Shown one piece after another: positions 1 to 64,000 of a DNA stretch of 64,000 nucleotides (positions within the stretch are counted from its first letter, which is position 1; each line of letters opens with the position of its first letter). Under the pieces are notes generated by a model, which saw only the letters and a list, made by a program, of their open reading frames with translations, made no database searches and was not told the origin of the DNA. The position numbers and the translations under genes were made by a program. Origin of the DNA: Gemmatimonas phototrophica (GTDB lineage: Bacteria; Gemmatimonadota; Gemmatimonadetes; Gemmatimonadales; Gemmatimonadaceae); contig CAMBNV010000001.1 in assembly GCA_945869195.1 (NCBI GenBank), positions 248,001-312,000 on the forward strand, written 5' to 3'.

Positions 1-121
1 CGATGAGGGTACGCCACTCCTCGTAGGTGCGCACAAGGTCGGCGGCGATTCGGCGGACGAGCGGCAGGGCGCGGTTCGCGCGCTCTGGGGTCCAGAGTGT
101 CCCCGCCTGCGGCGCGTTCAT
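1..121 (-). CDS. DUF2203 family protein, N-terminal part (cut by window edge)
   Basis: Only the first 40 codons are in the window; the gene runs off the left edge. Translation from the ATG at 121 gives a segment with TPERANRALPLVRRI near residues 11-25, which matches the usual opening of DUF2203 proteins (small helical proteins of unknown function). The ATG overlaps the TGA of the upstream lipoprotein gene as ATGA, so the two are probably translationally coupled in the same minus-strand operon. The reading frame stays open upstream of this ATG through a Pro/Ala-rich stretch, so a longer N-terminus cannot be excluded. Confidence 0.6.
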   Translation of the reverse strand, partial: MNAPQAGTLWTPERANRALPLVRRIAADLVRTYEEWRTLI

Positions 122-1356
122 GCCCCCGTCCTCGGGCGCGCGTTCCGCGCCCTCCGTCGGAGGGGGGGGGGTGCTTGGCGCAGGCGCGATGCCGGCCGCA
201 TCAACGCCCCGGGCGCCTGGCCGCGCGGCGCCTGCCGTACGATCCGGTTCTCTCCCGAATAGAACGAGGCCTCGTTGAATGCCCTCGTGAGGGCCGCCCG
301 CATGCCGGGCACCTCCGTGGTGTCGCCGATCCACATCACACGACTGATCGGCGAGGGGACGGAGCCGAGTCGCCACTCCGTGCCGGCGATATCGCGAATC
401 ACGAGCGAGACGCGTGCCTGTGGTGCATCGGCTGCGTGGCCGACGAGCACGAATCCATCACGGGTCCAGATACGCTCCCCGACGCGATCGGCATCGAGCT
501 CATCGGTCGAATACTCGGTGCGCACGAGGCTCCACCACTCGGGCTGCTCGACGTCGAAGGGGTCGAGCTCGACCACACCGACCTCTTCCTCCGCGCCGGC
601 CTGCGTCACGGCGAACCGTACCTGCAACCGGCGGTCGAATACGCCCAGGGTGAAGCTCAGCGGGTCGAAGGTTCGCTGCGCCACCACGGGGAGGTCGGCG
701 GCCGTCGAGTCGGCGTCGAGTGTGGCGATCGAGTCCCGCAGCGCGGCCCAGCTCGCTCGTGCGGTCGCCAGCGCGCGGCGCCCTGGCGCCATCCCGATAA
801 CCGCATCGAGCGGAGCCGCGACCGCGGTGCGCAGATCAACGACGCCACGCCGCGCCCCATGCAACGAGGCGCCGCCGATCACATCGATGTCGGTAAGATG
901 CTCGTACGAGAGCCACGGCCCTACCACGTCGAGCACGATGATGTCGGCCGTGGCGAGCGAGCGGGGATTTTCACTCCCCTGCTCGTCTTGATCGAGCGGT
1001 CGTTCCGCGGGATTCGCCGCGGCGTAGGCACGCGCGAGCCCGGGCATGAGGGTGTCGGCCACGAGCTGGACCGAATCGCCACTGACGAGGTCGCGCTTAT
1101 ACAGCCGCTGCCCAATGAAGACGGCATCGTAGAACGAGTAGTCGGCGTCGGAGACGTAAAGTTCGGCGAAGCGTCCATCGATTTGGGCGAGCACCATCGG
1201 GGCGCCACGCACCCGGATGCCGTCGGCGTCGGATCGGATCCAGAACACTGAATCGGCCGCGGCGACGATGAACTCGGCCGGCGGCGCGGAAGCCGGCGGC
1301 TCGGCGCGCCCGCAGGCGACCGCGAGGAGAACGAAGAACAGCCGTCGCGCGCGCAT
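118..1356 (-). CDS. Predicted lipoprotein of unknown function
   Basis: A 412-residue protein. The first residues are MRARRLFFVLLAVACG, a short lipoprotein signal with the cysteine at about residue 15, so the mature protein should be lipid-anchored at the periplasmic side. I chose the ATG at 1356 rather than the ATG 15 bases upstream because it sits directly before the signal peptide. No catalytic motif is recognisable; the body is a mixed alpha/beta sequence rich in Asp and Arg. The last 25-30 residues are Arg/Pro-rich and low in complexity, and a run of ten G (162-171 on the plus strand) lies within them, so the true C-terminus is uncertain. It follows the cysteine-desulfurase-like gene by 11 bases and overlaps the DUF2203 start. 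Confidence 0.65.
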   Translation of the reverse strand: MRARRLFFVLLAVACGRAEPPASAPPAEFIVAAADSVFWIRSDADGIRVRGAPMVLAQIDGRFAELYVSDADYSFYDAVFIGQRLYKRDLVSGDSVQLVADTLMPGLARAYAAANPAERPLDQDEQGSENPRSLATADIIVLDVVGPWLSYEHLTDIDVIGGASLHGARRGVVDLRTAVAAPLDAVIGMAPGRRALATARASWAALRDSIATLDADSTAADLPVVAQRTFDPLSFTLGVFDRRLQVRFAVTQAGAEEEVGVVELDPFDVEQPEWWSLVRTEYSTDELDADRVGERIWTRDGFVLVGHAADAPQARVSLVIRDIAGTEWRLGSVPSPISRVMWIGDTTEVPGMRAALTRAFNEASFYSGENRIVRQAPRGQAPGALMRPASRLRQAPPPLRRRARNARPRTGA

Positions 1357-1367
1357 GCCGCAATATA

Positions 1368-2582
1368 TCACCCGCGCGAGGCAACCTCGGCCACGCCCGC
1401 GATGAGACGGTCGACCTCCTCCTCGGAGGTGTAACAGGCGACGCCAGCGCGCACGAGTCCCTCGACTTCGAGACCGAGGCGCTTGACGATGGTTGCCGCG
1501 TAGAAGTCACCATGACTCGTGAACAGGCCGTGCGCGACAAGTGCCGACGTGACCGCTTCGGCAGTATGCCCGCGTACCGTGAACGCGACGGTAGGCGTTC
1601 GAGGCTGGTCGGGACCAGGGCCGTACCGCCGGACGCCGTCGATCGCGCCGAGGCCATCCCAGAGACGAGTGAACAGGGTCATTCCTCGTTCGTGCAGCCG
1701 ATCGAACGCGTTTTCGAGGCGCGCGCGCCGCGTGGCTCCTTCGCCAATCGACGCCAAAAACTCGACAGCGGCGGCGGCGCCGACGATCCCCTCATGATTC
1801 TGGGTCCCGGTCTCCATCCGATCGGGTGCCTCGCTCGGCGCGGGCTCAAGTCGTGGCACGTCGGCCGCGTTGAGTAATCGCTCGCGGCCGTAGAGGACGC
1901 CGATGTGCGGCCCGTAGAACTTGTAGGCAGAGCAGCCGAGAAAATCGCAGTCGATCGCGCGAACGTCGACCAGGTTGTGCGGGGCGTAATGCACGGCGTC
2001 GACAAAGACGAGTGCGCCCGCAGCGTGCGCCAGTTTCGTCGCGGCGGTCACGTCGGAGATGGTGCCGAGCGCGTTCGAGCCTGCGCCAATCGCGAGGAGT
2101 TTCGTGCGAGGGCCGATGGCGGCCTCGAGCGCCCGCCAGTCGAGTTGACCGCGGTCGATATTGACTCCCACCTCTCGGATGGTGATACCGCGCTCTTTCT
2201 CGAGTGCGCGCCAGGGTGCGACGTTCGCGTGGTGATCGAGGTCCGTGATGACGACTTCGTCTCCGGGTCCCCAGGCGCGGCCGAGCGCGCGCGCCAGATG
2301 GAAGGTCCCGGTGCTCATGTTATTCGCAAACCAGACCTCATTCGCCGAGCAGTTGAGAAAGTCGGCGAAGGTCTCGCGTGCGGCGAGGAGCATCGCGTCG
2401 GTTTCGTTGCTCGTCGGATACGCCCAGTGGGTGTTGGCGTTGTGGTGCAGGAGGTAGTCCGCCATGGCGTCGACGACCGACTGCGGAACCTGCGTGCCGC
2501 CCGGTCCATCGAAGTACGCGACGGAGTGGCCACCACAGCGTCTGCTCAGGGCAGGAAATCTGGAGCGGATCTGATTGAGCAT
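1368..2582 (-). CDS. Cysteine desulfurase-like PLP enzyme (class V aminotransferase fold)
   Basis: A 404-residue PLP-dependent enzyme of the NifS/SufS superfamily. It opens with a YFDGPGGTQVPQSV segment (near residue 22) and has the DLDHHANVAPW block and SAYKFYGPH, whose lysine is the expected Schiff-base residue. These features match the cysteine-desulfurase-like subgroup of unknown substrate (TIGR01976 type) better than true SufS or IscS, so real desulfurase activity is not certain. The ATG at 2582 is chosen because homology begins at once after it; a longer open frame upstream has no family similarity. It lies 62 bases after the dehydrogenase gene and 11 before the lipoprotein gene, on the same strand. 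Confidence 0.85.
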   Translation of the reverse strand: MLNQIRSRFPALSRRCGGHSVAYFDGPGGTQVPQSVVDAMADYLLHHNANTHWAYPTSNETDAMLLAARETFADFLNCSANEVWFANNMSTGTFHLARALGRAWGPGDEVVITDLDHHANVAPWRALEKERGITIREVGVNIDRGQLDWRALEAAIGPRTKLLAIGAGSNALGTISDVTAATKLAHAAGALVFVDAVHYAPHNLVDVRAIDCDFLGCSAYKFYGPHIGVLYGRERLLNAADVPRLEPAPSEAPDRMETGTQNHEGIVGAAAAVEFLASIGEGATRRARLENAFDRLHERGMTLFTRLWDGLGAIDGVRRYGPGPDQPRTPTVAFTVRGHTAEAVTSALVAHGLFTSHGDFYAATIVKRLGLEVEGLVRAGVACYTSEEEVDRLIAGVAEVASRG

Positions 2583-2644
2583 GGAATGGAAGATAAACGA
2601 GTGAGAGCGCTGATAGACGATAGCGGGCGGCGACACCCCTGCCC

Positions 2645-3562
2645 TCACGGGCTGGCGTCTTGACTCTTGATCACGGTGCCGGTCAACTGCTCGACCCATT
2701 TCACGACTTCCACATGATCGGCCGCCTCGCCGAGCGCGCGATGGGCGGCCTGATAGAGTTCGGCGGTGAGCTGAAGCATCGGCGTAGGGATCTTCTGCTC
2801 GCGCGCGACCTGCGCCGCGATGCCGACGTCCTTGTCGAGCAACGCGAGACGGAAGGTGCGCGGAAAGGCGCGCGTGAGGACACGCTCGGGAAAGAGGTTC
2901 ATCGACGCGTTCGAGCGACCGCTCGAGGTGTTGATCACGTCGAGGGCCACCGCAGGATCGACGCCCGCGCTCGTGAGGACCGCGAGGCCCTCGGCGGTCG
3001 ACCAGAGATGCAGTGCCAGTAGGCCGTTGTTGACCGCCTTCACCGCATCACCAGTCCCGACTGCGCCACAATGGACGATTTTCTTGCCAAACGCCTCGAG
3101 GAACGGGCGCACCGTTTCGATCGTGTTCGCGTCGCCTCCAATCATGACTGTCAGCGTGCCACTCTCGGCGCCGACGACGCCGCCCGACACCGGTGCGTCG
3201 AGGTAGCCGACGCCCATCGCGGCGAGGCGGGCGGCGAGGCGCTTGGATGTCGTCGGATCGCCCGACGTGCAATCGACGAGCGTCGCACCGCGCGCCAGCC
3301 CGGCCAGCAGACCGTCAGGCCCGTCCAGCAACATTTCGACGTCACCAGAGACGGCGAAGCAGGTGATCACAACGTCAGCCCCGCGTGCGGCGGCCGCGGG
3401 GGTCGCTGCCTGTGTCACGCCAAGCTCGGCGTACTTAGCCGCAAAGTCCGCGGCGCGCGCGCTGGTGCGATTCCAGACGCGAAGGCCCCAATCGGTGCGG
3501 GCGAGGTGGCGCGCCATTGGGGTGCCGATGGCACCGAGACCGAGGAATGCGACGGAGGGCAT
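2645..3562 (-). CDS. NAD(P)-dependent 3-hydroxyisobutyrate dehydrogenase family oxidoreductase
   Basis: A 305-residue beta-hydroxyacid dehydrogenase. The N-terminus has the Rossmann signature GLGAIGTPMARHL (about residues 7-19). The substrate-binding segment DAPVSGGVVGAESGTLTVMIGG and the catalytic-lysine region DAVKAVNNGLLA are both present. The family reduces or oxidises small beta-hydroxy or aldehyde acids such as 3-hydroxyisobutyrate, tartronate semialdehyde or succinic semialdehyde; the substrate cannot be decided from sequence. Length is normal. It is the first gene of the minus-strand group running to the left edge and is divergent from the small gene at 3701. Confidence 0.9.
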   Translation of the reverse strand: MPSVAFLGLGAIGTPMARHLARTDWGLRVWNRTSARAADFAAKYAELGVTQAATPAAAARGADVVITCFAVSGDVEMLLDGPDGLLAGLARGATLVDCTSGDPTTSKRLAARLAAMGVGYLDAPVSGGVVGAESGTLTVMIGGDANTIETVRPFLEAFGKKIVHCGAVGTGDAVKAVNNGLLALHLWSTAEGLAVLTSAGVDPAVALDVINTSSGRSNASMNLFPERVLTRAFPRTFRLALLDKDVGIAAQVAREQKIPTPMLQLTAELYQAAHRALGEAADHVEVVKWVEQLTGTVIKSQDASP

Positions 3563-3700
3563 GATCGAGGCTGAAGGAAGAGGAGCGACGGAAGAGGAGA
3601 GTCCCTCCTCCGACTACGGACGACGTGACGCCGATCCCGCGCCGACGCAGGACAAGCTCGCTGAATCGTCGCAGGTGCCGCCAGTGGTAGATTCCCATTC

Positions 3701-3949
3701 ATGCGACTTCTGGTACTGATTGATGGGATGCTGTCGGTGCATGCACGGCACGCCGTGTTCACGGCGCTCGGCGCCGTGGACGGGCTCACGCGCGCCGAGG
3801 TGGAGCTGGGGCGGGCAGAACTGGAGCACGACGGCCGGGCGAGCGATCAGGTGATTCGATCAGCAATCTGTGAGGCGATTGAGGCAGCTGGGTTTCGCGT
3901 ACGCGAGGTGCGGGCGCTGGCACGGACGCTGCCGATGCTCGAGGGTTGA
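3701..3949 (+). CDS. Small HMA-fold-like protein without the CxxC metal site
   Basis: An 82-residue protein. Its layout resembles a heavy-metal-associated (ATX1-like) domain: an N-terminal strand with GM followed by a helix, a VDGLTRAEVELGRAEL segment like the V-xx-V-xx-V-D strand of copper chaperones, and a C-terminal IEAAGFRVREV. The CxxC pair that binds metal in true HMA domains is absent; the equivalent loop reads GMLSVHARHA. It may therefore be a regulatory or degenerate domain rather than a metal chaperone. It is divergent from the dehydrogenase and lies about 150 bases before mgtE on the same strand. Confidence 0.6.
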   Translation: MRLLVLIDGMLSVHARHAVFTALGAVDGLTRAEVELGRAELEHDGRASDQVIRSAICEAIEAAGFRVREVRALARTLPMLEG

Positions 3950-4099
3950 ACGCGCGCCTCGCTGTGACGTCCCACTGCTGGTGGAGTGCGGATGAACACC
4001 GGCGCTTGTTGTGCACCGCGACATTCGGTTAGCTTCGGGTCACTTCACTTTAGCGGTGCGCGCCCGCGCGTACGCCTTCGTTACCCAGGGAGGCACTCC

Positions 4100-5515
4100 G
4101 TGACACCAGAAAAACGGAAACAGGAACAGTCGGTCGCCGCCTTGGTCGCGCCTGACATCCTTGAGCTGCTCCAAAACGACCCCGCGAGCATCGCGGCCGA
4201 GACGGAGGAGCTGCACCCAGCCGACCTCGCGGATGTCGCGGAGCTCCTGCCTCGCGAACTCGTGTTGTTGCTGCTGATGTCGCTACCGTCGGCCCGCGCG
4301 GCAGACGTGCTCGAGTATCTCAACGAGGAACTACGCTCCGAGGTCCTCGAGGCGATGGACGCCGGCCAGGCGGCTGCATTCCTGACGGGCATGACGCCCG
4401 ACGAGCGCGTCGACGCGCTCGACGAAATGGATGAGGAGGCCGCCGACGAGATTCTCGAGGCGATCCCCGAGAAGGAACGCGCCGAGACCGAGCGGCTGTT
4501 GCAGTACGAGGCCGACACGGCGGGTGGCCTCATGACCACCGAGTTCGTCTCGCTGCCGGAGACCGACACCGTGGAAGAAGCGCTCGCGACTATTCGCGCG
4601 ATGGCGCGCGTCGGTCGCCGCGAGGCGATGGGCACAGTCTACCTCGTCGACGGCCGGGGCACGCTGGCGGGCGTGCTCTCACTCCGTGAGCTACTCGCCG
4701 CCGCCGAGGGCGCGATCCTGCGCGACGTCGCCTGGACGGATGTGGTGACCGCACTCGCGACGGCGGACCGCGAGGAGGTCGTGCGACTCACGTCTAACTA
4801 CGATCTCGTCGCCGTGCCGGTGGTGGACGCCGACCATCGCCTCATCGGCGTGATCACGGTCGACGACGTCATCGACGTGATCCAAGAAGAGCAGACCGAG
4901 GACGCCCAGAAGTTCGGCGGTTTGGAGGCACTCGAGGAACCATACCTACAGAGCAGCATCGCCGACCTCCTCAAGAAGCGCTCACCCTGGCTGATCGTGC
5001 TCTTCGTAGGACAGATGTTCACGGCCGCCGCGATGGGTTACTTCCAAGGCGCGATCGACGCGGCGACCGTGCTCGCCCTCTTCGTCCCACTCGTTATCAG
5101 CTCGGGCGGCAATTCCGGCTCACAGGCGACGTCGTTGATCATCCGCGCGATGGCGCTCCAGGAGGTGAGCGCCCGCGACTGGCGGCGGGTTCTGGGACGC
5201 GAAGTCGTGCTCGGCCTCATCCTCGGTACAATGCTCGGCGTGGTCGGCCTCCTGCGCGTGGTGGTCTGGCAGTGGTTCGGACTCTACCCATTCGGCGATC
5301 ACTACCTGCTCCTCGCGACGACGGTGGGCACCACGGTGATTGGCGTCGTGCTCTTCGGTACGCTCACCGGAGCGATGCTGCCGTTCGCTCTCAAGAAGTT
5401 TGGGTTCGACCCCGCGAGCGCCTCTGCGCCGCTCGTCGCAACACTCGTGGACGTGACGGGCGTCGTGCTCTACTTCACCATTGCGATCCTCCTCCTCCGT
5501 GGCACCCTCCTGTAG
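4100..5515 (+). CDS. mgtE: Magnesium transporter MgtE
   Basis: A 471-residue inner-membrane Mg2+ channel/transporter. The order is typical: MgtE N-domain (about residues 20-125, rich in ADVAELL and EEAADEILE helices), a CBS pair (about 140-255), and five membrane segments (about 285-470). The pore helix has PLVISSGGNSGSQ and the last part has ATLVDVTGVV with the conserved Asp. The GTG at 4100 is preferred because an AGGGAGG ribosome-binding site lies 7 bases upstream, whereas the upstream in-frame extension has no MgtE similarity. MgtE senses cytosolic Mg2+ through its N and CBS domains. An EamA gene follows after 10 bases. Confidence 0.95.
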   Translation: MTPEKRKQEQSVAALVAPDILELLQNDPASIAAETEELHPADLADVAELLPRELVLLLLMSLPSARAADVLEYLNEELRSEVLEAMDAGQAAAFLTGMTPDERVDALDEMDEEAADEILEAIPEKERAETERLLQYEADTAGGLMTTEFVSLPETDTVEEALATIRAMARVGRREAMGTVYLVDGRGTLAGVLSLRELLAAAEGAILRDVAWTDVVTALATADREEVVRLTSNYDLVAVPVVDADHRLIGVITVDDVIDVIQEEQTEDAQKFGGLEALEEPYLQSSIADLLKKRSPWLIVLFVGQMFTAAAMGYFQGAIDAATVLALFVPLVISSGGNSGSQATSLIIRAMALQEVSARDWRRVLGREVVLGLILGTMLGVVGLLRVVVWQWFGLYPFGDHYLLLATTVGTTVIGVVLFGTLTGAMLPFALKKFGFDPASASAPLVATLVDVTGVVLYFTIAILLLRGTLL

Positions 5516-5525
5516 GGCTGCGGCA

Positions 5526-6422
5526 GTGAGTCGCGACGGACGGGCAGCGGGGCTCGTCCTCGTCGCGGCCTGCGCCTTCGGGTCACTCTCGATCGGTGTC
5601 GCGCTCGCGACCAACGCCGGTGTCGCGCTGATCGCGCTCATGGCCTGGCGTTACGGGATTGCCGCCCCTCTGCTCGTGCTCGCGGCGGGAGGTCCCGCAC
5701 GCGTACTGATCCCCGTACGGCGCGCGGTGGCGCTGTTGCTCCTCGGCGGTGGCGGGCAAACTCTCATCACCTACCTGACCTTCTCCTCGTTGGAGTGGCT
5801 CTCGGTCGCGCAGCTCGGCTTTCTCTTTTATACCTATCCTGCCTGGGTCGCCGTGATCGCCGCGGTCGCGGGGATCGAGCGACTTACGCCGACCCGGATA
5901 GGCGCGTTAGTCGTCGCGCTCGGTGGGATCACGATGATGGTCGGCACACCCTGGAGCGCCGCCCTGCCGTTCCCCGGCGTGGTTCGTGCGCTCGGAGGGG
6001 CGGTCATCTATGCAGCGTACATTCCCTTACTCCACCGGATGCGCGGACCGCTCGATGCCGCCGTCGCCTCAGCGTGGGTCATCAGCGGCGCGGCGCTCGT
6101 GTTCGGCGCCTGGGCGATCGCGAGGGGGGAGCTGTTCACTGGTATGACCCCATCCATCTGGATTATCGCGATCGCCGCGGCGGGGATCAGTACGACGGTC
6201 GCGTTCATCACCTTCCTCCGCGGGCTCGAGGTCCTCGGTGCGGTGCGCACCGCGATCCTTTCCACTGTCGAACCATTCTGGTCGGCATTGCTCGCGGCGC
6301 TCGTGCTCGGCCAGCCGATCGGCAAGATGACGCTCGCGGGTGGCTTCATGATCATGGTCGCGATCGTCCTCCTGCAGCGATCCGGGCATCCGGCAATCCC
6401 CGACGTTCCGCCCCCCGAGTGA
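5526..6422 (+). CDS. EamA/DMT-family transporter (first of a tandem pair)
   Basis: A 298-residue protein with about ten predicted membrane segments forming two EamA repeats. The conserved FYTYPAWVAVIAAV and the C-terminal repeat with AVRTAILSTVEPFW are typical of the drug/metabolite transporter superfamily. The substrate is unknown; family members export amino acids, nucleotides or metabolites. The GTG at 5526 gives the N-terminus MSRDGRAAGLVLVAACAFG, where the first membrane helix starts correctly. Its TGA overlaps the ATG of a second EamA gene by one base (TGATG), so the two are co-translated and may form a heterodimer. Confidence 0.85.
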   Translation: MSRDGRAAGLVLVAACAFGSLSIGVALATNAGVALIALMAWRYGIAAPLLVLAAGGPARVLIPVRRAVALLLLGGGGQTLITYLTFSSLEWLSVAQLGFLFYTYPAWVAVIAAVAGIERLTPTRIGALVVALGGITMMVGTPWSAALPFPGVVRALGGAVIYAAYIPLLHRMRGPLDAAVASAWVISGAALVFGAWAIARGELFTGMTPSIWIIAIAAAGISTTVAFITFLRGLEVLGAVRTAILSTVEPFWSALLAALVLGQPIGKMTLAGGFMIMVAIVLLQRSGHPAIPDVPPPE

Positions 6423-7324
6423 TGACCTCTCGCTCCACACGCGCCGACACCACGCAACCCGGTGCGGGCACTGCCTACGCGCTCCTCGCCGCAACAGGGT
6501 TCGCGGCGGTCAGCATTTTCACAGCGAAAGCAACCGCCGTTGGGCTCTCGCTCGCGACGGTGCTCGCCTGGCGCTACCTGCTCTCCGCCGTAATTCTCAC
6601 GCTCTGGGTAGGCACCCACGACTACAAGCGGATCCCGCCGCGCGAAATGATCCGCTTCGTCGCGATCGGTGGCTTTGGGCAGGCGTTGCTGGTTTACCTC
6701 GCACTGTCGTCGCTGCAGTACATCCCCGCGGCGACGCTCGCGTTTCTGTTTTATTCGTATCCGGTCTGGGTTGCCCTCGCCCAGGCAGTGCGAGGCGCCG
6801 AGAAGCTCGACCGGCGGCGCCTCGCTGCACTGGCGCTCTCGTTCAGCGGCATCGCCGTGATGGTCGGAATGCCGGGAGCAGCGGCGACGGACTGGCGAGG
6901 CATCGCGCTCGCACTGGGTGCCGCCCTGCTCTACGGCATCTACATCCCGGTCATGCGAGTGCTGCAGAAAGACCATCCCGTCGCGCCGCCGAGCGCGTAC
7001 GCGAAGATTGGGGCAGCGCTCGCGTTCCTCCTGCTGAGCGTCTCCGACCGATCATTCACCTGGGAGCTCGCGCCAGAGGCGTGGATGACGATCGGCGCCC
7101 TCGCGGTGTTCAGCACCGTGCTGCCGAGTGTGTTTTTTATGATGGGGTTGATCCGGTTGGGTCCGGTGCGCGTCGCGATCGTGTCGACGGTGGAGCCGTT
7201 CCTCACGGCACTACTCGCGATCATCGTGTTGGGTCAGCCGCTCGCCTGGCCCACGCTGATCGGTGGCGCGTCGATTATCGGGGCCGTGGTCGTCCTGCAG
7301 TTCCGGCGTGACCGAGTGGCCTGA
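6422..7324 (+). CDS. EamA/DMT-family transporter (second of a tandem pair)
   Basis: A 300-residue transporter with ten predicted membrane segments and two EamA repeats. It is clearly related to the preceding gene: both carry a YPVWVAL/YPAWVAV type motif after helix 4 and a VRVAIVSTVEPFLTALLA or VRTAILSTVEPFWSALLA motif near the end. The pair probably arose by duplication. The ATG overlaps the previous stop by one base. The frame is open far upstream, but that part is a shadow of the first transporter in another frame and is not coding. It ends 8 bases before the convergent SURF1-like gene. Confidence 0.87.
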   Translation: MTSRSTRADTTQPGAGTAYALLAATGFAAVSIFTAKATAVGLSLATVLAWRYLLSAVILTLWVGTHDYKRIPPREMIRFVAIGGFGQALLVYLALSSLQYIPAATLAFLFYSYPVWVALAQAVRGAEKLDRRRLAALALSFSGIAVMVGMPGAAATDWRGIALALGAALLYGIYIPVMRVLQKDHPVAPPSAYAKIGAALAFLLLSVSDRSFTWELAPEAWMTIGALAVFSTVLPSVFFMMGLIRLGPVRVAIVSTVEPFLTALLAIIVLGQPLAWPTLIGGASIIGAVVVLQFRRDRVA

Positions 7325-7331
7325 GCCCGGT

Positions 7332-8099
7332 TCATCCGACGGCGGCGACAGTGCTGCGCCGGAAGAGCACCACACCGCCAACGACCGCGATAAGGGCGAA
7401 AGAAAACCATTGAATCGCGTATGACTTATGGGAGCCAGCACTCAGCACTGGCACGCCAAGCCGGCGGGGCACGGACCCTGCGGCCCCGGCAGAATCGGAG
7501 GTCATGACTACCATCGCGGCGGCCACCGGAGCGCCAAGTCGGGCGGACAGCGCACGTCGATTGAGCGCGCGGAGCGGTTTGCGTGGGTCCGGAGGCGGAG
7601 CAGCGCCGTCTGCCGGCAGCGGAGACGCATAGCCGGAGAGCGTCACGACACTTTCCTCTCGCCAGGCCGTCTGATCCACTCCCGCGGCGTCAGACGAGAA
7701 GACCCAGCCGCGCGTGACGATCACGAGCGTATCATTCCCCTCGCGCTCCAACGGCGTGATCAGGTGGACGCCCGGCGCGCCGCCATTTGAGCGCGCGGCG
7801 AGCACCTGCTCAAGGTCGTAGCGAAATCGCCCCGTGAGGATTGCCAGACGACCCCGCAGCGCGGTGCTGTCCGAGGGCAGCGTGGCGAAGGGCGCCGGTG
7901 ATTCCGCCAGCCGCGTACCCACGGACAGGTTGTACGCCGCCCGCTCCGAGTGGCGTGCAACCTGCCAGAACCCCAGTCGTATGAAGAGGGCGGCGCAGGC
8001 AAGCGGAATGGCGAGTCCTAGCAGGGCTTTGGGGCGCACGGGGGGGGGGGGGGAGGAGGACGTGGACGCGACTACGTGACGGGCGCGACAGACGCGCAA
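7332..8099 (-). CDS. SURF1 family protein (cytochrome oxidase assembly type)
   Basis: A 255-residue membrane protein with the SURF1 layout: a first membrane helix ending in LGFWQVARHSER (about residues 42-53), a large periplasmic part with GVHLITPLEREG and VIVTRGWVFSSD, and a C-terminal YAIQWFSFALIAVVGG helix. SURF1 proteins assist haem A/cytochrome c oxidase maturation. No oxidase gene is in the window. A run of 14 C lies inside the predicted N-terminal coding region, encoding a Pro run just before the first helix. A GTG directly after the run (8039) is an alternative start. If the run changes length, only the longer product would be affected. Confidence 0.8.
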   Translation of the reverse strand: MRVCRARHVVASTSSSPPPPVRPKALLGLAIPLACAALFIRLGFWQVARHSERAAYNLSVGTRLAESPAPFATLPSDSTALRGRLAILTGRFRYDLEQVLAARSNGGAPGVHLITPLEREGNDTLVIVTRGWVFSSDAAGVDQTAWREESVVTLSGYASPLPADGAAPPPDPRKPLRALNRRALSARLGAPVAAAMVVMTSDSAGAAGSVPRRLGVPVLSAGSHKSYAIQWFSFALIAVVGGVVLFRRSTVAAVG

Positions 8100-8160
8100 C
8101 GTTGCCGCTAGCCTGAAAAATACCCTCGATCCGGCGCTCGGTGCGGACGAGTCAATGTGA

Positions 8161-8180
8161 CCTGCCTCACTTCAGGCAGG
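8161..8180. repeat. Short inverted repeat upstream of the Ig-like lipoprotein gene
   Basis: CCTGCCT and AGGCAGG form a perfect 7-base inverted repeat around a 6-base loop, 22 bases before the ATG at 8203. It lies in the only gap between two divergent genes, so it could be an operator or a 5-prime leader hairpin. No regulator can be assigned. Confidence 0.35.
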
Positions 8181-8202
8181 CGTGCTAGGCGATATCTTAG
8201 AA

Positions 8203-11200
8203 ATGTTTCGCCCACTACTACCTGATGCCGTGACCTCGAATAGCCGCCGTGCTCTCCTGCTCGCCACCGTTTTCGGACTTTCGCTCCTCTCCTGTGGCCG
8301 CGAGGTCACGGGACCTGGTGACGGCCTCCGATTCGGTCTGAGTCGGACCGCCGCGTTGGCGATCGATCCGCAGTTCCCGCAGCTCCCGAGCGGAGACTTC
8401 GCGAGCGACTTGGTGCCGTTCGTGAAGGTGCGGATGACGCTTCGCCAGCTCGACAACGCGATCGTGAAGGACACGACGATTGACTGGCCCTCGAACGCGG
8501 ACTCGGTGGCGCTCACGCTCACCATGCTGCTCCCGCTGACGACACCATCCGGCGGCCTGCCGGTGAAGTTGGCGATGGCGTTTGTGAATGCGGCAGGTGA
8601 TACCGTGTTCCGTGGTGGACCGGCGGCGACGACGGTAAAGCCGGTGGGGACGCCGGGTGCGAGCGATCCGGTCGCGATTCCGGTCAGTTGGGTCCCTCGG
8701 GGCGCAATGCCGGCGTCGATTGTGCTGACGCCCCCGACCGGAAGCGTGACATCGGGTACGACCACGGTATTCCGCGCGACCGCGCTCGACGCCGCCGGCG
8801 ATTCGCTCCCTGGAACGCCAATTGTCTTCACCACCGACAGTGATGCGCGGGTGACGCTCGTGTCGGCCGGTGGGACAAGCACCGCGACCTGGCTCCCGAA
8901 TCCCGGCACCGTGCGCGTCGTCGCGTCGACGCTCAACGCCAAGACCGATACCTCGTTCATCACGGTGTCCCTCCCCGTGCCGACCCAGCTTGCGATCACC
9001 GCCGCGCCGACGACGGCCGTGGCGGGGATAACGCTCGGTGCGATCACCGTCGCGGTGCGCGACGCGGGCAATGCGCTCACGCCGCTGTTCACGGGCCCTG
9101 TCTCCCTCACGCTCAACGCTGGTACGACCGGCGCGACGCTCCTGGGCACCGCGACGGTTACCGCGGTGGGGGGCGTTGCGACCTTCACCGATCTGAGGAT
9201 TCAGCGCGCGGCCACCGGCCTCACGCTCACTGCGTCGAGTGGAGCGATCGCCCCCGCGACGAGCGCCCCACTCACCATCACCCCGGCCGCGCCGGCCGCG
9301 CTCGTCCTCGTCGCCGGTAATGCGCAGAGCGGCACGGTCGGGCAACCGCTCCCGGATTCCGTCGACGTGCAGCTCCGCGATGCATTCGCGAATCCGATTG
9401 CCGGGTCGTCGATCGCGTTCAGTGTGACATCCGGTGGCGGCAGCATCTCGCCCACGAGTGTCGTCACCGACGCCATGGGCCGGGCCCGGGTGCGGTGGAC
9501 CCTTGGCAGTGCGGTGGGCAGCCAGAGCGTCACGGCGGCCGTGACGGCCAACCCGAACCTGCAGGCCGCCGTGACGGCCGCCGCCACGGCGGGCGCGGCG
9601 GCTAAGCTCCTGCTCACGTCGGGGCCGATCGGTACCCAGGTGGCGGGTGTGGCGCTCCAGAACATCGTCGTCGAAGCCCAAGATGCGCTGGGCAATCGCG
9701 CGCAGACGTTCACTGGCACGGTCAGTCTCGCCCTCGCGGTGAATCCTGGCGCGACCACACCGACCGGCGTGCTCACCGTGGCGGCCGTGGCGGGTGTCGC
9801 CACGTTCTCGAACATCGCGGTCACGGTGGCGAACGCCGGATACCGACTGGCGGCCTCGAGCGGCGCGCTGGTGTCGGACACCACGCTCGCGTTCGCGGTC
9901 GTGAATGCCGCCGCCTCGAAAATCGAGATCATCTCGGGCGGCGGCCAGTCGGCGATGGTCGGCGCTGCGCTGGCTGCGCCACTCGTCGTGCGCATCACTG
10001 ACAGTTTCGGGAACAATGTTGCGGGCGTCGCGGTCACCTGGACCATGACGACCGGCTTGGGCACGCTCGGGGCGGCAAGCTCCCTATCCAATGCCAGTGG
10101 GTACGCGAGCACTACCCTCACGCTCTCGAACACGGCGGGTATCGTGGCCGTCTCGGCGGCGGCGAACGGCCTGACCGGTTCGCCGCAAACGTTTGCGGCG
10201 ACGGCACTCCCGGGCGCGGCGGCTAAGCTCCTGCTCACGTCGGGGCCGATCGGTACCCAGGTGGCGGGTGTGGCGCTCCAGAACATCGTCGTCGAAGCCC
10301 AAGATGCGCTGGGCAATCGCGCGCAGACGTTCACTGGTAGCGTCCGGGCGATCGACCGCAGCGTGGTTGACACCAGCCAGAACGGTGACAGCGTGTTCGT
10401 GACCGCCGTTGGTGGCGTGGTGACGTTCACCGGGAAGGTCGTCGAGACCGCCGGAACCTTCTCAATCCGCTTCAGCGCACCGGGTCTCACCGACGCGGTG
10501 AGCAATACGTTCGCCGTGACCCCGGCCGCGCCGGCACGGATCGTCCTGTTAGCCGGCGCCAACAACACCGGGACTGCCGGAAAACCGTTGCCGTATCCGG
10601 TCGGCATTTTTATTGAGGACCAGTTCTACAATCACATTCCTGGGTTGACCGTCACCTGGGCGATGGTCCGTGGCGCCGACACGCTTGCGGTGCACACGAG
10701 CGTGACGGATTCGATTGGCGTGAGCAATTGGTTGCCGACGTTGCCCACCTCGGTCGGGCAGGTGCAGATCTTGGCGCGGTCCGCCGGGCTCAACAACTCG
10801 CCGATCACCGAGTACGTCGTCGCCGACGTGGCGGCGCAGCTCACCATGTCCATCCAGCCCACGAGCGCCGCCGCCGCGGCGGTCCTTCCGGCGAGCGAGG
10901 TCCGGTCGCGCGACCAGTACGGCAACATGCAGAACTCCTTCACGGGCAACGTGACCGCGACAATCGACAGTGGTCCCTCGGGGGCGGTCCTTTCGGGCAC
11001 GACAACCGTCGTCGCCGTCGGTGGGGCCGCTGTCTTCAGTACACTGGCACTCGACAGTCCGGGCAGCTACCGGCTCCGCTATGCGGCGGTCGGACTGACG
11101 AATGCGGTCTCCGCTGTATTCACAGTGACGGGCCCACCAGCCGGGATAATCCTCGTCTCCGGAGGCGGGCAGTCGGGGACGGTGATGACGATGCTCACGG

Positions 11201-13230
11201 ATTCGATCAGGGTCCGGTTGATCGACGCATCCGGCAACCTGCTCCCGGGAAGGAAGGTGACCTTCTTCAGCAGCTACCCTACAACAACGGTGATCGCGAA
11301 TACCAACGCGGCTGGCGAGGCCAGTAGTACCTGGTCACTGGGCTATTATGCCGGCACGCAGCAAATGTTGGTGTACCCGTCAGAGAACTCCGGGCTACAG
11401 CTGACGGTCTCGGCGACCGGGACCGCTGGGGCTGCGGTTGGCCTTGGACTCACGACCCCTGCGGCTGGCGCCACGAGTGGCAGCACGTTCACGACACAGC
11501 CAATCGTCCAGGTGCGAGATGCGTGGAACAACTTGGTCACGACGGACAACACGTCGATTGTGACGATGACGGTGGACGGGGCCGGGACTGTCATCGGGAC
11601 CGGAACCGCGACCGCAGTCGGCGGCGTGGCGACCTTCGAGAATATCGGGGTGAGCGGCCTCTCGTCGAGTTACAGTCTGACGTTTCAGAGGAGTGGTCTC
11701 ACCAGCATTTCGCAAGGGATTTTCGTTGCCACCCCGATCCTGTCGTGGACGGGCGCGGTGAACAACGACTGGGGGACAACAGGCAACTGGAACCTGAACC
11801 GCCTACCGGTCTCGGGCGACAGTGTCGTCATCAATGGCAGCCAGACCGTAAACCTCGCGTCGGCGAGCACGGTCAGGTGGTTGACAGTCCCAGAAATGAC
11901 GTCGATCACGATCGCATCGGGGGCGACGCTGACAGTCGTCGACGCTGCGAGCTTTGGGACCTCAAGCACCGTCACCATGACCGGTGGCACGCTCACCGGC
12001 ACCGGATCGATTAAGGTCGGCGGCACCATGAACTGGAGCGGTGGCACGATGGCCGGCTTCGGGAATACGCACGTGGCGATGGGGGCGACCCTGGCCGTCA
12101 CCGGCGCGCCGACGCTCTCTGCTCGCCAACTCCTGATCCACGGGACGATGACGCTTGGTGGTACGGGATTCAATGCCGTCTACTCACCCAGCATCGCCGT
12201 GCAGCCGACGGGAACGCTCTCGTTCACGTCGACGGCGTCGTACCTCTCGACGAATGGATTGCTCACCGTCAATATTGATTCAGGCACGGTACGCAAACAC
12301 GCTTCGGCGGGTCTCGTCCGCGTCGACTGGCCAATCAACAACTCTGGTGGGTTGATCGAGGTGGTGGATGATTCGCTCGACCTGCGAAACACGCTGAGTC
12401 ACGGTGGTGGGAACGTCTCGATTCTGGCCAACGCCGCGGTGATCCACTACGGGCGCACCCTCGCAAGCGCACCGATCACCATCGCTGCCGGTGGTGTGTT
12501 GTCATTGCAGTCCCAAGGCATCGTCACCAATTCTGGGCGTCACGTTTTCACTTCAAGCTCGAGCGTAAGTGGGCTCGGTACATTGCGCCTCGACGGGGCG
12601 GACAGCACGGTCTTTGCCGGCGGGCTCGACGTCGACTCACTCACCGTAGAGAACAGCAACGTCTGGTTCAACGGCGCTGACACGATGAAGGTGACTCGCG
12701 GCGCGTACCTCGGCGGAGGCTCCTTCCGCGGCAGTGCTGTTCTCGGCATCCGCGGCAACGTCGTGCTGAACGAGGGGCTGATCGACGGCACGGGCACGTT
12801 CAACGTGCGGGCGGGGGGGAATCTGACCGTGCACAGCATGAATGGTTGGACCGTCGACGTCAACAACACGGGCAAGGCCACCTGGGGTGACTACGACATG
12901 GCATTCGGGCGCGACACGTTGAACAACATCCCGTTCGCTTCGATGCGTGTCCGGTCGGGGGGCATCTTCGACATCATGCACGGCAGCACCACGCCGCGCG
13001 AACTCTTGTGGACCAACCCGCCGTCAGCACCATACTCGTTTCTCACCATCGACTCTGGTGGAACGGTTCGGAAGTCCGCGGGCAACGGCGTGAGCAAACT
13101 CCACCCGCGTATCGTGAATTACGGACTCTTTGAAGTCGTCAGCGGAACGATCAACGTTGTGAATCTCTGCCAGTGGAACGGTACCAAGACCGGACAAGGA
13201 AGTCTCACGGGGATGTGCGGCACCTATTAG
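8203..13230 (+). CDS. Giant Ig-like repeat lipoprotein with C-terminal beta-solenoid-like region
   Basis: A 1675-residue surface-type protein. The N-terminus RRALLLATVFGLSLLSCG is a lipoprotein signal (Cys near residue 33). From about residue 170 to 1180 there are about ten Ig-like (Big/invasin-like) units of 85-110 residues, marked by recurring VEAQDALGN, VRITDSFGN and VRDAWNN motifs. Two unit types roughly alternate: one with FTG.V and one with SGGGQSGTVG. From about 1180 the protein changes to WTGAVNNDWGTTGNWN followed by many G-T-rich short turns that look like a beta-solenoid, ending in CQWNGTKTGQGSLTGMCG. It is probably an adhesin or cell-surface stalk. ATG 8203 is used; a GTG at 8182 is possible, and neither has a clear ribosome-binding site. 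No catalytic domain is seen. Confidence 0.85.
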   Translation: MFRPLLPDAVTSNSRRALLLATVFGLSLLSCGREVTGPGDGLRFGLSRTAALAIDPQFPQLPSGDFASDLVPFVKVRMTLRQLDNAIVKDTTIDWPSNADSVALTLTMLLPLTTPSGGLPVKLAMAFVNAAGDTVFRGGPAATTVKPVGTPGASDPVAIPVSWVPRGAMPASIVLTPPTGSVTSGTTTVFRATALDAAGDSLPGTPIVFTTDSDARVTLVSAGGTSTATWLPNPGTVRVVASTLNAKTDTSFITVSLPVPTQLAITAAPTTAVAGITLGAITVAVRDAGNALTPLFTGPVSLTLNAGTTGATLLGTATVTAVGGVATFTDLRIQRAATGLTLTASSGAIAPATSAPLTITPAAPAALVLVAGNAQSGTVGQPLPDSVDVQLRDAFANPIAGSSIAFSVTSGGGSISPTSVVTDAMGRARVRWTLGSAVGSQSVTAAVTANPNLQAAVTAAATAGAAAKLLLTSGPIGTQVAGVALQNIVVEAQDALGNRAQTFTGTVSLALAVNPGATTPTGVLTVAAVAGVATFSNIAVTVANAGYRLAASSGALVSDTTLAFAVVNAAASKIEIISGGGQSAMVGAALAAPLVVRITDSFGNNVAGVAVTWTMTTGLGTLGAASSLSNASGYASTTLTLSNTAGIVAVSAAANGLTGSPQTFAATALPGAAAKLLLTSGPIGTQVAGVALQNIVVEAQDALGNRAQTFTGSVRAIDRSVVDTSQNGDSVFVTAVGGVVTFTGKVVETAGTFSIRFSAPGLTDAVSNTFAVTPAAPARIVLLAGANNTGTAGKPLPYPVGIFIEDQFYNHIPGLTVTWAMVRGADTLAVHTSVTDSIGVSNWLPTLPTSVGQVQILARSAGLNNSPITEYVVADVAAQLTMSIQPTSAAAAAVLPASEVRSRDQYGNMQNSFTGNVTATIDSGPSGAVLSGTTTVVAVGGAAVFSTLALDSPGSYRLRYAAVGLTNAVSAVFTVTGPPAGIILVSGGGQSGTVMTMLTDSIRVRLIDASGNLLPGRKVTFFSSYPTTTVIANTNAAGEASSTWSLGYYAGTQQMLVYPSENSGLQLTVSATGTAGAAVGLGLTTPAAGATSGSTFTTQPIVQVRDAWNNLVTTDNTSIVTMTVDGAGTVIGTGTATAVGGVATFENIGVSGLSSSYSLTFQRSGLTSISQGIFVATPILSWTGAVNNDWGTTGNWNLNRLPVSGDSVVINGSQTVNLASASTVRWLTVPEMTSITIASGATLTVVDAASFGTSSTVTMTGGTLTGTGSIKVGGTMNWSGGTMAGFGNTHVAMGATLAVTGAPTLSARQLLIHGTMTLGGTGFNAVYSPSIAVQPTGTLSFTSTASYLSTNGLLTVNIDSGTVRKHASAGLVRVDWPINNSGGLIEVVDDSLDLRNTLSHGGGNVSILANAAVIHYGRTLASAPITIAAGGVLSLQSQGIVTNSGRHVFTSSSSVSGLGTLRLDGADSTVFAGGLDVDSLTVENSNVWFNGADTMKVTRGAYLGGGSFRGSAVLGIRGNVVLNEGLIDGTGTFNVRAGGNLTVHSMNGWTVDVNNTGKATWGDYDMAFGRDTLNNIPFASMRVRSGGIFDIMHGSTTPRELLWTNPPSAPYSFLTIDSGGTVRKSAGNGVSKLHPRIVNYGLFEVVSGTINVVNLCQWNGTKTGQGSLTGMCGTY
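9590..9716 (+). repeat. 127-bp direct repeat, copy 1 (inside the Ig-like lipoprotein)
   Basis: This 127-base segment is identical, base for base, to 10211-10337. It encodes the GAAAKLLLTSGPIGTQ...DALGNRAQTFTG part of an Ig-like unit. The copies are 621 bases apart (207 codons), so recombination between them would remove or add two Ig units in frame. Confidence 0.95.
10211..10337 (+). repeat. 127-bp direct repeat, copy 2 (inside the Ig-like lipoprotein)
   Basis: Second identical copy of the 9590-9716 segment. Sequence similarity stops sharply on both sides: the following codons (SVRAIDRSV against TVSLALAVN) differ completely. Perfect identity at synonymous sites points to a recent duplication or gene conversion. 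Confidence 0.95.
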
Positions 13231-13236
13231 CGCTTC

Positions 13237-13502
13237 CTAGAACAACCCCAACTGCACCGCAAGCTGGGCCGGGTCCCTCGGGATCTGGCCCAGTCTGCTT
13301 TGCAGCAACCGCAGATTCGCCCGACGATGTCCGCCGAAATGGTTGTTGACGTACCGGTACACCGGCACCGACTTCGCCAGTGACGGCTAGATCAACACCC
13401 AGGCATCGATCTCCGTCGTGCGGTCAGCCGGCCGCGTTCCCGACGCCCAATCCAGGCTGAATAGTTCCAGCCCTGCGGGCCAACTCGGATGGCGCTCAGC
13501 CC
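13237..13502 (-). pseudogene. Remnant of a DUF72 family gene
   Basis: Reading the minus strand, about 13500-13440 encodes LSAIRVGPQGWNYSAWIG, which matches the conserved N-terminus of DUF72 proteins (IRIGTSGWSY type). From 13384 to 13237 another frame encodes SVPVYRYVNNHFGGHRRAN...LGLF and a stop, which matches the conserved DUF72 C-terminus (VYVYFNNHYAGHAPANA type). Between them only a short DRTTEIDAWVLI piece remains, with a TAG stop and a frame change. Normal DUF72 proteins are about 240-300 residues, so some 170-200 codons are missing. This is a strongly decayed gene. A GC-rich hairpin at 13264-13293 within it could also end transcription of the upstream lipoprotein gene. Confidence 0.65.
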
Positions 13503-13642
13503 GCTCCTGAAGAGCCGCTGTGGAGAGAAGTGGTAGTCACACCGACACATTGCGCCTGACGCCGCCGCGTTGCATGCTCCCCGTCGTCGGTGACCTCGAT
13601 ACACGCCCACTGGCCGCTTTCCTTCCCTTGCCGCCCCTCCCC

Positions 13643-14995
13643 ATGACCGAGAAGCGCTCGCTGCTTAACCAGGTTGGCCTGCATACGCCGCAGCTGCGGG
13701 CCTGGGCGATGTACGACTGGGGCATCTCGGCCTACCAGACGGTCATCATGGCCGCGGTCTTTCCGATCTTCTTCAACCAGTACGCGGCGCAGGGCCTCAC
13801 CAAGGTCGAGCAGACGCAGTGGTTCAGCTTCGCGCAGACCGTCGGGGCCCTGCTGATTGCCATCCTTGCACCGCTCCTCGGCGCCGTCGCCGACTACAAG
13901 GCGGCGAAGAAGAAGTTTCTCGGTTGGTTCATGATCCTGGGCGTTGGCTCGACATCGGCCATGTTCCTCATTGGCCAGGGCGATGTGATGCTCGCCTGCG
14001 TTCTTCTCGTGGTCTCGCTCGCCGGCGCTAGCGGGAGCACGGCCTTCTACGAGGCACTGCTCCCGCACATCGCAACCGAAGAGGAGATGGATCGGGTCTC
14101 TACCGCCGGGTATGCGCTCGGGTATGTAGGCGGCGGTCTCCTGCTCGCGTTGAACTTGGCGGTCATCACTTATCCCGGACTGATTGGGCTCCCGACCGGA
14201 GAAGGACTGACGCCAGAACAGGCGAGTCTCCCGACGCGACTCTCGTTCGTGAGCGTAGGTGTCTGGTGGCTCCTCTTTTCGATCCCGGTGCTGCGAAAGG
14301 TCCCCGAGCCTCCGCGCACGATCGAGACCGACGAGCGCGCCGACGCCAACCCGTTCGCCGTCGCCTTCACGCGGCTCGGCGAGACGATGCGCGAGCTCCG
14401 GGGCTACAAGCAGGCCTTTCTGTTCATGGTCGCGTTTACCATCTACAACGACGGCATTCAGACGATCATCAAGATGGCAGCCCAATGGGGTGACCGGACG
14501 GGGATCGCGCGCAGCGACCTGATCACGGCGATCCTAATCGTGCAGTTCGTGGGCATCCCCTGCGCCTTCGCGTTCGGCTACCTGGCCCAGTTCATCGGCG
14601 CGAAACGCGGCGTGCTGATCGGCCTGGTCGCATACGCCGCGATCTGCATCTTTGCCTACGGACTCGACAGCACCCGGGAGTTCTACATTCTTGCCGTCGC
14701 GATCGGGCTCGTGCAGGGCGGGACCCAGGCGCTCAGCCGCTCGATGTTTGCGAACATGATTCCGCGCCACAAGAGTGGCGAGTTCTTCGGGTTCTTTTCT
14801 GTCTTCGAGAAGTTTGGCGGGATCGCCGGCCCGGCGCTGTTCGGAATCGTCGCTGGCTTTGGCGGCGAATCGAATCTCGCAATCCTCAGTGTGATCGTCT
14901 TCTTTATCGTTGGTGGCTTTGTACTGCTGTTCGTCGACCCCGCCGAGGGTGAGCGGGTCGCGCGGGCGGCGGACGCGAAGGCGCGCGCGATCTAA
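13643..14995 (+). CDS. MFS transporter, UMF1/Atg22-like family
   Basis: A 450-residue membrane protein with about 12 predicted helices. The N-terminal WAMYDWGISAYQTVIMAAVFP and the later SRSMFANMIPRHKSGEFFG segment are hallmarks of the UMF1 (unknown major facilitator, Vps/Atg22-like) family. Substrates are mostly unknown; efflux of amino acids or small metabolites has been proposed for the family. ATG 13643 is chosen because MTEKRSLLNQVG is directly followed by the conserved region; upstream codons cover the end of the DUF72 remnant. No good ribosome-binding site is visible. A clear partner gene is not seen. Confidence 0.87.
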   Translation: MTEKRSLLNQVGLHTPQLRAWAMYDWGISAYQTVIMAAVFPIFFNQYAAQGLTKVEQTQWFSFAQTVGALLIAILAPLLGAVADYKAAKKKFLGWFMILGVGSTSAMFLIGQGDVMLACVLLVVSLAGASGSTAFYEALLPHIATEEEMDRVSTAGYALGYVGGGLLLALNLAVITYPGLIGLPTGEGLTPEQASLPTRLSFVSVGVWWLLFSIPVLRKVPEPPRTIETDERADANPFAVAFTRLGETMRELRGYKQAFLFMVAFTIYNDGIQTIIKMAAQWGDRTGIARSDLITAILIVQFVGIPCAFAFGYLAQFIGAKRGVLIGLVAYAAICIFAYGLDSTREFYILAVAIGLVQGGTQALSRSMFANMIPRHKSGEFFGFFSVFEKFGGIAGPALFGIVAGFGGESNLAILSVIVFFIVGGFVLLFVDPAEGERVARAADAKARAI

Positions 14996-15014
14996 GCGCC
15001 CCTTCGCTCCGACC

Positions 15015-15167
15015 TCACATCGTGGTGCACCTCCCGAGTGTCCGCTGCACCCGCTCGAGGACCTGACGCAGCTCCATGGCGAGCTCCTTAGCGCGACCGA
15101 CGCGACGACCCGTCGGGCCACGGGCCACAGCAATGGCGTCATTCAGGTGATCCTCAGGCGTTGACAC
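15015..15167 (-). CDS. Small hypothetical protein (50 aa)
   Basis: A GTG-started frame of 50 codons, divergent from the SPFH gene. The product is largely helical and charged, with DHLNDAIAVARGPTGRR and KELAMELRQVLERVQRTLG. Codon use looks like that of the neighbours and the frame fills the gap between two established genes. No family is recognised and no strong ribosome-binding site is seen, so it may be a chance frame. Its start lies only about 10 bases from the -35 box of the SPFH promoter. Confidence 0.35.
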   Translation of the reverse strand: MSTPEDHLNDAIAVARGPTGRRVGRAKELAMELRQVLERVQRTLGRCTTM

Positions 15168-15176
15168 CGGCGGCGC

Positions 15177-15205
15177 TTGACCGCACGATACCGTACTGAT
15201 ATCAT
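15177..15205 (+). promoter_or_regulatory. Sigma-70-type promoter of the SPFH operon
   Basis: TTGACC (15177-15182) and TATCAT (15200-15205) are separated by exactly 17 bases and each differs from the housekeeping consensus at one position. The start codon at 15229 follows after 23 bases, with a CCGGAG ribosome-binding site. A TGATATCA palindrome (15197-15204) overlaps the -10 box and could bind a repressor. Confidence 0.6.
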
Positions 15206-15228
15206 ATTACTATCATTCTTCCGGAGCC

Positions 15229-16104
15229 GTGACCGTGTACCGAGACAAGCCCTACCCCGCTACGAACGGACTGGTCGTCCTGCTGACCCTGATCGCCGTG
15301 GACCTTGGCGCGTTGGCCGTCATGGTGACGGAGTTCGGGGCACAACGCGAAGCGACCGGTCTCTTGGCCACGCTCGTGCTGCTGGGGGCGTCGTTCATGT
15401 TCGCCGGGCTGTTCATTGTGAATCCGAACGAGGCCAAGGCGCTCGTGCTGTTCGGCACCTACAAGGGGTCGGTCAGCCGGGACGGCTTCTGGTTCGCGAA
15501 CCCCTTGATGACGAAGCAGGCGATCTCGCTCCGGGTGCGGAACTTCGAGACCGCCCGCCTCAAGGTGAACGACAATCATTCCAACCCGATCGAAATCGGC
15601 GCGATTGTGGTCTGGAAGGTCGTGGACGCGGCCGAGGCGCTGTTTGAGGTCGACGACTACACGCGCTACGTCGCCGTGCAGTCGGAGTCGGCGCTGCGCG
15701 CGGTCGCCGCGCAGTATCCGTACGATTCGCACTCCACCGGAGAGCTCTCGCTCTCGACGCACACCACCGAGGTGTCGCAGGCGCTGGAGAAGGCGCTCGT
15801 CGATCGGCTACTCAAGGCGGGGGTGGAAGTGATCGAGGCGCGGATATCGCATCTCGCGTATTCGCCAGAAATCGCCGCGGCGATGCTGCAGCGGCAACAG
15901 GCGAGCGCGATCATCGCCGCGCGGCAGAAGATCGTCGAGGGCGCGGTCGGCATGGTCGAGATGGCGCTCACGATGCTCAGCGAGCGCGCGATCGTCACGC
16001 TCGACGACGAACGGAAGGCGGCGATGGTGAGCAACCTGCTCGTGGTCCTCTGCTCGGAGCGCTCGACGCAGCCGGTGGTGAACGCGGGCTCCCTCTACAC
16101 CTGA
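15229..16104 (+). CDS. SPFH/Band 7 domain protein
   Basis: A 291-residue membrane-associated protein. Two predicted N-terminal membrane segments (about residues 13-32 and 42-62) are followed by an SPFH (stomatin/prohibitin/flotillin/HflK-C) domain with [15 protein letters not shown] and GFWFANPL, then a helical tail with [20 protein letters not shown]. Such proteins form large ring-like assemblies that organise membrane patches or hold proteases. The start is a GTG with a GGAG site upstream. A small ribbon-helix-helix gene follows after 13 bases and a three-helix membrane gene directly after that, so the three form an operon. Conserved SPFH plus Arc-like pairs are known from other bacteria, but the role is unclear. 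Confidence 0.9.
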
Positions 16105-16117
16105 GGGCGCCCGAGCC

Positions 16118-16291
16118 GTGGCGGAGAAAAAGCCCTTCCTGTTGCGCGTCGACCGCGATCTACTGGATGCCGTCCAGCGGTGGGCGAACGACGACCTGCG
16201 CAGCGTGAACGGGCAGATCGAATATCTGCTGCGGGATGCATTGAAGCGCGGGGGGCGTGTGCCGAAGCGTGCCGCTCCGCGCGATCCCTGA
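16118..16291 (+). CDS. Arc-like ribbon-helix-helix protein (57 aa)
   Basis: A GTG-started 57-residue protein. It has a short N-terminal strand (KPFLLRVDRDLLDAV) followed by two helices (QRWANDDLRSVNGQIEYLL), the pattern of Arc/MetJ ribbon-helix-helix DNA-binding proteins. It is often annotated as Arc-family or toxin-antitoxin antitoxin-like, but no toxin gene is beside it. It lies 13 bases behind the SPFH gene and its stop is immediately followed by the GTG of the next gene. The linkage suggests either autoregulation of the SPFH operon or a structural role with the SPFH protein. Confidence 0.8.
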   Translation: MAEKKPFLLRVDRDLLDAVQRWANDDLRSVNGQIEYLLRDALKRGGRVPKRAAPRDP

Positions 16292-16696
16292 GTGACCAAA
16301 CAGGAGTGGTCGATCCAAGCCGTGCCGGTGGAGTCCGCGTCGCAGTTCATCCCGTTGTCGATCACCGTCGCCGTCGGCATGCTCGCTCTGGCGTTCTTCG
16401 TTGTACGACGCGTGCAACGGAGCGGGGGCAATGAGGTCACCGCGCGTCGCTTTCCTCCACAACTGGTCTCATGGCAGCGCATGACATTGATTGCTGCGCT
16501 GCTCGGGGTCACCACGGGTCTTGGGCTCGTCTTCTCCGGCCGACGCACGAGCGAAGCGGCCGCGTCGATCGGGGACAGGATCACCGTCGCGACCGATTCG
16601 GCGACCCGTGGTGCACCGATCGTCGTGATGCTCGCCATCGGTCTGTTGGTCGTGGTCGTCGTCCTACTTCTCACGCTGCGTGATGGGGAACGTTGA
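16292..16696 (+). CDS. Small membrane protein with three predicted helices
   Basis: A 134-residue protein starting with GTG directly after the stop of the ribbon-helix-helix gene. Hydrophobic stretches lie at about residues 20-40, 64-83 and 108-128, with a short Arg-rich loop after the first. I recognise no family. The position at the end of the SPFH/ribbon-helix-helix operon suggests a membrane partner of the SPFH assembly; this is inference from context only. Confidence 0.65.
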   Translation: MTKQEWSIQAVPVESASQFIPLSITVAVGMLALAFFVVRRVQRSGGNEVTARRFPPQLVSWQRMTLIAALLGVTTGLGLVFSGRRTSEAAASIGDRITVATDSATRGAPIVVMLAIGLLVVVVVLLLTLRDGER

Positions 16697-16774
16697 CAGC
16701 TCGGTTGTGAACCGAATCCCGAGCGCCCAGTGAGCCGTAGATTGGGCACACACTCAACCTCAGGTTCTTTTCAC

Positions 16775-18184
16775 ATGAAGATCGATCCCGCGAAGGCGTT
16801 GGCCGCGCTTCTGTTCGCGCTCGTTACTCCGCAGCCTGCGCAGTCGCAGGCGCCCGCCGCACTGTCGACGCCAGTCTGGGCCGCCGCACTCGACTCTGCG
16901 ATCGCGGCTGAGATGACGCGCACCATGACCCCAGGCGCGCAGGTCGCCGTGGTCGTCGACGGCAAGCTGGTCTACTCGCGTGGCTACGGGGTCGCCGACA
17001 TCGAGTCGAGACGCGCCGTCACCGAGCGGACACTCTTTCGCGTGGGCTCGGTCACCAAGATGGTCACTGCGGCCGCACTCACACAGCTCGTCGCCGAGGG
17101 AAAGCTCGACCTGCAGGCGCCGATCTCGAGTTACGTCCCCGAGCTCGCCGGCAAGCGCGTCGGCATCGTCACGACCCACCAACTGCTCACGCATAACGCC
17201 GGCTGGCTCGACAACGCCGTCCCCTACGGCCGCATGGGTGAGGGCGCGCTCGGCGAGGTCATGCGCGTCGTGAACGACACGCTCTTCTTCACTGAGCCGG
17301 GCCGCGTATACTCGTACTCGAACCCCGGCTACTCGATGGCCGGCTACGTGGGCGAGATGGCCGCGAAGCAGCGCTTCGGTCTCACGGTCGACCAGCTCGT
17401 ACTGCGCAAAATGGGAATGCCGCGCGCGACCTTTCGCCCGCTCGAGGCGATGACCCAGGACTTCTCGCAGGGCCACATCGGCGTCTTGGGGCAGGCGGGA
17501 ACGATCGTCCGCCCGTTCACCGAGAACACGGCGCAGTGGACTGCGGGATTCCTGTTCGCGAGTGCCCGCGAACTCGCGCGCTTCACCATGGCGCTCATGG
17601 ATAACGGGATGCTCGACGGGGAGCGCGTCATGGCCGCGGACGCGGTGCGCCGCATGACGACGGGACATCAAGCGATTCCGGGCACCACGACTGCGCGCTA
17701 CGGCTATGGGCTGAACATCGGAACGGTCGGCACCGAACGCGTGTGGCGCCATGGCGGTTCGATCAACGGCTTTGACGCGAACGTTTCGATGTTCCCCGAC
17801 CGAAAGCTCGCGGTGATCGTGTTCGACAATCGCGGCGGTGCGCCGATCGAGGGCATCACCGATCTTGTCGCTCAGCGCGCGGGGGGCATCGCACCGGTAC
17901 TGCCTCCGGCACTTCCCGCGGAGCGCGACGCAACGGCGGCAGAGCGCGCGCAGCTCGTGGGCACGTACAAGATGGGGAATACGACGATCGTCCTGACCGA
18001 GCAGGACGGCGCGCTCCGATTCCAGCAGGGAGGCATGACGGCTCCCACGCGGTTGGTCGGCGACGAGCGATTGGTGATCGTCCCGCCGCAGGGCGCGAAA
18101 GTCACGCTGCTGTTGGTCCGTGGAGCGAACGGCCGGGTGGAGTTCGTGCATCAGGGCGGGCGTTCACTCGCGCGCCAGCCGTAG
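16775..18184 (+). CDS. Serine hydrolase, class C beta-lactamase/penicillin-binding family
   Basis: A 469-residue exported hydrolase. A signal peptide (MKIDPAKALAALLFALVTP, cleavage probably after AQSQA) precedes a beta-lactamase (transpeptidase-like) domain with the catalytic tetrad SVTK (Ser92, Lys95), Tyr181-Ser-Asn and His326-Gly-Gly, which replaces the KTG triad. The last 80 residues resemble the C-terminal lipocalin-like domain (QLVGTYKMGNTTIVL) found in many such hydrolases. Family members include esterases and D-aminopeptidases; resistance to beta-lactams should not be assumed. The ATG at 16775 gives the intact signal peptide; a GTG at 16730 is in frame. Confidence 0.9.
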   Translation: MKIDPAKALAALLFALVTPQPAQSQAPAALSTPVWAAALDSAIAAEMTRTMTPGAQVAVVVDGKLVYSRGYGVADIESRRAVTERTLFRVGSVTKMVTAAALTQLVAEGKLDLQAPISSYVPELAGKRVGIVTTHQLLTHNAGWLDNAVPYGRMGEGALGEVMRVVNDTLFFTEPGRVYSYSNPGYSMAGYVGEMAAKQRFGLTVDQLVLRKMGMPRATFRPLEAMTQDFSQGHIGVLGQAGTIVRPFTENTAQWTAGFLFASARELARFTMALMDNGMLDGERVMAADAVRRMTTGHQAIPGTTTARYGYGLNIGTVGTERVWRHGGSINGFDANVSMFPDRKLAVIVFDNRGGAPIEGITDLVAQRAGGIAPVLPPALPAERDATAAERAQLVGTYKMGNTTIVLTEQDGALRFQQGGMTAPTRLVGDERLVIVPPQGAKVTLLLVRGANGRVEFVHQGGRSLARQP

Positions 18185-18199
18185 GCCTGTGCGGGCAAG

Positions 18200-18235
18200 G
18201 CTGGGCGATGCTGGGCGATGCCAGGCGATGCTGGG
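18200..18235. repeat. 10-bp tandem repeat between convergent genes
   Basis: GCTGGGCGAT occurs twice in tandem, then once as GCCAGGCGAT, then as a partial GCTGGG. It lies in the 83-base gap between the ends of two convergent genes. It shows no inverted repeat suitable for a terminator. It may be a slippage product. Confidence 0.7.
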
Positions 18236-18267
18236 CCCGCGCGCCTCGCGGCATGTGGATCGCTGCG

Positions 18268-19455
18268 CTACCGCCTGAACGGATTGCGAAAGCGCGGATC
18301 GGTCACCACCGCCGAGTCGCGCAGTGTCTTGAGGAACGCCACAACAGCCGCCTTGTCCGCCGCCGAGAGATTGAGCCGGCGAGGCGTGCCGTTGGGGTTC
18401 GCCAATCGCGGGTCGAGCGCTGGCCCGGGTTGCACGGCCGCGTCGTAGAACTCCACGACCGCCTCGAGCGTCGCGTGGCGACCGTCGTGCATGTATCGGT
18501 TTCCCATTCCGACGGCCTTGAGCGACGGCGAGCGGAAGATCCGCGTCTCGCCTGCGTCGAGTCCGTTGCTCCGCGAGTTGGCGTCGAGCGAGAACGACGG
18601 CGGTACATGGCAGCCGGCACACCCGAGCCCATTGGCCTGGGGTGGTGCGAGGAACAGTTGTTGACCGCGCGACTCCTCGGCGGTGAATCCCGGCATCGGC
18701 TGCTGGAACGGCGCGCCACCACCCGACGCGGCGACCGCAACATCCCATCGACTCTGCACTGACACGATACTGCGCACATACTGCGCCAGTGCGCGCTGCA
18801 GACGATCCTGAGTGACTGCGGCGTTCCCGAACGCCAACGTGAAGAGCCGCGCGTAGAACGGCACGGCGTTCACCTTCGCAATGGCCGCGGTGAGGCCGCC
18901 ATGCGAGGCGTCGAACCCCATCTCCACGGCGTTCTGGATCGGCTCGATCACCTGCGCCTGCAGGCTCGGCGCCCGTCGATCCCAGAAGTACTCGCCGCTC
19001 TGGTTGAAGCGGGCATTCGCGAGGCGCATCGAGTGGGCGGTGGCGCGCGACACGCCGTCCAAGCCCAAGCTGAACCGCGCCGTGTCGCCGAACGCGAGGG
19101 ACTGCACATGGCAGCTCGCGCACGAGACGCTGTCGTTGCGGCTGAGCCGTCGGTCGAAGAAGAGCACGCGGCCCAACGTCGCGCCGGCGTCAGTGATCGG
19201 ATTCCCCGCGGCACCGCGGTCTTCGCGTTGCAGCACCTGTGGCGTGTAGGATGCGGGCAGCACCTGCATCGCATAGCTGGGGAGCGCAGTCGGATCGATG
19301 TCGAGTGCGGCTAAGACGAGTCTGTTACCCGCCGTGTCGATACCCGGCACGGTCGGGATCACGGCCGTACCCGTCACGTCGCCCCCACCACAGGCGGCCG
19401 CGAGAACGAGGAGACTGCCCAGTACTGCAGGGCGAAGACGACGGAGCGTGAGCAT
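18268..19455 (-). CDS. Di-heme cytochrome c peroxidase/MauG-like lipoprotein
   Basis: A 395-residue exported haem protein. It begins with a lipoprotein signal (LGSLLVLAAACGG, Cys22). Two c-type haem motifs are present, CASCH (112-116) and CAGCH (279-283), in the order and spacing of the bacterial di-heme cytochrome c peroxidase/MauG family. The final part has FRSPSLKAVGMGNRYMHDGR, the typical segment around the low-potential haem. Members reduce hydrogen peroxide with electrons from cytochrome c or oxidise other substrates. The lipid anchor places it at the outer face of a membrane. It is a single gene, convergent with the hydrolase. Confidence 0.92.
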   Translation of the reverse strand: MLTLRRLRPAVLGSLLVLAAACGGGDVTGTAVIPTVPGIDTAGNRLVLAALDIDPTALPSYAMQVLPASYTPQVLQREDRGAAGNPITDAGATLGRVLFFDRRLSRNDSVSCASCHVQSLAFGDTARFSLGLDGVSRATAHSMRLANARFNQSGEYFWDRRAPSLQAQVIEPIQNAVEMGFDASHGGLTAAIAKVNAVPFYARLFTLAFGNAAVTQDRLQRALAQYVRSIVSVQSRWDVAVAASGGGAPFQQPMPGFTAEESRGQQLFLAPPQANGLGCAGCHVPPSFSLDANSRSNGLDAGETRIFRSPSLKAVGMGNRYMHDGRHATLEAVVEFYDAAVQPGPALDPRLANPNGTPRRLNLSAADKAAVVAFLKTLRDSAVVTDPRFRNPFRR

Positions 19456-19554
19456 TTAGATGTTGGAGGTTTCTCGGTAGACGCTCCGTAAGGGGCAACG
19501 TTAACCGCGAGGTTCGCCCGGTGCCCGGCCGCGTGAGCCACGACGTCAGCGCTC

Positions 19555-21045
19555 CTAGCGGTACGTCTCGAAGAACCCCGTGCCCTCGCCCGCGATCGCG
19601 CGTCCACCGATCCGCCCGGAGATCCGCGCCACTCCCTTCATCTGGATGAAATACGGTCGCGCGACTGGCCGGTCCAAACTTCGTCCAGGACGATCGAGCC
19701 GCAGGTCGGAGCCGACGGCGTCCTCGATCCGGAGCTCGATCCGCAGCGTGTCGGCCCCGCGCACGTCGATCATCTCGGCGCGCGCAGGCACGCGGACCGT
19801 TCGACCGTTCACGACGACCGTTCCAGCGTCATCATACACGATCTCCGTTGGCCGGAAGAGCGCGCGGAACCCCAGCGAGTCCACGAGATACACGAAGAGC
19901 GGCTCGCGCACGTCGTCGGGACCAGCGCGGACCACGCGCCCGTAGAGCAGGGTATGGCTCCCTACGCGTGCCGCGCCCCACTCCCACTCGACGTCGCGCC
20001 AGACACCCCAGTTGTGGTCGTGATACGCCTGACTCGCGCTGAACCGTTCGCAGCGGCCACTGACGCAGAGTTCGCCGTCTGCGTCGGCGCGGAGGGCCGG
20101 CACAGCGTAGCCGCTCACGAGTGCGTCGCCGCCGATCGACGTGCCGGGGAAATAGGCGCCCGGTGCGGGAGTCAGCGTGAGCGTGATCGTCGCCGTCGCG
20201 CCCGTACCCTCCTCGCGCGCAGTCGCGTTCACGCGGTATCGCCCGTCCTCGAGCACCTGCACGCGATCGCCGCCGAGCGCGAGGTCGGCCAGGGCGGTGT
20301 CGAGCGCAACGTCGCGCCGTGGCACGGTGCGTACGAATCGCCGCGCTGCACGTCCTTCCTCGTGGACCGTGAGCAGCACCTGCCCACCCCACTCGCCGTT
20401 GGGCACATCGCCGCCGACAGCGAGCGTGAGGAATGCCCAGCGTTTGCGGTCGTCGGAGAGCACGTTGAAGTAGTGCCACTCGCCCCAGGTCGATCGCTCC
20501 TCGACGGGGACGCTCGCGGGGGTGTGATGAAAGTGATCGATCTCGTGCCGTAACTCGGACGGCGTCGGTGCGAGCCATTGGCGATCGGTCGCGTCGTCCT
20601 CCCACACACCGGCGACGATGTCGGGCGCCGCACCCGCGGCGCGTGAGGCGGAGGGGATCTCACCGAGCGCACGCACCGGAAACTCACCGCCGGCGGCCGT
20701 GCGCACATAGAGCAACACGCCGTCGGTCTGCGGCGCGACCGCGGCCACCGAGCCCACGAGTCGCGGGGAGGCAAGGAGTTGCCGGTGCACGAAACGCGCG
20801 TTGGGGATCGCGACGAACATCCCGCCCACGCCACCGGTCTTCATCACCTCGAGATCGAGACCCTCGGGCAACACGGCCACGTCACCACCGCCGATGAGCT
20901 TCTCGTCGCGCGACTGGAGGACCATCGCCTCGCCGATCGCGAGCAGCGTGATCATCACACCGACGCCGAGTCCGAAGCCACAGAGCAGGAAGAGGCTGCG
21001 CCAAGGGCGGTCGAGGAGTCCGCGGAGCGCGAGACGGGTGATCAC
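19555..21045 (-). CDS. Membrane-anchored AttH/CrtC-like lipocalin protein
   Basis: A 496-residue protein of two parts. Residues about 1-130 look like the start of a MacB/FtsX permease: a membrane helix ([20 protein letters not shown]) and a short periplasmic stretch. From about residue 140 it is an AttH/carotenoid-1,2-hydratase (CrtC)-like double lipocalin domain, with [15 protein letters not shown] and the [12 protein letters not shown] motif. AttH-type genes accompany ABC transporters elsewhere (the Agrobacterium att genes). Its ATG overlaps the ATPase stop (ATGA), so it belongs to the transporter operon. It may bind or chemically modify a lipid or isoprenoid moved by the transporter; no carotenoid genes are nearby. 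Confidence 0.8.
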
Positions 21046-21743
21046 AACGGCCGCACAGTCACGTCATCGACGATCGCACCGTCGCGCATGTGCACGACGC
21101 GCCGAGCGGCACCGGCGAGCGCCTCGTCGTGGGTCACCGTCACGATCGTCGTTCCGTCGCGGTTGAGTCGGTCGAGCAGCGTGATCATCTCAGTACCGGT
21201 CCGCGCATCGAGTTCGCCGGTCGGCTCGTCAGCGAGCAGCAGCGCAGGGCGATTGGCGAGTGCGCGCGCGATCGCCACGCGCTGCTGCTCGCCGCCGGAG
21301 AGCTGGAACGGACGGTGACCGGTGCGTTCGCCCAGCCCGACATAGCGAAGCAGCTCCTTCGCTCGCGCCTCACGCTCGGCACGCGGCACCTTGGCCTCGG
21401 ACATCGGCAGCTCGACGTTCTCAGCGGCAGTGAGCGTCGGCATCAGATAGAAGCGCTGAAAGACGAAGCCGATCCCCGTGAGTCGAAAGCGGGTCGCCTC
21501 AGCGTCGCCCATGCGCGCGACGTCCTGGCCGCGAATGGAGATCGATCCGCCCGAGGGCCGGTCGATCGCACCGAGCAGGTTGAGCAGCGTCGACTTGCCG
21601 GAGCCGCTCGGGCCTACGACGGCCACCCACTCGCCCTCGCTCACGTCGAGCGAGAGGCCGCGCACGGCATGCACCGGCTGACCGGCGACCGGATAGTCGC
21701 GCCGCACGTCGCGTGCGGAGAGCACGAGTGGCGGCGACGTCAT
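21042..21743 (-). CDS. ABC transporter ATP-binding protein, MacB/LolD type
   Basis: A 233-residue ATPase with all motifs: Walker [10 protein letters not shown] (44-52), signature LSGGEQQR (148-155), Walker B LLLADEP (168-174) and the switch histidine in TVTHD. The GATRFR/MG-type insert and overall length match the LolD/MacB group, which drives FtsX-type permeases that work on lipids, lipoproteins or peptides at the periplasmic side instead of classical transport. Start and stop both overlap the neighbouring genes by four bases (ATGA), fixing the start at 21743. Its partners are the two permeases upstream and the AttH-like protein downstream. Confidence 0.95.
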
Positions 21744-22933
21744 GCGACCGCCTCCTCGCGCAGCGTACGCGCGATCGGCAGCGTCGCGGCACGCCAGGCG
21801 GGCCAGACGCCGGCGGCGATCCCGCAGAGCACGATCATCCCGAGTGAGCGGAAGGCCGCGCTCGGTTCGAACAAGAAGAAGTCGAACGCAGCCGGCAACC
21901 CTGGGAAGGTCGCGAGAATGCCATTGAGCCAGCGCGCAGTCACAAGACCGAGTCCCAGTCCGAGTATCGCACCCACCGCGGAGAGCGCAACACCCTCGAT
22001 CATCACCTGCGCGACGATCCGCCAGCGGGCCACACCGATCGCACGCATCACCGCGATCTCACCGATGCGCTCATTCACTGACACGGTCACCAGAGTCGTT
22101 ACCAGGAGAAATCCCACTGCGAGCGAGACCGAGGCGAGGATGAAGGCGAGTTGACGGAAATAGCTCAGGCGTTCGTCGACGAAGCGCAGCGCGGCGGTGG
22201 TGGAGAGTGCGCTGAGGCGAGGGTCGGCGCGTTCGATCCTGGCGCGCACTGCCTCGACGTCAGCACCGGTGCGCGTGGCGACGAGCACCACGGAGACGCG
22301 GTCCCTGCGCTCCTCACCTCCTATGGCCTGCACCGTTGCGATCGGGAGCGCCGCGGCTCGGTCACCGCCGGCCAGCATCACGAATCGCCCGCGCCCGACG
22401 ATCCGCACCGTCTTGATCCCACGCAGCCGTCGCACCTGCGGCTCGTATCCGGCCGCGAGCGCGACGGTGTCGCCCACCGCGTAGCCGGTGGATGCGAGCC
22501 AAGCGGCATTCACGACCATCTCGTCGGGTGCCGCGACGTCCCGACCCTCGGCGAGGATGTAGTCCCCCTGGACCGTGGGGTCGAGCCCGAGCAGGAAGGC
22601 CCCGATCACCGAGTCGGTACCGGCTCGCGTGACGAAGCCTTTGGTGCCGATGATCGGCGCGACGCGCACGACGTCCGGGTCACCCTGCAACGCGACAACG
22701 AGTGCCGCGCCTCCTCCGACGGTTGCTTCGGTGTCGAACGGCATGGTTCCCCGCGGAGTGATCCGCAGTTGGAAGCCCTGCTGCTCGATGAAGCCGCGAA
22801 AGCTCTCGCGCATCCCGGAGCCGAGCATGACCATGTCCAACAGCATCGCCGTCGCGACGGCGACTCCCGCGGTCGTGAGCGCGGTGCGCGCGCGGCGGCG
22901 CGTGAGCGTAGCGAGCGCGAGTCGGAGGATCAT
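21740..22933 (-). CDS. FtsX/MacB-type ABC transporter permease
   Basis: A 397-residue permease with the standard four-helix FtsX layout: helix 1 near the N-terminus (about residues 15-40), a periplasmic domain of about 220 residues and three C-terminal helices (from about 270), with the FtsX segment VNERIGEIAVMRAIGVARWRI between helices 2 and 3. The start at 22933 is chosen because it overlaps the upstream stop as ATGA; a longer frame upstream is a shadow of the first permease gene. It should pair with the 303-residue permease to make the transmembrane part of the transporter. Confidence 0.92.
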   Translation of the reverse strand: MILRLALATLTRRRARTALTTAGVAVATAMLLDMVMLGSGMRESFRGFIEQQGFQLRITPRGTMPFDTEATVGGGAALVVALQGDPDVVRVAPIIGTKGFVTRAGTDSVIGAFLLGLDPTVQGDYILAEGRDVAAPDEMVVNAAWLASTGYAVGDTVALAAGYEPQVRRLRGIKTVRIVGRGRFVMLAGGDRAAALPIATVQAIGGEERRDRVSVVLVATRTGADVEAVRARIERADPRLSALSTTAALRFVDERLSYFRQLAFILASVSLAVGFLLVTTLVTVSVNERIGEIAVMRAIGVARWRIVAQVMIEGVALSAVGAILGLGLGLVTARWLNGILATFPGLPAAFDFFLFEPSAAFRSLGMIVLCGIAAGVWPAWRAATLPIARTLREEAVA

Positions 22934-23841
22934 CGGCCGACGAGTTCCAATGGCGCGGTGCGCACGAGACGTTGCGCCGCGAGGTAGCCGCTTACCACAC
23001 CGAGCACGAGAGAGAGCGTGACCGCGAAGGCGACGATGCCGGGCGTGACCATCGCAAAGCGCAACGGCGTGTCGTAGAAGCCTTGGTAGTACCAGTTGAC
23101 TATGGCCGACGCCGCCCAACCGAAGCCAGCGCCCATGCCACTGCCCACGAGGGCGACGAGCGAAGACTCGAGGACGACCGCGCGCACGACCGAACGACGC
23201 GAGACACCGAGGAGGCGGAGCGCCCCGATGTCGCGGCGGCGCTCGTCGACCTTGAGCAGCGTGATGCAGAGGAGGAATATCGCGCTCGCGACGATGGTGA
23301 TGATCCCGATCGCGCGGTGAAAGCGATTGACCACACGAAAGGTCGCCGAGGTCTCAACAGCGACCTCTACCGCGGGGTACGCGCGAAAGCCGAACGCGGT
23401 GGCGTTGATGTCGGCGGCGACTGAAGCAGCGGAGACGCCGGGCGAGACGGGGAGGGAGACACCCCGCGACAGGGCCGGCGCGTTCGCGCCGTTGGTGCGG
23501 GACTGTACCGCGAATCGCCCGACGCGGTCACCCGACCGAGTGATCGTCTGCAGGTGCTCGAGGTGCAGCCGCACGCGGAACTCGCTGCGCGCAACTTCAC
23601 TCGGGTCGGCGCCGCGGCGAGTGATTGCGGCGATCCGCACGCTGTCTCCGACCGTCCCCGCCACCGTCGTGACGGTGACGAGATCCCCGACGGCGAGCCC
23701 GGCAGCAGTGGCGAGCCGTTCATCGACAGTGATGGTGCGTCGCGCCGGCGGTGCCGCGTTCACTGCCTGCGCCTGCGCGACACCCGCGCCGAGCGAGAGG
23801 AGCGCGCAGATGAGCAACGAGAGTGGACGCAGCTGGCCCAT
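22930..23841 (-). CDS. FtsX-type permease half with signal peptide in place of helix 1
   Basis: A 303-residue protein. It starts with a likely cleavable signal peptide (LSLLICALLSLGAGVAQAQA), followed by a periplasmic region and three C-terminal membrane helices with VDERRRDIGALRLLGVSRRSV, the FtsX-permease signature. Compared with normal FtsX-type permeases it lacks the N-terminal membrane helix and much of the periplasmic domain. Curiously, the last gene of this operon carries a lone MacB-like N-terminal helix. It ends with an ATGA overlap with the full-length permease gene and starts 11 bases after the YceI gene. Confidence 0.85.
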   Translation of the reverse strand: MGQLRPLSLLICALLSLGAGVAQAQAVNAAPPARRTITVDERLATAAGLAVGDLVTVTTVAGTVGDSVRIAAITRRGADPSEVARSEFRVRLHLEHLQTITRSGDRVGRFAVQSRTNGANAPALSRGVSLPVSPGVSAASVAADINATAFGFRAYPAVEVAVETSATFRVVNRFHRAIGIITIVASAIFLLCITLLKVDERRRDIGALRLLGVSRRSVVRAVVLESSLVALVGSGMGAGFGWAASAIVNWYYQGFYDTPLRFAMVTPGIVAFAVTLSLVLGVVSGYLAAQRLVRTAPLELVGR

Positions 23842-23852
23842 GAGCGATACGC

Positions 23853-24425
23853 CTACGGCTTCGCCTTGAACGCGATATCGAACTGCAACTGGATCTCGGG
23901 GCTGATCTTGTTGAGCGATGGCTGGAACGAGAGGCCGAAGTCGTTCCGGTCGATCACCGTTTGGCCCTTCACACGGCCCGTATTTCGCGCCGCATCGAAG
24001 AAGACGAGTCGCGACGGGACGGTGATGGGCTTGGTGCGCCCGCGGATCGTCAGGTCGCCCGTGCTGTTGATCCGGTCCTCGGCGAGCGCGTTGATGAACG
24101 CCGACCTGAACGTGATCGTCGGGAACGAGTCGGTCGCGAAGAAGTCGTTGCTCTTGAGATGATTGTCGCGCTGCGTGACGCGCGTGTTGATGCTCTTGGA
24201 GTCGATCGTGATCACGACCGACGACGCCTCGACCTTCTCCGCATCGAACATGATCTCGGCGTCGCAGCTCTCAAACGTGCCGTGCGCGTCGAGGAGCTGC
24301 GATCCCGCGATGAAATTGAGCTGCGAGTGCGCGACATCGCGCACGAATGGCCGCGGCGCGAGAACGACCGTGGCGGGGACGAGGAACGGCGCGGCCGCCA
24401 GAACGGGGATCCAGCGCTTCATCAT
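23853..24425 (-). CDS. YceI family periplasmic lipid-binding protein
   Basis: A 190-residue secreted protein with a signal peptide (MMKRWIPVLAAAPFLVPAT) and a YceI-type lipocalin domain: AHSQLNFIAGSQLLDAHGTF near the start, HLKSNDFFATDSFPTITF in the middle and DRNDFGLSFQPSLNK toward the end. Known YceI proteins bind polyisoprenoid chains in a long pocket. It sits between the MntR-like regulator gene (35 bases upstream) and the permease gene (11 bases downstream), so it probably works with the transporter, perhaps as a periplasmic carrier. Confidence 0.9.
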   Translation of the reverse strand: MMKRWIPVLAAAPFLVPATVVLAPRPFVRDVAHSQLNFIAGSQLLDAHGTFESCDAEIMFDAEKVEASSVVITIDSKSINTRVTQRDNHLKSNDFFATDSFPTITFRSAFINALAEDRINSTGDLTIRGRTKPITVPSRLVFFDAARNTGRVKGQTVIDRNDFGLSFQPSLNKISPEIQLQFDIAFKAKP

Positions 24426-24460
24426 GCGTGTGCTCCGACCAATGATGAACAGGTGATCGA

Positions 24461-25153
24461 TCAGGGTTCTGTCCTGACGAATACTTGTTCCGCGGCCGTC
24501 GTTCCCACGACATGATCGGTGGCGCCGACACGCACCGTGATCGGGCCCTCGAATGGAGCGCGTGAAACGACCTGCACCGTCGCGCCAGGACGCACGCCCA
24601 GCTCGTCGAGGTACCGGAGGAATGCGGGATCACGGTCGGACATCCGGACCACGGTTGCCGTCTCGCCATCGTTGAGATCGGCGATGCTCGGCAGTCGGGT
24701 CTCGTCCACCTCACCCGCCGCGGTCGGAATGGGTGCGCCATGCGGATCCTCGGTCGGGTTGCCCATCGCCTCGGCCATCCGCGCGATCAGATCGTCGCTC
24801 GCCCCATGCTCCAGACGCTCGGCCTCGTCGTGCACGTCGTCCCAGCCGAAGCCGAGTCGCTCGACGAGATAGCACTCGATGATGCGGTGCCGACGGATGA
24901 GTTGAAGCGCGGCAGCCCGGCCGCCCTGCGTGAGTCTCGCGCCGCGATAGCGTTCCGCGCGCACGAGTCCGAGCCGGTGCAGGCGCTGGACCATGCCCGT
25001 TACGCTCGCCGCCGCGATCCCGAGGCGAGCCGCGATGTCGTTGGTGCCGGCGGCCGACCCTCGCTGCTCAAGTTCGTAGATCGCCTTGAGATAGTCCTCA
25101 GCCTGGCCGGTGAGTGGGCCGGTGGAGGCGGGCTCAGGCGATGGCTGGACCAT
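24461..25153 (-). CDS. DtxR/MntR-family metal-dependent repressor with FeoA-like domain
   Basis: A 230-residue regulator: N-terminal winged helix (about residues 15-75), dimerisation domain (80-145) and a C-terminal FeoA/SH3-like domain (155-230). It aligns with DtxR at a constant offset of 10: ancillary-site residues H79, E83 and H98 are kept as H89, E93 and H108, and E105 and H106 as E115 and H116. DtxR M10 and C102 are replaced by Asp20 and Glu112, as in manganese-selective MntR, but the MntR E11 position is Lys. It probably senses Mn2+ or Fe2+. ATG 25153 is the family start. It heads a probable six-gene operon ending with the AttH-like gene. Confidence 0.88.
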   Translation of the reverse strand: MVQPSPEPASTGPLTGQAEDYLKAIYELEQRGSAAGTNDIAARLGIAAASVTGMVQRLHRLGLVRAERYRGARLTQGGRAAALQLIRRHRIIECYLVERLGFGWDDVHDEAERLEHGASDDLIARMAEAMGNPTEDPHGAPIPTAAGEVDETRLPSIADLNDGETATVVRMSDRDPAFLRYLDELGVRPGATVQVVSRAPFEGPITVRVGATDHVVGTTAAEQVFVRTEP

Positions 25154-25310
25154 CACGGGCCGGCTGATGCGCTTGGGTTTTGGGATGCGGGCCTCCTGAC
25201 CGGCAGCGAGAGATCGGTGTCTGGACCATACCGGCGGGAATCTACTGTAGCGCGCACAGAGCAGTCGCGGCATGTTCCTCTCCACTTCCCCATTCCAGAC
25301 AGGAGCCTCA

Positions 25311-25973
25311 ATGCGACACCTCCTCCCTTTTGCAGTCCTTGCGGGCGCGACTGGCCTGCTCATCGGCGCGGACGCCGGTACTCGCCCCGCTGCCGAGTCG
25401 ATGAGCTTCTTCATCACGAGCGTCGGTCCGGGCGACGGCGCGAACCTCGGCGGACTCGCTGGCGCCGATCGATTCTGCGCGCAGCTCGCGGAGTCGGCGG
25501 GCGTCCGCGGCCGGGAGTGGCACGCGTACCTCAGCGAGCGGGCGTCGGCCGGTAAACCAGCGGTGAATGCGCGCGACCGGATCGGCGCCGGACCATGGTA
25601 CAACGCGAACGGTGTGATGGTCGCGTCGAATCTCGCACAGCTCCACAGCGAGGAGAGCGCGCTCGGCAAGGAGAACAGTCTCAACGAGAAGGGTGACCAG
25701 GTGAATGGACGTGGCGACACGCCCAACATGCACGACATACTGACCGGCTCCCTGCCCGACGGCACCGTCGCCGTCGACACGCTCGACACGACCTGCAACA
25801 ACTTTACGAGCAACACCGCAGGTAGCGGCAGCGCGATGGTGGGGCACCATGACCGGCAGGGCGGCGGCATGCGGCCGACCTCGTGGAACTCGGCCCATGG
25901 ATCACGCGGCTGCAGTCAACAGAACCTGGTCGCGACCGGCGGCAATGGACTCTTCTACTGCTTCGCACGATGA
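25311..25973 (+). CDS. Secreted endostatin-like/DUF1554-like protein
   Basis: A 220-residue exported protein. A signal peptide (MRHLLPFAVLAGATGLLIG) is followed by FFITSVGPGDGANLGGLAGAD and WHAYLSERA, NARDRIGAGPWYNANG, then NGRGDTPNMHDILTGS, SAMVGHHDR and a final RGCSQQNLVATGGNGLFYCF. This arrangement is known in secreted proteins from myxobacteria and in leptospiral DUF1554 proteins with an endostatin/collagen-XV-like fold; the function is unknown. Four cysteines may make two disulfides. AGGAG at 25301-25305 supports the ATG at 25311. Its stop overlaps the start of the S9 peptidase gene as ATGA. Confidence 0.75.
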   Translation: MRHLLPFAVLAGATGLLIGADAGTRPAAESMSFFITSVGPGDGANLGGLAGADRFCAQLAESAGVRGREWHAYLSERASAGKPAVNARDRIGAGPWYNANGVMVASNLAQLHSEESALGKENSLNEKGDQVNGRGDTPNMHDILTGSLPDGTVAVDTLDTTCNNFTSNTAGSGSAMVGHHDRQGGGMRPTSWNSAHGSRGCSQQNLVATGGNGLFYCFAR

Positions 25974-28969
25974 GGCGCGTCAGACCCCACACGACTCTTG
26001 GCGCGCGCGCCGTCGCGGCGCTCGCACTTGCTCTGCTCGCCGTCAGACCGGTCGTTGCGCAAGTCGCCGCGCAAGTCACCCCTGCTACGGCGCCCAAGCG
26101 CGCGCTGACCATGGAGGACCTCCTCTCATGGAAGGGCATCCGTAACCCCACCCTCTCCAACGACGGTCGCTGGATGGCCTACGTGCTCGCGCCAAATGAA
26201 GGGGACGCTGAGTTCGTGGTCCGGTCCACGGCAGCGGGTGCGAGCGAGACACGCGTCGCGATCGGTGAACCACCCGCCGGATTCGGCGGCGCAGGTGGCG
26301 TGGCGATCTCGGGCAACAGTCGGTGGGTCGCATACACCATGTATCCGAAGGCCGAGGACGCGAAGAAAGCGCGCCGCGATCGCCGCACCTTGGCGATGAA
26401 GATCGGTGTGATCGCACTCGCAACAGGGACGAAGCGTGAGTTCGATCGCGTGCGGAGTTTCCGTTTCGCTGGCGACCGGTCGGATGTGCTGGCACTGCAG
26501 TTCATGCCCCCGGACGCCACGACCGGTGGCGCGGGAGCGGCCGCCACCGCGAGCGGCGCGGCCGCTCCGGCTGGCGCGCCGAGTGGTTCGGTGGTGCAGA
26601 TCGTGGACCTCAGCGGCGGCACGCCGATCACCTTGGTCGGCGTCGGCGAGTTCGCGTTCGACGCCGCGGGCCAGTTCCTCGCGTACACGCTCGATCAACG
26701 CGACCAGCTCGGCAATGGCGTGCAGTTGCGCGAGCTCGCCACGGGCGTGGTCCGGGCACTCGACTCCGAGAAAGCCCTCTACCGCCGCCTGGTGTGGGCC
26801 GACACGGGTGACGCACTCGCCGTACTGCGCTCGGTCGCCGACTCAGCGACGCGAGATACGTTGACGACCGTCCTCGGCTGGGCACGGCTCGCGTCGCGTG
26901 CGCCGACCACGGTCACTATCCATGAACGCAGTGTGGGGATCACGGGCGGGCTCGTGGTGAGTGCCGACCGTGCGCCCAAGTGGAGTGATGCGCAGGGCAC
27001 GATCTACTTCGGCTTGCGCGCGCCCCGCCCTGCTCCGCCGGTGTCAACGGCCGCTCCCGTCGGCGCAGGAGCGACTGCGCCCGCACCGGGCGCCGGTGCC
27101 GGGGGTCAGGTCGCTCCCGCACGGCAGGACGAGGAGACGCCGTCGTTGATCCTCTGGCATTGGAAGGACCCGCGCCTGCAGAGTGCGCAGCAGGTGCAGG
27201 AGGGTCAGGACAGGAGCTTCAGCTATCTCGCGGCCTGGCACGTCAGCGCGTCGAAGGTCGTGAAGCTCACCGACGACGCGGTGCGCACCGCAACGGTCGC
27301 CTGGGGTGACCGCTGGGCGCTCGGGGCCGACTTCACGCCGTATGAGCGTCAGGCGAGCGTGGACGGTCGGAACCTGCGCGACTTGTACGCGATCGACGCG
27401 GTGAGTGGCGAGCGCACGGTGATGGCGAAGGCGTTGCAGGACCCGGGTGGCAATTTCGCCTCCCTGCTCTCTCCGGACGGTGCGCGCGCGGCCTGGTACG
27501 ACGACGGCCACTGGAACGTCCATGACTTCGCGACCAAGGCATCGCGCCGCCTGACCGATGGCGTGGCCGCGACCTTCTGGGATATGGATGACGACCACAA
27601 CGTCGTGAAGCCGTCCGTGGGGCCGCCGTTCGGCTGGTCGCGCGACTCGCGCTTCGTGTTCGTGCGCGACAACTGGGACATCTGGCGCCTAGGCGTGGCG
27701 GGTGGCCCGGCGGTCAACATCACCGCGAATGGCAAGCGTGACGGCGTGCGATACCAGCAACGCGTGGGTGCCGATCCCAAGGAGCGCGGGATCGACCTCG
27801 CAAAGCCGGTCTTCATCGAGACCTACGGCGAGCGCACCAAGAAGGAGGGGCTCACACAGGTCGACCCCCAGCGCGGCGGGGCACGATCGCTCGCGTGGGA
27901 GGACGCCAAGATCGATTTCCGTCGCGCCCGCGACGCCGAGGTCTGGGCGTTCACGCGTCAGAGCTTCGTGAACTTCCCCGATTGGTATGTGGCCGACGCG
28001 GGGCTCGTGAATCCCCGGCGCCTCACCGACGCCAACCCTCAGCAATCCGAAGTGCCGTGGAGCGCCGGCGCTCGCCTGATCAACTACAAGTGCGACAACA
28101 ACGGCGACGAGCTACAGGGGGCGTTGTTCCTGCCCGCCGGCTACGAGGAGGGAAAGCGGTACCCGACGCTCACGTACATCTACGAGCGGCTCTCGCAGGG
28201 TTTCCACGCCTACGCGCAGCCCAACGCGACGCGCTATGCGAACCCGAGCGTCTACACCTCGCGCGGCTATGCGTACTTCATGCCCGACATCACCTACAAG
28301 CTCGACGATCCAGGCCAGTCGGCCCTCTGGTGCGTGGTCCCGGCCGTGAAGGCCGCCATCGCCTCAGGCATCGTCGACTCCGCGAACGTGGCGCTGCAGG
28401 GGCACAGCTGGGGTGGCTACCAGACGAGCTTCATCGCAACGCAGACGAACATCTTCAAGACGGCGATCGCCGGCGCACCGCTCACCGACATGGTCTCGAT
28501 GTTCAGCTCGGTCTACTGGAATAGTGGCAACACCAACCAGGGGATCTTCATCTCGAGTCAGGGGCGGTTTCGCTCGAGCTATGCGCGCGATCCCGAGGCC
28601 TATTTGCGCAACTCCCCGAACCGCTTCGCCAACAACGTCACCATCCCGTTCATGATCCTCCACAACGATCGCGACGGCGCGGTCGACTTCAATCAGGGGA
28701 TCACGTACTACAACACATTGCGCGAGTTGGGTAAGGAGGTCGTGCTGCTGGAGTACGTCGGAGAGAACCACGGCCTCGCGCGACCGATCAACCAGAAGGA
28801 CTACGCCGTGCGGATGGGAGAGTGGTTCGACCACTTCCTGCAAGGGAAGCCCGCACCGGCCTGGATGCAGGAGGGGGTCCCGCGGCTGCAGATGGAGCAG
28901 CACCTGCGCGACCGGAAGCCACTGCTCGACCCGAAGGCCAAGGTGGAGGCGAAGAAGATTGCGATGTAG
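25970..28969 (+). CDS. Secreted S9 family (prolyl oligopeptidase-type) peptidase
   Basis: A 999-residue exported peptidase. A signal peptide (ALALALLAVRPVVAQ) precedes a long beta-propeller region (about residues 45-740), then an alpha/beta-hydrolase domain with nucleophile Ser813 in GHSWGG, an Asp in NDRDGAVDF (near 900) and His934 in ENHGL. The propeller holds an Ala/Gly/Pro-rich insertion (about 350-390). S9 enzymes of this kind cut short peptides, often behind proline or as dipeptidyl peptidases; specificity cannot be read here. The start overlaps the previous stop by ATGA, so the peptidase is translationally coupled to the endostatin-like protein. Confidence 0.92.
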   Translation: MRRVRPHTTLGARAVAALALALLAVRPVVAQVAAQVTPATAPKRALTMEDLLSWKGIRNPTLSNDGRWMAYVLAPNEGDAEFVVRSTAAGASETRVAIGEPPAGFGGAGGVAISGNSRWVAYTMYPKAEDAKKARRDRRTLAMKIGVIALATGTKREFDRVRSFRFAGDRSDVLALQFMPPDATTGGAGAAATASGAAAPAGAPSGSVVQIVDLSGGTPITLVGVGEFAFDAAGQFLAYTLDQRDQLGNGVQLRELATGVVRALDSEKALYRRLVWADTGDALAVLRSVADSATRDTLTTVLGWARLASRAPTTVTIHERSVGITGGLVVSADRAPKWSDAQGTIYFGLRAPRPAPPVSTAAPVGAGATAPAPGAGAGGQVAPARQDEETPSLILWHWKDPRLQSAQQVQEGQDRSFSYLAAWHVSASKVVKLTDDAVRTATVAWGDRWALGADFTPYERQASVDGRNLRDLYAIDAVSGERTVMAKALQDPGGNFASLLSPDGARAAWYDDGHWNVHDFATKASRRLTDGVAATFWDMDDDHNVVKPSVGPPFGWSRDSRFVFVRDNWDIWRLGVAGGPAVNITANGKRDGVRYQQRVGADPKERGIDLAKPVFIETYGERTKKEGLTQVDPQRGGARSLAWEDAKIDFRRARDAEVWAFTRQSFVNFPDWYVADAGLVNPRRLTDANPQQSEVPWSAGARLINYKCDNNGDELQGALFLPAGYEEGKRYPTLTYIYERLSQGFHAYAQPNATRYANPSVYTSRGYAYFMPDITYKLDDPGQSALWCVVPAVKAAIASGIVDSANVALQGHSWGGYQTSFIATQTNIFKTAIAGAPLTDMVSMFSSVYWNSGNTNQGIFISSQGRFRSSYARDPEAYLRNSPNRFANNVTIPFMILHNDRDGAVDFNQGITYYNTLRELGKEVVLLEYVGENHGLARPINQKDYAVRMGEWFDHFLQGKPAPAWMQEGVPRLQMEQHLRDRKPLLDPKAKVEAKKIAM

Positions 28970-28996
28970 TTGAACCGCAGACGGTGGAAGGGAGAA

Positions 28997-29028
28997 AGAA
29001 TGGGCCGCCCGATTGGGCGGCCCATTCT
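28997..29028 (+). terminator. Hairpin after the S9 peptidase gene
   Basis: A perfect 14-base stem (AGAATGGGCCGCCC with its complement) around a GATT loop starts 28 bases behind the stop. No long T run follows, but the stem is strong and sits where the plus-strand operon ends and minus-strand genes begin. Confidence 0.7.
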
Positions 29029-29070
29029 CGTTCACCGCGCTTGGATCGCGGAGCTCTCGCCGTCGCTGAA

Positions 29071-29247
29071 TCATGGAATCGCGACACAATCGCTCAACCG
29101 TTCTGCGAGCGCGGCGAAGATGTCCGGGATCGTCTGGACCCCGTCCAACTCCGGGCTCGTGAGGAAGTCACCCGTGGCAACGATCGACGCGAAGCGGGAG
29201 AGGGGGTCGCGATCGTACCAATATTACCCCGCATCGACGACGAACAT
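29071..29247 (-). pseudogene. Small interrupted reading frame, possible gene remnant
   Basis: In the 238 bases between the terminator and the PAP2 gene, the minus strand has an ATG at 29247 followed by seven codons, an in-frame TAA at 29226-29224, and then about 50 more open codons ending at 29071 (YWYDRDPLSRFASIV ... LAERLSDCVAIP). The composition is protein-like, but no start codon follows the TAA and no family is recognised. It may be a broken small gene or chance. Otherwise I see nothing in this gap. Confidence 0.25.
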
Positions 29248-29266
29248 CACGGGCGAACGGCGGGCC

Positions 29267-29911
29267 TCAGGGCGCCACCTCCTCAGCCGGCGACCAGCGC
29301 CGCGTGAGCACGAACGCCACCAGCCAGCCGAGCCCTGCCGCGAGGACTACGTCACTGAGAAAATGTGCGCGCGCCATGACCCGTGTGGCGGCGCAGCCGA
29401 CGGCGAGCGCATAGCCCACGCAGCGCGCGCGCGGGAAGAGGCGCGCGAGCATCGCTGCGCCCCCGAACGCGACGAGCGCATGCGAGCTCGGCAGTGCCAG
29501 GCCGGCCGTGCTCCACGGGTTCTCCGAGAATGCTCGAAAGCCGTGAAGGCCGTCGTGCAGCTGCGGGCGTTCACGGCGCAGTGAAAGCTTGCCGATCTCT
29601 GCGACGATCCCGCCCAGCGCCGCCGAACCGAAGAGCAACCAAGCACGCCGCCTTGCGAGAGCGCGACGCAACGGTTCGGTGCCCTCATGCAGTGCGACCG
29701 CCACGGCGAGGGCGACCCAGGTGCCGAGGAATCCCATCACGCGCAACAGCCGACCCCAGTCGCGGTCGTACACCCCTGGATGGCTGACATGCCGGTATAC
29801 CCAGCTGTCAGCGAAGCAGGCGGCCGTGAAGGCGACTGCCGTGATGCCAAGCGCGCGCCACGCCGGGGACCAGTCGGTCCGCTCGCGTTCGAAATCATCT
29901 GCAGCGGTCAT
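29267..29911 (-). CDS. PAP2 superfamily phosphatase
   Basis: A 214-residue membrane protein with about five to six helices and the three phosphatase motifs: KLSLRRERP (motif 1), PSSHA (motif 2) and RVMARAHFLSDV (motif 3, with the catalytic His). Such enzymes remove phosphate from phosphatidic acid, undecaprenyl pyrophosphate or similar lipids at the periplasmic face. The gene is the last of the rhodanese-Nudix-PAP2 group on the minus strand. The ATG overlaps the Nudix gene stop (ATGA). Confidence 0.88.
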   Translation of the reverse strand: MTAADDFERERTDWSPAWRALGITAVAFTAACFADSWVYRHVSHPGVYDRDWGRLLRVMGFLGTWVALAVAVALHEGTEPLRRALARRRAWLLFGSAALGGIVAEIGKLSLRRERPQLHDGLHGFRAFSENPWSTAGLALPSSHALVAFGGAAMLARLFPRARCVGYALAVGCAATRVMARAHFLSDVVLAAGLGWLVAFVLTRRWSPAEEVAP

Positions 29912-30516
29912 CGCCAGAGCCCGTCGAAGTTCGAGAGAATGCGCTCGGTCATCCCCCAGATGGTGAAGTCCTCATATTGGTACGCGTCGACCCGGAGCCG
30001 GAGGTCGCGCACGGCGACGATCGTGCTCACGCGCGCGCCGGGAACGAACAACGCTCGCAACCGCACCCATCGCACGTCGGCGACCTCATCGCTGAGCACG
30101 AGATCGGGCACAAGATCGAGCGGGCGTTCCAGCACGACGAGATACGGCCTGACGATAATCGGCGGGAGCACCGGCGTGCGTGGACGGATCTCGTCGAGAG
30201 CGCCGAGCACGCGGCCGTGACGGCACAGGTCGAGGCCGACCTCCTCACTCGTCTCACGCAGAGCCGTCGTTTCGAGCGAGGCGTCGGCCGGATCGCGGCG
30301 GCCACCGGGAAGGCCGATCTGTCCACTCCACGGATCGCCCGCACGTTCGGCACGACGGATGAAGAGCAGGTCGGCATCATCGTCCTCTCGGGGACGGACA
30401 ATGAGCGCGACGGCCGCTTCTAGGTACGGCTCGTCGCGCTCGGCCCTCTGCGGCGCGTATCCCGCGAGCGCGCGCGCGAGCCGGGCGACCAGTGGATGCG
30501 GCGGCGCGGCGTTCAC
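29908..30516 (-). CDS. Nudix hydrolase, CoA pyrophosphatase type
   Basis: A 202-residue enzyme. The Nudix box is the CoA-diphosphatase variant: LPGGRRDPADASLETTALRE followed by TSEEVGL, preceded by LLFIRRAERAGDPWSGQIGL. This group cleaves CoA and its derivatives to phosphopantetheine and 3-prime,5-prime-ADP. I chose the GTG at 30516, one base behind the rhodanese stop and preceded by GAGGG; an ATG at 30564 would overlap the rhodanese gene by 47 bases. The stop overlaps the PAP2 start. Confidence 0.87.
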   Translation of the reverse strand: MNAAPPHPLVARLARALAGYAPQRAERDEPYLEAAVALIVRPREDDDADLLFIRRAERAGDPWSGQIGLPGGRRDPADASLETTALRETSEEVGLDLCRHGRVLGALDEIRPRTPVLPPIIVRPYLVVLERPLDLVPDLVLSDEVADVRWVRLRALFVPGARVSTIVAVRDLRLRVDAYQYEDFTIWGMTERILSNFDGLWR

Positions 30517-30517
30517 T

Positions 30518-30880
30518 TCAGCCCTCGACGCGTCCAGCCGAAACGGCCCATCCGTTGAAGCCACCCCTCAACCAGGCGACGTTCTCATAGCCCATCTGCC
30601 GCAGGGTATCGGCGGCGAGCGACGAGCGGTTGTCGCTAGCACAATAAATGACAACGGACGCCTCGCGAGGGATGACGGCCTCGACTCTCGTCTCCATCGT
30701 GCCACGGGGAATGACGATCGCGCCGGGAATACGACCGAGATTCGTCTCTTGCGGCTCACGCACGTCGAGCAGCAGCGGCGCGCCCACGGCGCCCAGCGAC
30801 TGTTTCACCTCGTCGATGGAAACTTCGCGGGTGCGGCTCTTAGCTTCGGCAATGAGGTCGGCGCCGGACTTGTTGTGCAT
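30518..30880 (-). CDS. Rhodanese-like domain protein
   Basis: A 120-residue single-domain rhodanese. It has LLLDVREPQETNLGRIPGA near the middle and the active-site loop with the catalytic cysteine in VIYCASDNRSS, followed by GYENVAWLRGGFNGW. Such proteins carry persulfide sulfur or act as sulfurtransferases; the partner is unknown. It is cytoplasmic, without a signal peptide. It lies directly upstream of the Nudix gene (one base gap) in the same operon. Confidence 0.92.
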   Translation of the reverse strand: MHNKSGADLIAEAKSRTREVSIDEVKQSLGAVGAPLLLDVREPQETNLGRIPGAIVIPRGTMETRVEAVIPREASVVIYCASDNRSSLAADTLRQMGYENVAWLRGGFNGWAVSAGRVEG

Positions 30881-30946
30881 TTCGAGGTCTGGTTGGAGGT
30901 CCCTGAAGTTACGTCGACTTTCTAGAACTCGCTCCAGGGGCGCCCC

Positions 30947-31204
30947 TCAGCGCTCCGCAATCGCGAGCGCCCTCACGACGTTCGAGCGCGCACGCACCGG
31001 CTTCGCGTCTGCCGCCGTCGCGGCCTCTCGGTCGAGTGCTTTTCCGAGTGCGTTCAGGACGCGTTTGCGCTCGGGGCCGGTTGCCCGCTCGGCGACATCT
31101 AACTCGCTCGCCAGCCAGGCGAGGCGCGAGGCCGGAAGCCCGTTCCAGCGGTAGAGCTGGTCAGAATAGGCGCGCGAAGCGGACGGAGGGGACGAGGGAG
31201 TCAC
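30947..31204 (-). CDS. Small hypothetical protein (85 aa)
   Basis: An 85-residue, Arg/Ala-rich, mainly helical protein with YRWNGLPASRLAWLASELD and RKRVLNALGKALDREAA. No domain is recognised. It lies 66 bases upstream of the rhodanese gene on the same strand, and divergent from the symporter gene. Composition and third-base bias fit a real gene, but nothing else supports a function. Confidence 0.5.
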   Translation of the reverse strand: MTPSSPPSASRAYSDQLYRWNGLPASRLAWLASELDVAERATGPERKRVLNALGKALDREAATAADAKPVRARSNVVRALAIAER

Positions 31205-31303
31205 AGACGAGTAAAGGGCATCGGAGATATCCGAATCTGGAAGTGAGCCGTGAAGGACCCGGGATATGTATCCGCAACGCTGGCGCTAGGCCATCTTTCC
31301 AGC

Positions 31304-32551
31304 ATGTCGCTCACACTGAAGGTGCTCATCGCGCTGCTCGCCGGCTTCGCGCTCGGCATTCCGCTCGCTGACAGCGAGTCGATGTTCAAGACCGGCCTGC
31401 TCGCGGTCCTTGGGCCTGTCGGGACGTTGTTCATCAACGCGATCCGAATGACGGTGATCCCGCTGGTCGTCTCCGTCCTCATTGTCGGGGTGACGTCGGC
31501 GCCCGACCCGCGCGCCGTCGGCCGCATCGGGGGGCGCGCGATCGTCCTTTTCGTTCTGGCGGTCTCGCTGGCAGCCGCGGTCGGCGTTCTGCTCGGCACA
31601 CCGCTCCTGGCGATGATCCCCCTCGACGCGAGCGCCGTCGAGTCGCTCCGCGGGGGGGCGGCCGGGAGCGCCGCCGCCGCCGTCGAGGGCGCGCGTAACA
31701 TTCCCAGCGCCGGCGAATGGCTCGTCTCGCTCGTCCCGGCGAATCCGATTAAGGCCGCCGCTGATGGCGCGATGCTCCCATTGATCGTGACCTCAGTGGC
31801 GTTCGCAGTCGCGCTCGTGCAGGTCGCGCCGGCCCGTCGCGCCGCGGTCGTCACCATTGTTGAGGGTGTGATGGATGCCTCGCTCGCACTGGTGCGCGGG
31901 ATCCTCACACTGGCGCCGATCGGTGTATTTGCCCTCGCCGTGCCGCTCGGGGCCAAGATGGGGACGGGCGCACTCGGGGCGATTGGCGGCTATATCGTGA
32001 TTGTCTCCGGCATCTGTGTGCTCTTCTCCCTCGGCGTGCTCTACCCGGCCGCGGTCGTGATCGGCCAGGTGCCGTTCCGCACCTTTGCGCGCGCGGTGCT
32101 CCCGGCGCAGACGATCGCATTCAGCGGACGGTCATCGCTCGCCGCACTCCCGGCCATGCTCGAGAGTGTGCATCAGACGCTCCGCCTGCCCACTACGATC
32201 GGGAATTTTTTGATTCCACTCGCCTCCTCCATGTTCCGTGTCGGCGCAGGGATCGGGCAGACGGTGGGCGTGATCTTCTTGGCGCGCCTCTACGGCGTTG
32301 ATCTCGGCGCCGACGATCTGCTGACGATCGGCGTGACATCGATCCTGACCTCATTCTCCGTGCCAGGTGTGCCCGGGGGATCGATCATCATCATGGTGCC
32401 GGTGCTGATGTCTGCGGGGATCCCGGCAGAAGGGATCGGCATCCTGCTCGGCGCCGACACAATCCCAGACATGTTTCGCACGACGACCAACGTGACGGGA
32501 CACATGACGGCGGCCGTGATTCTCGCGCACGGCGAACGCGAGCCCACGTGA
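31304..32551 (+). CDS. Dicarboxylate/amino acid:cation symporter (DAACS family)
   Basis: A 415-residue transporter of the glutamate/aspartate/C4-dicarboxylate (GltP/DctA) family, with eight helices and the two re-entrant hairpins. The serine-rich HP1 segment reads AFSGRSSLAALPAML, and TM7/HP2 have the family TGHMTAAVI and SVPGVPGGSII. The substrate (acidic amino acid or dicarboxylate) cannot be fixed. ATG 31304 begins right before the first helix; a GTG at 31250 with GGAAG upstream would add 18 residues. Its TGA overlaps the GTG of the glycosyltransferase gene (GTGA). Confidence 0.9.
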   Translation: MSLTLKVLIALLAGFALGIPLADSESMFKTGLLAVLGPVGTLFINAIRMTVIPLVVSVLIVGVTSAPDPRAVGRIGGRAIVLFVLAVSLAAAVGVLLGTPLLAMIPLDASAVESLRGGAAGSAAAAVEGARNIPSAGEWLVSLVPANPIKAAADGAMLPLIVTSVAFAVALVQVAPARRAAVVTIVEGVMDASLALVRGILTLAPIGVFALAVPLGAKMGTGALGAIGGYIVIVSGICVLFSLGVLYPAAVVIGQVPFRTFARAVLPAQTIAFSGRSSLAALPAMLESVHQTLRLPTTIGNFLIPLASSMFRVGAGIGQTVGVIFLARLYGVDLGADDLLTIGVTSILTSFSVPGVPGGSIIIMVPVLMSAGIPAEGIGILLGADTIPDMFRTTTNVTGHMTAAVILAHGEREPT

Positions 32552-33762
32552 CCGTCCCCTGGCTGGCCGTCGGCGCCGCGCTTGCGTGGAGCGCGCCCAT
32601 GGCGTTCCTGGTCTGGCGGTTTCGCGACACGCGCTCGCTCGACGAGTATCCCGTGGCCCCTCCCACTGATGCCCCACTCGTGAGCGTGATTATTCCCGCG
32701 CGAAACGAGGCGCACAACATCGCGCGTTGCCTGCGCTCGGTGCTCGCGGCGGCATACCCGTCACTCGAAGTGATTGTGATTGACGACCACTCCACCGACG
32801 GGACGGGTGCGATCGCGCGCGCGATTGCGGCCGACGACGCCGCCGCTCAGCGGCGCGTGCCGGGCGAGACGCGCGCGAGCCAGCAGCCTGAGCCGCGCGT
32901 ACGCGTCATCACGGCGCCAGCGCTCGCCCCGGGTTGGTTTGGAAAGCAGTGGGCGTGCCATGCGGGCAGTCAGCTGGCCAAGGGCTCCCTGCTCTGCTTC
33001 ACCGACGCTGATACGTCGCATGGTCCCGAGCTAATCTCACGCAGTGTGAACGCGCTGACCGCGCGGCGCGCCGACCTCTTTACCGTCGCCGGTCGTCAGG
33101 AGATGCTGAGCTTCTGGGAGAAGGTGATCCAGCCGAGCGTCTTCGCCACACTGCTCGCGCGCTATGGGGGGCTCGAGGCGATGAGTCGGTCGACGCACCC
33201 GCTCGACAAGATTGCGAACGGCCAGTTCATCGTCGTACGCCGCGAGCCGTACGAGCGTCTGGGTGGGCATGGGGCGGTGCGCGGTCACGTGGCCGAGGAC
33301 CTCCGGCTCGCGCAGCTCTTCACGGAGCAGGGGCTCGCCGCCCACATGGTGCTGGCGCGCGATCATCTTTCTACGCGCATGTACACCTCGTTGTGTGAGA
33401 TCCGACGCGGCTGGGGGAAGAACCTGTACGCCGCAGGCCGAGACACGCTTTCGCTTGGCCCGATCACGCGCCGGCTGTTGCCGTTTATCTATCCAATACC
33501 CCCACTCGTGCCGCTCATGCCGATGGGGGTACTCGCGCTCGCGCTGCTGGGGACGTGGGGCAGTGGCGCACTCTGGTTCGGCCTGATCGCCGGGACGACG
33601 AACCTCCTCTTCTGGTTCGGGGTCTATGCGTTCTCTGGACTCAATCCGCTCTGGGCACTCTGGCATCCGGTGGCCAACGTGGTGCTGAGCGGGATCTGCG
33701 CCGAGTCGGCATGGAAGGGAAGCAGGGTCGAGTGGAAGGGGCGACGGTATGAATCGGTCTGA
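32548..33762 (+). CDS. Membrane glycosyltransferase family 2 (HpnB/CrtQ-like)
   Basis: A 404-residue enzyme: an N-terminal helix, a GT-A domain with VSVIIPARNEAHNIA and DDHSTDGT (near residue 79), a DADTSH metal-binding motif, and two to three C-terminal membrane helices. The GKQWACHAG segment resembles hopene-associated HpnB and carotenoid CrtQ glycosyltransferases; the acceptor is unknown because no hopanoid or carotenoid genes are nearby. The GTG start overlaps the symporter stop. Its last 14 bases overlap the HAD hydrolase gene. Confidence 0.85.
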   Translation: MTVPWLAVGAALAWSAPMAFLVWRFRDTRSLDEYPVAPPTDAPLVSVIIPARNEAHNIARCLRSVLAAAYPSLEVIVIDDHSTDGTGAIARAIAADDAAAQRRVPGETRASQQPEPRVRVITAPALAPGWFGKQWACHAGSQLAKGSLLCFTDADTSHGPELISRSVNALTARRADLFTVAGRQEMLSFWEKVIQPSVFATLLARYGGLEAMSRSTHPLDKIANGQFIVVRREPYERLGGHGAVRGHVAEDLRLAQLFTEQGLAAHMVLARDHLSTRMYTSLCEIRRGWGKNLYAAGRDTLSLGPITRRLLPFIYPIPPLVPLMPMGVLALALLGTWGSGALWFGLIAGTTNLLFWFGVYAFSGLNPLWALWHPVANVVLSGICAESAWKGSRVEWKGRRYESV

Positions 33763-34444
33763 CGATCGCGCCACTGCCTTCACCGTCCCGCAGAAGCCGG
33801 CCATCCTCTTCGACCTCGACGGTACGCTGATCGACTCGATCGACCTGCTGGTGCAGTCGATGGAGTTCGCCTACGACGATCGCGCGCACCGTCCCCCGGT
33901 CGACGAGTGGATCGCGGCGATCGGGACGCCGCTCGACGCCATGCTGCGGCGCTGGGCGCGGGACGAAGAGGATGTGCGACAGCTGCGCGTGCGCTATCGC
34001 GAGTTCCAGTTCGCGAACCACGACGCCATGACGACCGCGTATCCGGGCGCGGTTGAGCTGGTGCGCGCCCTGCACGCCGACGGGCATCTCCTCGCGATCG
34101 TCACCTCCAAGCTGGCGGTCGGGGCGCGGCGGTCGCTCGCGTTCGTGGGGATCGAGGAGTGTTTTGCCGCCGTGGTGGGGATTGAATCGACCGAACGACA
34201 CAAACCGCATCCCGAGCCCGTCTGGCATGCGCTCGAGCGGATTGGCGGAGTCCCCCCCTCCCGCGCACTCTTCGTCGGCGACTCCACCCATGACATGCAT
34301 GCGGGAAATGCGGCTGGTGTCGCGACCGCAGCGGCCCTCTGGGGGCCATTTAGCCGCGCCCAGCTCGAGACGGCGGACCCCACGTATTGGCTGCGCGACT
34401 TCAACGAGCTGCGCGGCCTGGTAGACGGGTTCGCCCGGATCTAA
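33749..34444 (+). CDS. HAD-superfamily hydrolase (phosphoglycolate phosphatase-like)
   Basis: A 231-residue HAD hydrolase. Motif I is DLDGTLIDS (nucleophile Asp about residue 23), motif II is IVTSKLAVG, motif III the K in ERHKPHPEP, and motif IV GDSTHDMHAG. A helical cap lies between motifs I and II. It resembles Gph/PpaX enzymes that dephosphorylate phosphoglycolate or pyrophosphate. It starts inside the end of the glycosyltransferase gene (14-base overlap), so they are translationally coupled. Confidence 0.9.
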   Translation: MNRSDDRATAFTVPQKPAILFDLDGTLIDSIDLLVQSMEFAYDDRAHRPPVDEWIAAIGTPLDAMLRRWARDEEDVRQLRVRYREFQFANHDAMTTAYPGAVELVRALHADGHLLAIVTSKLAVGARRSLAFVGIEECFAAVVGIESTERHKPHPEPVWHALERIGGVPPSRALFVGDSTHDMHAGNAAGVATAAALWGPFSRAQLETADPTYWLRDFNELRGLVDGFARI

Positions 34445-34532
34445 TGCGGACGACGAGCGCGTCTCGGCTGTACGTTCAAGTAGAACACCGCCACGCAGCG
34501 CGTTGAGCCACACTGCACCGAGGAGTAGGTCC

Positions 34533-35321
34533 ATGAATCGCGCAATGATCGCAGGGGCGGTGCTGGTCCTCAGCACCATCACCGCCGGTGCCCAGGAGAC
34601 CAAGGAGTGGAAGTGGAGCGGTCAGCTGGGCAGCGGCCGAACCGTCTACCTGCACAACGTCAATGGCGAGGTGCGGTTCGAGCAGGGCCCGGGCACGACG
34701 GTGGCCGTACGAGCCGAGAAGCGCTGGCGGCGCGGCACCCCTGAGGAGGTGCGGATCGAGGCGCGTCAGTCAGGCGACGGAAACGGCGACATCGTCATCT
34801 GTGCGCTCCGGGGCGCGCGTGCGACCTGCGACGAGCGAGGATACCATGGGAACAACAGCCGTCGTGGTTGGAACAACCGCGATGACGTATCGGTGTTCTT
34901 CGTGGTGACAATCCCCGCGGGCGCAAAGGTCGACGCCTCGACGGTAAACGGTGGACTCATCATCGACGGGACCACGGGCGACATCAAAGCGACGACCGTG
35001 AATGGCCGCGTTGACGCGCGTAGTCTTGGTGGCGGCGTGGCAGCAACCACCGTCAACGGCAGTATCACGGTACGCACCTCGGCCGGGACGGTCGAAGGAC
35101 TCGACTACAAGACCGTGAACGGGTCGATCACGCTCGAACTACCGGCGAACACCGACGCCACCCTAGACCTCTCGACCGTGAACGGGCGGATCTCCACCGA
35201 CTTCCCGATCACGTTGGACGGAGCGATCAACCCGCGACGCGTCCATGCAAAGATCGGCGCCGGCGGCCCCACGATTCGCGCCAGCACGGTCAACGGCAGT
35301 ATTCGTCTCCGCAAGCTGTAG
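34533..35321 (+). CDS. Secreted DUF4097-like beta-repeat protein
   Basis: A 262-residue exported protein. A signal peptide (MIAGAVLVLSTITAGAQ) precedes a repeat domain in which T/N-VNG occurs seven times (TVNGGLI, TVNGRVD, TVNGSIT and similar), the pattern of DUF4097/adhesin-like right-handed beta-helix domains. The C-terminus is a short R/K-rich tail. A GAGGAG site ten bases before 34533 supports the ATG. The function is unknown; such proteins are usually found next to anti-sigma factor genes, which I do not see here. Confidence 0.8.
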   Translation: MNRAMIAGAVLVLSTITAGAQETKEWKWSGQLGSGRTVYLHNVNGEVRFEQGPGTTVAVRAEKRWRRGTPEEVRIEARQSGDGNGDIVICALRGARATCDERGYHGNNSRRGWNNRDDVSVFFVVTIPAGAKVDASTVNGGLIIDGTTGDIKATTVNGRVDARSLGGGVAATTVNGSITVRTSAGTVEGLDYKTVNGSITLELPANTDATLDLSTVNGRISTDFPITLDGAINPRRVHAKIGAGGPTIRASTVNGSIRLRKL

Positions 35322-35394
35322 CTGACGACGGATCATCCGAGCCTCTATTCCGCGAGCGCACGATCGGCTCGGCGATCTCGCCTGACACTACTTA

Positions 35395-35405
35395 ATAACT
35401 GTTAT
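35395..35405. promoter_or_regulatory. AT-rich inverted repeat before the membrane-protein gene
   Basis: ATAAC-T-GTTAT is a perfect 5-1-5 palindrome inside the only AT-rich stretch of this region, 22 bases before the GTG at 35427. It could be an operator or part of a promoter; no regulator is known. Confidence 0.3.
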
Positions 35406-35426
35406 CAACTAGCGTAGATTCATAGT

Positions 35427-35912
35427 GTGAGCACTCTTCCGCCAGCAGATCAACACCAGGGCACAGCCTCCATGGCGTCCCCCGACCTGCTCTCCCTGCT
35501 GCGCCGCGGACTCCTCGCGCTGATCCTCTTCGGTGCGACAGGACTGGTCGCGGAGTTGGTCCTCTTGGAACATTACGAGGACGCGCCACAACTCATTCCG
35601 TTCGGCCTGCTCTCGGTCACGCTCCTGGTAGCGGCGTGGCATTGGCGCGACGGCACGAGGCGCAGTCTTCGCGCCTTTCAATCCGTCATGCTCCTCCTCG
35701 TGATCGCGGGGCCGGTCGGGGTCGTCCTCCACGTGAAGGGGAACTTTGAAGCGGAGCGTGAGTTCAACCCCTCACTGCTCGGCCTCGACCTCTGGTTGGA
35801 GGTCATTCGCGGTGAGGCCCCAATGCTCTCACCAGGGACGCTCGTGCAACTGGGGCTACTCGGCCTCCTGTACGCCTTTCGACACCCCACCCTCTCCATC
35901 AAGGACGATTGA
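35427..35912 (+). CDS. Membrane protein with four predicted helices
   Basis: A 161-residue hydrophobic protein with helices at about residues 25-45, 55-72, 85-105 and 138-152. A periplasmic-type loop (KGNFEAEREFNPSLLG) lies between helices 3 and 4. No family is recognised. The GTG at 35427 is used; an ATG at 35472 is in frame. The AT-rich sequence just upstream carries an ATAAC-T-GTTAT inverted repeat (35395-35405). The next gene starts two bases behind the stop, so the two are one unit. Confidence 0.7.
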   Translation: MSTLPPADQHQGTASMASPDLLSLLRRGLLALILFGATGLVAELVLLEHYEDAPQLIPFGLLSVTLLVAAWHWRDGTRRSLRAFQSVMLLLVIAGPVGVVLHVKGNFEAEREFNPSLLGLDLWLEVIRGEAPMLSPGTLVQLGLLGLLYAFRHPTLSIKDD

Positions 35913-35913
35913 T

Positions 35914-36549
35914 ATGCGTAAGCTCCGTTCCCACCCGCTGCTCCTGATCGCGGCGGCTCTCCTCGCCGTCGCACCGGCGGAAGCACAGGTCGGTAAGTCG
36001 GTGACTGTGAAAGATGCGAACTCCGCCCCCGAAGCCGAGATCGCGGCGATGCCGCATATGACGGCCGCTCTCGCCAAGGAACTCGTCGCGGCACGCCCGT
36101 TCGTCAACGCGACGGCGTACGACGCCTTTCTTGCACCCAAGCTCTCCGAAGAGCTGCGCGCCGAGCTCTACCCCAAGCTCTTCGTACACATTGACCTGAA
36201 CTCGGCGACCCGCGAGGAGATCCAGCTCGTCCCCGGGATGGGCCCGCGAATGACGCGCGAGTTCCTCGAGTATCGGCCCTATGCCAACATGGCTGTTTTC
36301 CGCCGCGAGATCGCCAAGTACGTCCCCGCCGACGAGGTGGCGCGCTTGGAGCAGTACACCTTCGTGCCGATGAACCCCACGACGGCGAGCGACGAGGACT
36401 TCAACACGATTCCCGGCTTCGGGCCGCGCATGCTGCGCGAGTTCAAGGAATACCGCCCGTGGGCGAGTGCCGAGCAGTTCCGTAGGGAGATCGGGAAATA
36501 TGTGAATGCCAAGGAAGTCGCACGGCTGGAGCGATTCCTGAAGTTCTAA
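35914..36549 (+). CDS. Secreted protein with three helix-hairpin-helix-like repeats
   Basis: A 211-residue exported protein. A signal peptide (LLLIAAALLAVAPAEAQ) is followed by three repeats of about 60 residues, each with an NS/NPTTA..E.. start, a PGMGPRM or PGFGPRM turn and a REF.EYRP(Y/W)A..A.FRREI.KYV end; the first repeat is more divergent. They resemble the ComEA-type helix-hairpin-helix domain, which binds DNA. It could be a periplasmic DNA- or protein-binding factor. It follows the membrane protein by one base. Confidence 0.8.
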   Translation: MRKLRSHPLLLIAAALLAVAPAEAQVGKSVTVKDANSAPEAEIAAMPHMTAALAKELVAARPFVNATAYDAFLAPKLSEELRAELYPKLFVHIDLNSATREEIQLVPGMGPRMTREFLEYRPYANMAVFRREIAKYVPADEVARLEQYTFVPMNPTTASDEDFNTIPGFGPRMLREFKEYRPWASAEQFRREIGKYVNAKEVARLERFLKF

Positions 36550-36567
36550 GACGATGGGATACGATGC

Positions 36568-36607
36568 CACAAGGCGGGGCCGAGCATGAGCTCGGCCCCG
36601 CCTTGTG
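36568..36607. terminator. Strong bidirectional hairpin terminator
   Basis: An 18-base perfect stem (36568-36585 with 36590-36607) with a four-base ATGA loop, GC-rich in the inner part. It lies between the ends of a plus-strand and a minus-strand gene, so it can stop both. Flanking A-rich and T-rich runs are short. Confidence 0.85.
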
Positions 36608-36620
36608 ATAGTGACGCGCG

Positions 36621-37130
36621 CTACGGATTACGTGGAATCAGTGGCGGGCGTCCTGAGGGTGGCGTGTTCGGAACGGCGGGAGCCGCTGGTCTCGCGGGCG
36701 TGGGAGGCGTCGGAGGCGTCGGAGGCGTCGGAGGCGCGCACAGATACGTGAGAGCCACGCCCGAGAAGTTGGAGGTAAAGACGGGCCCAAATCCCGGCAG
36801 CTTCGGCGTCCGTTTCTCGTAGATCGTCCCTTTTCGTTCGTCATGCCAGATGATGTTCTCCTTCACCGCCACCGTCTTCCGTGCGCAGTCGAACATCGCG
36901 ACCGCTCGTGAGCCCGTGATGGGGCCCTTTGGTGTGGGTGTCGGCTCTTTGAAGACGACGCGCACCGTCGCGGTAATGATGCTGTCCTTCTTCGAGACGC
37001 TCGCCGGATCGATGAAGACCGAACTCCCTGTGACGGTCTGACCGATCGCCCGCCACCGCTGGGCCTGGGCGGTCTGCACGGAGAGTGTGGCAATAAGCGT
37101 GATCAGGACGAGTCGGCGTGACGTCGACAT
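36621..37130 (-). CDS. Surface-adhesin-E-like secreted protein
   Basis: A 169-residue exported protein. A signal peptide (LVLITLIATLSVQTAQAQ) is followed by RWRAIGQTVTGSSVFIDPASV, which together with the paired cysteines (AMFDCARKT and LTYLCAPP) matches the adhesin-E-like family, a small beta domain seen in many proteobacterial surface proteins. The C-terminus is Pro-rich, with PPT repeated four times from a 9-base DNA repeat. ATG 37130 begins the signal peptide. It ends at the strong terminator shared with the helix-hairpin-helix gene. Confidence 0.65.
   Translation of the reverse strand: MSTSRRLVLITLIATLSVQTAQAQRWRAIGQTVTGSSVFIDPASVSKKDSIITATVRVVFKEPTPTPKGPITGSRAVAMFDCARKTVAVKENIIWHDERKGTIYEKRTPKLPGFGPVFTSNFSGVALTYLCAPPTPPTPPTPPTPARPAAPAVPNTPPSGRPPLIPRNP
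36703..36736. repeat. 9-bp tandem repeat coding for Pro-Pro-Thr
   Basis: GGAGGCGTC is repeated three times and then partly, encoding PPT units on the minus strand. Such in-frame repeats can vary in number between strains. Confidence 0.85.
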
Positions 37131-37192
37131 CAGAAGAGTGCGTGAGGGAGCACAATCCGGACCGACGGCTCGAAGGCGTACAAAGTACACGC

Positions 37193-37399
37193 TCAGATCT
37201 CGATCAGCCGAACCACGCGGTGTGCGCAGGTCCCGCACTTCCCGATCAACGCGAGGTCCTTGCCGCGGACTTCGCCGTCAGTGAGTTCGAAATGTCGCGT
37301 GGTCAGGCAGTGCGCACAGAATCCGCTGTCGAGCAGCCGGATGCGAGTAGCCTCGGGGACCCGATCCCAAATTCCCTGCGCCTCAGTCGTAAATGACAT
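37193..37399 (-). CDS. Small zinc-ribbon-like protein
   Basis: A 68-residue protein with two CxxC pairs, FCAHC (about residues 27-31) and KCGTC (about 54-58), spaced as in a zinc ribbon. The C-terminus is short (AHRVVRLIEI). No family name is certain. It may be a small DNA- or RNA-binding or partner protein. It lies between the adhesin-E-like gene and the ornithine cyclodeaminase-like gene on the same strand. Confidence 0.75.
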   Translation of the reverse strand: MSFTTEAQGIWDRVPEATRIRLLDSGFCAHCLTTRHFELTDGEVRGKDLALIGKCGTCAHRVVRLIEI

Positions 37400-37464
37400 A
37401 ATCCTCGTGTCGCGAGTGAGCCTACCCCGCTACGATGCGCTAACGAGGGCGGCGGCGCCAGTCG

Positions 37465-38571
37465 CTACCCGGCATCCCCGGCGACCTCGCGCTCCACGGC
37501 CGCGCGCAGGATGCTCATGAAGTCCTGCGCGTTGGTGACGACGCCCACCGCCTGGTGCGTGCCGCGGTCTTTGAGCTTACTGACGACAAATTCACTGGCA
37601 TCCACACAGATGGTCGGCAGTTCGCGCAAATCGCCGGCTGCGTCGGTATAGTAGGACGGCAGCATGTTTCCCACGGCGATCGAGTGCAGCGCCGTCGCGA
37701 TCATCACCGCCATAGTCGCCCTAATCGCGTGCGTGCGAGTCGCTTCTTGCGCGGCCACGGCATCGGTATATACGCCGGGCAGCGGCCCGTCGTCGCGGAT
37801 CGAACCACTCAGCACGTACGGGACCTCTTCCACGGTGCAGGCATGCATGATACCACCGGTGATCAGGCCAGCCCCAACCGCGTTCGCGATCGAGCCCGCA
37901 CGCCGCACGGCATTGATCGCGCGCATGTGCGCGGCATGCCCGCCGACCGTAGGCTCCCCTTCGCTCGTCATCCCCAGCGTCGTGCCAACGATCGCCGCCT
38001 CGATATCGTGCACGGCGACCGCGTTTCCTGCGAGCAGCGCCTGGACATAGCCGCTGCGGATGAACCAGACGAGATTGTCGCGTGCCCGCGAATGCACGAG
38101 CGCGGGGCCCGTCACCCAGATCGTGTAGCCACCGCGGCGCTTCTCCTCGACCAGCATCCGCGCGATTGAACCGTAGTCGATCGGCTTTTCGCGCGAGACC
38201 TGACTGCTCATGAAGTGAAAATCGCCGTGTGCGCTCGCCTCGCCGGTAAAGCCGCTCGCGTGGACGAGCATCCCCTCGCTCCCATCCTCCGCGGCGCCGA
38301 TCACGACGGCGTCACCCTGCTTCACGCGCCGTCCTTCACGCACCCACCACTGGCCCTGCGCGTCGCGCACGAGCACACCGTCCATGCGCGGCTCGTGGGG
38401 CAGCGTCCACGAGCCGTCGGCACCCTTCACATAGGTCGGAAGGTTCGTCGTGGCGAAAAATCCGTCTGGCAGCACGCCGTCGCGCTCGGCCGCGACGGTG
38501 CGTGCGGTCGGCGCGTTTTTCAGATGGGGCGCGGTGAAGTCGGGCGCCCGGTAGCGGATCGGCTTGGACAT
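37465..38571 (-). CDS. Probable ornithine cyclodeaminase (LOR/SDH, TIGR00300 family)
   Basis: A 368-residue protein of the LOR/SDH-type family that includes the archaeal ornithine cyclodeaminase and the C-terminal half of cyanobacterial AgrE. The middle has HGDFHFMSSQVSREKPIDY, and the later part GAGLITGGIMHACTVEEVPYVL, which match that family. In this family ornithine is converted to proline and ammonia. Here the arginine-dihydrolase half of AgrE is missing, but arginase, which makes ornithine, lies 20 bases upstream. I infer a two-step arginine to proline route. ATG 38571 is chosen; an upstream start would overlap arginase. Confidence 0.75.
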   Translation of the reverse strand: MSKPIRYRAPDFTAPHLKNAPTARTVAAERDGVLPDGFFATTNLPTYVKGADGSWTLPHEPRMDGVLVRDAQGQWWVREGRRVKQGDAVVIGAAEDGSEGMLVHASGFTGEASAHGDFHFMSSQVSREKPIDYGSIARMLVEEKRRGGYTIWVTGPALVHSRARDNLVWFIRSGYVQALLAGNAVAVHDIEAAIVGTTLGMTSEGEPTVGGHAAHMRAINAVRRAGSIANAVGAGLITGGIMHACTVEEVPYVLSGSIRDDGPLPGVYTDAVAAQEATRTHAIRATMAVMIATALHSIAVGNMLPSYYTDAAGDLRELPTICVDASEFVVSKLKDRGTHQAVGVVTNAQDFMSILRAAVEREVAGDAG

Positions 38572-38591
38572 GATCGGTCTGGTCAGGTCGG

Positions 38592-39515
38592 TCAAAGGAT
38601 CCGCTTACCGATCGCGCTGAGAATGAGCTCACAGGCGATCTCGGCGGTGCGATTGCGTTCGTCGAGCACGGGATTCACCTCGACGACGTCGAGACCAATG
38701 AGTTTGCCCGAGTCCGCCAGCATCTCCATCGCCAGATGCGCTTCTCGATAGGTCATCCCGCCCGGCACCGCCGTGCCGACTCCTGGCGCCTCGCTTGGAT
38801 CGATCACATCCATGTCGATCGAGACCCAGATGCCATCGGTGTCCCGCGTCGCGACCCCGATCGCCTCCTCCATTACCTTGTGGATCCCGCGCTCATCGAG
38901 GGCCCGCATGGAGAAGGCGGTGAGTCCCCACTTCTTGATGTGCGTGCGCTCGGGGAGATCAAGATCGCGTAAGCCGACGAGGGCGACATCGCTCGCACGG
39001 AGGGCGGGCTGAATCCCGCAGATGCCAGACATCGCCGTGTCGCCATAGCCGAGCAACGCGGCGAGCGGCATGCCGTGCACATTGCCCGAGCTCGAGGAGC
39101 CCGGTGTGTGGAGATCGCCATGTGCATCCACCCAGATGGCGCCAAGACGTGCCCCCTTTGCGGCGAGATGGGCACTCGCGCCAGCGATGCTCCCAGCCGC
39201 GAGCGCGTGGTCCCCGCCGAGCACGATCGGGATCTGCCCCGCCGCGAGGGCGGCGCGGGTGCGATGTGCGACCTCAACACAGACCTCGGTGATGGCGCCG
39301 AGGTAGCGCGCACCACGTTGCGCGCCCCTGGCAGCGTCTTCGCGGAACGGCACCGGGACGTTCCCCGTGTCTTCTACCTGGGCACCCAGCTTCTCAAGCC
39401 GCGCGCGCAGATCCGTGTAGCGGACGGCGGACGGGCCCATATCCACGCCACGTCGCGAGGCGCCGAGGTCCATAGGCACGCCGATCAATCGGATTGAAGT
39501 CATGGACGGGATCAT
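38592..39515 (-). CDS. rocF: Arginase
   Basis: A 307-residue ureohydrolase. The two-manganese site is complete: His103 in GGDHAL, Asp130, His132 and Asp134 in DAHGD, and Asp234 and Asp236 in SIDMDVIDP. GMTYREAH near the end is typical of arginase. It hydrolyses arginine to ornithine and urea. The ATG at 39515 is used; a second ATG at 39503 is equally possible. The following gene (20 bases) is an ornithine-cyclodeaminase-like protein, so arginine catabolism to proline is likely. No urease is seen in the window. Confidence 0.93.
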   Translation of the reverse strand: MIPSMTSIRLIGVPMDLGASRRGVDMGPSAVRYTDLRARLEKLGAQVEDTGNVPVPFREDAARGAQRGARYLGAITEVCVEVAHRTRAALAAGQIPIVLGGDHALAAGSIAGASAHLAAKGARLGAIWVDAHGDLHTPGSSSSGNVHGMPLAALLGYGDTAMSGICGIQPALRASDVALVGLRDLDLPERTHIKKWGLTAFSMRALDERGIHKVMEEAIGVATRDTDGIWVSIDMDVIDPSEAPGVGTAVPGGMTYREAHLAMEMLADSGKLIGLDVVEVNPVLDERNRTAEIACELILSAIGKRIL

Positions 39516-39580
39516 ACCCGGCCCACGCGCAGCGGAGGTAAGGACGCATGCACATGCAGGAGATGCGCGCGATATGCGTA

Positions 39581-39611
39581 CCGCCGAGCATAAGCTACCA
39601 CCGCTCGGCGG
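39581..39611 (-). terminator. Hairpin between SSS symporter and arginase genes
   Basis: CCGCCGAGC and GCTCGGCGG form a perfect 9-base stem with a 13-base loop in the 105-base gap downstream of the symporter stop. There is no T run. It may separate symporter and arginase transcription. Confidence 0.45.
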
Positions 39612-39620
39612 GCGTCACCC

Positions 39621-41300
39621 TCAGGCGGACTTGGGCGCGGGTCCCATGCTCAACAGCAGTCCCACCGTGACGACGGTGACCGCTCCCGTGACGTTGTGCC
39701 AGAGGAATGCGATGCTTGGCACCTGCCAACTGATGAGACCCACGGTCAACATCCCCGCGATGAGCCCCACGAACGCTCCGAGTGCACGCGCGCCCGGGAT
39801 CATGGCGAGGATGAACACGCCGAGAATCGATCCATAGAAGTACGATCCAAATCGGTTCACCACTTCAATCAGCGAGCCGAGCGTTGCCGCGTACGTCGCA
39901 ACCACGCACGCGAACACCCCCCAGATCGCCGTCGCCCACTTGGACACAGCAAGGAAGTGCGCGTCACTCCCCTCGCGCCGGTAGTGGCGCTGGTAAAAGT
40001 CCACGACCGTCGCCGTCGAGAGCGAGTTGAGCTCCGCCGCGATGCTCGACATCGCCGCCGCGAGCACGGCAGCGAGGAAGATCCCGGCGAAGCCGAGGGG
40101 GAGATTGTCGAGCACAAAGCGCGGGATCACGTAGTTCACATCGCGCGTCGGCGCGCCGGTGACCTTTCCGACGGCGGCGAGCGCAGCGGTGCGCACGCGA
40201 CCGGCCTCCTGCTCCTTCGCGACGTAGGCGTCGAGCGCGGCCGTCGTGGCGACCGCGTTCCCCGACTGACGCGCCGCTACCGCGGTAAGTGCCGCGTCCG
40301 CGCGCGCGCGCGTAACGACGGTGTATCGCGCGGCGAGCGAGTCGTAGGTCGCCGGGGCCGAGGCGCGCATCACCTGATCGTGCGTCGGATTGAAGTAGAG
40401 CGGCGTCGGCTGGAAGGTGTAATAGAGGAAGACAAGCACACCGAGCAGCAGGATCATCGCCTGCAGCGGGATTTTCCAGTACGCACTCATGAGCAGCGAA
40501 CTACGTGCTTCGTCGACAGACTTCGCTGTGAGGTACCGTTGCACCTGGCTCTGATCAGTACCGAAGTACGAAAGCATGAGGAAGGTGCCGCCGATGATCC
40601 CTGACCAGAAGGTGTACGGGTTGGTCAGATCGAACGAGAAGTCGAAAACCTGCATTCGCCCGGCAGCGCCAGCGATGGCGAAGGCGTCGTCGAGCGGCAC
40701 AGGCATCCGCATGACCAGCGCGTAAAGCATGGCGAGCACGGCAGCGACGATGACGACCATCTGTTTGACGTCGGCCCAGGTGACGGCCTGTACGCCGCCG
40801 ATCACCGTGTAGAGGATCGTCGGCACGCCGATCAGCGCCACGCACCAGGTGAGGGACCAGCCAAAGATTGCCGAGAGAACAACCGCGGGAGCGGAGATGA
40901 TGACGCCGGCGGACATGCCGCGCGAGACGAGGAAAAGCAGGCTGGTGAGTGTGCGCGTCCGCGTATCAAAGCGCCGCTCGAGGTACTCGTAGGCGGTGTA
41001 GACCTTCGCGCGGTGCAGAAACGGTACGATCGTGACGCCGAGGAGCAGCATCGCAATCGGAAGCCCGAAGTAGAACTGCACGAACTTGAGGCCATCGGTC
41101 GCACCCTGCCCGGTGGTGCCGATGAGCGTGATCGCCGAGAGCTGCGTGGCCATCACCGAGAGCCCGACGGCCCACCAGGGTAACGAGCGGTTGGCGAGGA
41201 AATAGGCCTCGATATTCGTGGCCCCGCGCGCGCGGCGGAGTCCGTCCCCGACAACGAACAGGAGGTACACAATGACGATTAGCCAGTTAATCCAGTGCAT
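39621..41300 (-). CDS. Sodium:solute symporter (SSS family) with periplasmic insert
   Basis: A 559-residue sodium symporter with about 13-14 membrane helices. The Na+-site regions are typical: ATQLSAITLIGTTGQGATDG near the start and AAVLAAAMSSIAAELNSLST later. About 80-90 residues of an Ala-rich, soluble insert (about residues 300-385) interrupt the membrane region after FLYYTFQPTPLYFNP. Family members move sugars, amino acids, sialic acid or proline with Na+; the substrate is not clear. It starts 6 bases after a 32-codon membrane peptide gene. Confidence 0.9.
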   Translation of the reverse strand: MHWINWLIVIVYLLFVVGDGLRRARGATNIEAYFLANRSLPWWAVGLSVMATQLSAITLIGTTGQGATDGLKFVQFYFGLPIAMLLLGVTIVPFLHRAKVYTAYEYLERRFDTRTRTLTSLLFLVSRGMSAGVIISAPAVVLSAIFGWSLTWCVALIGVPTILYTVIGGVQAVTWADVKQMVVIVAAVLAMLYALVMRMPVPLDDAFAIAGAAGRMQVFDFSFDLTNPYTFWSGIIGGTFLMLSYFGTDQSQVQRYLTAKSVDEARSSLLMSAYWKIPLQAMILLLGVLVFLYYTFQPTPLYFNPTHDQVMRASAPATYDSLAARYTVVTRARADAALTAVAARQSGNAVATTAALDAYVAKEQEAGRVRTAALAAVGKVTGAPTRDVNYVIPRFVLDNLPLGFAGIFLAAVLAAAMSSIAAELNSLSTATVVDFYQRHYRREGSDAHFLAVSKWATAIWGVFACVVATYAATLGSLIEVVNRFGSYFYGSILGVFILAMIPGARALGAFVGLIAGMLTVGLISWQVPSIAFLWHNVTGAVTVVTVGLLLSMGPAPKSA

Positions 41301-41306
41301 GCGCGA

Positions 41307-41405
41307 TCAGCCGGCGTAGCGCTGCTGAAGCAGCCAGAGGACGGCCAGCGTGATCAACTGAATCACGATGACGCGAATGAAGGACTGGCGGACGCAGAGT
41401 GACAT
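41307..41405 (-). CDS. Short single-helix membrane peptide (32 aa) before the SSS symporter
   Basis: A 32-codon ATG frame ending 6 bases before the symporter start. The product is a single hydrophobic helix (FIRVIVIQLITLAVLWLLQ) with a positively charged N-side and QQRYAG at the end. Its close spacing to the symporter suggests a small subunit or modulator. No ribosome-binding site is obvious. It is too small for most gene finders. No family name is known. Confidence 0.55.
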   Translation of the reverse strand: MSLCVRQSFIRVIVIQLITLAVLWLLQQRYAG

Positions 41406-41452
41406 AGCGGAAGAGTACTGATGGGAGACGCGCGATGGGAGAAGAGAGAGGG

Positions 41453-42910
41453 TCAGAGATACGGCGAACAGAGTCGCGCCAGGCCGTCGCGGATTCTGAC
41501 CGGAATCGTGCGCCCATCGACTTCCGCGAGCGTGACTTCGCGCGCCCGAGCGATGGTCTCGGCGACCAGGATATCCAGCGCCTCCGCCGTCTCGGTGCAG
41601 TAACTCTCCACGTCGAGTTCGAAGTTGAGGCGCAGGCTGCGCGGGTCCCAGTTGGTGGACCCGAACAGTGTCCATTCCCGGTCGACGATCATGAGCTTGG
41701 AATGATCGAACGGCGTTGGCGACAGATGTACGTGGCAGCCCGGGAGTAGTACCTGCCAGAGCTGTGCCGTCGCGGCCCAGCCTGCCACCGGGATGTTCAC
41801 CTGTGCCGGGATCACGATGTCGACACGGACGCCGCGCAGCGCAGCGACCGCGAGCGCCGAGATCAGTCCTGAGTCGGGGAGGAAGTACGGTGTCACGATC
41901 CGCACCGACTGGCGCGCTACGCTGAGGGCGCCAAGGATGACCGTGCGGAGGACCTGGATGTCGCCATCCGGGCCGTCGCTGATCACGCGCGCGGTGGTGC
42001 TCCCCACCTCCGAGAGCGAGGGGAACCAGCCGGGGCCGTGGAGCACCTCGCTCGTGGTGAATGCCCAGTCCTCGACGAACGCCTCCTGCAGCTGCCCCAC
42101 CAGTGGACCGTCGACGCGGAAGTGCAGGTCGCGTACCCGCCGGGGTGGATTGTCGGCGTGAATGTTGCGCGCCTGGATGTTCATGCCGCCCGTGAAGGCA
42201 ACGCGCCCGTCGACGGTCAGGACTTTGCGATGATTGCGCAGGTTGAAGAAGGCGAGTCCCGCCTCCCTGATGCGCGGCAGGAAGAGCTCCGTCCGCACCC
42301 CGGCGCGGCATAGCTCCCGGTGCACCGGCGGCCACGTATAGCGCGCGCCGACCCCGTCGACGAGAACGCGCACCTCGACCCCGCGCGCCGCCGCCGCGGC
42401 GAGCGCGTCGACGAATCGTCGCCCCGCCCGATCCCCGGCGAAGATGTAACTCGAGAGCGCGACCGTGCGCCGCGCCGCCGCGATTGCGTCCAGCATCGCG
42501 GGGTAGGCCTCGTCGCCATTCTGTAGTGCGGCGATTCGGTTGCCCCGGAGGAGCGGCCGCCCGGAGAGCTTCTCGCTCAGACGTGCCAGCGGCACGAGGT
42601 CGGCCGAGACCTCGGAGGCGGTCCCGATTCGCGCGATGCTGAGCGCGGCCGGGGTGGCACTCGGGAGCCGGCGACGGATGACGTGGAGCGCAGAGGCGCG
42701 CACCTGGATCCGATTGAGCCCGAAGACGGCGTAGAGGAAAGCGCCGAAGACCGGGGCGAGCCAGATGAAGCCCACCCAGCCGATCGCGGCGCGCACATCG
42801 CGTTTCCGCATGACAACGTGCGCCGTCGCGACGAGGCTGAGCGCCGAGAGGACGGCGCCAGCAGCGTACGGCCACCAGGCGGGGAGCATTTTCACGAAGA
42901 AGGACCACAT
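41453..42910 (-). CDS. cls: Cardiolipin synthase-like phospholipase D protein
   Basis: A 485-residue inner-membrane enzyme. Two N-terminal membrane helices (about residues 12-32 and 42-65, with IWLAPVFGAFLYAVFGLNR) precede two PLD domains. HKD motif 1 is NHRKVLTVDG followed by FTGG, motif 2 is DHSKLMIVDREWTLFGSTN. It should join two phosphatidylglycerols to cardiolipin and glycerol (or use PE). It is on the minus strand, divergent from the molybdenum hydroxylase operon. The C-terminus ends in SPYL. Confidence 0.93.
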   Translation of the reverse strand: MWSFFVKMLPAWWPYAAGAVLSALSLVATAHVVMRKRDVRAAIGWVGFIWLAPVFGAFLYAVFGLNRIQVRASALHVIRRRLPSATPAALSIARIGTASEVSADLVPLARLSEKLSGRPLLRGNRIAALQNGDEAYPAMLDAIAAARRTVALSSYIFAGDRAGRRFVDALAAAAARGVEVRVLVDGVGARYTWPPVHRELCRAGVRTELFLPRIREAGLAFFNLRNHRKVLTVDGRVAFTGGMNIQARNIHADNPPRRVRDLHFRVDGPLVGQLQEAFVEDWAFTTSEVLHGPGWFPSLSEVGSTTARVISDGPDGDIQVLRTVILGALSVARQSVRIVTPYFLPDSGLISALAVAALRGVRVDIVIPAQVNIPVAGWAATAQLWQVLLPGCHVHLSPTPFDHSKLMIVDREWTLFGSTNWDPRSLRLNFELDVESYCTETAEALDILVAETIARAREVTLAEVDGRTIPVRIRDGLARLCSPYL

Positions 42911-43127
42911 GCTGTGAGTAAAGCTACGGCGTGTGATTTACGGTGGGGAGCTGAAATCCCAGCACCGAGATGGACCCCCTGACCTGCGCAGGACACCGGC
43001 ACCGGTCCTCTCCCCGTCGAGTGCGCCCAGCGTGCCTGGTGGCGGCGGCCCTCAGGCCCCTCTCGCATTGCGGGCCCCTCGCCGTCCTGCGAACTTGGTA
43101 TCAGTCCCCTCTCCGGAGTCGTCCCAC

Positions 43128-43595
43128 ATGAAGGTCACCTTCTCGGTCAACGGGGCGTCGCGCACCGTCGACGTCCCCGCCGACATGCCCCTCCTCTGGG
43201 TCCTGCGCGATGTCCTGGACCTCAAGGGCACCAAGTACGGCTGCGGCCAGGCGCTCTGCGGTGCCTGCACCGTGCACATCAATGGCGAGGCAGTGCGCAG
43301 CTGCCAACTCCCGGCGAGCACGATGAACGGCCGCAAGGTCACCACGATTGAGGGACTGAGCGCGAAGGCGTCGCATCCGCTCCAGGTCGCGTGGCAGGAG
43401 CTCGATGTGCCGCAGTGCGGCTACTGCCAGGCCGGCCAGATCATGCAGGCGGCCGACCTCCTCGCGAAGAATCCCAAGCCAACCGATGAGGACATTGATT
43501 CGGCGATGTACGGCAACCTCTGCCGCTGCACGACCTACCTGCGCATTCGCGCCGGCATCCACCGCGCCGCGGCAATCGCCGCGAACAACGAGTAG
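43128..43595 (+). CDS. [2Fe-2S] subunit of an isoquinoline 1-oxidoreductase-type molybdenum hydroxylase
   Basis: A 155-residue two-cluster ferredoxin-like subunit. The N-terminal plant-type 2Fe-2S site is [18 protein letters not shown], and the C-terminal site has [12 protein letters not shown] and [12 protein letters not shown]. Length and motifs match IorA-type small subunits of xanthine-dehydrogenase-family enzymes without an FAD subunit. It passes electrons from the molybdenum site to an external acceptor. ATG 43128 is preceded by CCGGAG. The large subunit follows after 8 bases. Confidence 0.94.
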
Positions 43596-43603
43596 CGGCC
43601 GCC

Positions 43604-45883
43604 ATGACTACCGACATTCGTATCACGAGCGGTCCCGTGACCGCAGACGCCCCGGCACTCACCCGCTTCGACCGGCGCGATTTCCTCCGCGTCTCGTCAG
43701 TTGCGGGAGGCGGCCTCCTGCTCGGCACCTTTCTCGACTTCGACGGCTCCTCCCTACTCGGCGCAGCCGAGCGCATCGGCGGCGGCGCAGGGATGGTCGC
43801 GGGCGAGTTCATGCCGAACGCTTTCATCAAGATCGCGGCCAATGGCGCGATCACGATCATGTCGAAGAATCCGGAAGTGGGTCAGGGCATCAAGACCATG
43901 CTCCCGATGATCATCGCGGAGGAGCTCGACGTGACGTGGGAGAGCATCACGATTGAACAGGCAATGTCGAACGAGGCGGCGTACGGACGTCAGGTCGCCG
44001 GTGGAAGCTCCGCAACGCCGACCAACTGGGAGCCGCTGCGCCGCGCAGGTGCGGCCGGTCGCCAGCTGCTTGTTGCCGCGGCGGCGGAGACCTGGGGGGT
44101 GCCCCCGGCCGATTGCATCACAGAGGCCGGGGTGGTGCATCATCGCGGCTCGGGCCGCAAGGCAACCTACGGCGCACTCGCGGCCAAGGCGGCCACGCTC
44201 CCGGCGCCGGCCCTCAGCGGCGTCACCCTCAAGAACCCGAAGGAGTACAAGATCATCGGCAAGTTCACTGCAGGCGTGGACAACCTGAAGATCGTCACGG
44301 GTCAGCCGATCTTCGGCATCGACGTCACCGTGCCCGGCATGGTGCACGCGGTCTTTGAAAAGGCACCGGTGTTCGGCGCCAAGGTGGCGAGTGCGAACCT
44401 CGATGAGATTCTGAAGCTCCCTGGCGTGAAGCAGGCCTTCATCGTCGACGGGACCGCGAACCTCGCGGGGCTCATGCCTGGCGTGGCGATTCTCGCCGAG
44501 ACCTGGTGGCATGCACGGTCGGCGAGGCGCCGATTGCGCGTGACCTGGGCCGATCACCCAACCGCCCAGCAGTCGAGCGCGGGCTTCTCGGCCAAGGCCG
44601 CCGAGCTCATGGCGACGACGCCGCAGACGGTTCCGCGCACGGATGGTGATGTGTCCGCCGCCTTCGCGAGCGCGACGAAGGTCGTCGAGGCCAACTACGA
44701 GTATCCGTTCCTGGCACACGCCCCCCTGGAGCCGCAGAACTGCACCGCGCGCTTCGCTGATGGAAAGATGGAGATCTGGGCACCATCGCAGAGTCCGCAG
44801 GCGGGGCGCGTGCTTGTGGCAGCGACGCTGGGGATCGCGGAAACCGACATCGCCATTCACATGGTGCGCGGTGGCGGCGGTTTCGGGCGACGGCTCAACA
44901 ACGACTACATGGTCGAGGCCGCGTTCATCGCGAAACAGGCGGGCGTGCCGGTGAAGCTCACCTGGTCGCGCGAGGACGACATGGCGCACGACTTCTATCG
45001 ACCGGCCGGGTTCCACCGCCTCAAGGGTGGAGTGGATGCGCAGGGGAAGATCGTCGCCTGGGAGAACCACTTCGTCACTTTCGGCGAGGGGACACGATTC
45101 GCACCGGCGGCGGCAATCGGGGGCACCGAATTCCCGATTGGCTTCATTCCCAACCTCACGTTCGGAGTCTCGACGATGCCGCTTGGGGTGCCAACCGGCT
45201 TCCTGCGCGCACCGACAAGCAACGCGATCGCCTTCGTCTATCAGTCGTTCATCGACGAGCTCGCGCTCGCGGCAGGACGTGATCCGGTCCAGTTCCGACT
45301 CGACCTGCTCGCGCAGGCAGCGACGATCACGCGGGCCGCAGGTGCCCCACCGCTCGCGGTCGACGCGGAGCGGATGCGTGGGGTGCTTGCACTCGTTGCC
45401 GAGAAGTCGGGCTGGGGCAAGCGCCGCCTGCCTAAGGGCGCTGGCATGGGCGTCGGCATGCACTACAGTCACCGCGGCTACTTCGCCGAAGTCGTCGAAA
45501 TCACGGTGAGCCGCAGCGGCGAAGTGAAGGTCGTGAAGGTCTGGGTGGCCGGAGACGTCGGCAGTCAGATCATCAATCCGAGCGGTGCGCTGCACCAGGT
45601 GCAAGGCTCTGTGCTCGACGGGCTCGCGGAAGCATTCAAGCAGGAGATTACGATCGAAGGTGGCCGCGCGATGCAGAGCAACTTCGACGATTTCGAATTG
45701 CTGCGCATTACCGAGGCGCCTCCGGTCGAAGTGCATTTCCGCACGACCGACTTCCCGCCCACGGGCATGGGGGAGCCGGCGCTGCCACCGGTGATTCCCG
45801 CGCTCACCAACGCGATCTTCGCGGCGACCGGCAAGCGGGTGCGTTCACTCCCCCTCACCCGCCACGATCTGAGCTGGAGCTGA
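43604..45883 (+). CDS. Molybdopterin-binding large subunit, isoquinoline 1-oxidoreductase type
   Basis: A 759-residue catalytic subunit of the xanthine oxidase/aldehyde oxidoreductase superfamily. A Tat-like signal ([18 protein letters not shown]) near residues 24-42 indicates export of the folded enzyme. The conserved [24 protein letters not shown] and [17 protein letters not shown] segments mark the molybdenum-cofactor site. No FAD subunit is near, so it is the IorAB type, using a cytochrome or other acceptor. The substrate is unknown; relatives oxidise N-heterocycles or aldehydes. XdhC and a MocA-like gene follow at once. Confidence 0.93.
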
Positions 45884-45887
45884 CGCA

Positions 45888-46931
45888 GTGAAGCAGTGGT
45901 TCGAGACGCGACAGGTGCTTGCGGCAATCGGCGCGTGCTCCCGTCAGGGCAAGCGCGCCGCACTCGCCACGGTGATCCGGGTGCGTGGCTCAGCGTACCG
46001 GCACGAGGGCGCAAAGCTCCTTGTTGGTGAAGACGACGCGATCACCGGCAACGTGAGTGGTGGCTGCCTCGAGGAGGACGTACGGGAGGTTGCGCGGCGC
46101 GTGATGGCGACCGGGACCGCCGAACGGCGCTCCTACTGCGGCGGCGCAAACGAGATCGCGGCCTGGGACCTCGGCGTCGGCTGCGAGGGCGAGGTGGAGA
46201 TTCTCATCGAGCCGGTCGACGGTGCTCTCGCGGGCGCGCAATCGCTGGTCGACGCCGAAGGGACGTTCGTGATCGTTACGGATGTGGCGAGAGCGCTCGC
46301 GTTCACCGGGGCTACGGCGCGGTCCTTTATGAGCGGAGCGGACGCCGCTCCCTGGATCGGAGACGGCACCTCGCGCCTCGAGATTCGCGAGGGATGCGAA
46401 CTGTTCGTGGACGTGCTCGCCCCCCCGCCGCGCCTGCTAATCGTGAGCGGTGGCGATGACGCGCGGCATCTCGCACGACTCGCCGAGGCCGTGGGATTTC
46501 GCGTCGTCGTCGCGGACCATCGTCCCAGCCTGCTCGCACCCGACCGTTTTCCGCCTGGCACGCGGATCGTCGAAACCGACGCGGCGCGTCTCGGTGAGCG
46601 CGTCATGCTCGACGCCCAGAGCTTCGCCGTCGTGATGACACATCACTTTGCCGACGACACAGCCTACGTACGCGCGTTATTGCAAAGTCCGGTGCAATAC
46701 ATCGGACTACTCGGCCCGCGGCAACGCACCGATCGGATTCTTGGTATCCTACGCGCGGAGGGCACCGTGGAGGAGTCGAGAATTTTCGGACCAGTGGGAC
46801 TCGACATTGGTACCGATGGGGCGGAGCAGGTCGCGCTCGCGGTGGTAGCCGAGCTCCTCGCGGTACGGAGTGGGCGTCGGCCGCGGTCACTGCGAGAGCG
46901 GAGCGCGCCGATCCACACGAGCGGCGAATGA
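45888..46931 (+). CDS. xdhC: XdhC/CoxI family molybdenum-enzyme maturation protein
   Basis: A 347-residue protein with the XdhC N-terminal domain (SGGCLEEDVREVARRV near residue 57) and the C-terminal Rossmann domain (VMTHHFADDTAYVRALL and YIGLLGPRQRTDRIL). XdhC proteins bind and sulfurate the molybdenum cofactor and insert it into xanthine-dehydrogenase-family enzymes. The GTG start lies four bases behind the large-subunit stop, and the end overlaps the next gene by four bases, so it serves this enzyme. Confidence 0.93.
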   Translation: MKQWFETRQVLAAIGACSRQGKRAALATVIRVRGSAYRHEGAKLLVGEDDAITGNVSGGCLEEDVREVARRVMATGTAERRSYCGGANEIAAWDLGVGCEGEVEILIEPVDGALAGAQSLVDAEGTFVIVTDVARALAFTGATARSFMSGADAAPWIGDGTSRLEIREGCELFVDVLAPPPRLLIVSGGDDARHLARLAEAVGFRVVVADHRPSLLAPDRFPPGTRIVETDAARLGERVMLDAQSFAVVMTHHFADDTAYVRALLQSPVQYIGLLGPRQRTDRILGILRAEGTVEESRIFGPVGLDIGTDGAEQVALAVVAELLAVRSGRRPRSLRERSAPIHTSGE

Positions 46932-47527
46932 ACGACCGGGTGGGCGCGGTCATCCTCGCCGCCGGCGCCTCCTCACGAATGGGCCGCAACAAGCTGTTGC
47001 TGCCTGTCGACGGCGAAGCGATGGTGCGCCGCGCCGCGCGGCGCGCGCTCGCCGCCGGACTCGGACCGGTGGTCGTCGTGCTCGGTCATGAGGGCGATCT
47101 CGTTCGTGAGGCGCTCGCCGACCTCGACGTATGCTTCGCGACGAGCCCCGAACCCTCGGGCCCGACGAGTGCGTCACTGCACGCGGGGCTCCGCGCCTTC
47201 GACCCCACCGTCACGGCGGCGGTCGTAATGCTCTCCGACATGGTGCATGTCACTGAGACGATGCTGCGCGCACTCCTCGATGCATCGACGCGCGGAACGG
47301 CGCCGCTCGAGATCTCGCGGTACGGTGAGGTACTCGCGCCGCCCCTGCTCTTCCGGCGCCTCCTCTGGCCCGAGTTGCTCGCGTGGCAGGGCGAGGGATG
47401 TGGCAAGGCAGTCGTACGCGCGCATCAGGCGGAGGCCGGGATGCACGAGTGGCCCGAGACGGCGCTCGAGGACATCGATACACCCAGCGACTACGACCGA
47501 CTCACGACCCGAGCCGAGGGCCTGTGA
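46928..47527 (+). CDS. MocA-like molybdenum cofactor nucleotidyltransferase
   Basis: A 199-residue MobA-like transferase. The nucleotide-binding motif is ILAAGASSRMGRNKLLL at the N-terminus, followed by SGPTSASLHAGLRA and MLSDMVHVT, and it ends with LEDIDTPSDYDRL. In an XdhC-containing operon this family is MocA, which makes molybdopterin cytosine dinucleotide for xanthine-dehydrogenase-type enzymes. Its ATG overlaps the XdhC stop. The operon ends here, 19 bases before a convergent gene. Confidence 0.9.
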   Translation: MNDRVGAVILAAGASSRMGRNKLLLPVDGEAMVRRAARRALAAGLGPVVVVLGHEGDLVREALADLDVCFATSPEPSGPTSASLHAGLRAFDPTVTAAVVMLSDMVHVTETMLRALLDASTRGTAPLEISRYGEVLAPPLLFRRLLWPELLAWQGEGCGKAVVRAHQAEAGMHEWPETALEDIDTPSDYDRLTTRAEGL

Positions 47528-47546
47528 CGTGCCGGGTGCGCCGCAC

Positions 47547-47981
47547 TCAGTCCAGCAGGCGCGAGCGCTCGTCCGACGTGAACAGCACACAGGCCTCGCC
47601 GCCAAATGCGAGGTGCCGCCGGAGCCGCGCGATCATGGCGTAGCCGACGTCGCGCAGGGCGCGCGGCACCAGGCGACCGAGACCGGCCAGAAGGCCGAAA
47701 CCGCCCCCGAGGTAGGCGGCGATTGCGAGTACAGAATCGGACCGCACGAGGGGCTCTTCCCGACCGTCACGGGTCTCGACCCAGATCATCGAGTCGACCT
47801 GCAGCAACGCCGGATGCCGCTCTCGCACGGCGCGTCCCGCCACCCCGTTTCGCGCGGCGAATCGCACGGTGCGCTGTCGGTCGTGCCGCAGAATTAACTG
47901 GACGCTACGCGAGCAGAAGGCGCAGTCGCCGTCGTAGACGAGGATTGGGGCGGCGGAGTGGGTGCCGACAGCGGTGGTCAT
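47547..47981 (-). CDS. DCC family thiol-disulfide oxidoreductase-like protein (DUF393)
   Basis: A 144-residue protein with the defining YDGDCAFCSRSVQLIL motif near the N-terminus (the DCC motif), then IWVETRDGREEPLVRSDSVL and LRDVGYAMIARLRRHLAF, as in the DUF393/DCC family of small thioredoxin-like proteins. The function is uncertain. ATG 47981 is chosen because MTTAVGTHSAAPILVYDG begins the family domain; a longer start lies inside the upstream lipase gene. It follows the lipase gene by seven bases. Confidence 0.88.
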   Translation of the reverse strand: MTTAVGTHSAAPILVYDGDCAFCSRSVQLILRHDRQRTVRFAARNGVAGRAVRERHPALLQVDSMIWVETRDGREEPLVRSDSVLAIAAYLGGGFGLLAGLGRLVPRALRDVGYAMIARLRRHLAFGGEACVLFTSDERSRLLD

Positions 47982-47988
47982 GGAGTGC

Positions 47989-48720
47989 TCACGGGGTATT
48001 GGACCGCGGGGCGATCGCCGTAGTGCCGGTCGAGAACGCACCCGTGCGAAGAAAGGTGCTCACCTGTTTTTTTACCTCGGCGCGGCCCATGATGAACGAA
48101 TGTCCTCCGCCGACCAGCAGGTGCGCCGACTCCTCAGCGAGATGCGTCTCAGGGATCTTCACCGCGCGATCGTCGCGCGCCGCGATCACGCCAATCCGCA
48201 CGTCCCGGACGCGGGGGAGGCTCCGCGCGGTCGAGCCGTTGTCGGCACCGAGTTCGGAGACGGGCCGCAGAAGCCAACCGACCCAGGGAGTAAAGGTATT
48301 CGCCGCATGCGCACCCTGATTCGGTGGTGCGAGCATGACAACGTTGCCGACCCGTTCCGGCAGCGTGTCGCGCGTCAGGACGTACCGGATAACGATGTTG
48401 CCCAGGCTGTGTCCCACGAAATGCACGCGACGGTGCTGCGGTCCCATGGTGGCGCGGAGCTCCGCGCGCAGACTCTCGCCGATCGTGGTGATCGTGCAGC
48501 AGTAGCTCGAGTACCCGAAACTAAACACCTCGTACCCTGCGGCTTCGAGCGTGCGGCGGATCGGGGCCATCGACATCGTGGTGCGCCCCATACCATGCAC
48601 GAGCACCACGAGCTCCCCCGGCGCGGTGCCCGGCAGACTGGCGGGCCCCTGTGCAAGCAGCACCGGGGCCGTGACGGCCAGCAGCATCGCCCGAGAGAAC
48701 ATCGCCCGGTACGTGATCAT
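47989..48720 (-). CDS. Secreted alpha/beta hydrolase (lipase-like)
   Basis: A 243-residue exported hydrolase. A signal peptide (AMLLAVTAPVLLAQG) precedes an alpha/beta fold with the oxyanion VVLVHGMGRT segment, a nucleophile Ser in FVGHSLGN and the catalytic His near GGGHSFIMG. It resembles small triacylglycerol lipases that act on short esters, though the family is broad. Divergent from the monoacylglycerol-lipase-like gene, with a 110-base gap between. Confidence 0.87.
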   Translation of the reverse strand: MITYRAMFSRAMLLAVTAPVLLAQGPASLPGTAPGELVVLVHGMGRTTMSMAPIRRTLEAAGYEVFSFGYSSYCCTITTIGESLRAELRATMGPQHRRVHFVGHSLGNIVIRYVLTRDTLPERVGNVVMLAPPNQGAHAANTFTPWVGWLLRPVSELGADNGSTARSLPRVRDVRIGVIAARDDRAVKIPETHLAEESAHLLVGGGHSFIMGRAEVKKQVSTFLRTGAFSTGTTAIAPRSNTP

Positions 48721-48830
48721 CGCTGTGCGAAGTGTGACACCTGCCTCTCCGGGCGCTGGGCACCCCAGTTTAATTCAGTGCTACAGCGAAAACTCACCAA
48801 CGTCGTCCGCAAACGCCAGCGGCGGTCCTC

Positions 48831-49673
48831 ATGAACTCCCTCACGCAGCACCCGGCGACGGTCCGCACCCGGGATGGCATCGACCTCGTGCTGCGACACT
48901 GGCCCGCCGAGGGCCCCGCACGCGGCACGCTGTTGATTGTGCACGGCCTCGGCGAACACATCGGTCGCTATGCACCGGTGGCGGCACATCTCACCGCGCG
49001 GGGTTGGGCCGTGAGTGGCTATGACCAGCGCGGGCACGGCGCCTCGCCGGGCAAACGGGGCGCGCTCTGTACCGCCGACGATCTACCGGACGATCTCTCG
49101 CGGGTGATCGCCGCCGTGCGCCTGGCCTCGCCGATGCGTCCCTTCGTCCTACTGGGTCACAGCATGGGCGGGCTCGTTGCCGCGCAGTTCGTTGCCGAGG
49201 GCCGGGGGGCGATCGACGCGCTCGTACTCTCGTCGCCGGCCCTCGACGCAGGCCTCAGCCTCGCGCAGCGGCTCCAGCTCGCCGTGGGGCACGCGCTCCT
49301 CCCCGACTTCGCGATGAGCAACCAGCTCGACGCAACGAAGATCTCGCACGACCCCGCAGTAGTGCAGGCGTACCTGAACGACCCGTTGGTGCATGACCGC
49401 GTGACGGCGCGGCTCGCGCGCGCCCTGGTGAACGGCGGCAAGACGGTGCTCGCCCGCGCCGGTCGCTGGCCGGTACCCACACTCCTGCTCTGGGCAGGTG
49501 ACGATACCCTCGTCTCACCCCGCGGAAGCGCCGCGTTTGCCGCAGCCGCACCGACTGCGGCATTGCGCGCGAAGTGCTTCGCTGGCCTTTACCACGAAAT
49601 CTTGAACGAGAGAGATGCGACACCGGTATTCGCCGCGCTCAACGACTGGCTCGACCCGCGTCGGGCGGGCTGA
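48831..49673 (+). CDS. Alpha/beta hydrolase, monoacylglycerol lipase type
   Basis: A 280-residue cytoplasmic hydrolase of the Hydrolase_4 group. It has LLIVHGLGEHIGRY, YDQRGHGAS, the nucleophile in LLGHSMGG, an acidic residue in WAGDDTLVSP and the final catalytic His in GLYHEILNE. This is the typical motif set of bacterial monoglyceride lipases and lysophospholipases. No signal peptide is present. ATG 48831 follows a long gap to the divergent gene. Confidence 0.92.
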   Translation: MNSLTQHPATVRTRDGIDLVLRHWPAEGPARGTLLIVHGLGEHIGRYAPVAAHLTARGWAVSGYDQRGHGASPGKRGALCTADDLPDDLSRVIAAVRLASPMRPFVLLGHSMGGLVAAQFVAEGRGAIDALVLSSPALDAGLSLAQRLQLAVGHALLPDFAMSNQLDATKISHDPAVVQAYLNDPLVHDRVTARLARALVNGGKTVLARAGRWPVPTLLLWAGDDTLVSPRGSAAFAAAAPTAALRAKCFAGLYHEILNERDATPVFAALNDWLDPRRAG

Positions 49674-49703
49674 CCTCCGTCACGCAATAAATGGCGCCCT
49701 GAG

Positions 49704-50150
49704 TCAGACCTCGTCGGGCGGCGCAAGCCGTCCGGCGAACCAGCCAGACGCCGGCACGCCGAGCAGCGCGGCGACGACCATCCACGCCGGGTGCGGGATT
49801 GAGCCCAGGTTCACGATTATGAAGGCCATGAACACACTCGCGATGACCCACGGGCATTGCCGGCGCCTGCGCGCGGCCACACGCGACGCCACGACCCCGC
49901 CCGCGAATGGTCCGAGAAGCCAGCCGAGCAGAACAACAAGCATCGCTGACGCGGGGGCAGACGACAGGTGCGCCCCCACCTGCTCCGCGTCGAGCAGATC
50001 GAAGCCCTCGGGTACGGGATGCAAGGTGCCGGCCGCAAGGTCACAGATAGAAACGACCGTGACGGCGACGATCAGGCCGGCCAACAGGGCGAAGAACGAA
50101 CGGGCGAGTGAAGGCCTTGGATTGCGGTTCGGGTTCACTGGCACCGTCAT
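49704..50150 (-). CDS. Small membrane protein with four predicted helices
   Basis: A 148-residue membrane protein with helices at about residues 18-40, 68-88, 98-118 and 120-140, with Arg-rich cytosolic turns. I recognise no family. Its ATG overlaps the stop of the strictosidine-synthase-like gene as ATGA, so the two are translationally coupled. Confidence 0.72.
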   Translation of the reverse strand: MTVPVNPNRNPRPSLARSFFALLAGLIVAVTVVSICDLAAGTLHPVPEGFDLLDAEQVGAHLSSAPASAMLVVLLGWLLGPFAGGVVASRVAARRRRQCPWVIASVFMAFIIVNLGSIPHPAWMVVAALLGVPASGWFAGRLAPPDEV

Positions 50151-51223
50151 CTCGGCACGCGGGCCAGCACCGGCCCGGCGAGACTGCCGATATAGAGATA
50201 TCGCTCGGTCTCGAGGACGTCGGTCATCCGGGGGAACTTGCCTGAGGGGTCCTGACGGTCGTCGAGCACCTTGCCCATGCCATCGATCGCGATGATGTGG
50301 CCGTATTCCGCCGCCTTGGGCTGGAAAGCGCGCGGAATGCGCAGGAGCACTTTCCGCAGGTTTGGTGATGCGGAGAGTCGGTCGACCAGCGCGTTCCGCG
50401 GCGCGAAAAGCGCGACCCAGTAGGTGCCGTTGGCCGCGCGAGAGATGTTGTCGGGAAAGCCGGGCAGCGCCTCGAGCACCGGGGTGACGAGACCGCGCGC
50501 CTCTCCGACCACGCCAACGCGCAGAATTCGGTAGCGGCCCGTCTCGCAGAGCAGGACCGCCTGCTGGTCGGGCGCCATCGCGACGCCGTTGGCGAACTCA
50601 ATACCGCTGACCACGACGCTCGCTCGACCGGTGGCGGGGTCCCACTCGAGCAGCCGGCCGTGCCCGCCATGCTCGAGAAGATCGAGGACGCTCGCATCCA
50701 TGTCTGACTGCGCGCGAAGCCCGAACTTGGTGGAGGCATCGGAGAAGTAGACCCTGCCGTTGGCTGCGACGTCGAGGTCGTCCGCGAACTCAATCCGGGT
50801 GCCGTCGACCGAGTCGGCGAGTAGCCGCACCGTGCCGGCAGTGTCGATGGCCAATAGACCACGTACACCGTCGGCGACGAAGAGCGTGCCGGACGAGTCG
50901 AAGGCGAGTCCAAGCGGACGACCGCCCGTATTCGCCCACGCCTCGGGCGCGACACCCTCGACGCCCCATCGGAGGATCGTGCCATCACGGGTGGAAACAT
51001 AGAGGCGTCCGAGCGCATCGCGGGCGACGCTCTCCGGCCCCTCGTGCCCTCCGAGCGACAGCGTCTCGAAGGAGGCGAGCGACGAGTCCGGCGCGAATAC
51101 GCCCCGGTATCCCGGATTGGCCGGCGCCTCCCACGAGACGGGCGCGATCGGAACTCGCCAGGTCGCGAAATAGACGAGCAAGAGGACCAAGAGAACGGAG
51201 AGGACCAGAGTCCGACGACGCAT
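50147..51223 (-). CDS. SMP-30/strictosidine-synthase-like beta-propeller protein
   Basis: A 358-residue protein with an N-terminal membrane anchor (LVLSVLLVLLLVYFATW) and a six-bladed propeller of the SMP-30/gluconolactonase/strictosidine synthase (APMAP-like) family. Characteristic segments are HEGPESVARDALGRLYVST, GRPLGLAFDSSGTLFVADG and IEFANGVAMAPDQQAVLLCE followed by TGRYRILR. Bacterial members are probably lactonases or arylesterases at the membrane surface, but the substrate is not known. It is divergent from the second MgtE gene. Confidence 0.85.
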   Translation of the reverse strand: MRRRTLVLSVLLVLLLVYFATWRVPIAPVSWEAPANPGYRGVFAPDSSLASFETLSLGGHEGPESVARDALGRLYVSTRDGTILRWGVEGVAPEAWANTGGRPLGLAFDSSGTLFVADGVRGLLAIDTAGTVRLLADSVDGTRIEFADDLDVAANGRVYFSDASTKFGLRAQSDMDASVLDLLEHGGHGRLLEWDPATGRASVVVSGIEFANGVAMAPDQQAVLLCETGRYRILRVGVVGEARGLVTPVLEALPGFPDNISRAANGTYWVALFAPRNALVDRLSASPNLRKVLLRIPRAFQPKAAEYGHIIAIDGMGKVLDDRQDPSGKFPRMTDVLETERYLYIGSLAGPVLARVPR

Positions 51224-51332
51224 GATCCAAATCTCGGCGATTCCCAGACGGTTGGCGAGGTGAGTCCCCTTGTATAGCGGCTCGATTCGTACATCATTTC
51301 GCTATTAAGTGACCCCGTTCCGGAGCAGCACA

Positions 51333-52574
51333 GTGGGAAATATGATGCCGAACGATCTGAAATTCGTGAACTCTGGCGAGGCCGATCACCTCGCATCGGA
51401 ACTCCTGACGCTCGCTCCCGCCGACGCCGCCGAAACGCTCGCGCGGTACGATGATGCGCTCGTCGCCGAGGTCCTTCAGCAGATCAATCCGTCATTCGCG
51501 AGCCACATCATCGCTGAACTCGCACCGGGCCGACGCAGCTCAATGTTCGCCGCCGCACCGCCCGCGGTCAGTCAGCAGTGGTCACGCAACCTCTCATTCG
51601 AAGACGCCAGCATCGGCCGGTTGATGGAGCCAACACCCGCGACTTTCCTCGGGCGCGAGACCGTCCGCGAGGTCACGCAACGCGTTCGAGAGCTCGCCAA
51701 GCGGGTGACGCTCACCTATCTGTTCGTCGTCGACAATGCCGGGCACATCTCGGGCGTCGTCACCATGCGCGATCTCGTGGTGTCAGAGAACGACGACGCA
51801 ACGCTCGACACCTTGATGCTACGTGACGTTTTCGCGCTGAAGGCGTCGCTGCCGTTGGCCGACGCGATGCGCCTCGTCGTCCACCGGCACTATCCGGTCT
51901 ATCCGGTCACCGACGACCGCGGTCTGCTCATCGGTCAGGTACGCGGCAGTGCGATGTTCGAGGAGCAGGCGTTTGAGTTCAGCGCCCAGCCCGGTCGTAT
52001 GGTCGGCGTCGGCGAGGAGGAGCGCCTGCTCACCCCCTGGTCGCGCAGCCTGAAGTCCCGGCATCCGTGGCTCCAGCTCAACCTCCTCACGGCGTTCCTC
52101 GCCGCCGGGGTCGTCGGGATCTTCCAAGAGACGCTCGATCAGATGGTCATTCTCGCGCTCTTCCTGCCGGTGCTCGCCGGGCAGTCAGGAAATACGGGGT
52201 GTCAGGCGCTGGCGGTCACGCTGCGCGGACTCACACTCGGCGAACTCAAGCCGGGCACCGAGCGTACGCTCGTCGCCAAAGAGGCGCTGCTTGGTCTTCT
52301 CAACGGCTCTTTCGTGGGGCTCACCGCTGGCGCTGGCATGCTCGTCGTTGCGCGCGCACAGGGAAACCCTAATGCACTGGCACTCGCCGGCATCGTGATG
52401 CTCGCCATGACGGCGAGCTGTCTGGTCAGCGGCATCGCCGGTGCGCTCATCCCGCTCACGTTGCGGCGGCTCGGCGCTGACCCCGCGACCGCGTCGAGCA
52501 TTTTTCTCACCACGGCGACGGATGTAGCAAGCATGGGGCTCTTTCTCGGACTGGCGACGGCGCTCCTGATCTGA
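51333..52574 (+). CDS. MgtE-like magnesium transporter (second copy)
   Basis: A 413-residue paralogue of the mgtE product in this window, with a shortened N-domain (about residues 10-80), a CBS pair (about 90-205, with VVTMRDLVVSEN and a VYPVTDDRG strand), and five membrane helices. The pore helix is PVLAGQSGNTGCQALAVTLRG and the last segment has ATDVASMGLFLG with the conserved Asp. The N-domain is less acidic than in the first copy, so it may have different gating. A GTG with GGAG upstream is used; a start at 51309 or ATG at 51342 is also possible. A terminator hairpin overlaps its stop. Confidence 0.88.
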   Translation: MGNMMPNDLKFVNSGEADHLASELLTLAPADAAETLARYDDALVAEVLQQINPSFASHIIAELAPGRRSSMFAAAPPAVSQQWSRNLSFEDASIGRLMEPTPATFLGRETVREVTQRVRELAKRVTLTYLFVVDNAGHISGVVTMRDLVVSENDDATLDTLMLRDVFALKASLPLADAMRLVVHRHYPVYPVTDDRGLLIGQVRGSAMFEEQAFEFSAQPGRMVGVGEEERLLTPWSRSLKSRHPWLQLNLLTAFLAAGVVGIFQETLDQMVILALFLPVLAGQSGNTGCQALAVTLRGLTLGELKPGTERTLVAKEALLGLLNGSFVGLTAGAGMLVVARAQGNPNALALAGIVMLAMTASCLVSGIAGALIPLTLRRLGADPATASSIFLTTATDVASMGLFLGLATALLI

Positions 52575-52591
52575 GGCGCGAGGCGCCTCAG
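52571..52591 (+). terminator. Hairpin overlapping the stop of the second mgtE gene
   Basis: CTGAGGCGC and GCGCCTCAG make a perfect 9-base stem with a GAG loop, including the TGA stop, followed by GGTTCTTGTC. It fits a compact intrinsic terminator. The remaining 190 bases to the convergent MFS gene show no gene. Confidence 0.5.
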
Positions 52592-52782
52592 GGTTCTTGT
52601 CGAATGCGCCGGACCCGACCCCAGGGGTGGTCGGTCACCACGGACACCGACGCTGCCGATCCCTGCTGGACGTCGGGCAGTTGCGCGCGCGGGTCTCGGC
52701 GCACACGACGCCTGCGCTGTCTCCCAACGGCGGGGAGGCAATCTCCGCGCGGGTGGCCTGATTTGGCGATATGATCGGCGCC

Positions 52783-54423
52783 CTAACGATCCCCGATGAT
52801 GTCCACGTCCTTGGTCTCCCGCAAGAAGAGCGCCCCAACCACGAACGTCATGCTCGCGATGATCACGGGGTACCAGAGCCCCGCATAGATATCTCCTTTG
52901 GCCGCGACGATGGCGAACGCGGTCGTCGGCAAGAAGCCCCCAAACCATCCATTCCCGATGTGATACGGCAACGACATCGAGGTGTAGCGGATGCGGGTAG
53001 GAAACATTTCCACGAGCATCGCGGCGATCGGGCCGTACACCAGCGTCACGTAGATCACGAGAATCCAGAGCACGAACACGACCATCGGCTTGTTGATTCC
53101 CGCGGGATCTGCCGTGACCGGGTACGCGGCGTTGGTGAGCGCTGACCCGAGCGCCGCCGTGAATGACGCGCGCCGTGCGGGGGCGTCCTCGCCGGTGGCA
53201 TCGAACGATGCGACCGGCACCACGCCAACCCGGATCTCCGCGACGCTGCCGGCCGCGATTGTCTCGTTGCGGTACGGCACACCGCGCGCGACGAGCGCGG
53301 CCTTCGCGACGTCGCAGCTCGACGTGAACTTGCTCGTACCGACCGGATTGAACTGCACGGAACAGCTCGCAGGGTCGGCGGCGACGACGACCGGCGCTCG
53401 CTCCTGCGCCGACGCGAGCGCCGGGTTCGCGTAGTGCGTGAGCGCCTTGAACAAGGGGAAGTAGGTGAGCGCGGCGAGCGCGCATCCCAATAGGATGATT
53501 GGCTTACGGCCGATGCGGTCGGAGAGCGTGCCGAACACGACGAAGAAGGGTGTGGCGAGCAGGAGCGAGACCGCGACGAGGATGTTCGCGGTCTGCGCGT
53601 CGACCTTGAGCGTCTGGGTCAGGAAGAAGAGCGTATAGAACTGCCCCGTGTACCAGACAACCGCCTGGCCCGCGGTGAGACCGAAGAGCGCGAGCAGCAC
53701 GATTTTGAGGTTGCCCCACTTGGCGAATGACTCCGTGAGCGGCGCTTTGGACAGCGTACCCTCAGCCTTCATCGCCTTGAACACGGGCGACTCGTCGAGC
53801 GTGAGGCGGATCCAGACCGAGATGCCGAGCAGCAGGAGGGAGACGAGGAACGGAATGCGCCAGCCCCAGGATTCGAACGCCTCGGGCCCGAGCACAATCC
53901 GGCAGGTGGTGATGACGAGCAGCGAGAGAAAGAGACCGAGGGTCGCGGTGGTCTGAATCCACGATGTGTACGCGCCACGTGCTCCGTGGGGCGCATGTTC
54001 GGCAACATAGGTCGCGGCGCCGCCGTACTCGCCGCCAAGTGCGAGCCCTTGCAACAGCCGGAGCAGGATCAGCGTGACCGGCGCGGCGAAGCCGATGGTC
54101 GCGTACGACGGGAGGATGCCGACAACGAACGTCGACACGCCCATAATGACGATCGTGACCAGGAAGGTGTGCTTGCGCCCGACTAGGTCCCCGAGGCGGC
54201 CGAACACGAGCGCGCCGAAGGGCCGCACCGCGAACCCCGCCGCGAATGCGAGCAGCGCGAAGATGAACGCGGCGGTGGGATTCACCCCGGAGAAGAACTG
54301 CCGGCTGATAATCGCGGCGAGTGAGCCATACAGATAGAAGTCGTACCACTCGAAGACCGTACCGAGGGACGACGCGAGGATCACGCGACGCGTGTCGCGC
54401 GTGGTAGCAGGAAAGAGGGCCAT
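52783..54423 (-). CDS. MFS transporter, MHS (metabolite:H+ symporter) family
   Basis: A 546-residue transporter with 12 helices of the sugar-porter-like MHS group (proline/betaine/alpha-ketoglutarate). The N-terminus has SLGTVFEWYDFYLYG, FGRLGDLVGRKHTFL and LRLLQGLALGGEYGGAATYVAEHAP. An extra soluble segment of about 110 residues (about residues 345-455, with two cysteines) lies between helices; such inserts occur in some MHS proteins. It probably carries an organic acid or amino acid with protons. It lies 70 bases after the DUF5916 gene on the same strand. Confidence 0.92.
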   Translation of the reverse strand: MALFPATTRDTRRVILASSLGTVFEWYDFYLYGSLAAIISRQFFSGVNPTAAFIFALLAFAAGFAVRPFGALVFGRLGDLVGRKHTFLVTIVIMGVSTFVVGILPSYATIGFAAPVTLILLRLLQGLALGGEYGGAATYVAEHAPHGARGAYTSWIQTTATLGLFLSLLVITTCRIVLGPEAFESWGWRIPFLVSLLLLGISVWIRLTLDESPVFKAMKAEGTLSKAPLTESFAKWGNLKIVLLALFGLTAGQAVVWYTGQFYTLFFLTQTLKVDAQTANILVAVSLLLATPFFVVFGTLSDRIGRKPIILLGCALAALTYFPLFKALTHYANPALASAQERAPVVVAADPASCSVQFNPVGTSKFTSSCDVAKAALVARGVPYRNETIAAGSVAEIRVGVVPVASFDATGEDAPARRASFTAALGSALTNAAYPVTADPAGINKPMVVFVLWILVIYVTLVYGPIAAMLVEMFPTRIRYTSMSLPYHIGNGWFGGFLPTTAFAIVAAKGDIYAGLWYPVIIASMTFVVGALFLRETKDVDIIGDR

Positions 54424-54493
54424 GGGGCCGGAATATGGCGGCGAACCCCGATTCGCATCAGGGGCTCAGCTCGGTCCACCCCAGCGCATTCGG

Positions 54494-57016
54494 CTACGGG
54501 TTAAACCAATACGACAGCTTCACCAGGAGCGTGTTATCTGGATGGGAGTAGAAAAGGTTGCGCAGATCGCGCCCCACTTCGAAGCTCGCGGGATCGCGCC
54601 CGTCGGACCGCCCCTGCTGCCAGACCACGAAAAGCACCGACCCTGGCCGGTACTCCCAGCGAACCACCGCGTTGGAGTTGAAATGCTTCGAGTTGAATCC
54701 GGCCGGATTCGCTCCGCCCCCGTATGGCGCGTAGCGCGCCGCATACGACGTGTTCCGCGCGTCCACCATCTCCCGCCAGTCGGCGAAGGCACCACTCGCG
54801 ATAAACGGCTGCGTGTAGAGTTGCACACTGAGCGCCGGAGTCAGCGTCACGTTGGCCCGCGTCTCGAGCACGAAAATGCTCTGCGCGAGCGCCGCGAAGG
54901 TGTAGTGCACCGTGTCGCTGAAGAGCGCGCCATAGTTGCGGACCGGCTGCGTGTCATCGGCCCGGCGCTCAAAGCTCCCCCTCAACTCGAGCGAGGTGCG
55001 TGTCCCCACTCGTCCCAGGACTCCGGCCGAGAGCTGCGCCGACCAGGAACGCCCCTCGTCCCCACGCGCGAGCCGAAAGTCGAGCTCGGGCACGATCGAA
55101 TGGCGCCCGTCCCCGTCGAGCGTCACGGAGATGCGGTGATACGGTGACACGCGGAGCAAGGGCCCGCCGCGCGCGCAGCTCACGCACATGGTGTTGCCGA
55201 GATTCGATACGGCGTACGTGAACGATGTGCCCCAAAAGTTCGCCATCTCGGCGGCGGCGTGCGCCGTCGCGACTGCGCCGGTGGGCAGGCCGCCTGAGGT
55301 CCAATGGTTCTCGTGCGAGAGGACCGCGTTCCCGCGGCGGTACCACTTGGTCGGCACCACCGACGACACCGAAAGTTGGCTCTTGACCATCGCGTCATTC
55401 ACCAACGGCACGAAACCGAGATCGTTCATCTCACTCCCCGGCTCCGCATAGCGCAGGGTGGTCTCCCAACGCACTCGGCCCGCGAACCGCCTGAGCGCGA
55501 TCGAGGTGACGCCGCCGTCCATCGACGTCCGCGTAGAGTCGTACCGCCGCTCGTGGTCGGGGCGCTGAAAGTAGTGAACGCTCGAGAGCTGTGTTCGCGC
55601 GATCGACGCCGCGCTGCCGCGGGCCGTTGCGCGCCCACCGTACGCCACAACTTCCCAGCGCTCGGCAAACCGGTGGTACCCCTGCAGGAGAACGGTATAC
55701 GCGTCACGACGGAGGAAGGGCTCGGTGCCTGCGTCGAGATCGCGCCGCAACGCCGTGACCATCGTGCCAATCTGAGAACGCCCGCCACGAAAATCCTGGA
55801 CGAGGCGACCGACGAGCGTCGTCGTGGCAGGCTCGATCGTCTGGCCTGCCACGCCCTGTTCGCGCGCCGACCCCACGGCGACGACACCGAACTGCGTTCC
55901 GCCCGAAAACCGTCCCGTCACCTTCGCCGCCGCCTGGATCGTACTCGATCGCGGGTCGCGATCACTCGTCGCGAGCTGCGGCGCCCGTCCAACGCGCCGC
56001 GTGTAGAAGATCCCCTCGCACGGACCATTGCAACGAAAGAGGTTACCACCTTCTTGGAAGAACGGACGACGCTCCTCGAATCGCACTTCGAAAGCGCTCA
56101 GGTTCAGTACAGCGGGATCCGCCTCGACCTGACCAAAATCGGGATTGATCGTCGCATCGACGGTGATGTTACTCGTGAGCCCAGCCTTCAAATCGAGCCC
56201 GAACGCCTGCCGCTGCGGATGCGTCCACCCGCCTACCGCACCCTCCGTCACGTTCTTGCTTACCGCGTACGGCATGACCTCGAGGCGGCGGTTGCGATCG
56301 ATGCCCGTGATTCCCGTGAGATCGCCCAGCTGCGAGGCAAAGGTACCGAGCGAGGTCCGGTAGGCCGGCCAGGCGTCGCGCTCACCGTAGCGCGCGACAT
56401 CACGCCAGATGCCCAACCCGAACGTCAGCGCTTCACCGGGATCGTACCGCAGTTGGGAGAACGGGATCGCGAACTCGGCGCTCCAGCCGAGGGTGTCTAC
56501 TTGGACCGCGACATCCCAGACGCCGTCCCACGCATTGTCCTCTTGTACATCGGCGAAGATTGTCGCGTCGCGCTTCACCCCGGCGGGATTCACCATGAAC
56601 TGGAGTCCACTGCGCCGATCGTGGAATCCGTCGATCACGACCTTGATCCATTCTGACGGCGTGCGCACGTCGCGACGGCTGAGAAGCGCGACGAGCGAGT
56701 CGGGGCGCGGGTCGTAGGCGCGGATGAAGACGTAGAGCGTCCGGTCGTCGTACGCGACCTGAAAGGCGGTGCGGAAACGCGACGGCCCGCCCTCATTTGG
56801 CGCGAACTGTCGAAACGCATCGGTGACGGGAGCCAGACGCCAGACGGAATCGTCGTCCCGGCCGTCAAGGCGAATGGGGGCGTCACTCCGCACCGCGCGT
56901 GCGGCGGAGACCGCGGAGCCGGCGGACTGGGCGGCGACATTCGCTGTGCTCGAGAGGCAGAAAATCGTGACAAGCGTGGCACAGCGTCGATTGGTCACAG
57001 AACTCCCTACGTGCAC
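54494..57016 (-). CDS. DUF5916 protein with N-terminal CBM9-like domain
   Basis: An 840-residue exported protein. A signal peptide (about residues 10-32) is followed by a CBM9-like carbohydrate-binding module (IRLDGRDDDSVWRLAPVTD to FAIPFSQLRYDPGEAL, about residues 47-205), then a large DUF5916 domain rich in beta strands with TVDATINPDFGQVEADPA and FEERRPFFQEGGNLF, ending in a strand-rich VKLSYWFNP tail that looks like an outer-membrane barrel end. DUF5916 proteins are widespread in Bacteroidota and Gemmatimonadota; the function is unknown, probably surface polymer or peptide handling. Confidence 0.87.
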   Translation of the reverse strand: MHVGSSVTNRRCATLVTIFCLSSTANVAAQSAGSAVSAARAVRSDAPIRLDGRDDDSVWRLAPVTDAFRQFAPNEGGPSRFRTAFQVAYDDRTLYVFIRAYDPRPDSLVALLSRRDVRTPSEWIKVVIDGFHDRRSGLQFMVNPAGVKRDATIFADVQEDNAWDGVWDVAVQVDTLGWSAEFAIPFSQLRYDPGEALTFGLGIWRDVARYGERDAWPAYRTSLGTFASQLGDLTGITGIDRNRRLEVMPYAVSKNVTEGAVGGWTHPQRQAFGLDLKAGLTSNITVDATINPDFGQVEADPAVLNLSAFEVRFEERRPFFQEGGNLFRCNGPCEGIFYTRRVGRAPQLATSDRDPRSSTIQAAAKVTGRFSGGTQFGVVAVGSAREQGVAGQTIEPATTTLVGRLVQDFRGGRSQIGTMVTALRRDLDAGTEPFLRRDAYTVLLQGYHRFAERWEVVAYGGRATARGSAASIARTQLSSVHYFQRPDHERRYDSTRTSMDGGVTSIALRRFAGRVRWETTLRYAEPGSEMNDLGFVPLVNDAMVKSQLSVSSVVPTKWYRRGNAVLSHENHWTSGGLPTGAVATAHAAAEMANFWGTSFTYAVSNLGNTMCVSCARGGPLLRVSPYHRISVTLDGDGRHSIVPELDFRLARGDEGRSWSAQLSAGVLGRVGTRTSLELRGSFERRADDTQPVRNYGALFSDTVHYTFAALAQSIFVLETRANVTLTPALSVQLYTQPFIASGAFADWREMVDARNTSYAARYAPYGGGANPAGFNSKHFNSNAVVRWEYRPGSVLFVVWQQGRSDGRDPASFEVGRDLRNLFYSHPDNTLLVKLSYWFNP

Positions 57017-57055
57017 CGCCGGCTCAGCGTTCGAGGCCGCGACACACGGAAGTGA

Positions 57056-58180
57056 TCACCACCCGCGGTGGTTCACCCAACGGCCGACGATCGCCGTCCC
57101 CTCACACACCACATACTCGGCGTGCTGGGCCGCCGTGAGACAGGAGTGGTTGACCAGCACGCGGACCCGAGCGCCCACCCCGAGTCGCGTGAGCAGCGCG
57201 TCGTCTCGTACGTGGACGACTCCATGCTCCTGCGAGAGGGACGTGACACGAAGCCCGAGGTCGCGCCCCTCGACGTCGAGAACGCGTCCGTAGTGCGTCA
57301 CGCCGTCGGCATCGGCGATCCCGGCGTCCTTGCTCAGCGCAATTCCACCGGCGTCGAGGATCACCGTGCCGCGCTTGGGGTCGCGATGGACAACGGCGGC
57401 GAGCACCGACAGCGCGCAATCGTCTGCCGTGCAGCTGCCGATCGTGACCTGCATCACGTCGAAGAATGCGTAGTTGCCGGCGCGCACTTCGTGCACGCCG
57501 GTGAGATGATCGACCCCCATCGCCGTCGGTGTTGAGCCAATGCTCACGGCGGGCACGGGTACGCCAGCCGACGCGAGGTGCGCCGCCGCCGCGACCATCA
57601 CGTCGCGTTCACTGCGCGCGACCGCGAGGATCTCGGTCGGACCACGCGCCTGGTACGAATGCCCCGCATGCGCGAGGATCCCGGCAAAGCGAAGATGTGT
57701 GCGCTCGCCGATGCGCCGTGCGAGTTCCGCGAGCGAGGGCCCCTCGGGATCGACGCCGCAACGATGGTAGCCACAGTCGACCTTCACCCAGGTGTCGACC
57801 GTCACGCCCGCCTGCCGCGCCGCCTCACCGAGTGGACCCGGTACGGTGACATCGTCGGTGATAACAGCAAGGCGCACCCCGGCCGCATTCATCTGTGCAA
57901 CCGCCTCGAACTTGCCGCGTTCGATCGGCACCGCGTAGGTGATATCGTCGAAGCCGTGCGCGGCGAAGGCGCGCGCCTCCGCAAGCGTCGAGACGGTGAT
58001 GCCGCGCATCCCCGCGGCGGCCTGCAGCCGCCCGACCTCGATGCTCTTGTGGGTCTTCACGTGCGGGCGCAGCGTGGCGCCCAGTCCGGCGATGCGGGCT
58101 CCCATCCGCGCCACATTGCGCTCCACCCGCGTGCGGTCGACCAGCAGGCTCGGCGTGGTGAGCGCGCCGAGATCACTCAC
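57056..58180 (-). CDS. D-serine dehydratase/D-threonine aldolase-like PLP enzyme
   Basis: A 374-residue fold-type III (alanine-racemase-like) PLP enzyme. The PLP region is LRPHVKTHKSIE (about residues 38-48, one of the two lysines being the Schiff base), and a beta domain begins around 255. The metal site near the end reads NHSC (His345, Cys347). Eukaryotic D-serine dehydratases use a His/Cys zinc pair here, whereas D-threonine aldolases have His/Asp; so I favour D-serine deamination. It overlaps the RidA gene by eight bases, and RidA removes the aminoacrylate that this reaction makes. Confidence 0.82.
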   Translation of the reverse strand: MSDLGALTTPSLLVDRTRVERNVARMGARIAGLGATLRPHVKTHKSIEVGRLQAAAGMRGITVSTLAEARAFAAHGFDDITYAVPIERGKFEAVAQMNAAGVRLAVITDDVTVPGPLGEAARQAGVTVDTWVKVDCGYHRCGVDPEGPSLAELARRIGERTHLRFAGILAHAGHSYQARGPTEILAVARSERDVMVAAAAHLASAGVPVPAVSIGSTPTAMGVDHLTGVHEVRAGNYAFFDVMQVTIGSCTADDCALSVLAAVVHRDPKRGTVILDAGGIALSKDAGIADADGVTHYGRVLDVEGRDLGLRVTSLSQEHGVVHVRDDALLTRLGVGARVRVLVNHSCLTAAQHAEYVVCEGTAIVGRWVNHRGW

Positions 58181-58559
58181 GGACGGCGGCGATGCAGTCG
58201 ATCTCGATGAGGCAGCCGGCCTTGAGTTCCCGAGTCGGGATCACAGCGCGCGCCGGCCGACTCTCGCCCATCACCTTTGCGTAGGTCGCGTTGACGGCAC
58301 CCCAGAGCGCGATGTCGCTCACATAGACATTCATCTTGAGTACGTGGGCGAAGTCGCTGCCCGCGGCCTCGAGCACTGCGCCGACATTTGCGAGGGCGCG
58401 CTCCGTCTGCTCCTCGATGCCGCCGGGTACGAGTTCGCGAGTGGCCGGGTCGAAGGCGAGCTGACCGGAGACATAAATCACACCGCGGTGCACGGTCGCA
58501 TGCGAGTAGTGGCCGGCAGGCGCAGGCGCCGTATTGGTCTGGACGTAGAGGATCGACAT
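58173..58559 (-). CDS. ridA: RidA family enamine/imine deaminase
   Basis: A 128-residue protein of the RidA/YjgF/UK114 family. Key features are HATVHRGVIYVSGQLAFDP, the Arg in SRPARAVIPTREL and the Glu in GCLIEIDCIAAV, which together bind the carboxylate and activate water. RidA hydrolyses reactive 2-aminoacrylate and related enamines. The gene overlaps the start of the D-serine dehydratase-like gene by eight bases, so the two are co-translated. This makes functional sense because PLP-dependent D-serine deamination releases aminoacrylate. Confidence 0.94.
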   Translation of the reverse strand: MSILYVQTNTAPAPAGHYSHATVHRGVIYVSGQLAFDPATRELVPGGIEEQTERALANVGAVLEAAGSDFAHVLKMNVYVSDIALWGAVNATYAKVMGESRPARAVIPTRELKAGCLIEIDCIAAVRE

Positions 58560-58613
58560 AGGCTGAGTAGAGGCCCCGCGCGCAGCTGGCGCGTGAAGAG
58601 GTGTGGAGTGGTC

Positions 58614-59222
58614 TCAGACGTCCAGATAGGGCGAGGGACCGCGGTCGTCCGCGCCAAAGAGCTCGCGCGACGACTTGCGCCCCTTCGGCCGCCCTGAGCT
58701 GTGCGGTGGCGGGATCGCCGGCCATTCATCCGGCGGGATCAGGTCCTTCACCATCTCGAGGAGCTGATGGCTCAGATGCTGGCCGTACTTGAAGAGCGCG
58801 ACCACGCGCGCGCGATTCCCGAGCAGGAAGACGAGGATCGGTTTGTCGGCCTTGGCCGCATTGCACACCTTGCAGCAGAGGACGAGGTTGTCGCGCCGGT
58901 CGTATGCCGTCTGCCCGCGCCGCGGCGTCACATGATCGAGGGTGATCGTGCGCTCAGGGACGAGCCGCTCGCAGTAGGCGCAGGTGGGCCCGAAGCGCTC
59001 GAGCAACCAGCGCCGCGTCTCGACATACGCCGCGCGTCCGGTGGGGACCGAGGTGAGCTGCGGTTGCCGTGCGGTGCTGCTGCTACTGCCGCCGCCGCCA
59101 CCGCCGCGTCGACGCCTCTTTTGGGGGCTTGCTGGCGCAGCCGCGGGCGCAGCCGCAGGGGCCGCGGGCGGAGTCGCCGCCCCACCGCGGCGCCGTCCGC
59201 GCCCTCCGCGAGAGGTCGCCAT
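58614..59222 (-). CDS. HNH endonuclease family protein
   Basis: A 202-residue protein. After a low-complexity Arg/Ala/Pro/Gly-rich N-terminal part (about residues 5-60), there is an HNH domain with CAYCERLVPERTITLDHVTP, YDRRDNLVLCCKVCNAAK (the two cysteine pairs and the catalytic His). The basic N-terminus may help DNA or RNA binding. Stand-alone genes of this type occur widely outside phages. ATG 59222 is chosen because the first 50 codons upstream carry no family similarity and overlap the promoter of the divergent operon. Confidence 0.85.
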   Translation of the reverse strand: MATSRGGRGRRRGGAATPPAAPAAAPAAAPASPQKRRRRGGGGGGSSSSTARQPQLTSVPTGRAAYVETRRWLLERFGPTCAYCERLVPERTITLDHVTPRRGQTAYDRRDNLVLCCKVCNAAKADKPILVFLLGNRARVVALFKYGQHLSHQLLEMVKDLIPPDEWPAIPPPHSSGRPKGRKSSRELFGADDRGPSPYLDV

Positions 59223-59364
59223 CAGCGAACGCGCACAATGAAAGGAATGGATGTCATCGGGACGAAAGATACCCCGGACGTCGGTTCCACCACACCCTCC
59301 GAGACCCGTGATTCCGCCCCCGATCGCGGACCAGCACCGCGCCGCCGTCCCCTTCGTTTCGGTC

Positions 59365-59386
59365 TTTACTTGAAACTTCAAGTAAA
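59365..59386. promoter_or_regulatory. Probable MarR operator (10-2-10 inverted repeat)
   Basis: TTTACTTGAA-AC-TTCAAGTAAA is a perfect inverted repeat of ten bases per arm, placed so that it covers the -35 box of the promoter upstream of the aromatic-CoA operon. The operon encodes a MarR regulator, for which such ACTTGAA...TTCAAGT palindromes are typical targets. Binding would block transcription. Confidence 0.75.
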
Positions 59387-59398
59387 TCGCCGTACCAT
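59370..59398 (+). promoter_or_regulatory. Promoter of the aromatic acyl-CoA operon
   Basis: TTGAAA (59370-59375) and TACCAT (59393-59398) are 17 bases apart. The -35 box lies inside the MarR-type palindrome. The GTG start of the first gene at 59425 has AGGAG seven bases upstream. Confidence 0.65.
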
Positions 59399-59424
59399 AG
59401 CTCCGATCCCACAGGAGTGATGGC

Positions 59425-61809
59425 GTGCGCGTACTGGTGGTCGGAGGCGGTCCGGGTGGGCTTTACGCGGCGCTGCTGCTCAGGCGGCGGCATCCGCACG
59501 CGCTCATCGAAGTGCACGAACGCAACCGCCCCGACGACACCTTCGGCTGGGGTATTGTGCTCTCCGACCAGACGGTCGCGAACCTGCGCGCCGCCGACCA
59601 GGAGAGTGCCGACGAAATCGCGAGCGCCCTGCATCATTGGGACGACATCGCCGTGCATTTTCGCGACCGGACGCTGCGCTCCGGCGGTCACGGCTTCAGT
59701 GGCATCGGGCGGGTGACGATGCTCCGGATTTTACGGCAGCGGTGCGAGACGCTTGGAGTGGTCTTGCGGTTCGAGCACGAGACCCCGCTCCACCTCGAGA
59801 CGCTCGTCGAGACCGACGGCTGGGACCTCGTGATCGCGTCCGATGGGATCAACAGCCGCATCCGCGAGCGCTATGCGAGCACCTTCCGCCCGGACACGGA
59901 GCTGCGTCACTGCCGCTACACCTGGCTCGGAACGGCGCGCACCTTCGACGCCTTCACCTTTGCGTTCGTCGAGACCGAGCACGGGTGGTTCCAAGCCCAT
60001 GCCTATCAGTTCGACGCCGGCATGAGCACCTTCATCGTCGAGGCGCCTCAGGACGTCTGGGAGCGCGCGGGGCTGGACGCAATGGACACCGCCGCGTCGA
60101 TCGCCTACTGCGAGCAGCTCTTCGCCAATCAGTTACAGGGCGCCCCCCTGCTGAGCAACTCGTTGCATCTGCGCGGCCCAGCGCAGTGGAGCCGCTTTCC
60201 GCGGATTACCTGCGAACAGTGGGTCCACCACCTGCAGACGGCGCGCGGCCGCGTCCCCCTTGTGCTCCTCGGCGACGCGGCCCATACGGCACATTTCTCC
60301 ATCGGGTCAGGGAGCAAACTCGCGCTGGAAGATGCGATTGCGCTCGACGCCTGTCTCGCGGCGTCACCGCACGATTACGCCCGCGCCCTCACGCGCTATC
60401 AGGCCGAGCGGGCCGTCGAAGTGCTCAAGCTGCAGAACGCCGCGCGCAACTCGACCGAGTGGTTCGAGCACGTCGACCGGTACGCGTCGCTCGCGCCCGA
60501 GCAGTTCGCCTACGCGCTGCTCACCCGGTCGCAGCGAATCTCGCATGAGAATCTGCGCCAGCGAGACCCCGCGTATGTCGCCGCGTTCGAGCGGTGGTTC
60601 ACCCAGGGCGCAGCGGCGAGCACGATCGACGGCATAGAGACCCCACCGGCGGTCCCCCCGCTCCTCACGCCCTATACGGTCCGCGGCTGCACGCTTCCCA
60701 ACCGCGTCGTGGTCTCGCCGATGGCGCAGTACAGCGCCGACACTGACGGATCGCCGAGCGACTGGCACCTTGTGCACCTCGGCGCGCGTGCGACCGGCGG
60801 CGCGGGATTGGTGATGACCGAGATGACCTGCCCCGCCGCCGACGCCCGAATCACTCCGTGGTGTCCGGGCCTCTGGACCGAGGCTCACCGTGACGCCTGG
60901 GCGCGCATCGTCGGCTTCGTGCATACCTACTCCCAAGCGCGTATCGGGCTGCAGCTCGGGCATGCGGGCGCCAAGGGATCCACAAAGAAGATGTGGGAAG
61001 GCATCGACCGGCCCCTCCCCACCGGCAACTGGCCCCTCGTCGCACCCTCCGAGACGGAGTACCTCACCGGGATCTCCCAACGTGCGCGCGCGATGACGCG
61101 CGAGGACATGGACCGCGTGCGCGATGAGTTCGTGCAGGCCACGCGACTGGCTGACGACGCCGGCTTTGATTGGCTCGAACTCCACTGCGCGCACGGCTAC
61201 CTGCTGTCGGCGTTCCTCTCGCCACTCACCAACCGTCGGAACGACGACTACGGTGGCGATCCGGAGCGCCGGGCGCGATTCCCGCTCGAAGTTTTTCGCG
61301 CGATGCGAGCGGCCTGGCCCGCCGATCGTCCGATGTCCGTGCGCATCTCAGCCCACGACTGGACACCCGGCGGCAATACCGGTGAGGACGCCGTCGGGAT
61401 CGCCCGCCTCTTCCACCAGGCGGGCGCCGACATGATCGATGTCTCCGCCGGCCAGGTGGTCCGGGACGAGAGGCCGGTGTACGGTCGCATGTGGCAGACT
61501 CCGCTCGCCGATGTCGTGCGACAGGACGCGGCCGTGCCGGTCATCGCCGTCGGCGCGATTAGCGACGCCGATCAGGCCAACGGGATCATCGCATCGGGCC
61601 GTGCCGATCTTGTGGCGATCGGTCGGCCGCATCTCGCGAATCCTGCCTGGCTGCTCGCGGAGTCCGCTCGACTCGGCTTCGACGGCAGCGAGGCGCTGTG
61701 GCCGCCGCAGTATCGCGCCGCCAAAGTTCAACTCGATCGCCTTCTGGACCGGGAGCGTGCCGCCATGGCCGCGTCTGCTCCGGCACCACCGAAAGGAGAA
61801 CTCACATGA
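59425..61809 (+). CDS. Bifunctional aromatic acyl-CoA monooxygenase/reductase (2-aminobenzoyl-CoA or salicylyl-CoA type)
   Basis: A 794-residue fusion. Residues about 1-395 are an FAD-dependent hydroxylase: VVGGGPGGLYAALLL at the start, the DLVIASDGINSRIR motif and LLGDAAHTAHFS. From about 410 follows an old-yellow-enzyme (NADH:flavin) domain with NRVVVSPMAQYSADTDG, GLQLGHAGAKGST and LHCAHGYLLSAFLSPLTNRR. This exact fusion is known as 2-aminobenzoyl-CoA monooxygenase/reductase or salicylyl-CoA 5-hydroxylase. It hydroxylates and reduces the ring of a CoA-activated aromatic acid. The GTG at 59425 has AGGAG upstream. It is the first gene of a MarR-controlled operon. Confidence 0.9.
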   Translation: MRVLVVGGGPGGLYAALLLRRRHPHALIEVHERNRPDDTFGWGIVLSDQTVANLRAADQESADEIASALHHWDDIAVHFRDRTLRSGGHGFSGIGRVTMLRILRQRCETLGVVLRFEHETPLHLETLVETDGWDLVIASDGINSRIRERYASTFRPDTELRHCRYTWLGTARTFDAFTFAFVETEHGWFQAHAYQFDAGMSTFIVEAPQDVWERAGLDAMDTAASIAYCEQLFANQLQGAPLLSNSLHLRGPAQWSRFPRITCEQWVHHLQTARGRVPLVLLGDAAHTAHFSIGSGSKLALEDAIALDACLAASPHDYARALTRYQAERAVEVLKLQNAARNSTEWFEHVDRYASLAPEQFAYALLTRSQRISHENLRQRDPAYVAAFERWFTQGAAASTIDGIETPPAVPPLLTPYTVRGCTLPNRVVVSPMAQYSADTDGSPSDWHLVHLGARATGGAGLVMTEMTCPAADARITPWCPGLWTEAHRDAWARIVGFVHTYSQARIGLQLGHAGAKGSTKKMWEGIDRPLPTGNWPLVAPSETEYLTGISQRARAMTREDMDRVRDEFVQATRLADDAGFDWLELHCAHGYLLSAFLSPLTNRRNDDYGGDPERRARFPLEVFRAMRAAWPADRPMSVRISAHDWTPGGNTGEDAVGIARLFHQAGADMIDVSAGQVVRDERPVYGRMWQTPLADVVRQDAAVPVIAVGAISDADQANGIIASGRADLVAIGRPHLANPAWLLAESARLGFDGSEALWPPQYRAAKVQLDRLLDRERAAMAASAPAPPKGELT

Positions 61810-62576
61810 AGCCGCTCGCCGGGCAGCACGCCCTCGTGACCGGAGCCAACCGCGGGATCGGCGCCGCGATCGCCCGCCATCTCGCAACAGGCGGGGCGAA
61901 TGTCACCCTCCTGGTGCGCACACCAGCGAACGCCGAACCCCTCGCGCAGGCGCTCGAGTCGCTCGGAGGACGCGTGGTGATCGTGAGCGCCGACGTGACC
62001 GACGCGGCCGCGCTCGCGCTCGCGATGAGCGAAGCGGTCGCCGCGCTTGGTCCGGTAGACGTCCTCGTGAACAATGCCGGCACCGCCGAAACGGCGTCTT
62101 TCCACCGCAGTGATGACGCGCTATTCACGCGCATGATCGGCGTGCACCTCATGGCGCCGGTGCACGCGATACAGGCGGTGCTGCCCGCGATGCTCGAGGC
62201 CGGACGCGGCCGGATCGTCAACATCGCGAGTATCGCTGGGCTCGCCGGCGGTCCGTACGTCACCGCCTACGTCGCGGCCAAGCATGCGATGGTCGGCCTG
62301 ACGCGGGCACTCGCCGTGGAGTACCGCAATACGGGCGTGCTCGTGAACGCCGTCTGCCCGGGCTACACCGATACCGAGATGGTCAGCCGTGCCGTGACGC
62401 GCGTTGTCGACAAGACGGGCATCGCCGCCCACGATGCGATCGCGACTATTCTGAAGGACAGCGGGCAACGACGCCTCGCCACCACGGACGAAGTCGCCTT
62501 GGCGACGCTCGCGTTCGCATTGCCGACGTGCACGGTCTCCGGCGAGACGACGCTCGTGATGGGCGATCCGGCATGA
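61806..62576 (+). CDS. Short-chain dehydrogenase/reductase (SDR)
   Basis: A 256-residue SDR with TGANRGIG cofactor motif (residues 12-19), NNAGTAE, the catalytic Ser in NIASIAGLAGG, and Tyr155-Lys159 in YVAAK. In related aromatic acyl-CoA clusters such an enzyme oxidises a 3-hydroxyacyl-CoA or ring alcohol intermediate. Its ATG overlaps the previous stop (ATGA), with AAAGGAG upstream, and its TGA overlaps the MarR gene start. Confidence 0.93.
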   Translation: MKPLAGQHALVTGANRGIGAAIARHLATGGANVTLLVRTPANAEPLAQALESLGGRVVIVSADVTDAAALALAMSEAVAALGPVDVLVNNAGTAETASFHRSDDALFTRMIGVHLMAPVHAIQAVLPAMLEAGRGRIVNIASIAGLAGGPYVTAYVAAKHAMVGLTRALAVEYRNTGVLVNAVCPGYTDTEMVSRAVTRVVDKTGIAAHDAIATILKDSGQRRLATTDEVALATLAFALPTCTVSGETTLVMGDPA

Positions 62577-63061
62577 TGACCGCTCCGGCACTCGACCCGG
62601 AGACGCGATTGCAGCGCGACGACCATGAGGCGTTGCGTCTCTGGCTGCGCCTCTTCACCTGCACCACGATGGTTGAACGCAGAGTCGACCAGATGCTCAA
62701 GCGCGCGTTTGGGTCATCGCTCGCGCGGTTCGACGTGCTCGCACAACTTGACCGTGCACCCGACGGCCTGCGTATGGGCGCACTGTCGGAGGGAACACTC
62801 ACGACGAACGGCAATGTTACGTGGCTGGTCGCCGCGCTCGAGGCCGATGGCCATGTCACGCGTCGAACGGCTCCCGATGATCGGCGCGCGACCGTCGTGC
62901 GCCTCACCGCGGCCGGCCGTCGGCATTTCACCCTCATGGCCCGCGAGCACGAAGCGCTGATCATCCATGGGTTTGCAGGGCTCACCGCACTCGAACGCCG
63001 CACCATGCACACGTTGCTCGGCACCGTGAAGCAGCACCTCAGACTCGAGAGGACCTCCTGA
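62573..63061 (+). CDS. MarR family transcriptional regulator
   Basis: A 162-residue winged-helix regulator. The helix-turn-helix lies around residues 55-85 ([20 protein letters not shown]), the wing has [13 protein letters not shown], and the N- and C-terminal helices form the dimer interface. Located inside the operon, with TGATG overlaps on both sides. It probably represses the operon through the inverted repeat at 59365-59386 and is released by an aromatic acyl-CoA; the ligand is inference. Confidence 0.92.
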
Positions 63062-63909
63062 TGTCGGCTCCGGACCCCATGCTCGCGATGCGTCGGCCCC
63101 TGGCCGCGCGCACTTGTACGCGCTTCGGCTGGTCAACGGCGGAGGCAGGCCGCGTCGGCCTCATCACGCTGACCCGGCCGGAGCGCAAAAATTCACTCAC
63201 ATTCGAGTCGTACGCCGAGCTCCGCGACCTCTTTCGTGAGCTCGCGTACGCCTCGGATGTGCGTGCGATCGTACTCACCGGCGCCGGCGGCAACTTCTGC
63301 TCTGGCGGCGACGTCTTCGAGATCATCGAGCCGCTCACGCGGATGGCGGCGCCGGAGCTGCTCGCCTTCACGCGTCTGACCGGGGACCTCGTCAAAGCGA
63401 TGCGCGCCTGTCCCCAGCCGATTATCGCGGCGGTCGACGGCGTGGCCGCCGGCGCCGGCGCGATCCTCGCGATGGCATCGGACATCCGCCTCGCGACACC
63501 CCGCACGCGCACCGCATTCCTCTTCACGCGCGTCGGACTCGCTGGCTGCGACATGGGCGCCTGCGCGCTCTTGCCACGGATCATCGGCCAGGGGCGGGCC
63601 AGCGAGCTGCTCTTGACCGGCCGCCAGATGGATGCGGTCGAGGGCGAGCGCTGGGGATTCTACAATCAGATCGTGGATGCCGACGCGCTCCTCGCCGAGG
63701 CCATGCGGCGCGCGACCGACCTCGCCAACGGGCCGACGTTTGCGCACGCGATGACCAAGGGGATGCTGCAGCAGGAGTGGAACGTGTCCCTCGAACAGGC
63801 CATTGAGATGGAGGCCCAGGCCCAGGCGCTCTGCATGGGGACGCAGGACTTTCGGCGCGCGTTCGAGGCATTCGCGGCCAAACGGTCCCCCATCTTTGAG
63901 GGAAACTGA
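63061..63909 (+). CDS. Enoyl-CoA hydratase/isomerase family protein
   Basis: A 282-residue crotonase-fold protein with the two oxyanion-hole segments [11 protein letters not shown] and [16 protein letters not shown], and [19 protein letters not shown], where the position of one catalytic Glu of classic hydratases is a Cys-Asp pair. It probably hydrates or cleaves a ring-reduced CoA intermediate of the pathway. The start overlaps the MarR stop by one base. The next gene starts one base after its stop. Confidence 0.92.
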
Positions 63910-63910
63910 G

Positions 63911-64000
63911 GTGGACACCGCCGCGCCCCCACATCTGTCATGGCCCTTCTTCACCGACGCGCACCGCGCGCTCGCTGCCCACGCCTCCACCTGGGTCGCC
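63911..64000 (+). CDS. Acyl-CoA dehydrogenase-like gene, N-terminal start (cut by window edge)
   Basis: A GTG at 63911, one base after the enoyl-CoA hydratase stop and preceded by GGAAACTGAG, opens a frame that runs to the window end. The 30 codons read as PPHLSWPFFTDAHRALAAHA, which fits the N-terminus of acyl-CoA dehydrogenases from related aromatic acyl-CoA clusters. The family call rests on this short piece plus the operon context. Confidence 0.55.
   Translation, partial: MDTAAPPHLSWPFFTDAHRALAAHASTWVA

Follow-up and report, generated by a model that had tools for sequence, protein, structure and literature searches.

The gene pair and its surroundings

The window, a 64,000-nucleotide stretch of a Gemmatimonas phototrophica genome (2.33 Mb on 15 contigs), carries on its minus strand a RidA-family gene followed by a gene for a fold-type III PLP enzyme of the HxC metal type (Table 1). 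The sequence-only reading had described two minus-strand open reading frames overlapping by eight bases, and this was borne out. The RidA gene is one of seven Rid genes in the host genome, and the closest named records to the locus were two Gemmatimonadota MAGs (L078 and L079).

Table 1. Features of the RidA-dehydratase locus, in positions of the window
Feature	Position	Strand	Basis
Fold-type III PLP enzyme, HxC metal type (predicted DSD1-like dehydratase), 374 aa, GTG start	57056..58180	-	ORF, Pfam, PDB matches, AF2 model
RidA-family protein, 128 aa, ATG start, GHY-type, conserved Arg104 kept	58173..58559	-	ORF, Pfam/NCBIfam, residue alignment, trees
8-nt overlap, RidA stop codon within first dehydratase codons	58173..58180	-	sequence GTGAGTGA
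Lys42 codon, PLP Schiff-base lysine	58055..58057	-	alignment to AxDTA Lys59
His345-Ser346-Cys347 codons, HxC metal-binding motif	57140..57148	-	alignment to solved chains
His171 codon, at AxDTA Tyr187 place	57668..57670	-	alignment
RidA Arg104 codon, counterpart of Arg needed for imine hydrolysis	58248..58250	-	alignment; role from available text of PMC4433059
HNH-domain protein, directly upstream of RidA, kept at locus in genus	58614..59381	-	domain match, genus loci
DUF5916 protein, 39 nt downstream of dehydratase	54494..57016	-	domain match, genus loci
Metabolite:H+ symporter-like MFS transporter, 70 nt downstream of DUF5916	52783..54423	-	TIGR00883 match under cut-off, genus loci

All 13 genus genomes in the phylum sample held some member of the enzyme family. 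The order HNH-RidA-dehydratase was found in seven of them (G000, G205, G183, G087, G126, G290, G028), followed by the DUF5916 and MFS genes where the contig continues. Three genomes (G385, G248, G171) had HNH and then the dehydratase directly, with no Rid above 46% identity, and the other three (G004, G073, G129) had HNH-RidA at the same place without a window-type dehydratase, the RidA being 61-70% identical and a Delftia-clade HxC enzyme lying elsewhere in each. The 8-nt overlap was kept in G205, with varied short overlaps or gaps in other genus members. The pair is recurrent but separable in the genus, and its adjacency in 7/13 genomes is not due to chance, since with seven Rid genes in 2.33 Mb the probability that one falls within 1.5 kb of a given gene is about 1%. 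An apparent deletion of the dehydratase in G028 was dropped, the missing part being a run of 46 N, and the G171 dehydratase contains a frameshift that is possibly an assembly error.

Outside the genus, no Rid was found beside 21 other Gemmatimonadota NH[SA]CLT loci (L009-L027, L029, L030; flanks of about 1.5 kb or less) or in the flanks of the nine nearest non-genus loci (L080-L088, mostly Acidobacteriota). A scan of genome contigs placed a Rid within 4 kb at five of 80 loci. It lies directly downstream at L119, L142 and L150 and 672 nt upstream at L146, and the fifth locus, L079, is from Gemmatimonadota and has a 69% identical enzyme. Among 469 plasmid records with a match, four loci were opened and none had a Rid.

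The HNH protein has an Ala/Pro/Gly-rich N-terminus, weakly resembles IscB in its HNH portion (E 6.5e-11, well short of the cut-off), and was located upstream of RidA and/or the dehydratase in 13/13 genus loci examined. The match of the MFS transporter to TIGR00883 is split in two, perhaps due to an insertion, and at 352.5 bits stays below the cut-off of 443.45; the transporter's orthologue in G385 carries an in-frame TAG. Specificity of the MFS gene to the dehydratase was rejected, as an orthologue is kept elsewhere in G004, G073 and G129 at 75-77% identity. On the plus strand, a gene for a fused FAD hydroxylase/old-yellow-enzyme (59425-61809) matched the NCBIfam bifunctional salicylyl-CoA 5-hydroxylase/oxidoreductase (1233.8 bits against a cut-off of 1078) and is followed in an overlapping series by SDR (61698-62576) and MarR (62528-63061) ORFs; where the contig is long enough, most genus loci have these genes next to HNH.

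Residues, fold and tree position of the PLP enzyme

The window enzyme matched the Pfam families Ala_racemase_N (E 5.5e-24) and D-ser_dehydrat (E 2.8e-22), and its top NCBIfam match was the aldolase BhcC, scoring 133.9 bits where the cut-off is 690. In a sequence search of the PDB, the D-threo-3-hydroxyaspartate dehydratase of Delftia sp. HT23 (3WQC) was the best match with 267 bits, followed by the chicken D-serine dehydratase (3ANU; 221 bits), an Idiomarina protein with no assigned function (3LLX; 220 bits) and the aldolases 7DIB, 4V15, 6QKB and 7YQA (92-111 bits). An AlphaFold2 model built from a 19-sequence alignment (mean pLDDT 94.3) gave a fold Z of about 50 to the Delftia structures 3WQG/3WQC, 48 to 3LLX, 46 to the chicken enzyme and 42-44 to aldolases.

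Active-site residues were compared in an alignment of 125 rows including seven solved chains (three HxC, four aldolases). Lys42 aligned with Lys59 of the A. xylosoxidans D-threonine aldolase (AxDTA) and His345 with His347 of both AxDTA and the chicken enzyme, these positions being Lys and His, respectively, in all 125 rows. Cys347 aligned with AxDTA Asp349 and chicken Cys349, and this position was Cys in 120 rows, Asp in the four aldolases and a gap in one. The putative metal motif of the window enzyme reads Asn344-His345-Ser346-Cys347, with Ser346 merely a spacer, and alignment to the solved chains agrees with the sequence-only reading of a His-Ser-Cys motif in place of the aldolase His/Asp. 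The metal site of the Delftia dehydratase is numbered H351/C353 in PDB titles. The available text of PMC4401734 reports His/Cys coordination in chicken DSD and 3LLX versus His/Asp in AxDTA, and describes the former two as being without AxDTA His193.

At the place of AxDTA Tyr187 the window enzyme has His171 (His in 111 and Tyr in nine of the 120 HxC rows), at that of the proposed base His193 it has Gln177 (His in 25/120 HxC rows, and in several genus orthologues), and the aldolase Asp-Glu-His corresponds to Gln317-Glu-His (Gln in 110/120, Glu in 10/120). The four solved aldolases all have Asp as second ligand, Tyr187, His193 and Asp-Glu-His, whereas in the window enzyme, as in the three solved HxC chains, the second ligand is Cys, the Tyr187 place holds His and the triplet is Gln-Glu-His. 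The window enzyme lacks the aldolase marks His-x-Asp, Tyr187 and His193. Loss of His193 was rejected as a mark of dehydratases, and neither His193 nor Tyr187 is a strict mark, because His and Tyr occur there in 25 and nine of the 120 HxC rows. Nor is HxC diagnostic of a dehydratase by itself, as uncharacterised clades of the HVC type carry it too.

With aldolases as outgroup, the window enzyme fell in a 17-row set (support 100, starred) of Gemmatimonadota, Acidobacteriota, one Chloroflexota and one unclassified bacterium. The Delftia and chicken enzymes were placed in a separate 39-row set (support 96, starred), the chicken enzyme on a long branch and of unsure place, so the window enzyme does not group with the Delftia dehydratase. 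A 51-row tree separated the HxD rows from the HxC rows, which formed a single starred set. Identity to the window enzyme was 41% for Delftia, 38% for chicken and 28.5-30.8% for aldolases.

Rid genes beside HxC and HxD loci

Rid neighbours were counted in Pseudomonadota, using 299 genomes around G395 (the genome of L119) that were searched with the AxDTA chain and the window enzyme; 30/30 window-enzyme places and 30/60 AxDTA places were fetched with flanks of about 1.5 kb. A Rid flanked 8/19 dehydratase-clade HxC loci compared to 0/30 HxD loci (Fisher p 1.7e-4), lying directly downstream at seven of them and upstream by about 0.7 kb at L227. In the other HxC clades a weak partial Rid match was seen at 1/11 loci, and taking all 30 HxC loci against HxD gave p 4.6e-3. 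The G395 locus (L225) is the same as L119 and this genome had been chosen for its RidA, so counts were also made without it, resulting in 7/18 dehydratase-clade loci against 0/29 HxD loci (p 5.1e-4) and 7/29 against 0/29 when all HxC loci were included (p 0.010). A sample of 396 Actinomycetota genomes around that of L113 showed an adjacent Rid at 5/26 HxC loci (5/25 without the centre; the weak match L274 was not counted) compared to 0/11 readable-HxD loci, which alone is not significant (p 0.29). Pooled without both centres, the counts were 12/54 HxC and 0/40 HxD (p 9.9e-4), these Fisher p-values being optimistic because related genomes are not independent. Across the two phyla, 0/41 sampled HxD loci had a Rid beside them.

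The coupling spans more than one HxC clade, since a Rid was nearby at 5/10 fetched Gemmatimonadota HVC-type loci (L068-L077), divergent in four. HVC-type relatives with an adjacent, divergent Rid were L069, L070, L071 and L077, and in Actinomycetota a Rid was located directly upstream of L252, L253, L254 and L259. The HVC-type relatives may represent a third enzyme type, lying between the aldolases and the dehydratases.

Judged from the motif residues and from Rid genes flanking HxC but no HxD loci in these two other phyla, assignment of the window enzyme as a putative dehydratase, not an aldolase, is supported, and the inference of dehydratase over aldolase from Rid coupling appears to generalise. 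DSD1-type genes were frequent in the genomes searched and are loosely named (alanine racemase, DSD1), and a partner gene that told eliminating enzymes apart from the aldol-cleaving branch would serve as an inexpensive marker of function. Aldolase had been expected to be the usual automatic label, and this was not borne out among the 60 plasmid relatives listed (of 469 records): none carried an aldolase label, and those with a name were 'alanine racemase' or 'DSD1 family PLP-dependent enzyme'.

The window RidA matched Pfam Ribonuc_L-PSP (E 2.6e-34) and passed NCBIfam TIGR00004 'Rid family detoxifying hydrolase' with 115.6 against a cut-off of 106.25; four Pseudomonadota partner Rids tested scored 89.8-105.1. 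By alignment its Arg104 is the conserved Arg that, in the text available from PMC4433059, is needed for imine hydrolysis, and the strong partner Rids listed keep this Arg, except L254 with His. In a Rid tree, 23 partner rows from the genus and Pseudomonadota (22 different genes, L119 and L225 being one, with three genus RidAs among them that have no dehydratase beside them) were set against 36 other Rids, mostly same-genus paralogues and including identical pairs and Rids beside HVC-type genes. The partner Rids were on one side of a branch with support of 94/85 (not starred) that was present in 96% of 200 bootstrap trees, and the GHY motif occurred in 22/23 partner rows compared to 0/36 other Rids.

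As a control on the GHY motif, the window RidA was used to search 52 Pseudomonadota genomes. Of these, 19 carry a dehydratase-clade gene and the remaining 33 gave no match to the window enzyme at E 1e-40, though some of the 33 may have other HxC types; 30 loci were fetched and 22 genomes were without a fetched locus. A GHY Rid was present in 10/15 fetched loci of the dehydratase-clade genomes (9/14 without G395) and in 0/15 fetched loci from the genomes without a window-type match. Eight of the ten are the flanking Rids counted above, one (G576) lies about 3 kb downstream and one (G647) is on another contig. The five Actinomycetota partner Rids are of the GAY/GPY type and therefore form a separate case. 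It is possible, though we hold it only tentatively, that HxC D-hydroxyamino-acid dehydratases have a dedicated Rid partner, a GHY-type subfamily, that takes over the released enamine. If so, a genome with a GHY Rid would be predicted to encode an enzyme that eliminates and does not carry out aldol cleavage, and OngD-like proteins (see below) would gain a suggested role.

A second Rid gene (L037; G000:C1:314806-315150, plus strand) lies 2.8 kb past the right end of the window and about 8.6 kb from the window RidA, beyond the aromatic-CoA hydroxylase genes. In L037 and in three relatives from comparable positions (L042, L043, L045) Met replaces the conserved Arg (PAM), so this Rid may not be an imine hydrolase.

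Proposed role of the pair and its alternatives

We consider it probable that an elimination enzyme and RidA make up a two-step unit here, degrading a D-beta-hydroxy amino acid. What was observed is the gene anatomy, the enzyme family, the metal-ligand residues, the RidA Arg and the recurrence, within the samples, of Rid beside HxC and not HxD loci; the metal, the elimination chemistry, the substrate and the hand-over to RidA are as we infer them. The amino acid would be bound as a PLP aldimine on Lys42, and the beta-hydroxyl would be bound and activated by a divalent metal, probably Zn, with His345 and Cys347 as its ligands. Elimination of water would then release an enamine, 2-aminoacrylate in the case of D-serine, and hydrolysis of the enamine/imine tautomer by RidA would yield ammonia and the keto acid and so protect PLP enzymes. 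Against this reading, RidA is missing beside the dehydratase in 3/10 genus members with the dehydratase at the locus, a Rid is likewise absent from the flanks of the 21 Gemmatimonadota, nine non-genus and four plasmid loci described above and lies within 4 kb at only five of the 80 scanned loci, and OngC, a comparable enzyme introduced below, worked in vitro without its RidA protein OngD in the account available from PMC9537276.

D-serine as substrate is plausible but unproven, and as a guess we would put it a little short of even; another D-beta-hydroxy acid (D-threonine or D-glucosaminate, for example) is somewhat less probable, and 3-hydroxyaspartate is an outside candidate. The earlier argument that coupling to RidA favours a D-serine dehydratase over an aldolase stood at the level of enzyme class, but not for D-serine specifically, as the Delftia enzyme scores higher than the chicken enzyme (267 versus 221 bits) and a RidA lies beside L232. 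RidA was directly downstream of L232 (96.5% identical to the Delftia enzyme), L225, which is L119 (72.6-72.7%), and L238 (73.8%), and a coupling shared by a gene as close to the Delftia enzyme as L232 cannot separate these substrates. At clade-conserved positions, the chicken enzyme agrees with the window clade at nine (shared positions include Pro85, Lys133, Gly137, Asn236, Gln244 and Ser249) and sides with Delftia at eight, a split that favours neither D-serine nor hydroxyaspartate. The chicken Zn-dependent enzyme shares the fold, HxC and QEH with the window enzyme but scores below Delftia and sits on its long branch.

It is unlikely, in our estimate, that the window enzyme is primarily a D-threo-3-hydroxyaspartate dehydratase yielding oxaloacetate, with RidA clearing the enamine/imine intermediate. 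The Delftia enzyme is the highest match by sequence and fold score, sharing the fold, HxC and QEH, and RidA adjoins its close homologues, including L232 and L225/L119. In addition, a DSD1-type gene on a plasmid of Streptomyces sp. SYP-A7193 (L337) is followed after 54 nt by a gene with the annotation threo-3-hydroxy-L-aspartate ammonia-lyase, which suggests hydroxyaspartate use in that plasmid locus. However, the window enzyme lies outside the Delftia clade at 41% identity, differs from the Delftia type at the nine clade-conserved positions where chicken agrees with the window clade (the eight others go the other way), and has its RidA upstream and overlapping in place of downstream. That the enzyme acts instead on a D-beta-hydroxy acid of larger size, like OngC on D-glucosaminate, has the precedent and broad substrate range of OngC/OngD as described in PMC9537276, but a D-aminoacylase, KDG kinase or hexosaminidase was present in 0/9 neighbouring ORFs examined, and we regard this as quite improbable.

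A D-threonine or hydroxyaspartate aldolase with RidA as an unrelated neighbour would account for the shared fold, PLP lysine and metal-binding His, for the 28.5-30.8% identity to the D-threonine aldolases 4V15, 7DIB and 7YQA and the beta-hydroxyaspartate aldolase BhcC (6QKB), for BhcC as top NCBIfam match, albeit far under its cut-off, and for the His at the AxDTA His193 column in several genus orthologues. The window enzyme nevertheless has HxC not HxD, His not Tyr187 and QEH not DEH, it is separated from the aldolases in the tree, and none of the 41 sampled HxD loci had a Rid, making this reading very unlikely. RidA might also serve the HNH gene or general housekeeping and adjoin the dehydratase by inherited gene order alone, which we think rather doubtful. 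HNH-RidA without a window-type dehydratase in G004, G073 and G129, the dehydratase without RidA at the locus in G385, G248 and G171, and the six other Rid genes in the genome are all consistent with such inheritance; against it, RidA-type relatives flank Pseudomonadota HxC dehydratases in other orders (downstream in 7/8, about 0.7 kb upstream in 1/8), and G004, G073 and G129 each carry their Delftia-clade HxC enzyme elsewhere.

For the two-step unit, the nearest published case in kind that we found is OngC/OngD of oxidative chitin utilisation, likened here by description. According to the available text of PMC9537276, OngC is a fold-III PLP enzyme of the Pseudoalteromonas prydzensis ong cluster that deaminates D-glucosaminate, D-serine and D-threonine, and it made KDG and ammonia in vitro. 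In the same text OngD is a 127-aa RidA protein of a role its authors call unknown, whose deletion abolished growth on GlcNAc1A. Like the window pair, a fold-III D-amino-acid deaminase is encoded with a RidA protein, but the ong cluster differs in having a D-aminoacylase, KDG kinase, hexosaminidase and transporters. A Pseudoalteromonas plasmid locus (H60) was rejected as a possible OngC, being HACAT-type with no Rid found within 9 kb. Among the papers found outside subscription journals on RidA/YjgF with D-serine dehydratase, hydroxyaspartate or D-threonine aldolase, such a pair was described in PMC9537276 only, and not in the available portions of PMC9239102 and PMC9127364.

The terms 'D-serine', 'D-threonine', 'serine dehydratase' and 'aldolase' are absent from the main text of PMC4433059 (Niehaus et al., 2015). 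In its available text, Rid genes adjoin those for threonine dehydratase, aspartate aminotransferase, cysteine desulfurase and desulfhydrase, cystathionine beta-lyase and tryptophanase, so that, as in the window, a Rid gene stands beside a PLP enzyme able to release an enamine. A partner gene that marks the eliminating branch would extend the RidA damage-prevention picture, drawn mainly from L-serine/threonine dehydratases, to D-amino acid catabolism.

Follow-up and report, generated by a model that had tools for sequence, protein, structure and literature searches.

A conserved palindrome over the -35 box of a 2-aminobenzoyl-CoA/salicylyl-CoA-type operon in Gemmatimonas phototrophica is very likely the docking site of the cluster's own MarR-type repressor

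For the MarR-family regulator CouR of Rhodococcus jostii RHA1, excerpts of the published account describe an inverted repeat that lies over -35 boxes (TTGAcA), release from DNA by p-coumaroyl-CoA, with p-coumarate and CoA having no such effect, and two arginines, Arg36 and Arg38, that bind the CoA phosphates and are missing from some CoA-responsive homologues (PMC4737184). As far as such excerpts go, induction by a CoA thioester is common in MarR regulators of CoA-dependent aromatic pathways, though there are exceptions, and the regulators treated in the available part of PMC6449761 serve benzoate, catechol, phenol, biphenyl and toluene. A further described relative, IadR/MarR_73 of Variovorax paradoxus, is a MarR repressor at a locus for aromatic degradation that yields anthranilic acid as its end product (excerpts of PMC9613470).

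Here we analysed an operon in a stretch of 64,000 nucleotides (the window) from G. phototrophica. Like the CouR system, as portrayed in the accessible part of PMC4737184, this locus combines a MarR gene among pathway genes, an inverted repeat over a -35 box and the CoA-dependent catabolism of an aromatic acid; such an arrangement is a well-known kind of switch, with CouR as a close precedent. The two systems differ in the box itself, cATTGA-(5)-TCAATg in CouR versus ACTTKA-(4)-TMAAGT here, and in the pathway; moreover, couR has its own promoter and is divergent from couN, whereas the MarR gene described here lies inside the operon (same excerpts). The CoA-thioester ligand is a feature of CouR, which the window's MarR protein may share by analogy. 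IadR/MarR_73 is a weaker sequence relative of the window's MarR protein (E 1.6e-9); unlike the latter, it controls genes for the degradation of indole-3-acetate (auxin), takes the free acid as its ligand and, as far as the excerpts of PMC9613470 go, is not the regulator of an anthranilate-CoA operon. In the open-access literature, the scope of our search to the exclusion of subscription journals, no description of this regulator-operator pair was found. The clusters of Azoarcus evansii that encode a two-domain 2-aminobenzoyl-CoA monooxygenase/reductase presumably represent the same enzyme and cluster type, and in the open-access literature we found no operator or MarR function for them either.

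The first gene of the operon, which we label ABM (59425-61809, + strand), encodes a bifunctional FAD monooxygenase/OYE-type reductase of 794 residues with the Pfam domains FAD_binding_3 and Oxidored_FMN. With 1233.8 bits, it exceeds the cut-off of 1078 for NF006101, a family named bifunctional salicylyl-CoA 5-hydroxylase/oxidoreductase, and is of the 2-aminobenzoyl-CoA monooxygenase/reductase or salicylyl-CoA 5-hydroxylase type. Its two-domain architecture resembles what we take to be that of 2-aminobenzoyl-CoA monooxygenase/reductase. The start of a short-chain dehydrogenase gene (SDR; 61806-62576, +; profile matches) overlaps the ABM stop, and is followed by the gene of a MarR-family regulator of 162 residues (62573-63061, +), a member of the crotonase/enoyl-CoA hydratase family (63061-63909, +; NF006107, 462 bits, cut-off 330) and an acyl-CoA dehydrogenase gene of which the window holds only the start (63910-64000, +). 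Beyond the window (locus L112), the operon continues with benzoate-CoA-ligase-like, RidA-like and FabH-like genes; the benzoate-CoA-ligase-family protein scores 363.8 bits, just under its subfamily cut-off of 375.25. The nearest named relatives are Gemmatimonadaceae. By gene families, the operon is of the CoA-dependent aminobenzoate/salicylate type, and its combination of an aryl-CoA ligase with beta-oxidation-type genes (SDR, crotonase, acyl-CoA dehydrogenase, benzoate-CoA-ligase-family protein, RidA) fits a CoA-dependent, dearomatising route ending in beta-oxidation-type steps. A first-pass annotation had named the cluster an aromatic acyl-CoA operon with a MarR regulator as its third gene; both statements hold, and NF006101 together with the operon's gene families sharpens the former to the 2-aminobenzoyl-CoA/salicylyl-CoA type.

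Anthranilate is probably what the operon genes degrade. A kynureninase-like gene on the same contig (152.2 bits, family cut-off 246.4) and a tryptophan-dioxygenase (TDO)-like gene in the genome (135.3 and 67.9 bits, cut-off 390.7) suggest that anthranilate derived from tryptophan is the substrate. We rejected these kynurenine-pathway genes as proof and regard them as suggestive, because both score below curated cut-offs.

Directly upstream of ABM, a perfect 10-2-10 palindrome, TTTACTTGAA-AC-TTCAAGTAAA, occupies positions 59365-59386 (+) and is the predicted operator. Its left half contains a -35 box, TTGAAA (59370-59375, +), from which a 17-base spacer leads to the -10 box TACCAT (59393-59398, +); the ribosome-binding site AGGAG (59413-59417, +) precedes the GTG start at 59425. 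The palindrome covering TTGAAA and the TACCAT box at 17 bases are thus both as first annotated, and so is the distance of 143 bases between the palindrome's first base, 59365, and the start codon of the divergent HNH gene at 59222 (-).

This neighbouring gene (58614-59222, -) encodes an HNH-domain protein (PF01844, 30.8 bits) whose best NCBIfam match, IscB, reaches 42.5 bits, far under the cut-off of 175. Sharing of the operator by the HNH gene was considered and rejected: inspection of the minus strand by eye revealed no -10-like hexamer at 17 bases, and with no visible promoter of its own on that site, the gene belongs to the neighbourhood and not to the circuit. In the window, it stands with two further minus-strand genes (58173-58559 and 57056-58180). 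Related Gemmatimonadaceae carry an HNH gene divergent to the operon at the same place, usually with an adjoining RidA-like gene, and some of them also have a D-threonine-aldolase/BhcC-like gene nearby.

Perfect symmetry by itself was rejected as sufficient evidence, because the window contains several GC-rich palindromes of similar size. A scan for perfect palindromes with arms of at least 10 and spacers of at most 6 bases gave 8 matches at 5 distinct places, some being one palindrome counted at two spacers, compared to 0 to 4 per shuffle in 10 shuffles. The palindrome at 59365-59386 was the only AT-rich one, and none of the 10 shuffles produced an AT-rich palindrome. When up to 3 mismatches were allowed, its pattern matched once in the 64-kb window versus never in 100 shuffles, and nowhere else in the whole 2.33 Mb genome. 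The existence of GC-rich palindromes of this size could favour a chance palindrome or a DNA/RNA hairpin that involves no regulator. The pattern statistics speak against this, as does the location of the palindrome upstream of the point where the two boxes would start transcription, and conservation of the site at fixed geometry, described below, refutes it, so that we consider its probability negligible.

In a first comparison of 80 named relatives and 30 loci of the same phylum, most carried a variant of the palindrome, WTTACTTKA-N4-TMAAGTAAW, upstream of ABM. Conservation upstream of homologous operons, on which the first-pass annotation had staked its operator, is thus found in both Gemmatimonadota and Burkholderiales. 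A position weight matrix built from 58 unique sites had a low background: among 1,032,926 positions in the named loci, excluding the best match, 13 reached at least 10 bits and 2 at least 18 bits, and 0.23% and 0.02% of shuffled upstream regions reached 10 and 18 bits, respectively. A pattern search over 395 genomes gave matches in 57 of them, and a reversed control pattern matched about as often. By eye, 14 of the 57 (window included) had a match at most ~70 bases upstream of ABM; many of the remaining matches, away from ABM, look like chance or another MarR motif.

Several other operator-like sequences were observed during these searches. In another family of the phylum (f2), a distinct motif, TTAGTTGACATGTCAAGTAT, occurs repeatedly, for example at G107:C174:15923-15942. 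In G107 it lies ~100 bases from another MarR-like gene, and it may serve a second MarR group as operator. Strong sites in single loci (L069 at -3024 and -3129, L054 at +6130, relative to ABM) are possibly tandem operators or mark a second transcription unit of the regulon. Locus L046 (RHKK01000006.1) is titled Candidatus Uhrbacteria, yet its operon is of the Gemmatimonadota type, and the contig may be misbinned.

The comparison was extended by 60 additional loci of the phylum to 171 in total, from which 23 near-duplicates (judged by the first 300 bases of ABM) were dropped to leave 148, and 8 with too little flanking DNA to leave 140; MarR genes were detected with a profile HMM built solely from tblastn-matched stretches. 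At 18 bits, 72 of these 140 non-redundant loci had both MarR gene and site, 14 had the MarR gene without the site, 12 the site without the MarR gene and 42 neither (Fisher p = 4e-13, which overstates independence because the loci are phylogenetically related). Parsimony on the ABM tree counted 9 changes for the MarR gene and 11 for the site. The matrix derives from sites in L002-L111 themselves and, because these loci supplied the motif, only L139-L198, which are relatives, are out of sample. Among the 47 non-redundant loci outside matrix building, the same threshold gave 7 with both, 5 with MarR only, none with the site only and 35 with neither. The five MarR-only loci score between 10.0 (rounded) and 17.7 bits and would thus pass a threshold of 10 bits, which was picked only after the scores had been seen.

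The apparent exceptions proved informative. All 12 genomes with a site but no MarR gene at the ABM locus, six Massilia/Telluria and six Ramlibacter/Caenimonas, hold an unlinked MarR ortholog, 55-61% identical to a Paraburkholderia one according to a whole-genome search, and in all 12 this relocated gene is accompanied by the same site. The site lies directly upstream of the relocated gene in the six Ramlibacter/Caenimonas genomes; the six Massilia-type genomes have one site ~1.75 kb upstream of it, and the intervening gene, in the one genome of this type that was examined, is benzoate-CoA-ligase-like. In five loci where ABM is not the first gene of the operon (L064, L069, L093, L097, L110), the site was found farther upstream, with a ligase-like gene identified upstream of ABM in L064 and L069. 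Because ABM in L025 overlaps a frame that precedes it, a site was predicted farther upstream; once the DNA had been fetched, it was found there at 21.4 bits. Counting unlinked MarR genes and earlier operon starts, the presence or absence of the MarR gene matches that of the site in 138 of 140 loci, the two exceptions being L087, with little upstream DNA and ABM not first in the operon, and L156, whose degenerate site falls just below 10 bits. L145, outside the 140 on account of its short flank, has the MarR gene but no site up to the start of its contig; there, as in L087, ABM is preceded by an upstream frame on the same strand. A MarR-profile search of 47 genomes agreed with this picture: the 8 genomes with the gene all scored 174-236 bits, and in none of the other 39, which lack the site, did any match genome-wide exceed 108.3 bits.

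As judged from these sequences, the link between site and MarR gene exceeds proximity: the two co-occur, move together and are lost together. Operator, promoter and regulator, the parts of the circuit claimed in the first-pass annotation, are all at the places it named, and a MarR-type repressor from the same cluster very likely docks on the palindrome. Binding of the palindrome by some other regulator, with the MarR gene as a passenger of the operon, is conceivable on general grounds, and appears very improbable in the face of a site that accompanies the relocated MarR gene in 12 of 12 cases and is absent together with it from 39 of 39 genomes tested.

Operator and -35 box occupy the same bases, and this double use is visible in the composition of the site. 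Among 85 non-redundant, phylogenetically related sites, 65 left halves, on the -35 strand, carry G at position 8, versus 11 right halves; this G is confined to the left half in 58 sites and to the right half in 4. In 63 of the 65 TTGA-type sites, the best promoter has its -35 box at the same offset in the operator with a spacer of 17, and TTGACA serves as -35 in 35 of all 85. The perfect symmetry of the window's palindrome is among the few cases with G at position 8 in both halves. The left half reads TTTA in 20 of the 85 sites, so that the position over the -35 box is a rule and not universal; for most of these the best promoter is placed elsewhere, and the operator therefore covers other promoter parts. 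In six loci of Gemmatimonadaceae (L005, L007, L008, L011, L012, L016), the -10 box ends 5 to 6 bases before the ABM ATG with no ribosome-binding site between, and the operon mRNA is therefore probably leaderless in these six, unlike in the window.

Loss of the repressor in the window's genus separates the two functions. In two genomes, G171 and G028, which are 98 and 100% complete, the MarR profile has no match at 1e-10; both keep the left half with TTGATA, the 17-base spacer and a -10 box TAGCGT, and have lost the right half-site, so that without the repressor the non-promoter part of the operator decays. The palindrome is also lost in G290 (81% complete), where the only MarR match has 53.8 bits, and G258, from the same family, has neither a MarR match nor a site. 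G248 also lacks a MarR match and was left out of the count, as its match to ABM sets in only within the protein, which leaves the start unsettled. These genomes bear on the direction of regulation, which is itself invisible in sequence and could also accommodate a MarR protein that acts as an activator or as the partner of an anti-activator. We give such a role a slight chance: a site over a near-consensus -35 box at a fixed offset is the usual position of a repressor, and the promoter boxes kept in two MarR-less genomes are expected if the promoter works unaided.

Profile, structural model and fold search all identify the regulator, which we call AbmR for convenience, as an ordinary MarR protein. 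It exceeds the curated cut-offs of PF12802 (38.7 bits, cut-off 27) and PF01047 (27.9 bits, cut-off 24.6), and its AlphaFold model has a mean pLDDT of 87.8. The best Foldseek matches of the model are MarR proteins, led by 8ylg, a complex of MftR with its operator DNA (TM 0.76, E 1.4e-9). The closest solved sequence relative is 3BOQ (phmmer E 9e-19, profile E 8e-35; ~30% identity in Foldseek), a MarR protein of Silicibacter (Ruegeria) pomeroyi whose structure comes without a stated function and which was compared by sequence and fold alone. The genome encodes a second, weaker MarR homologue (L202, G000:C5:77419-77802, 79.3 bits) with a weak palindrome of 11.6 bits near its upstream side.

Taken together, we read the palindrome as the operator of the operon's own MarR protein, an autoregulated repressor that would block RNA polymerase and be released by an aromatic acyl-CoA, and put the probability of this reading at about 0.87. 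A MarR dimer would bind the 22-base site, one half of which doubles as the -35 box, and would thereby deny RNA polymerase access to the promoter that drives the CoA-dependent aminobenzoate (anthranilate) operon, MarR gene included. In the presence of substrate, a background level of ligase would form the aromatic CoA thioester, most likely 2-aminobenzoyl-CoA, which would bind the repressor and cause its release, so that expression of operon and repressor would continue until the inducer has been consumed; the MarR gene would limit its own level because it is located in the operon. What we infer in this circuit is the contact with DNA, repression as opposed to activation, and the nature of the ligand.

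The same circuit could respond to the free acid (anthranilate or salicylate) or to a later intermediate instead of 2-aminobenzoyl-CoA. Free aromatic acids are ligands of related MarR proteins, MarR_73 among them (7kfo and 7kjl are among the structure matches), and the family name of the first enzyme, salicylyl-CoA 5-hydroxylase, points towards salicylate. On the other hand, several MarR regulators of CoA-dependent aromatic pathways answer to the CoA thioester (CouR and FerC), and the RidA gene in the operon and the kynureninase-like gene, albeit below its cut-off, fit an amino substrate. We therefore treat an inducer other than 2-aminobenzoyl-CoA as a tentative alternative that deserves real but lesser weight.

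In a more general form, to which we would give even odds, a so far undescribed group of MarR orthologs senses 2-aminobenzoyl-CoA and controls one regulon through one operator (ACTTKA-N4-TMAAGT), and does so in Gemmatimonadota and Burkholderiales at the least. Operator and -35 box would share bases in this regulon, which would leave a strand asymmetry with the position-8 G on the -35 strand, and loss of the repressor would erode only the half that is not part of the promoter.

The comparative support for this pairing of site and repressor is unusually strong, and in the repressor-less genomes of the window's genus nature has separated the role of operator from that of promoter at shared bases. 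If the repressor indeed responds to 2-aminobenzoyl-CoA or anthranilate, it would be a useful biosensor part. What began as one palindrome has become a regulator and operator that can be tested as a pair, in an aerobic aromatic pathway that dispenses with ring-cleaving dioxygenases.
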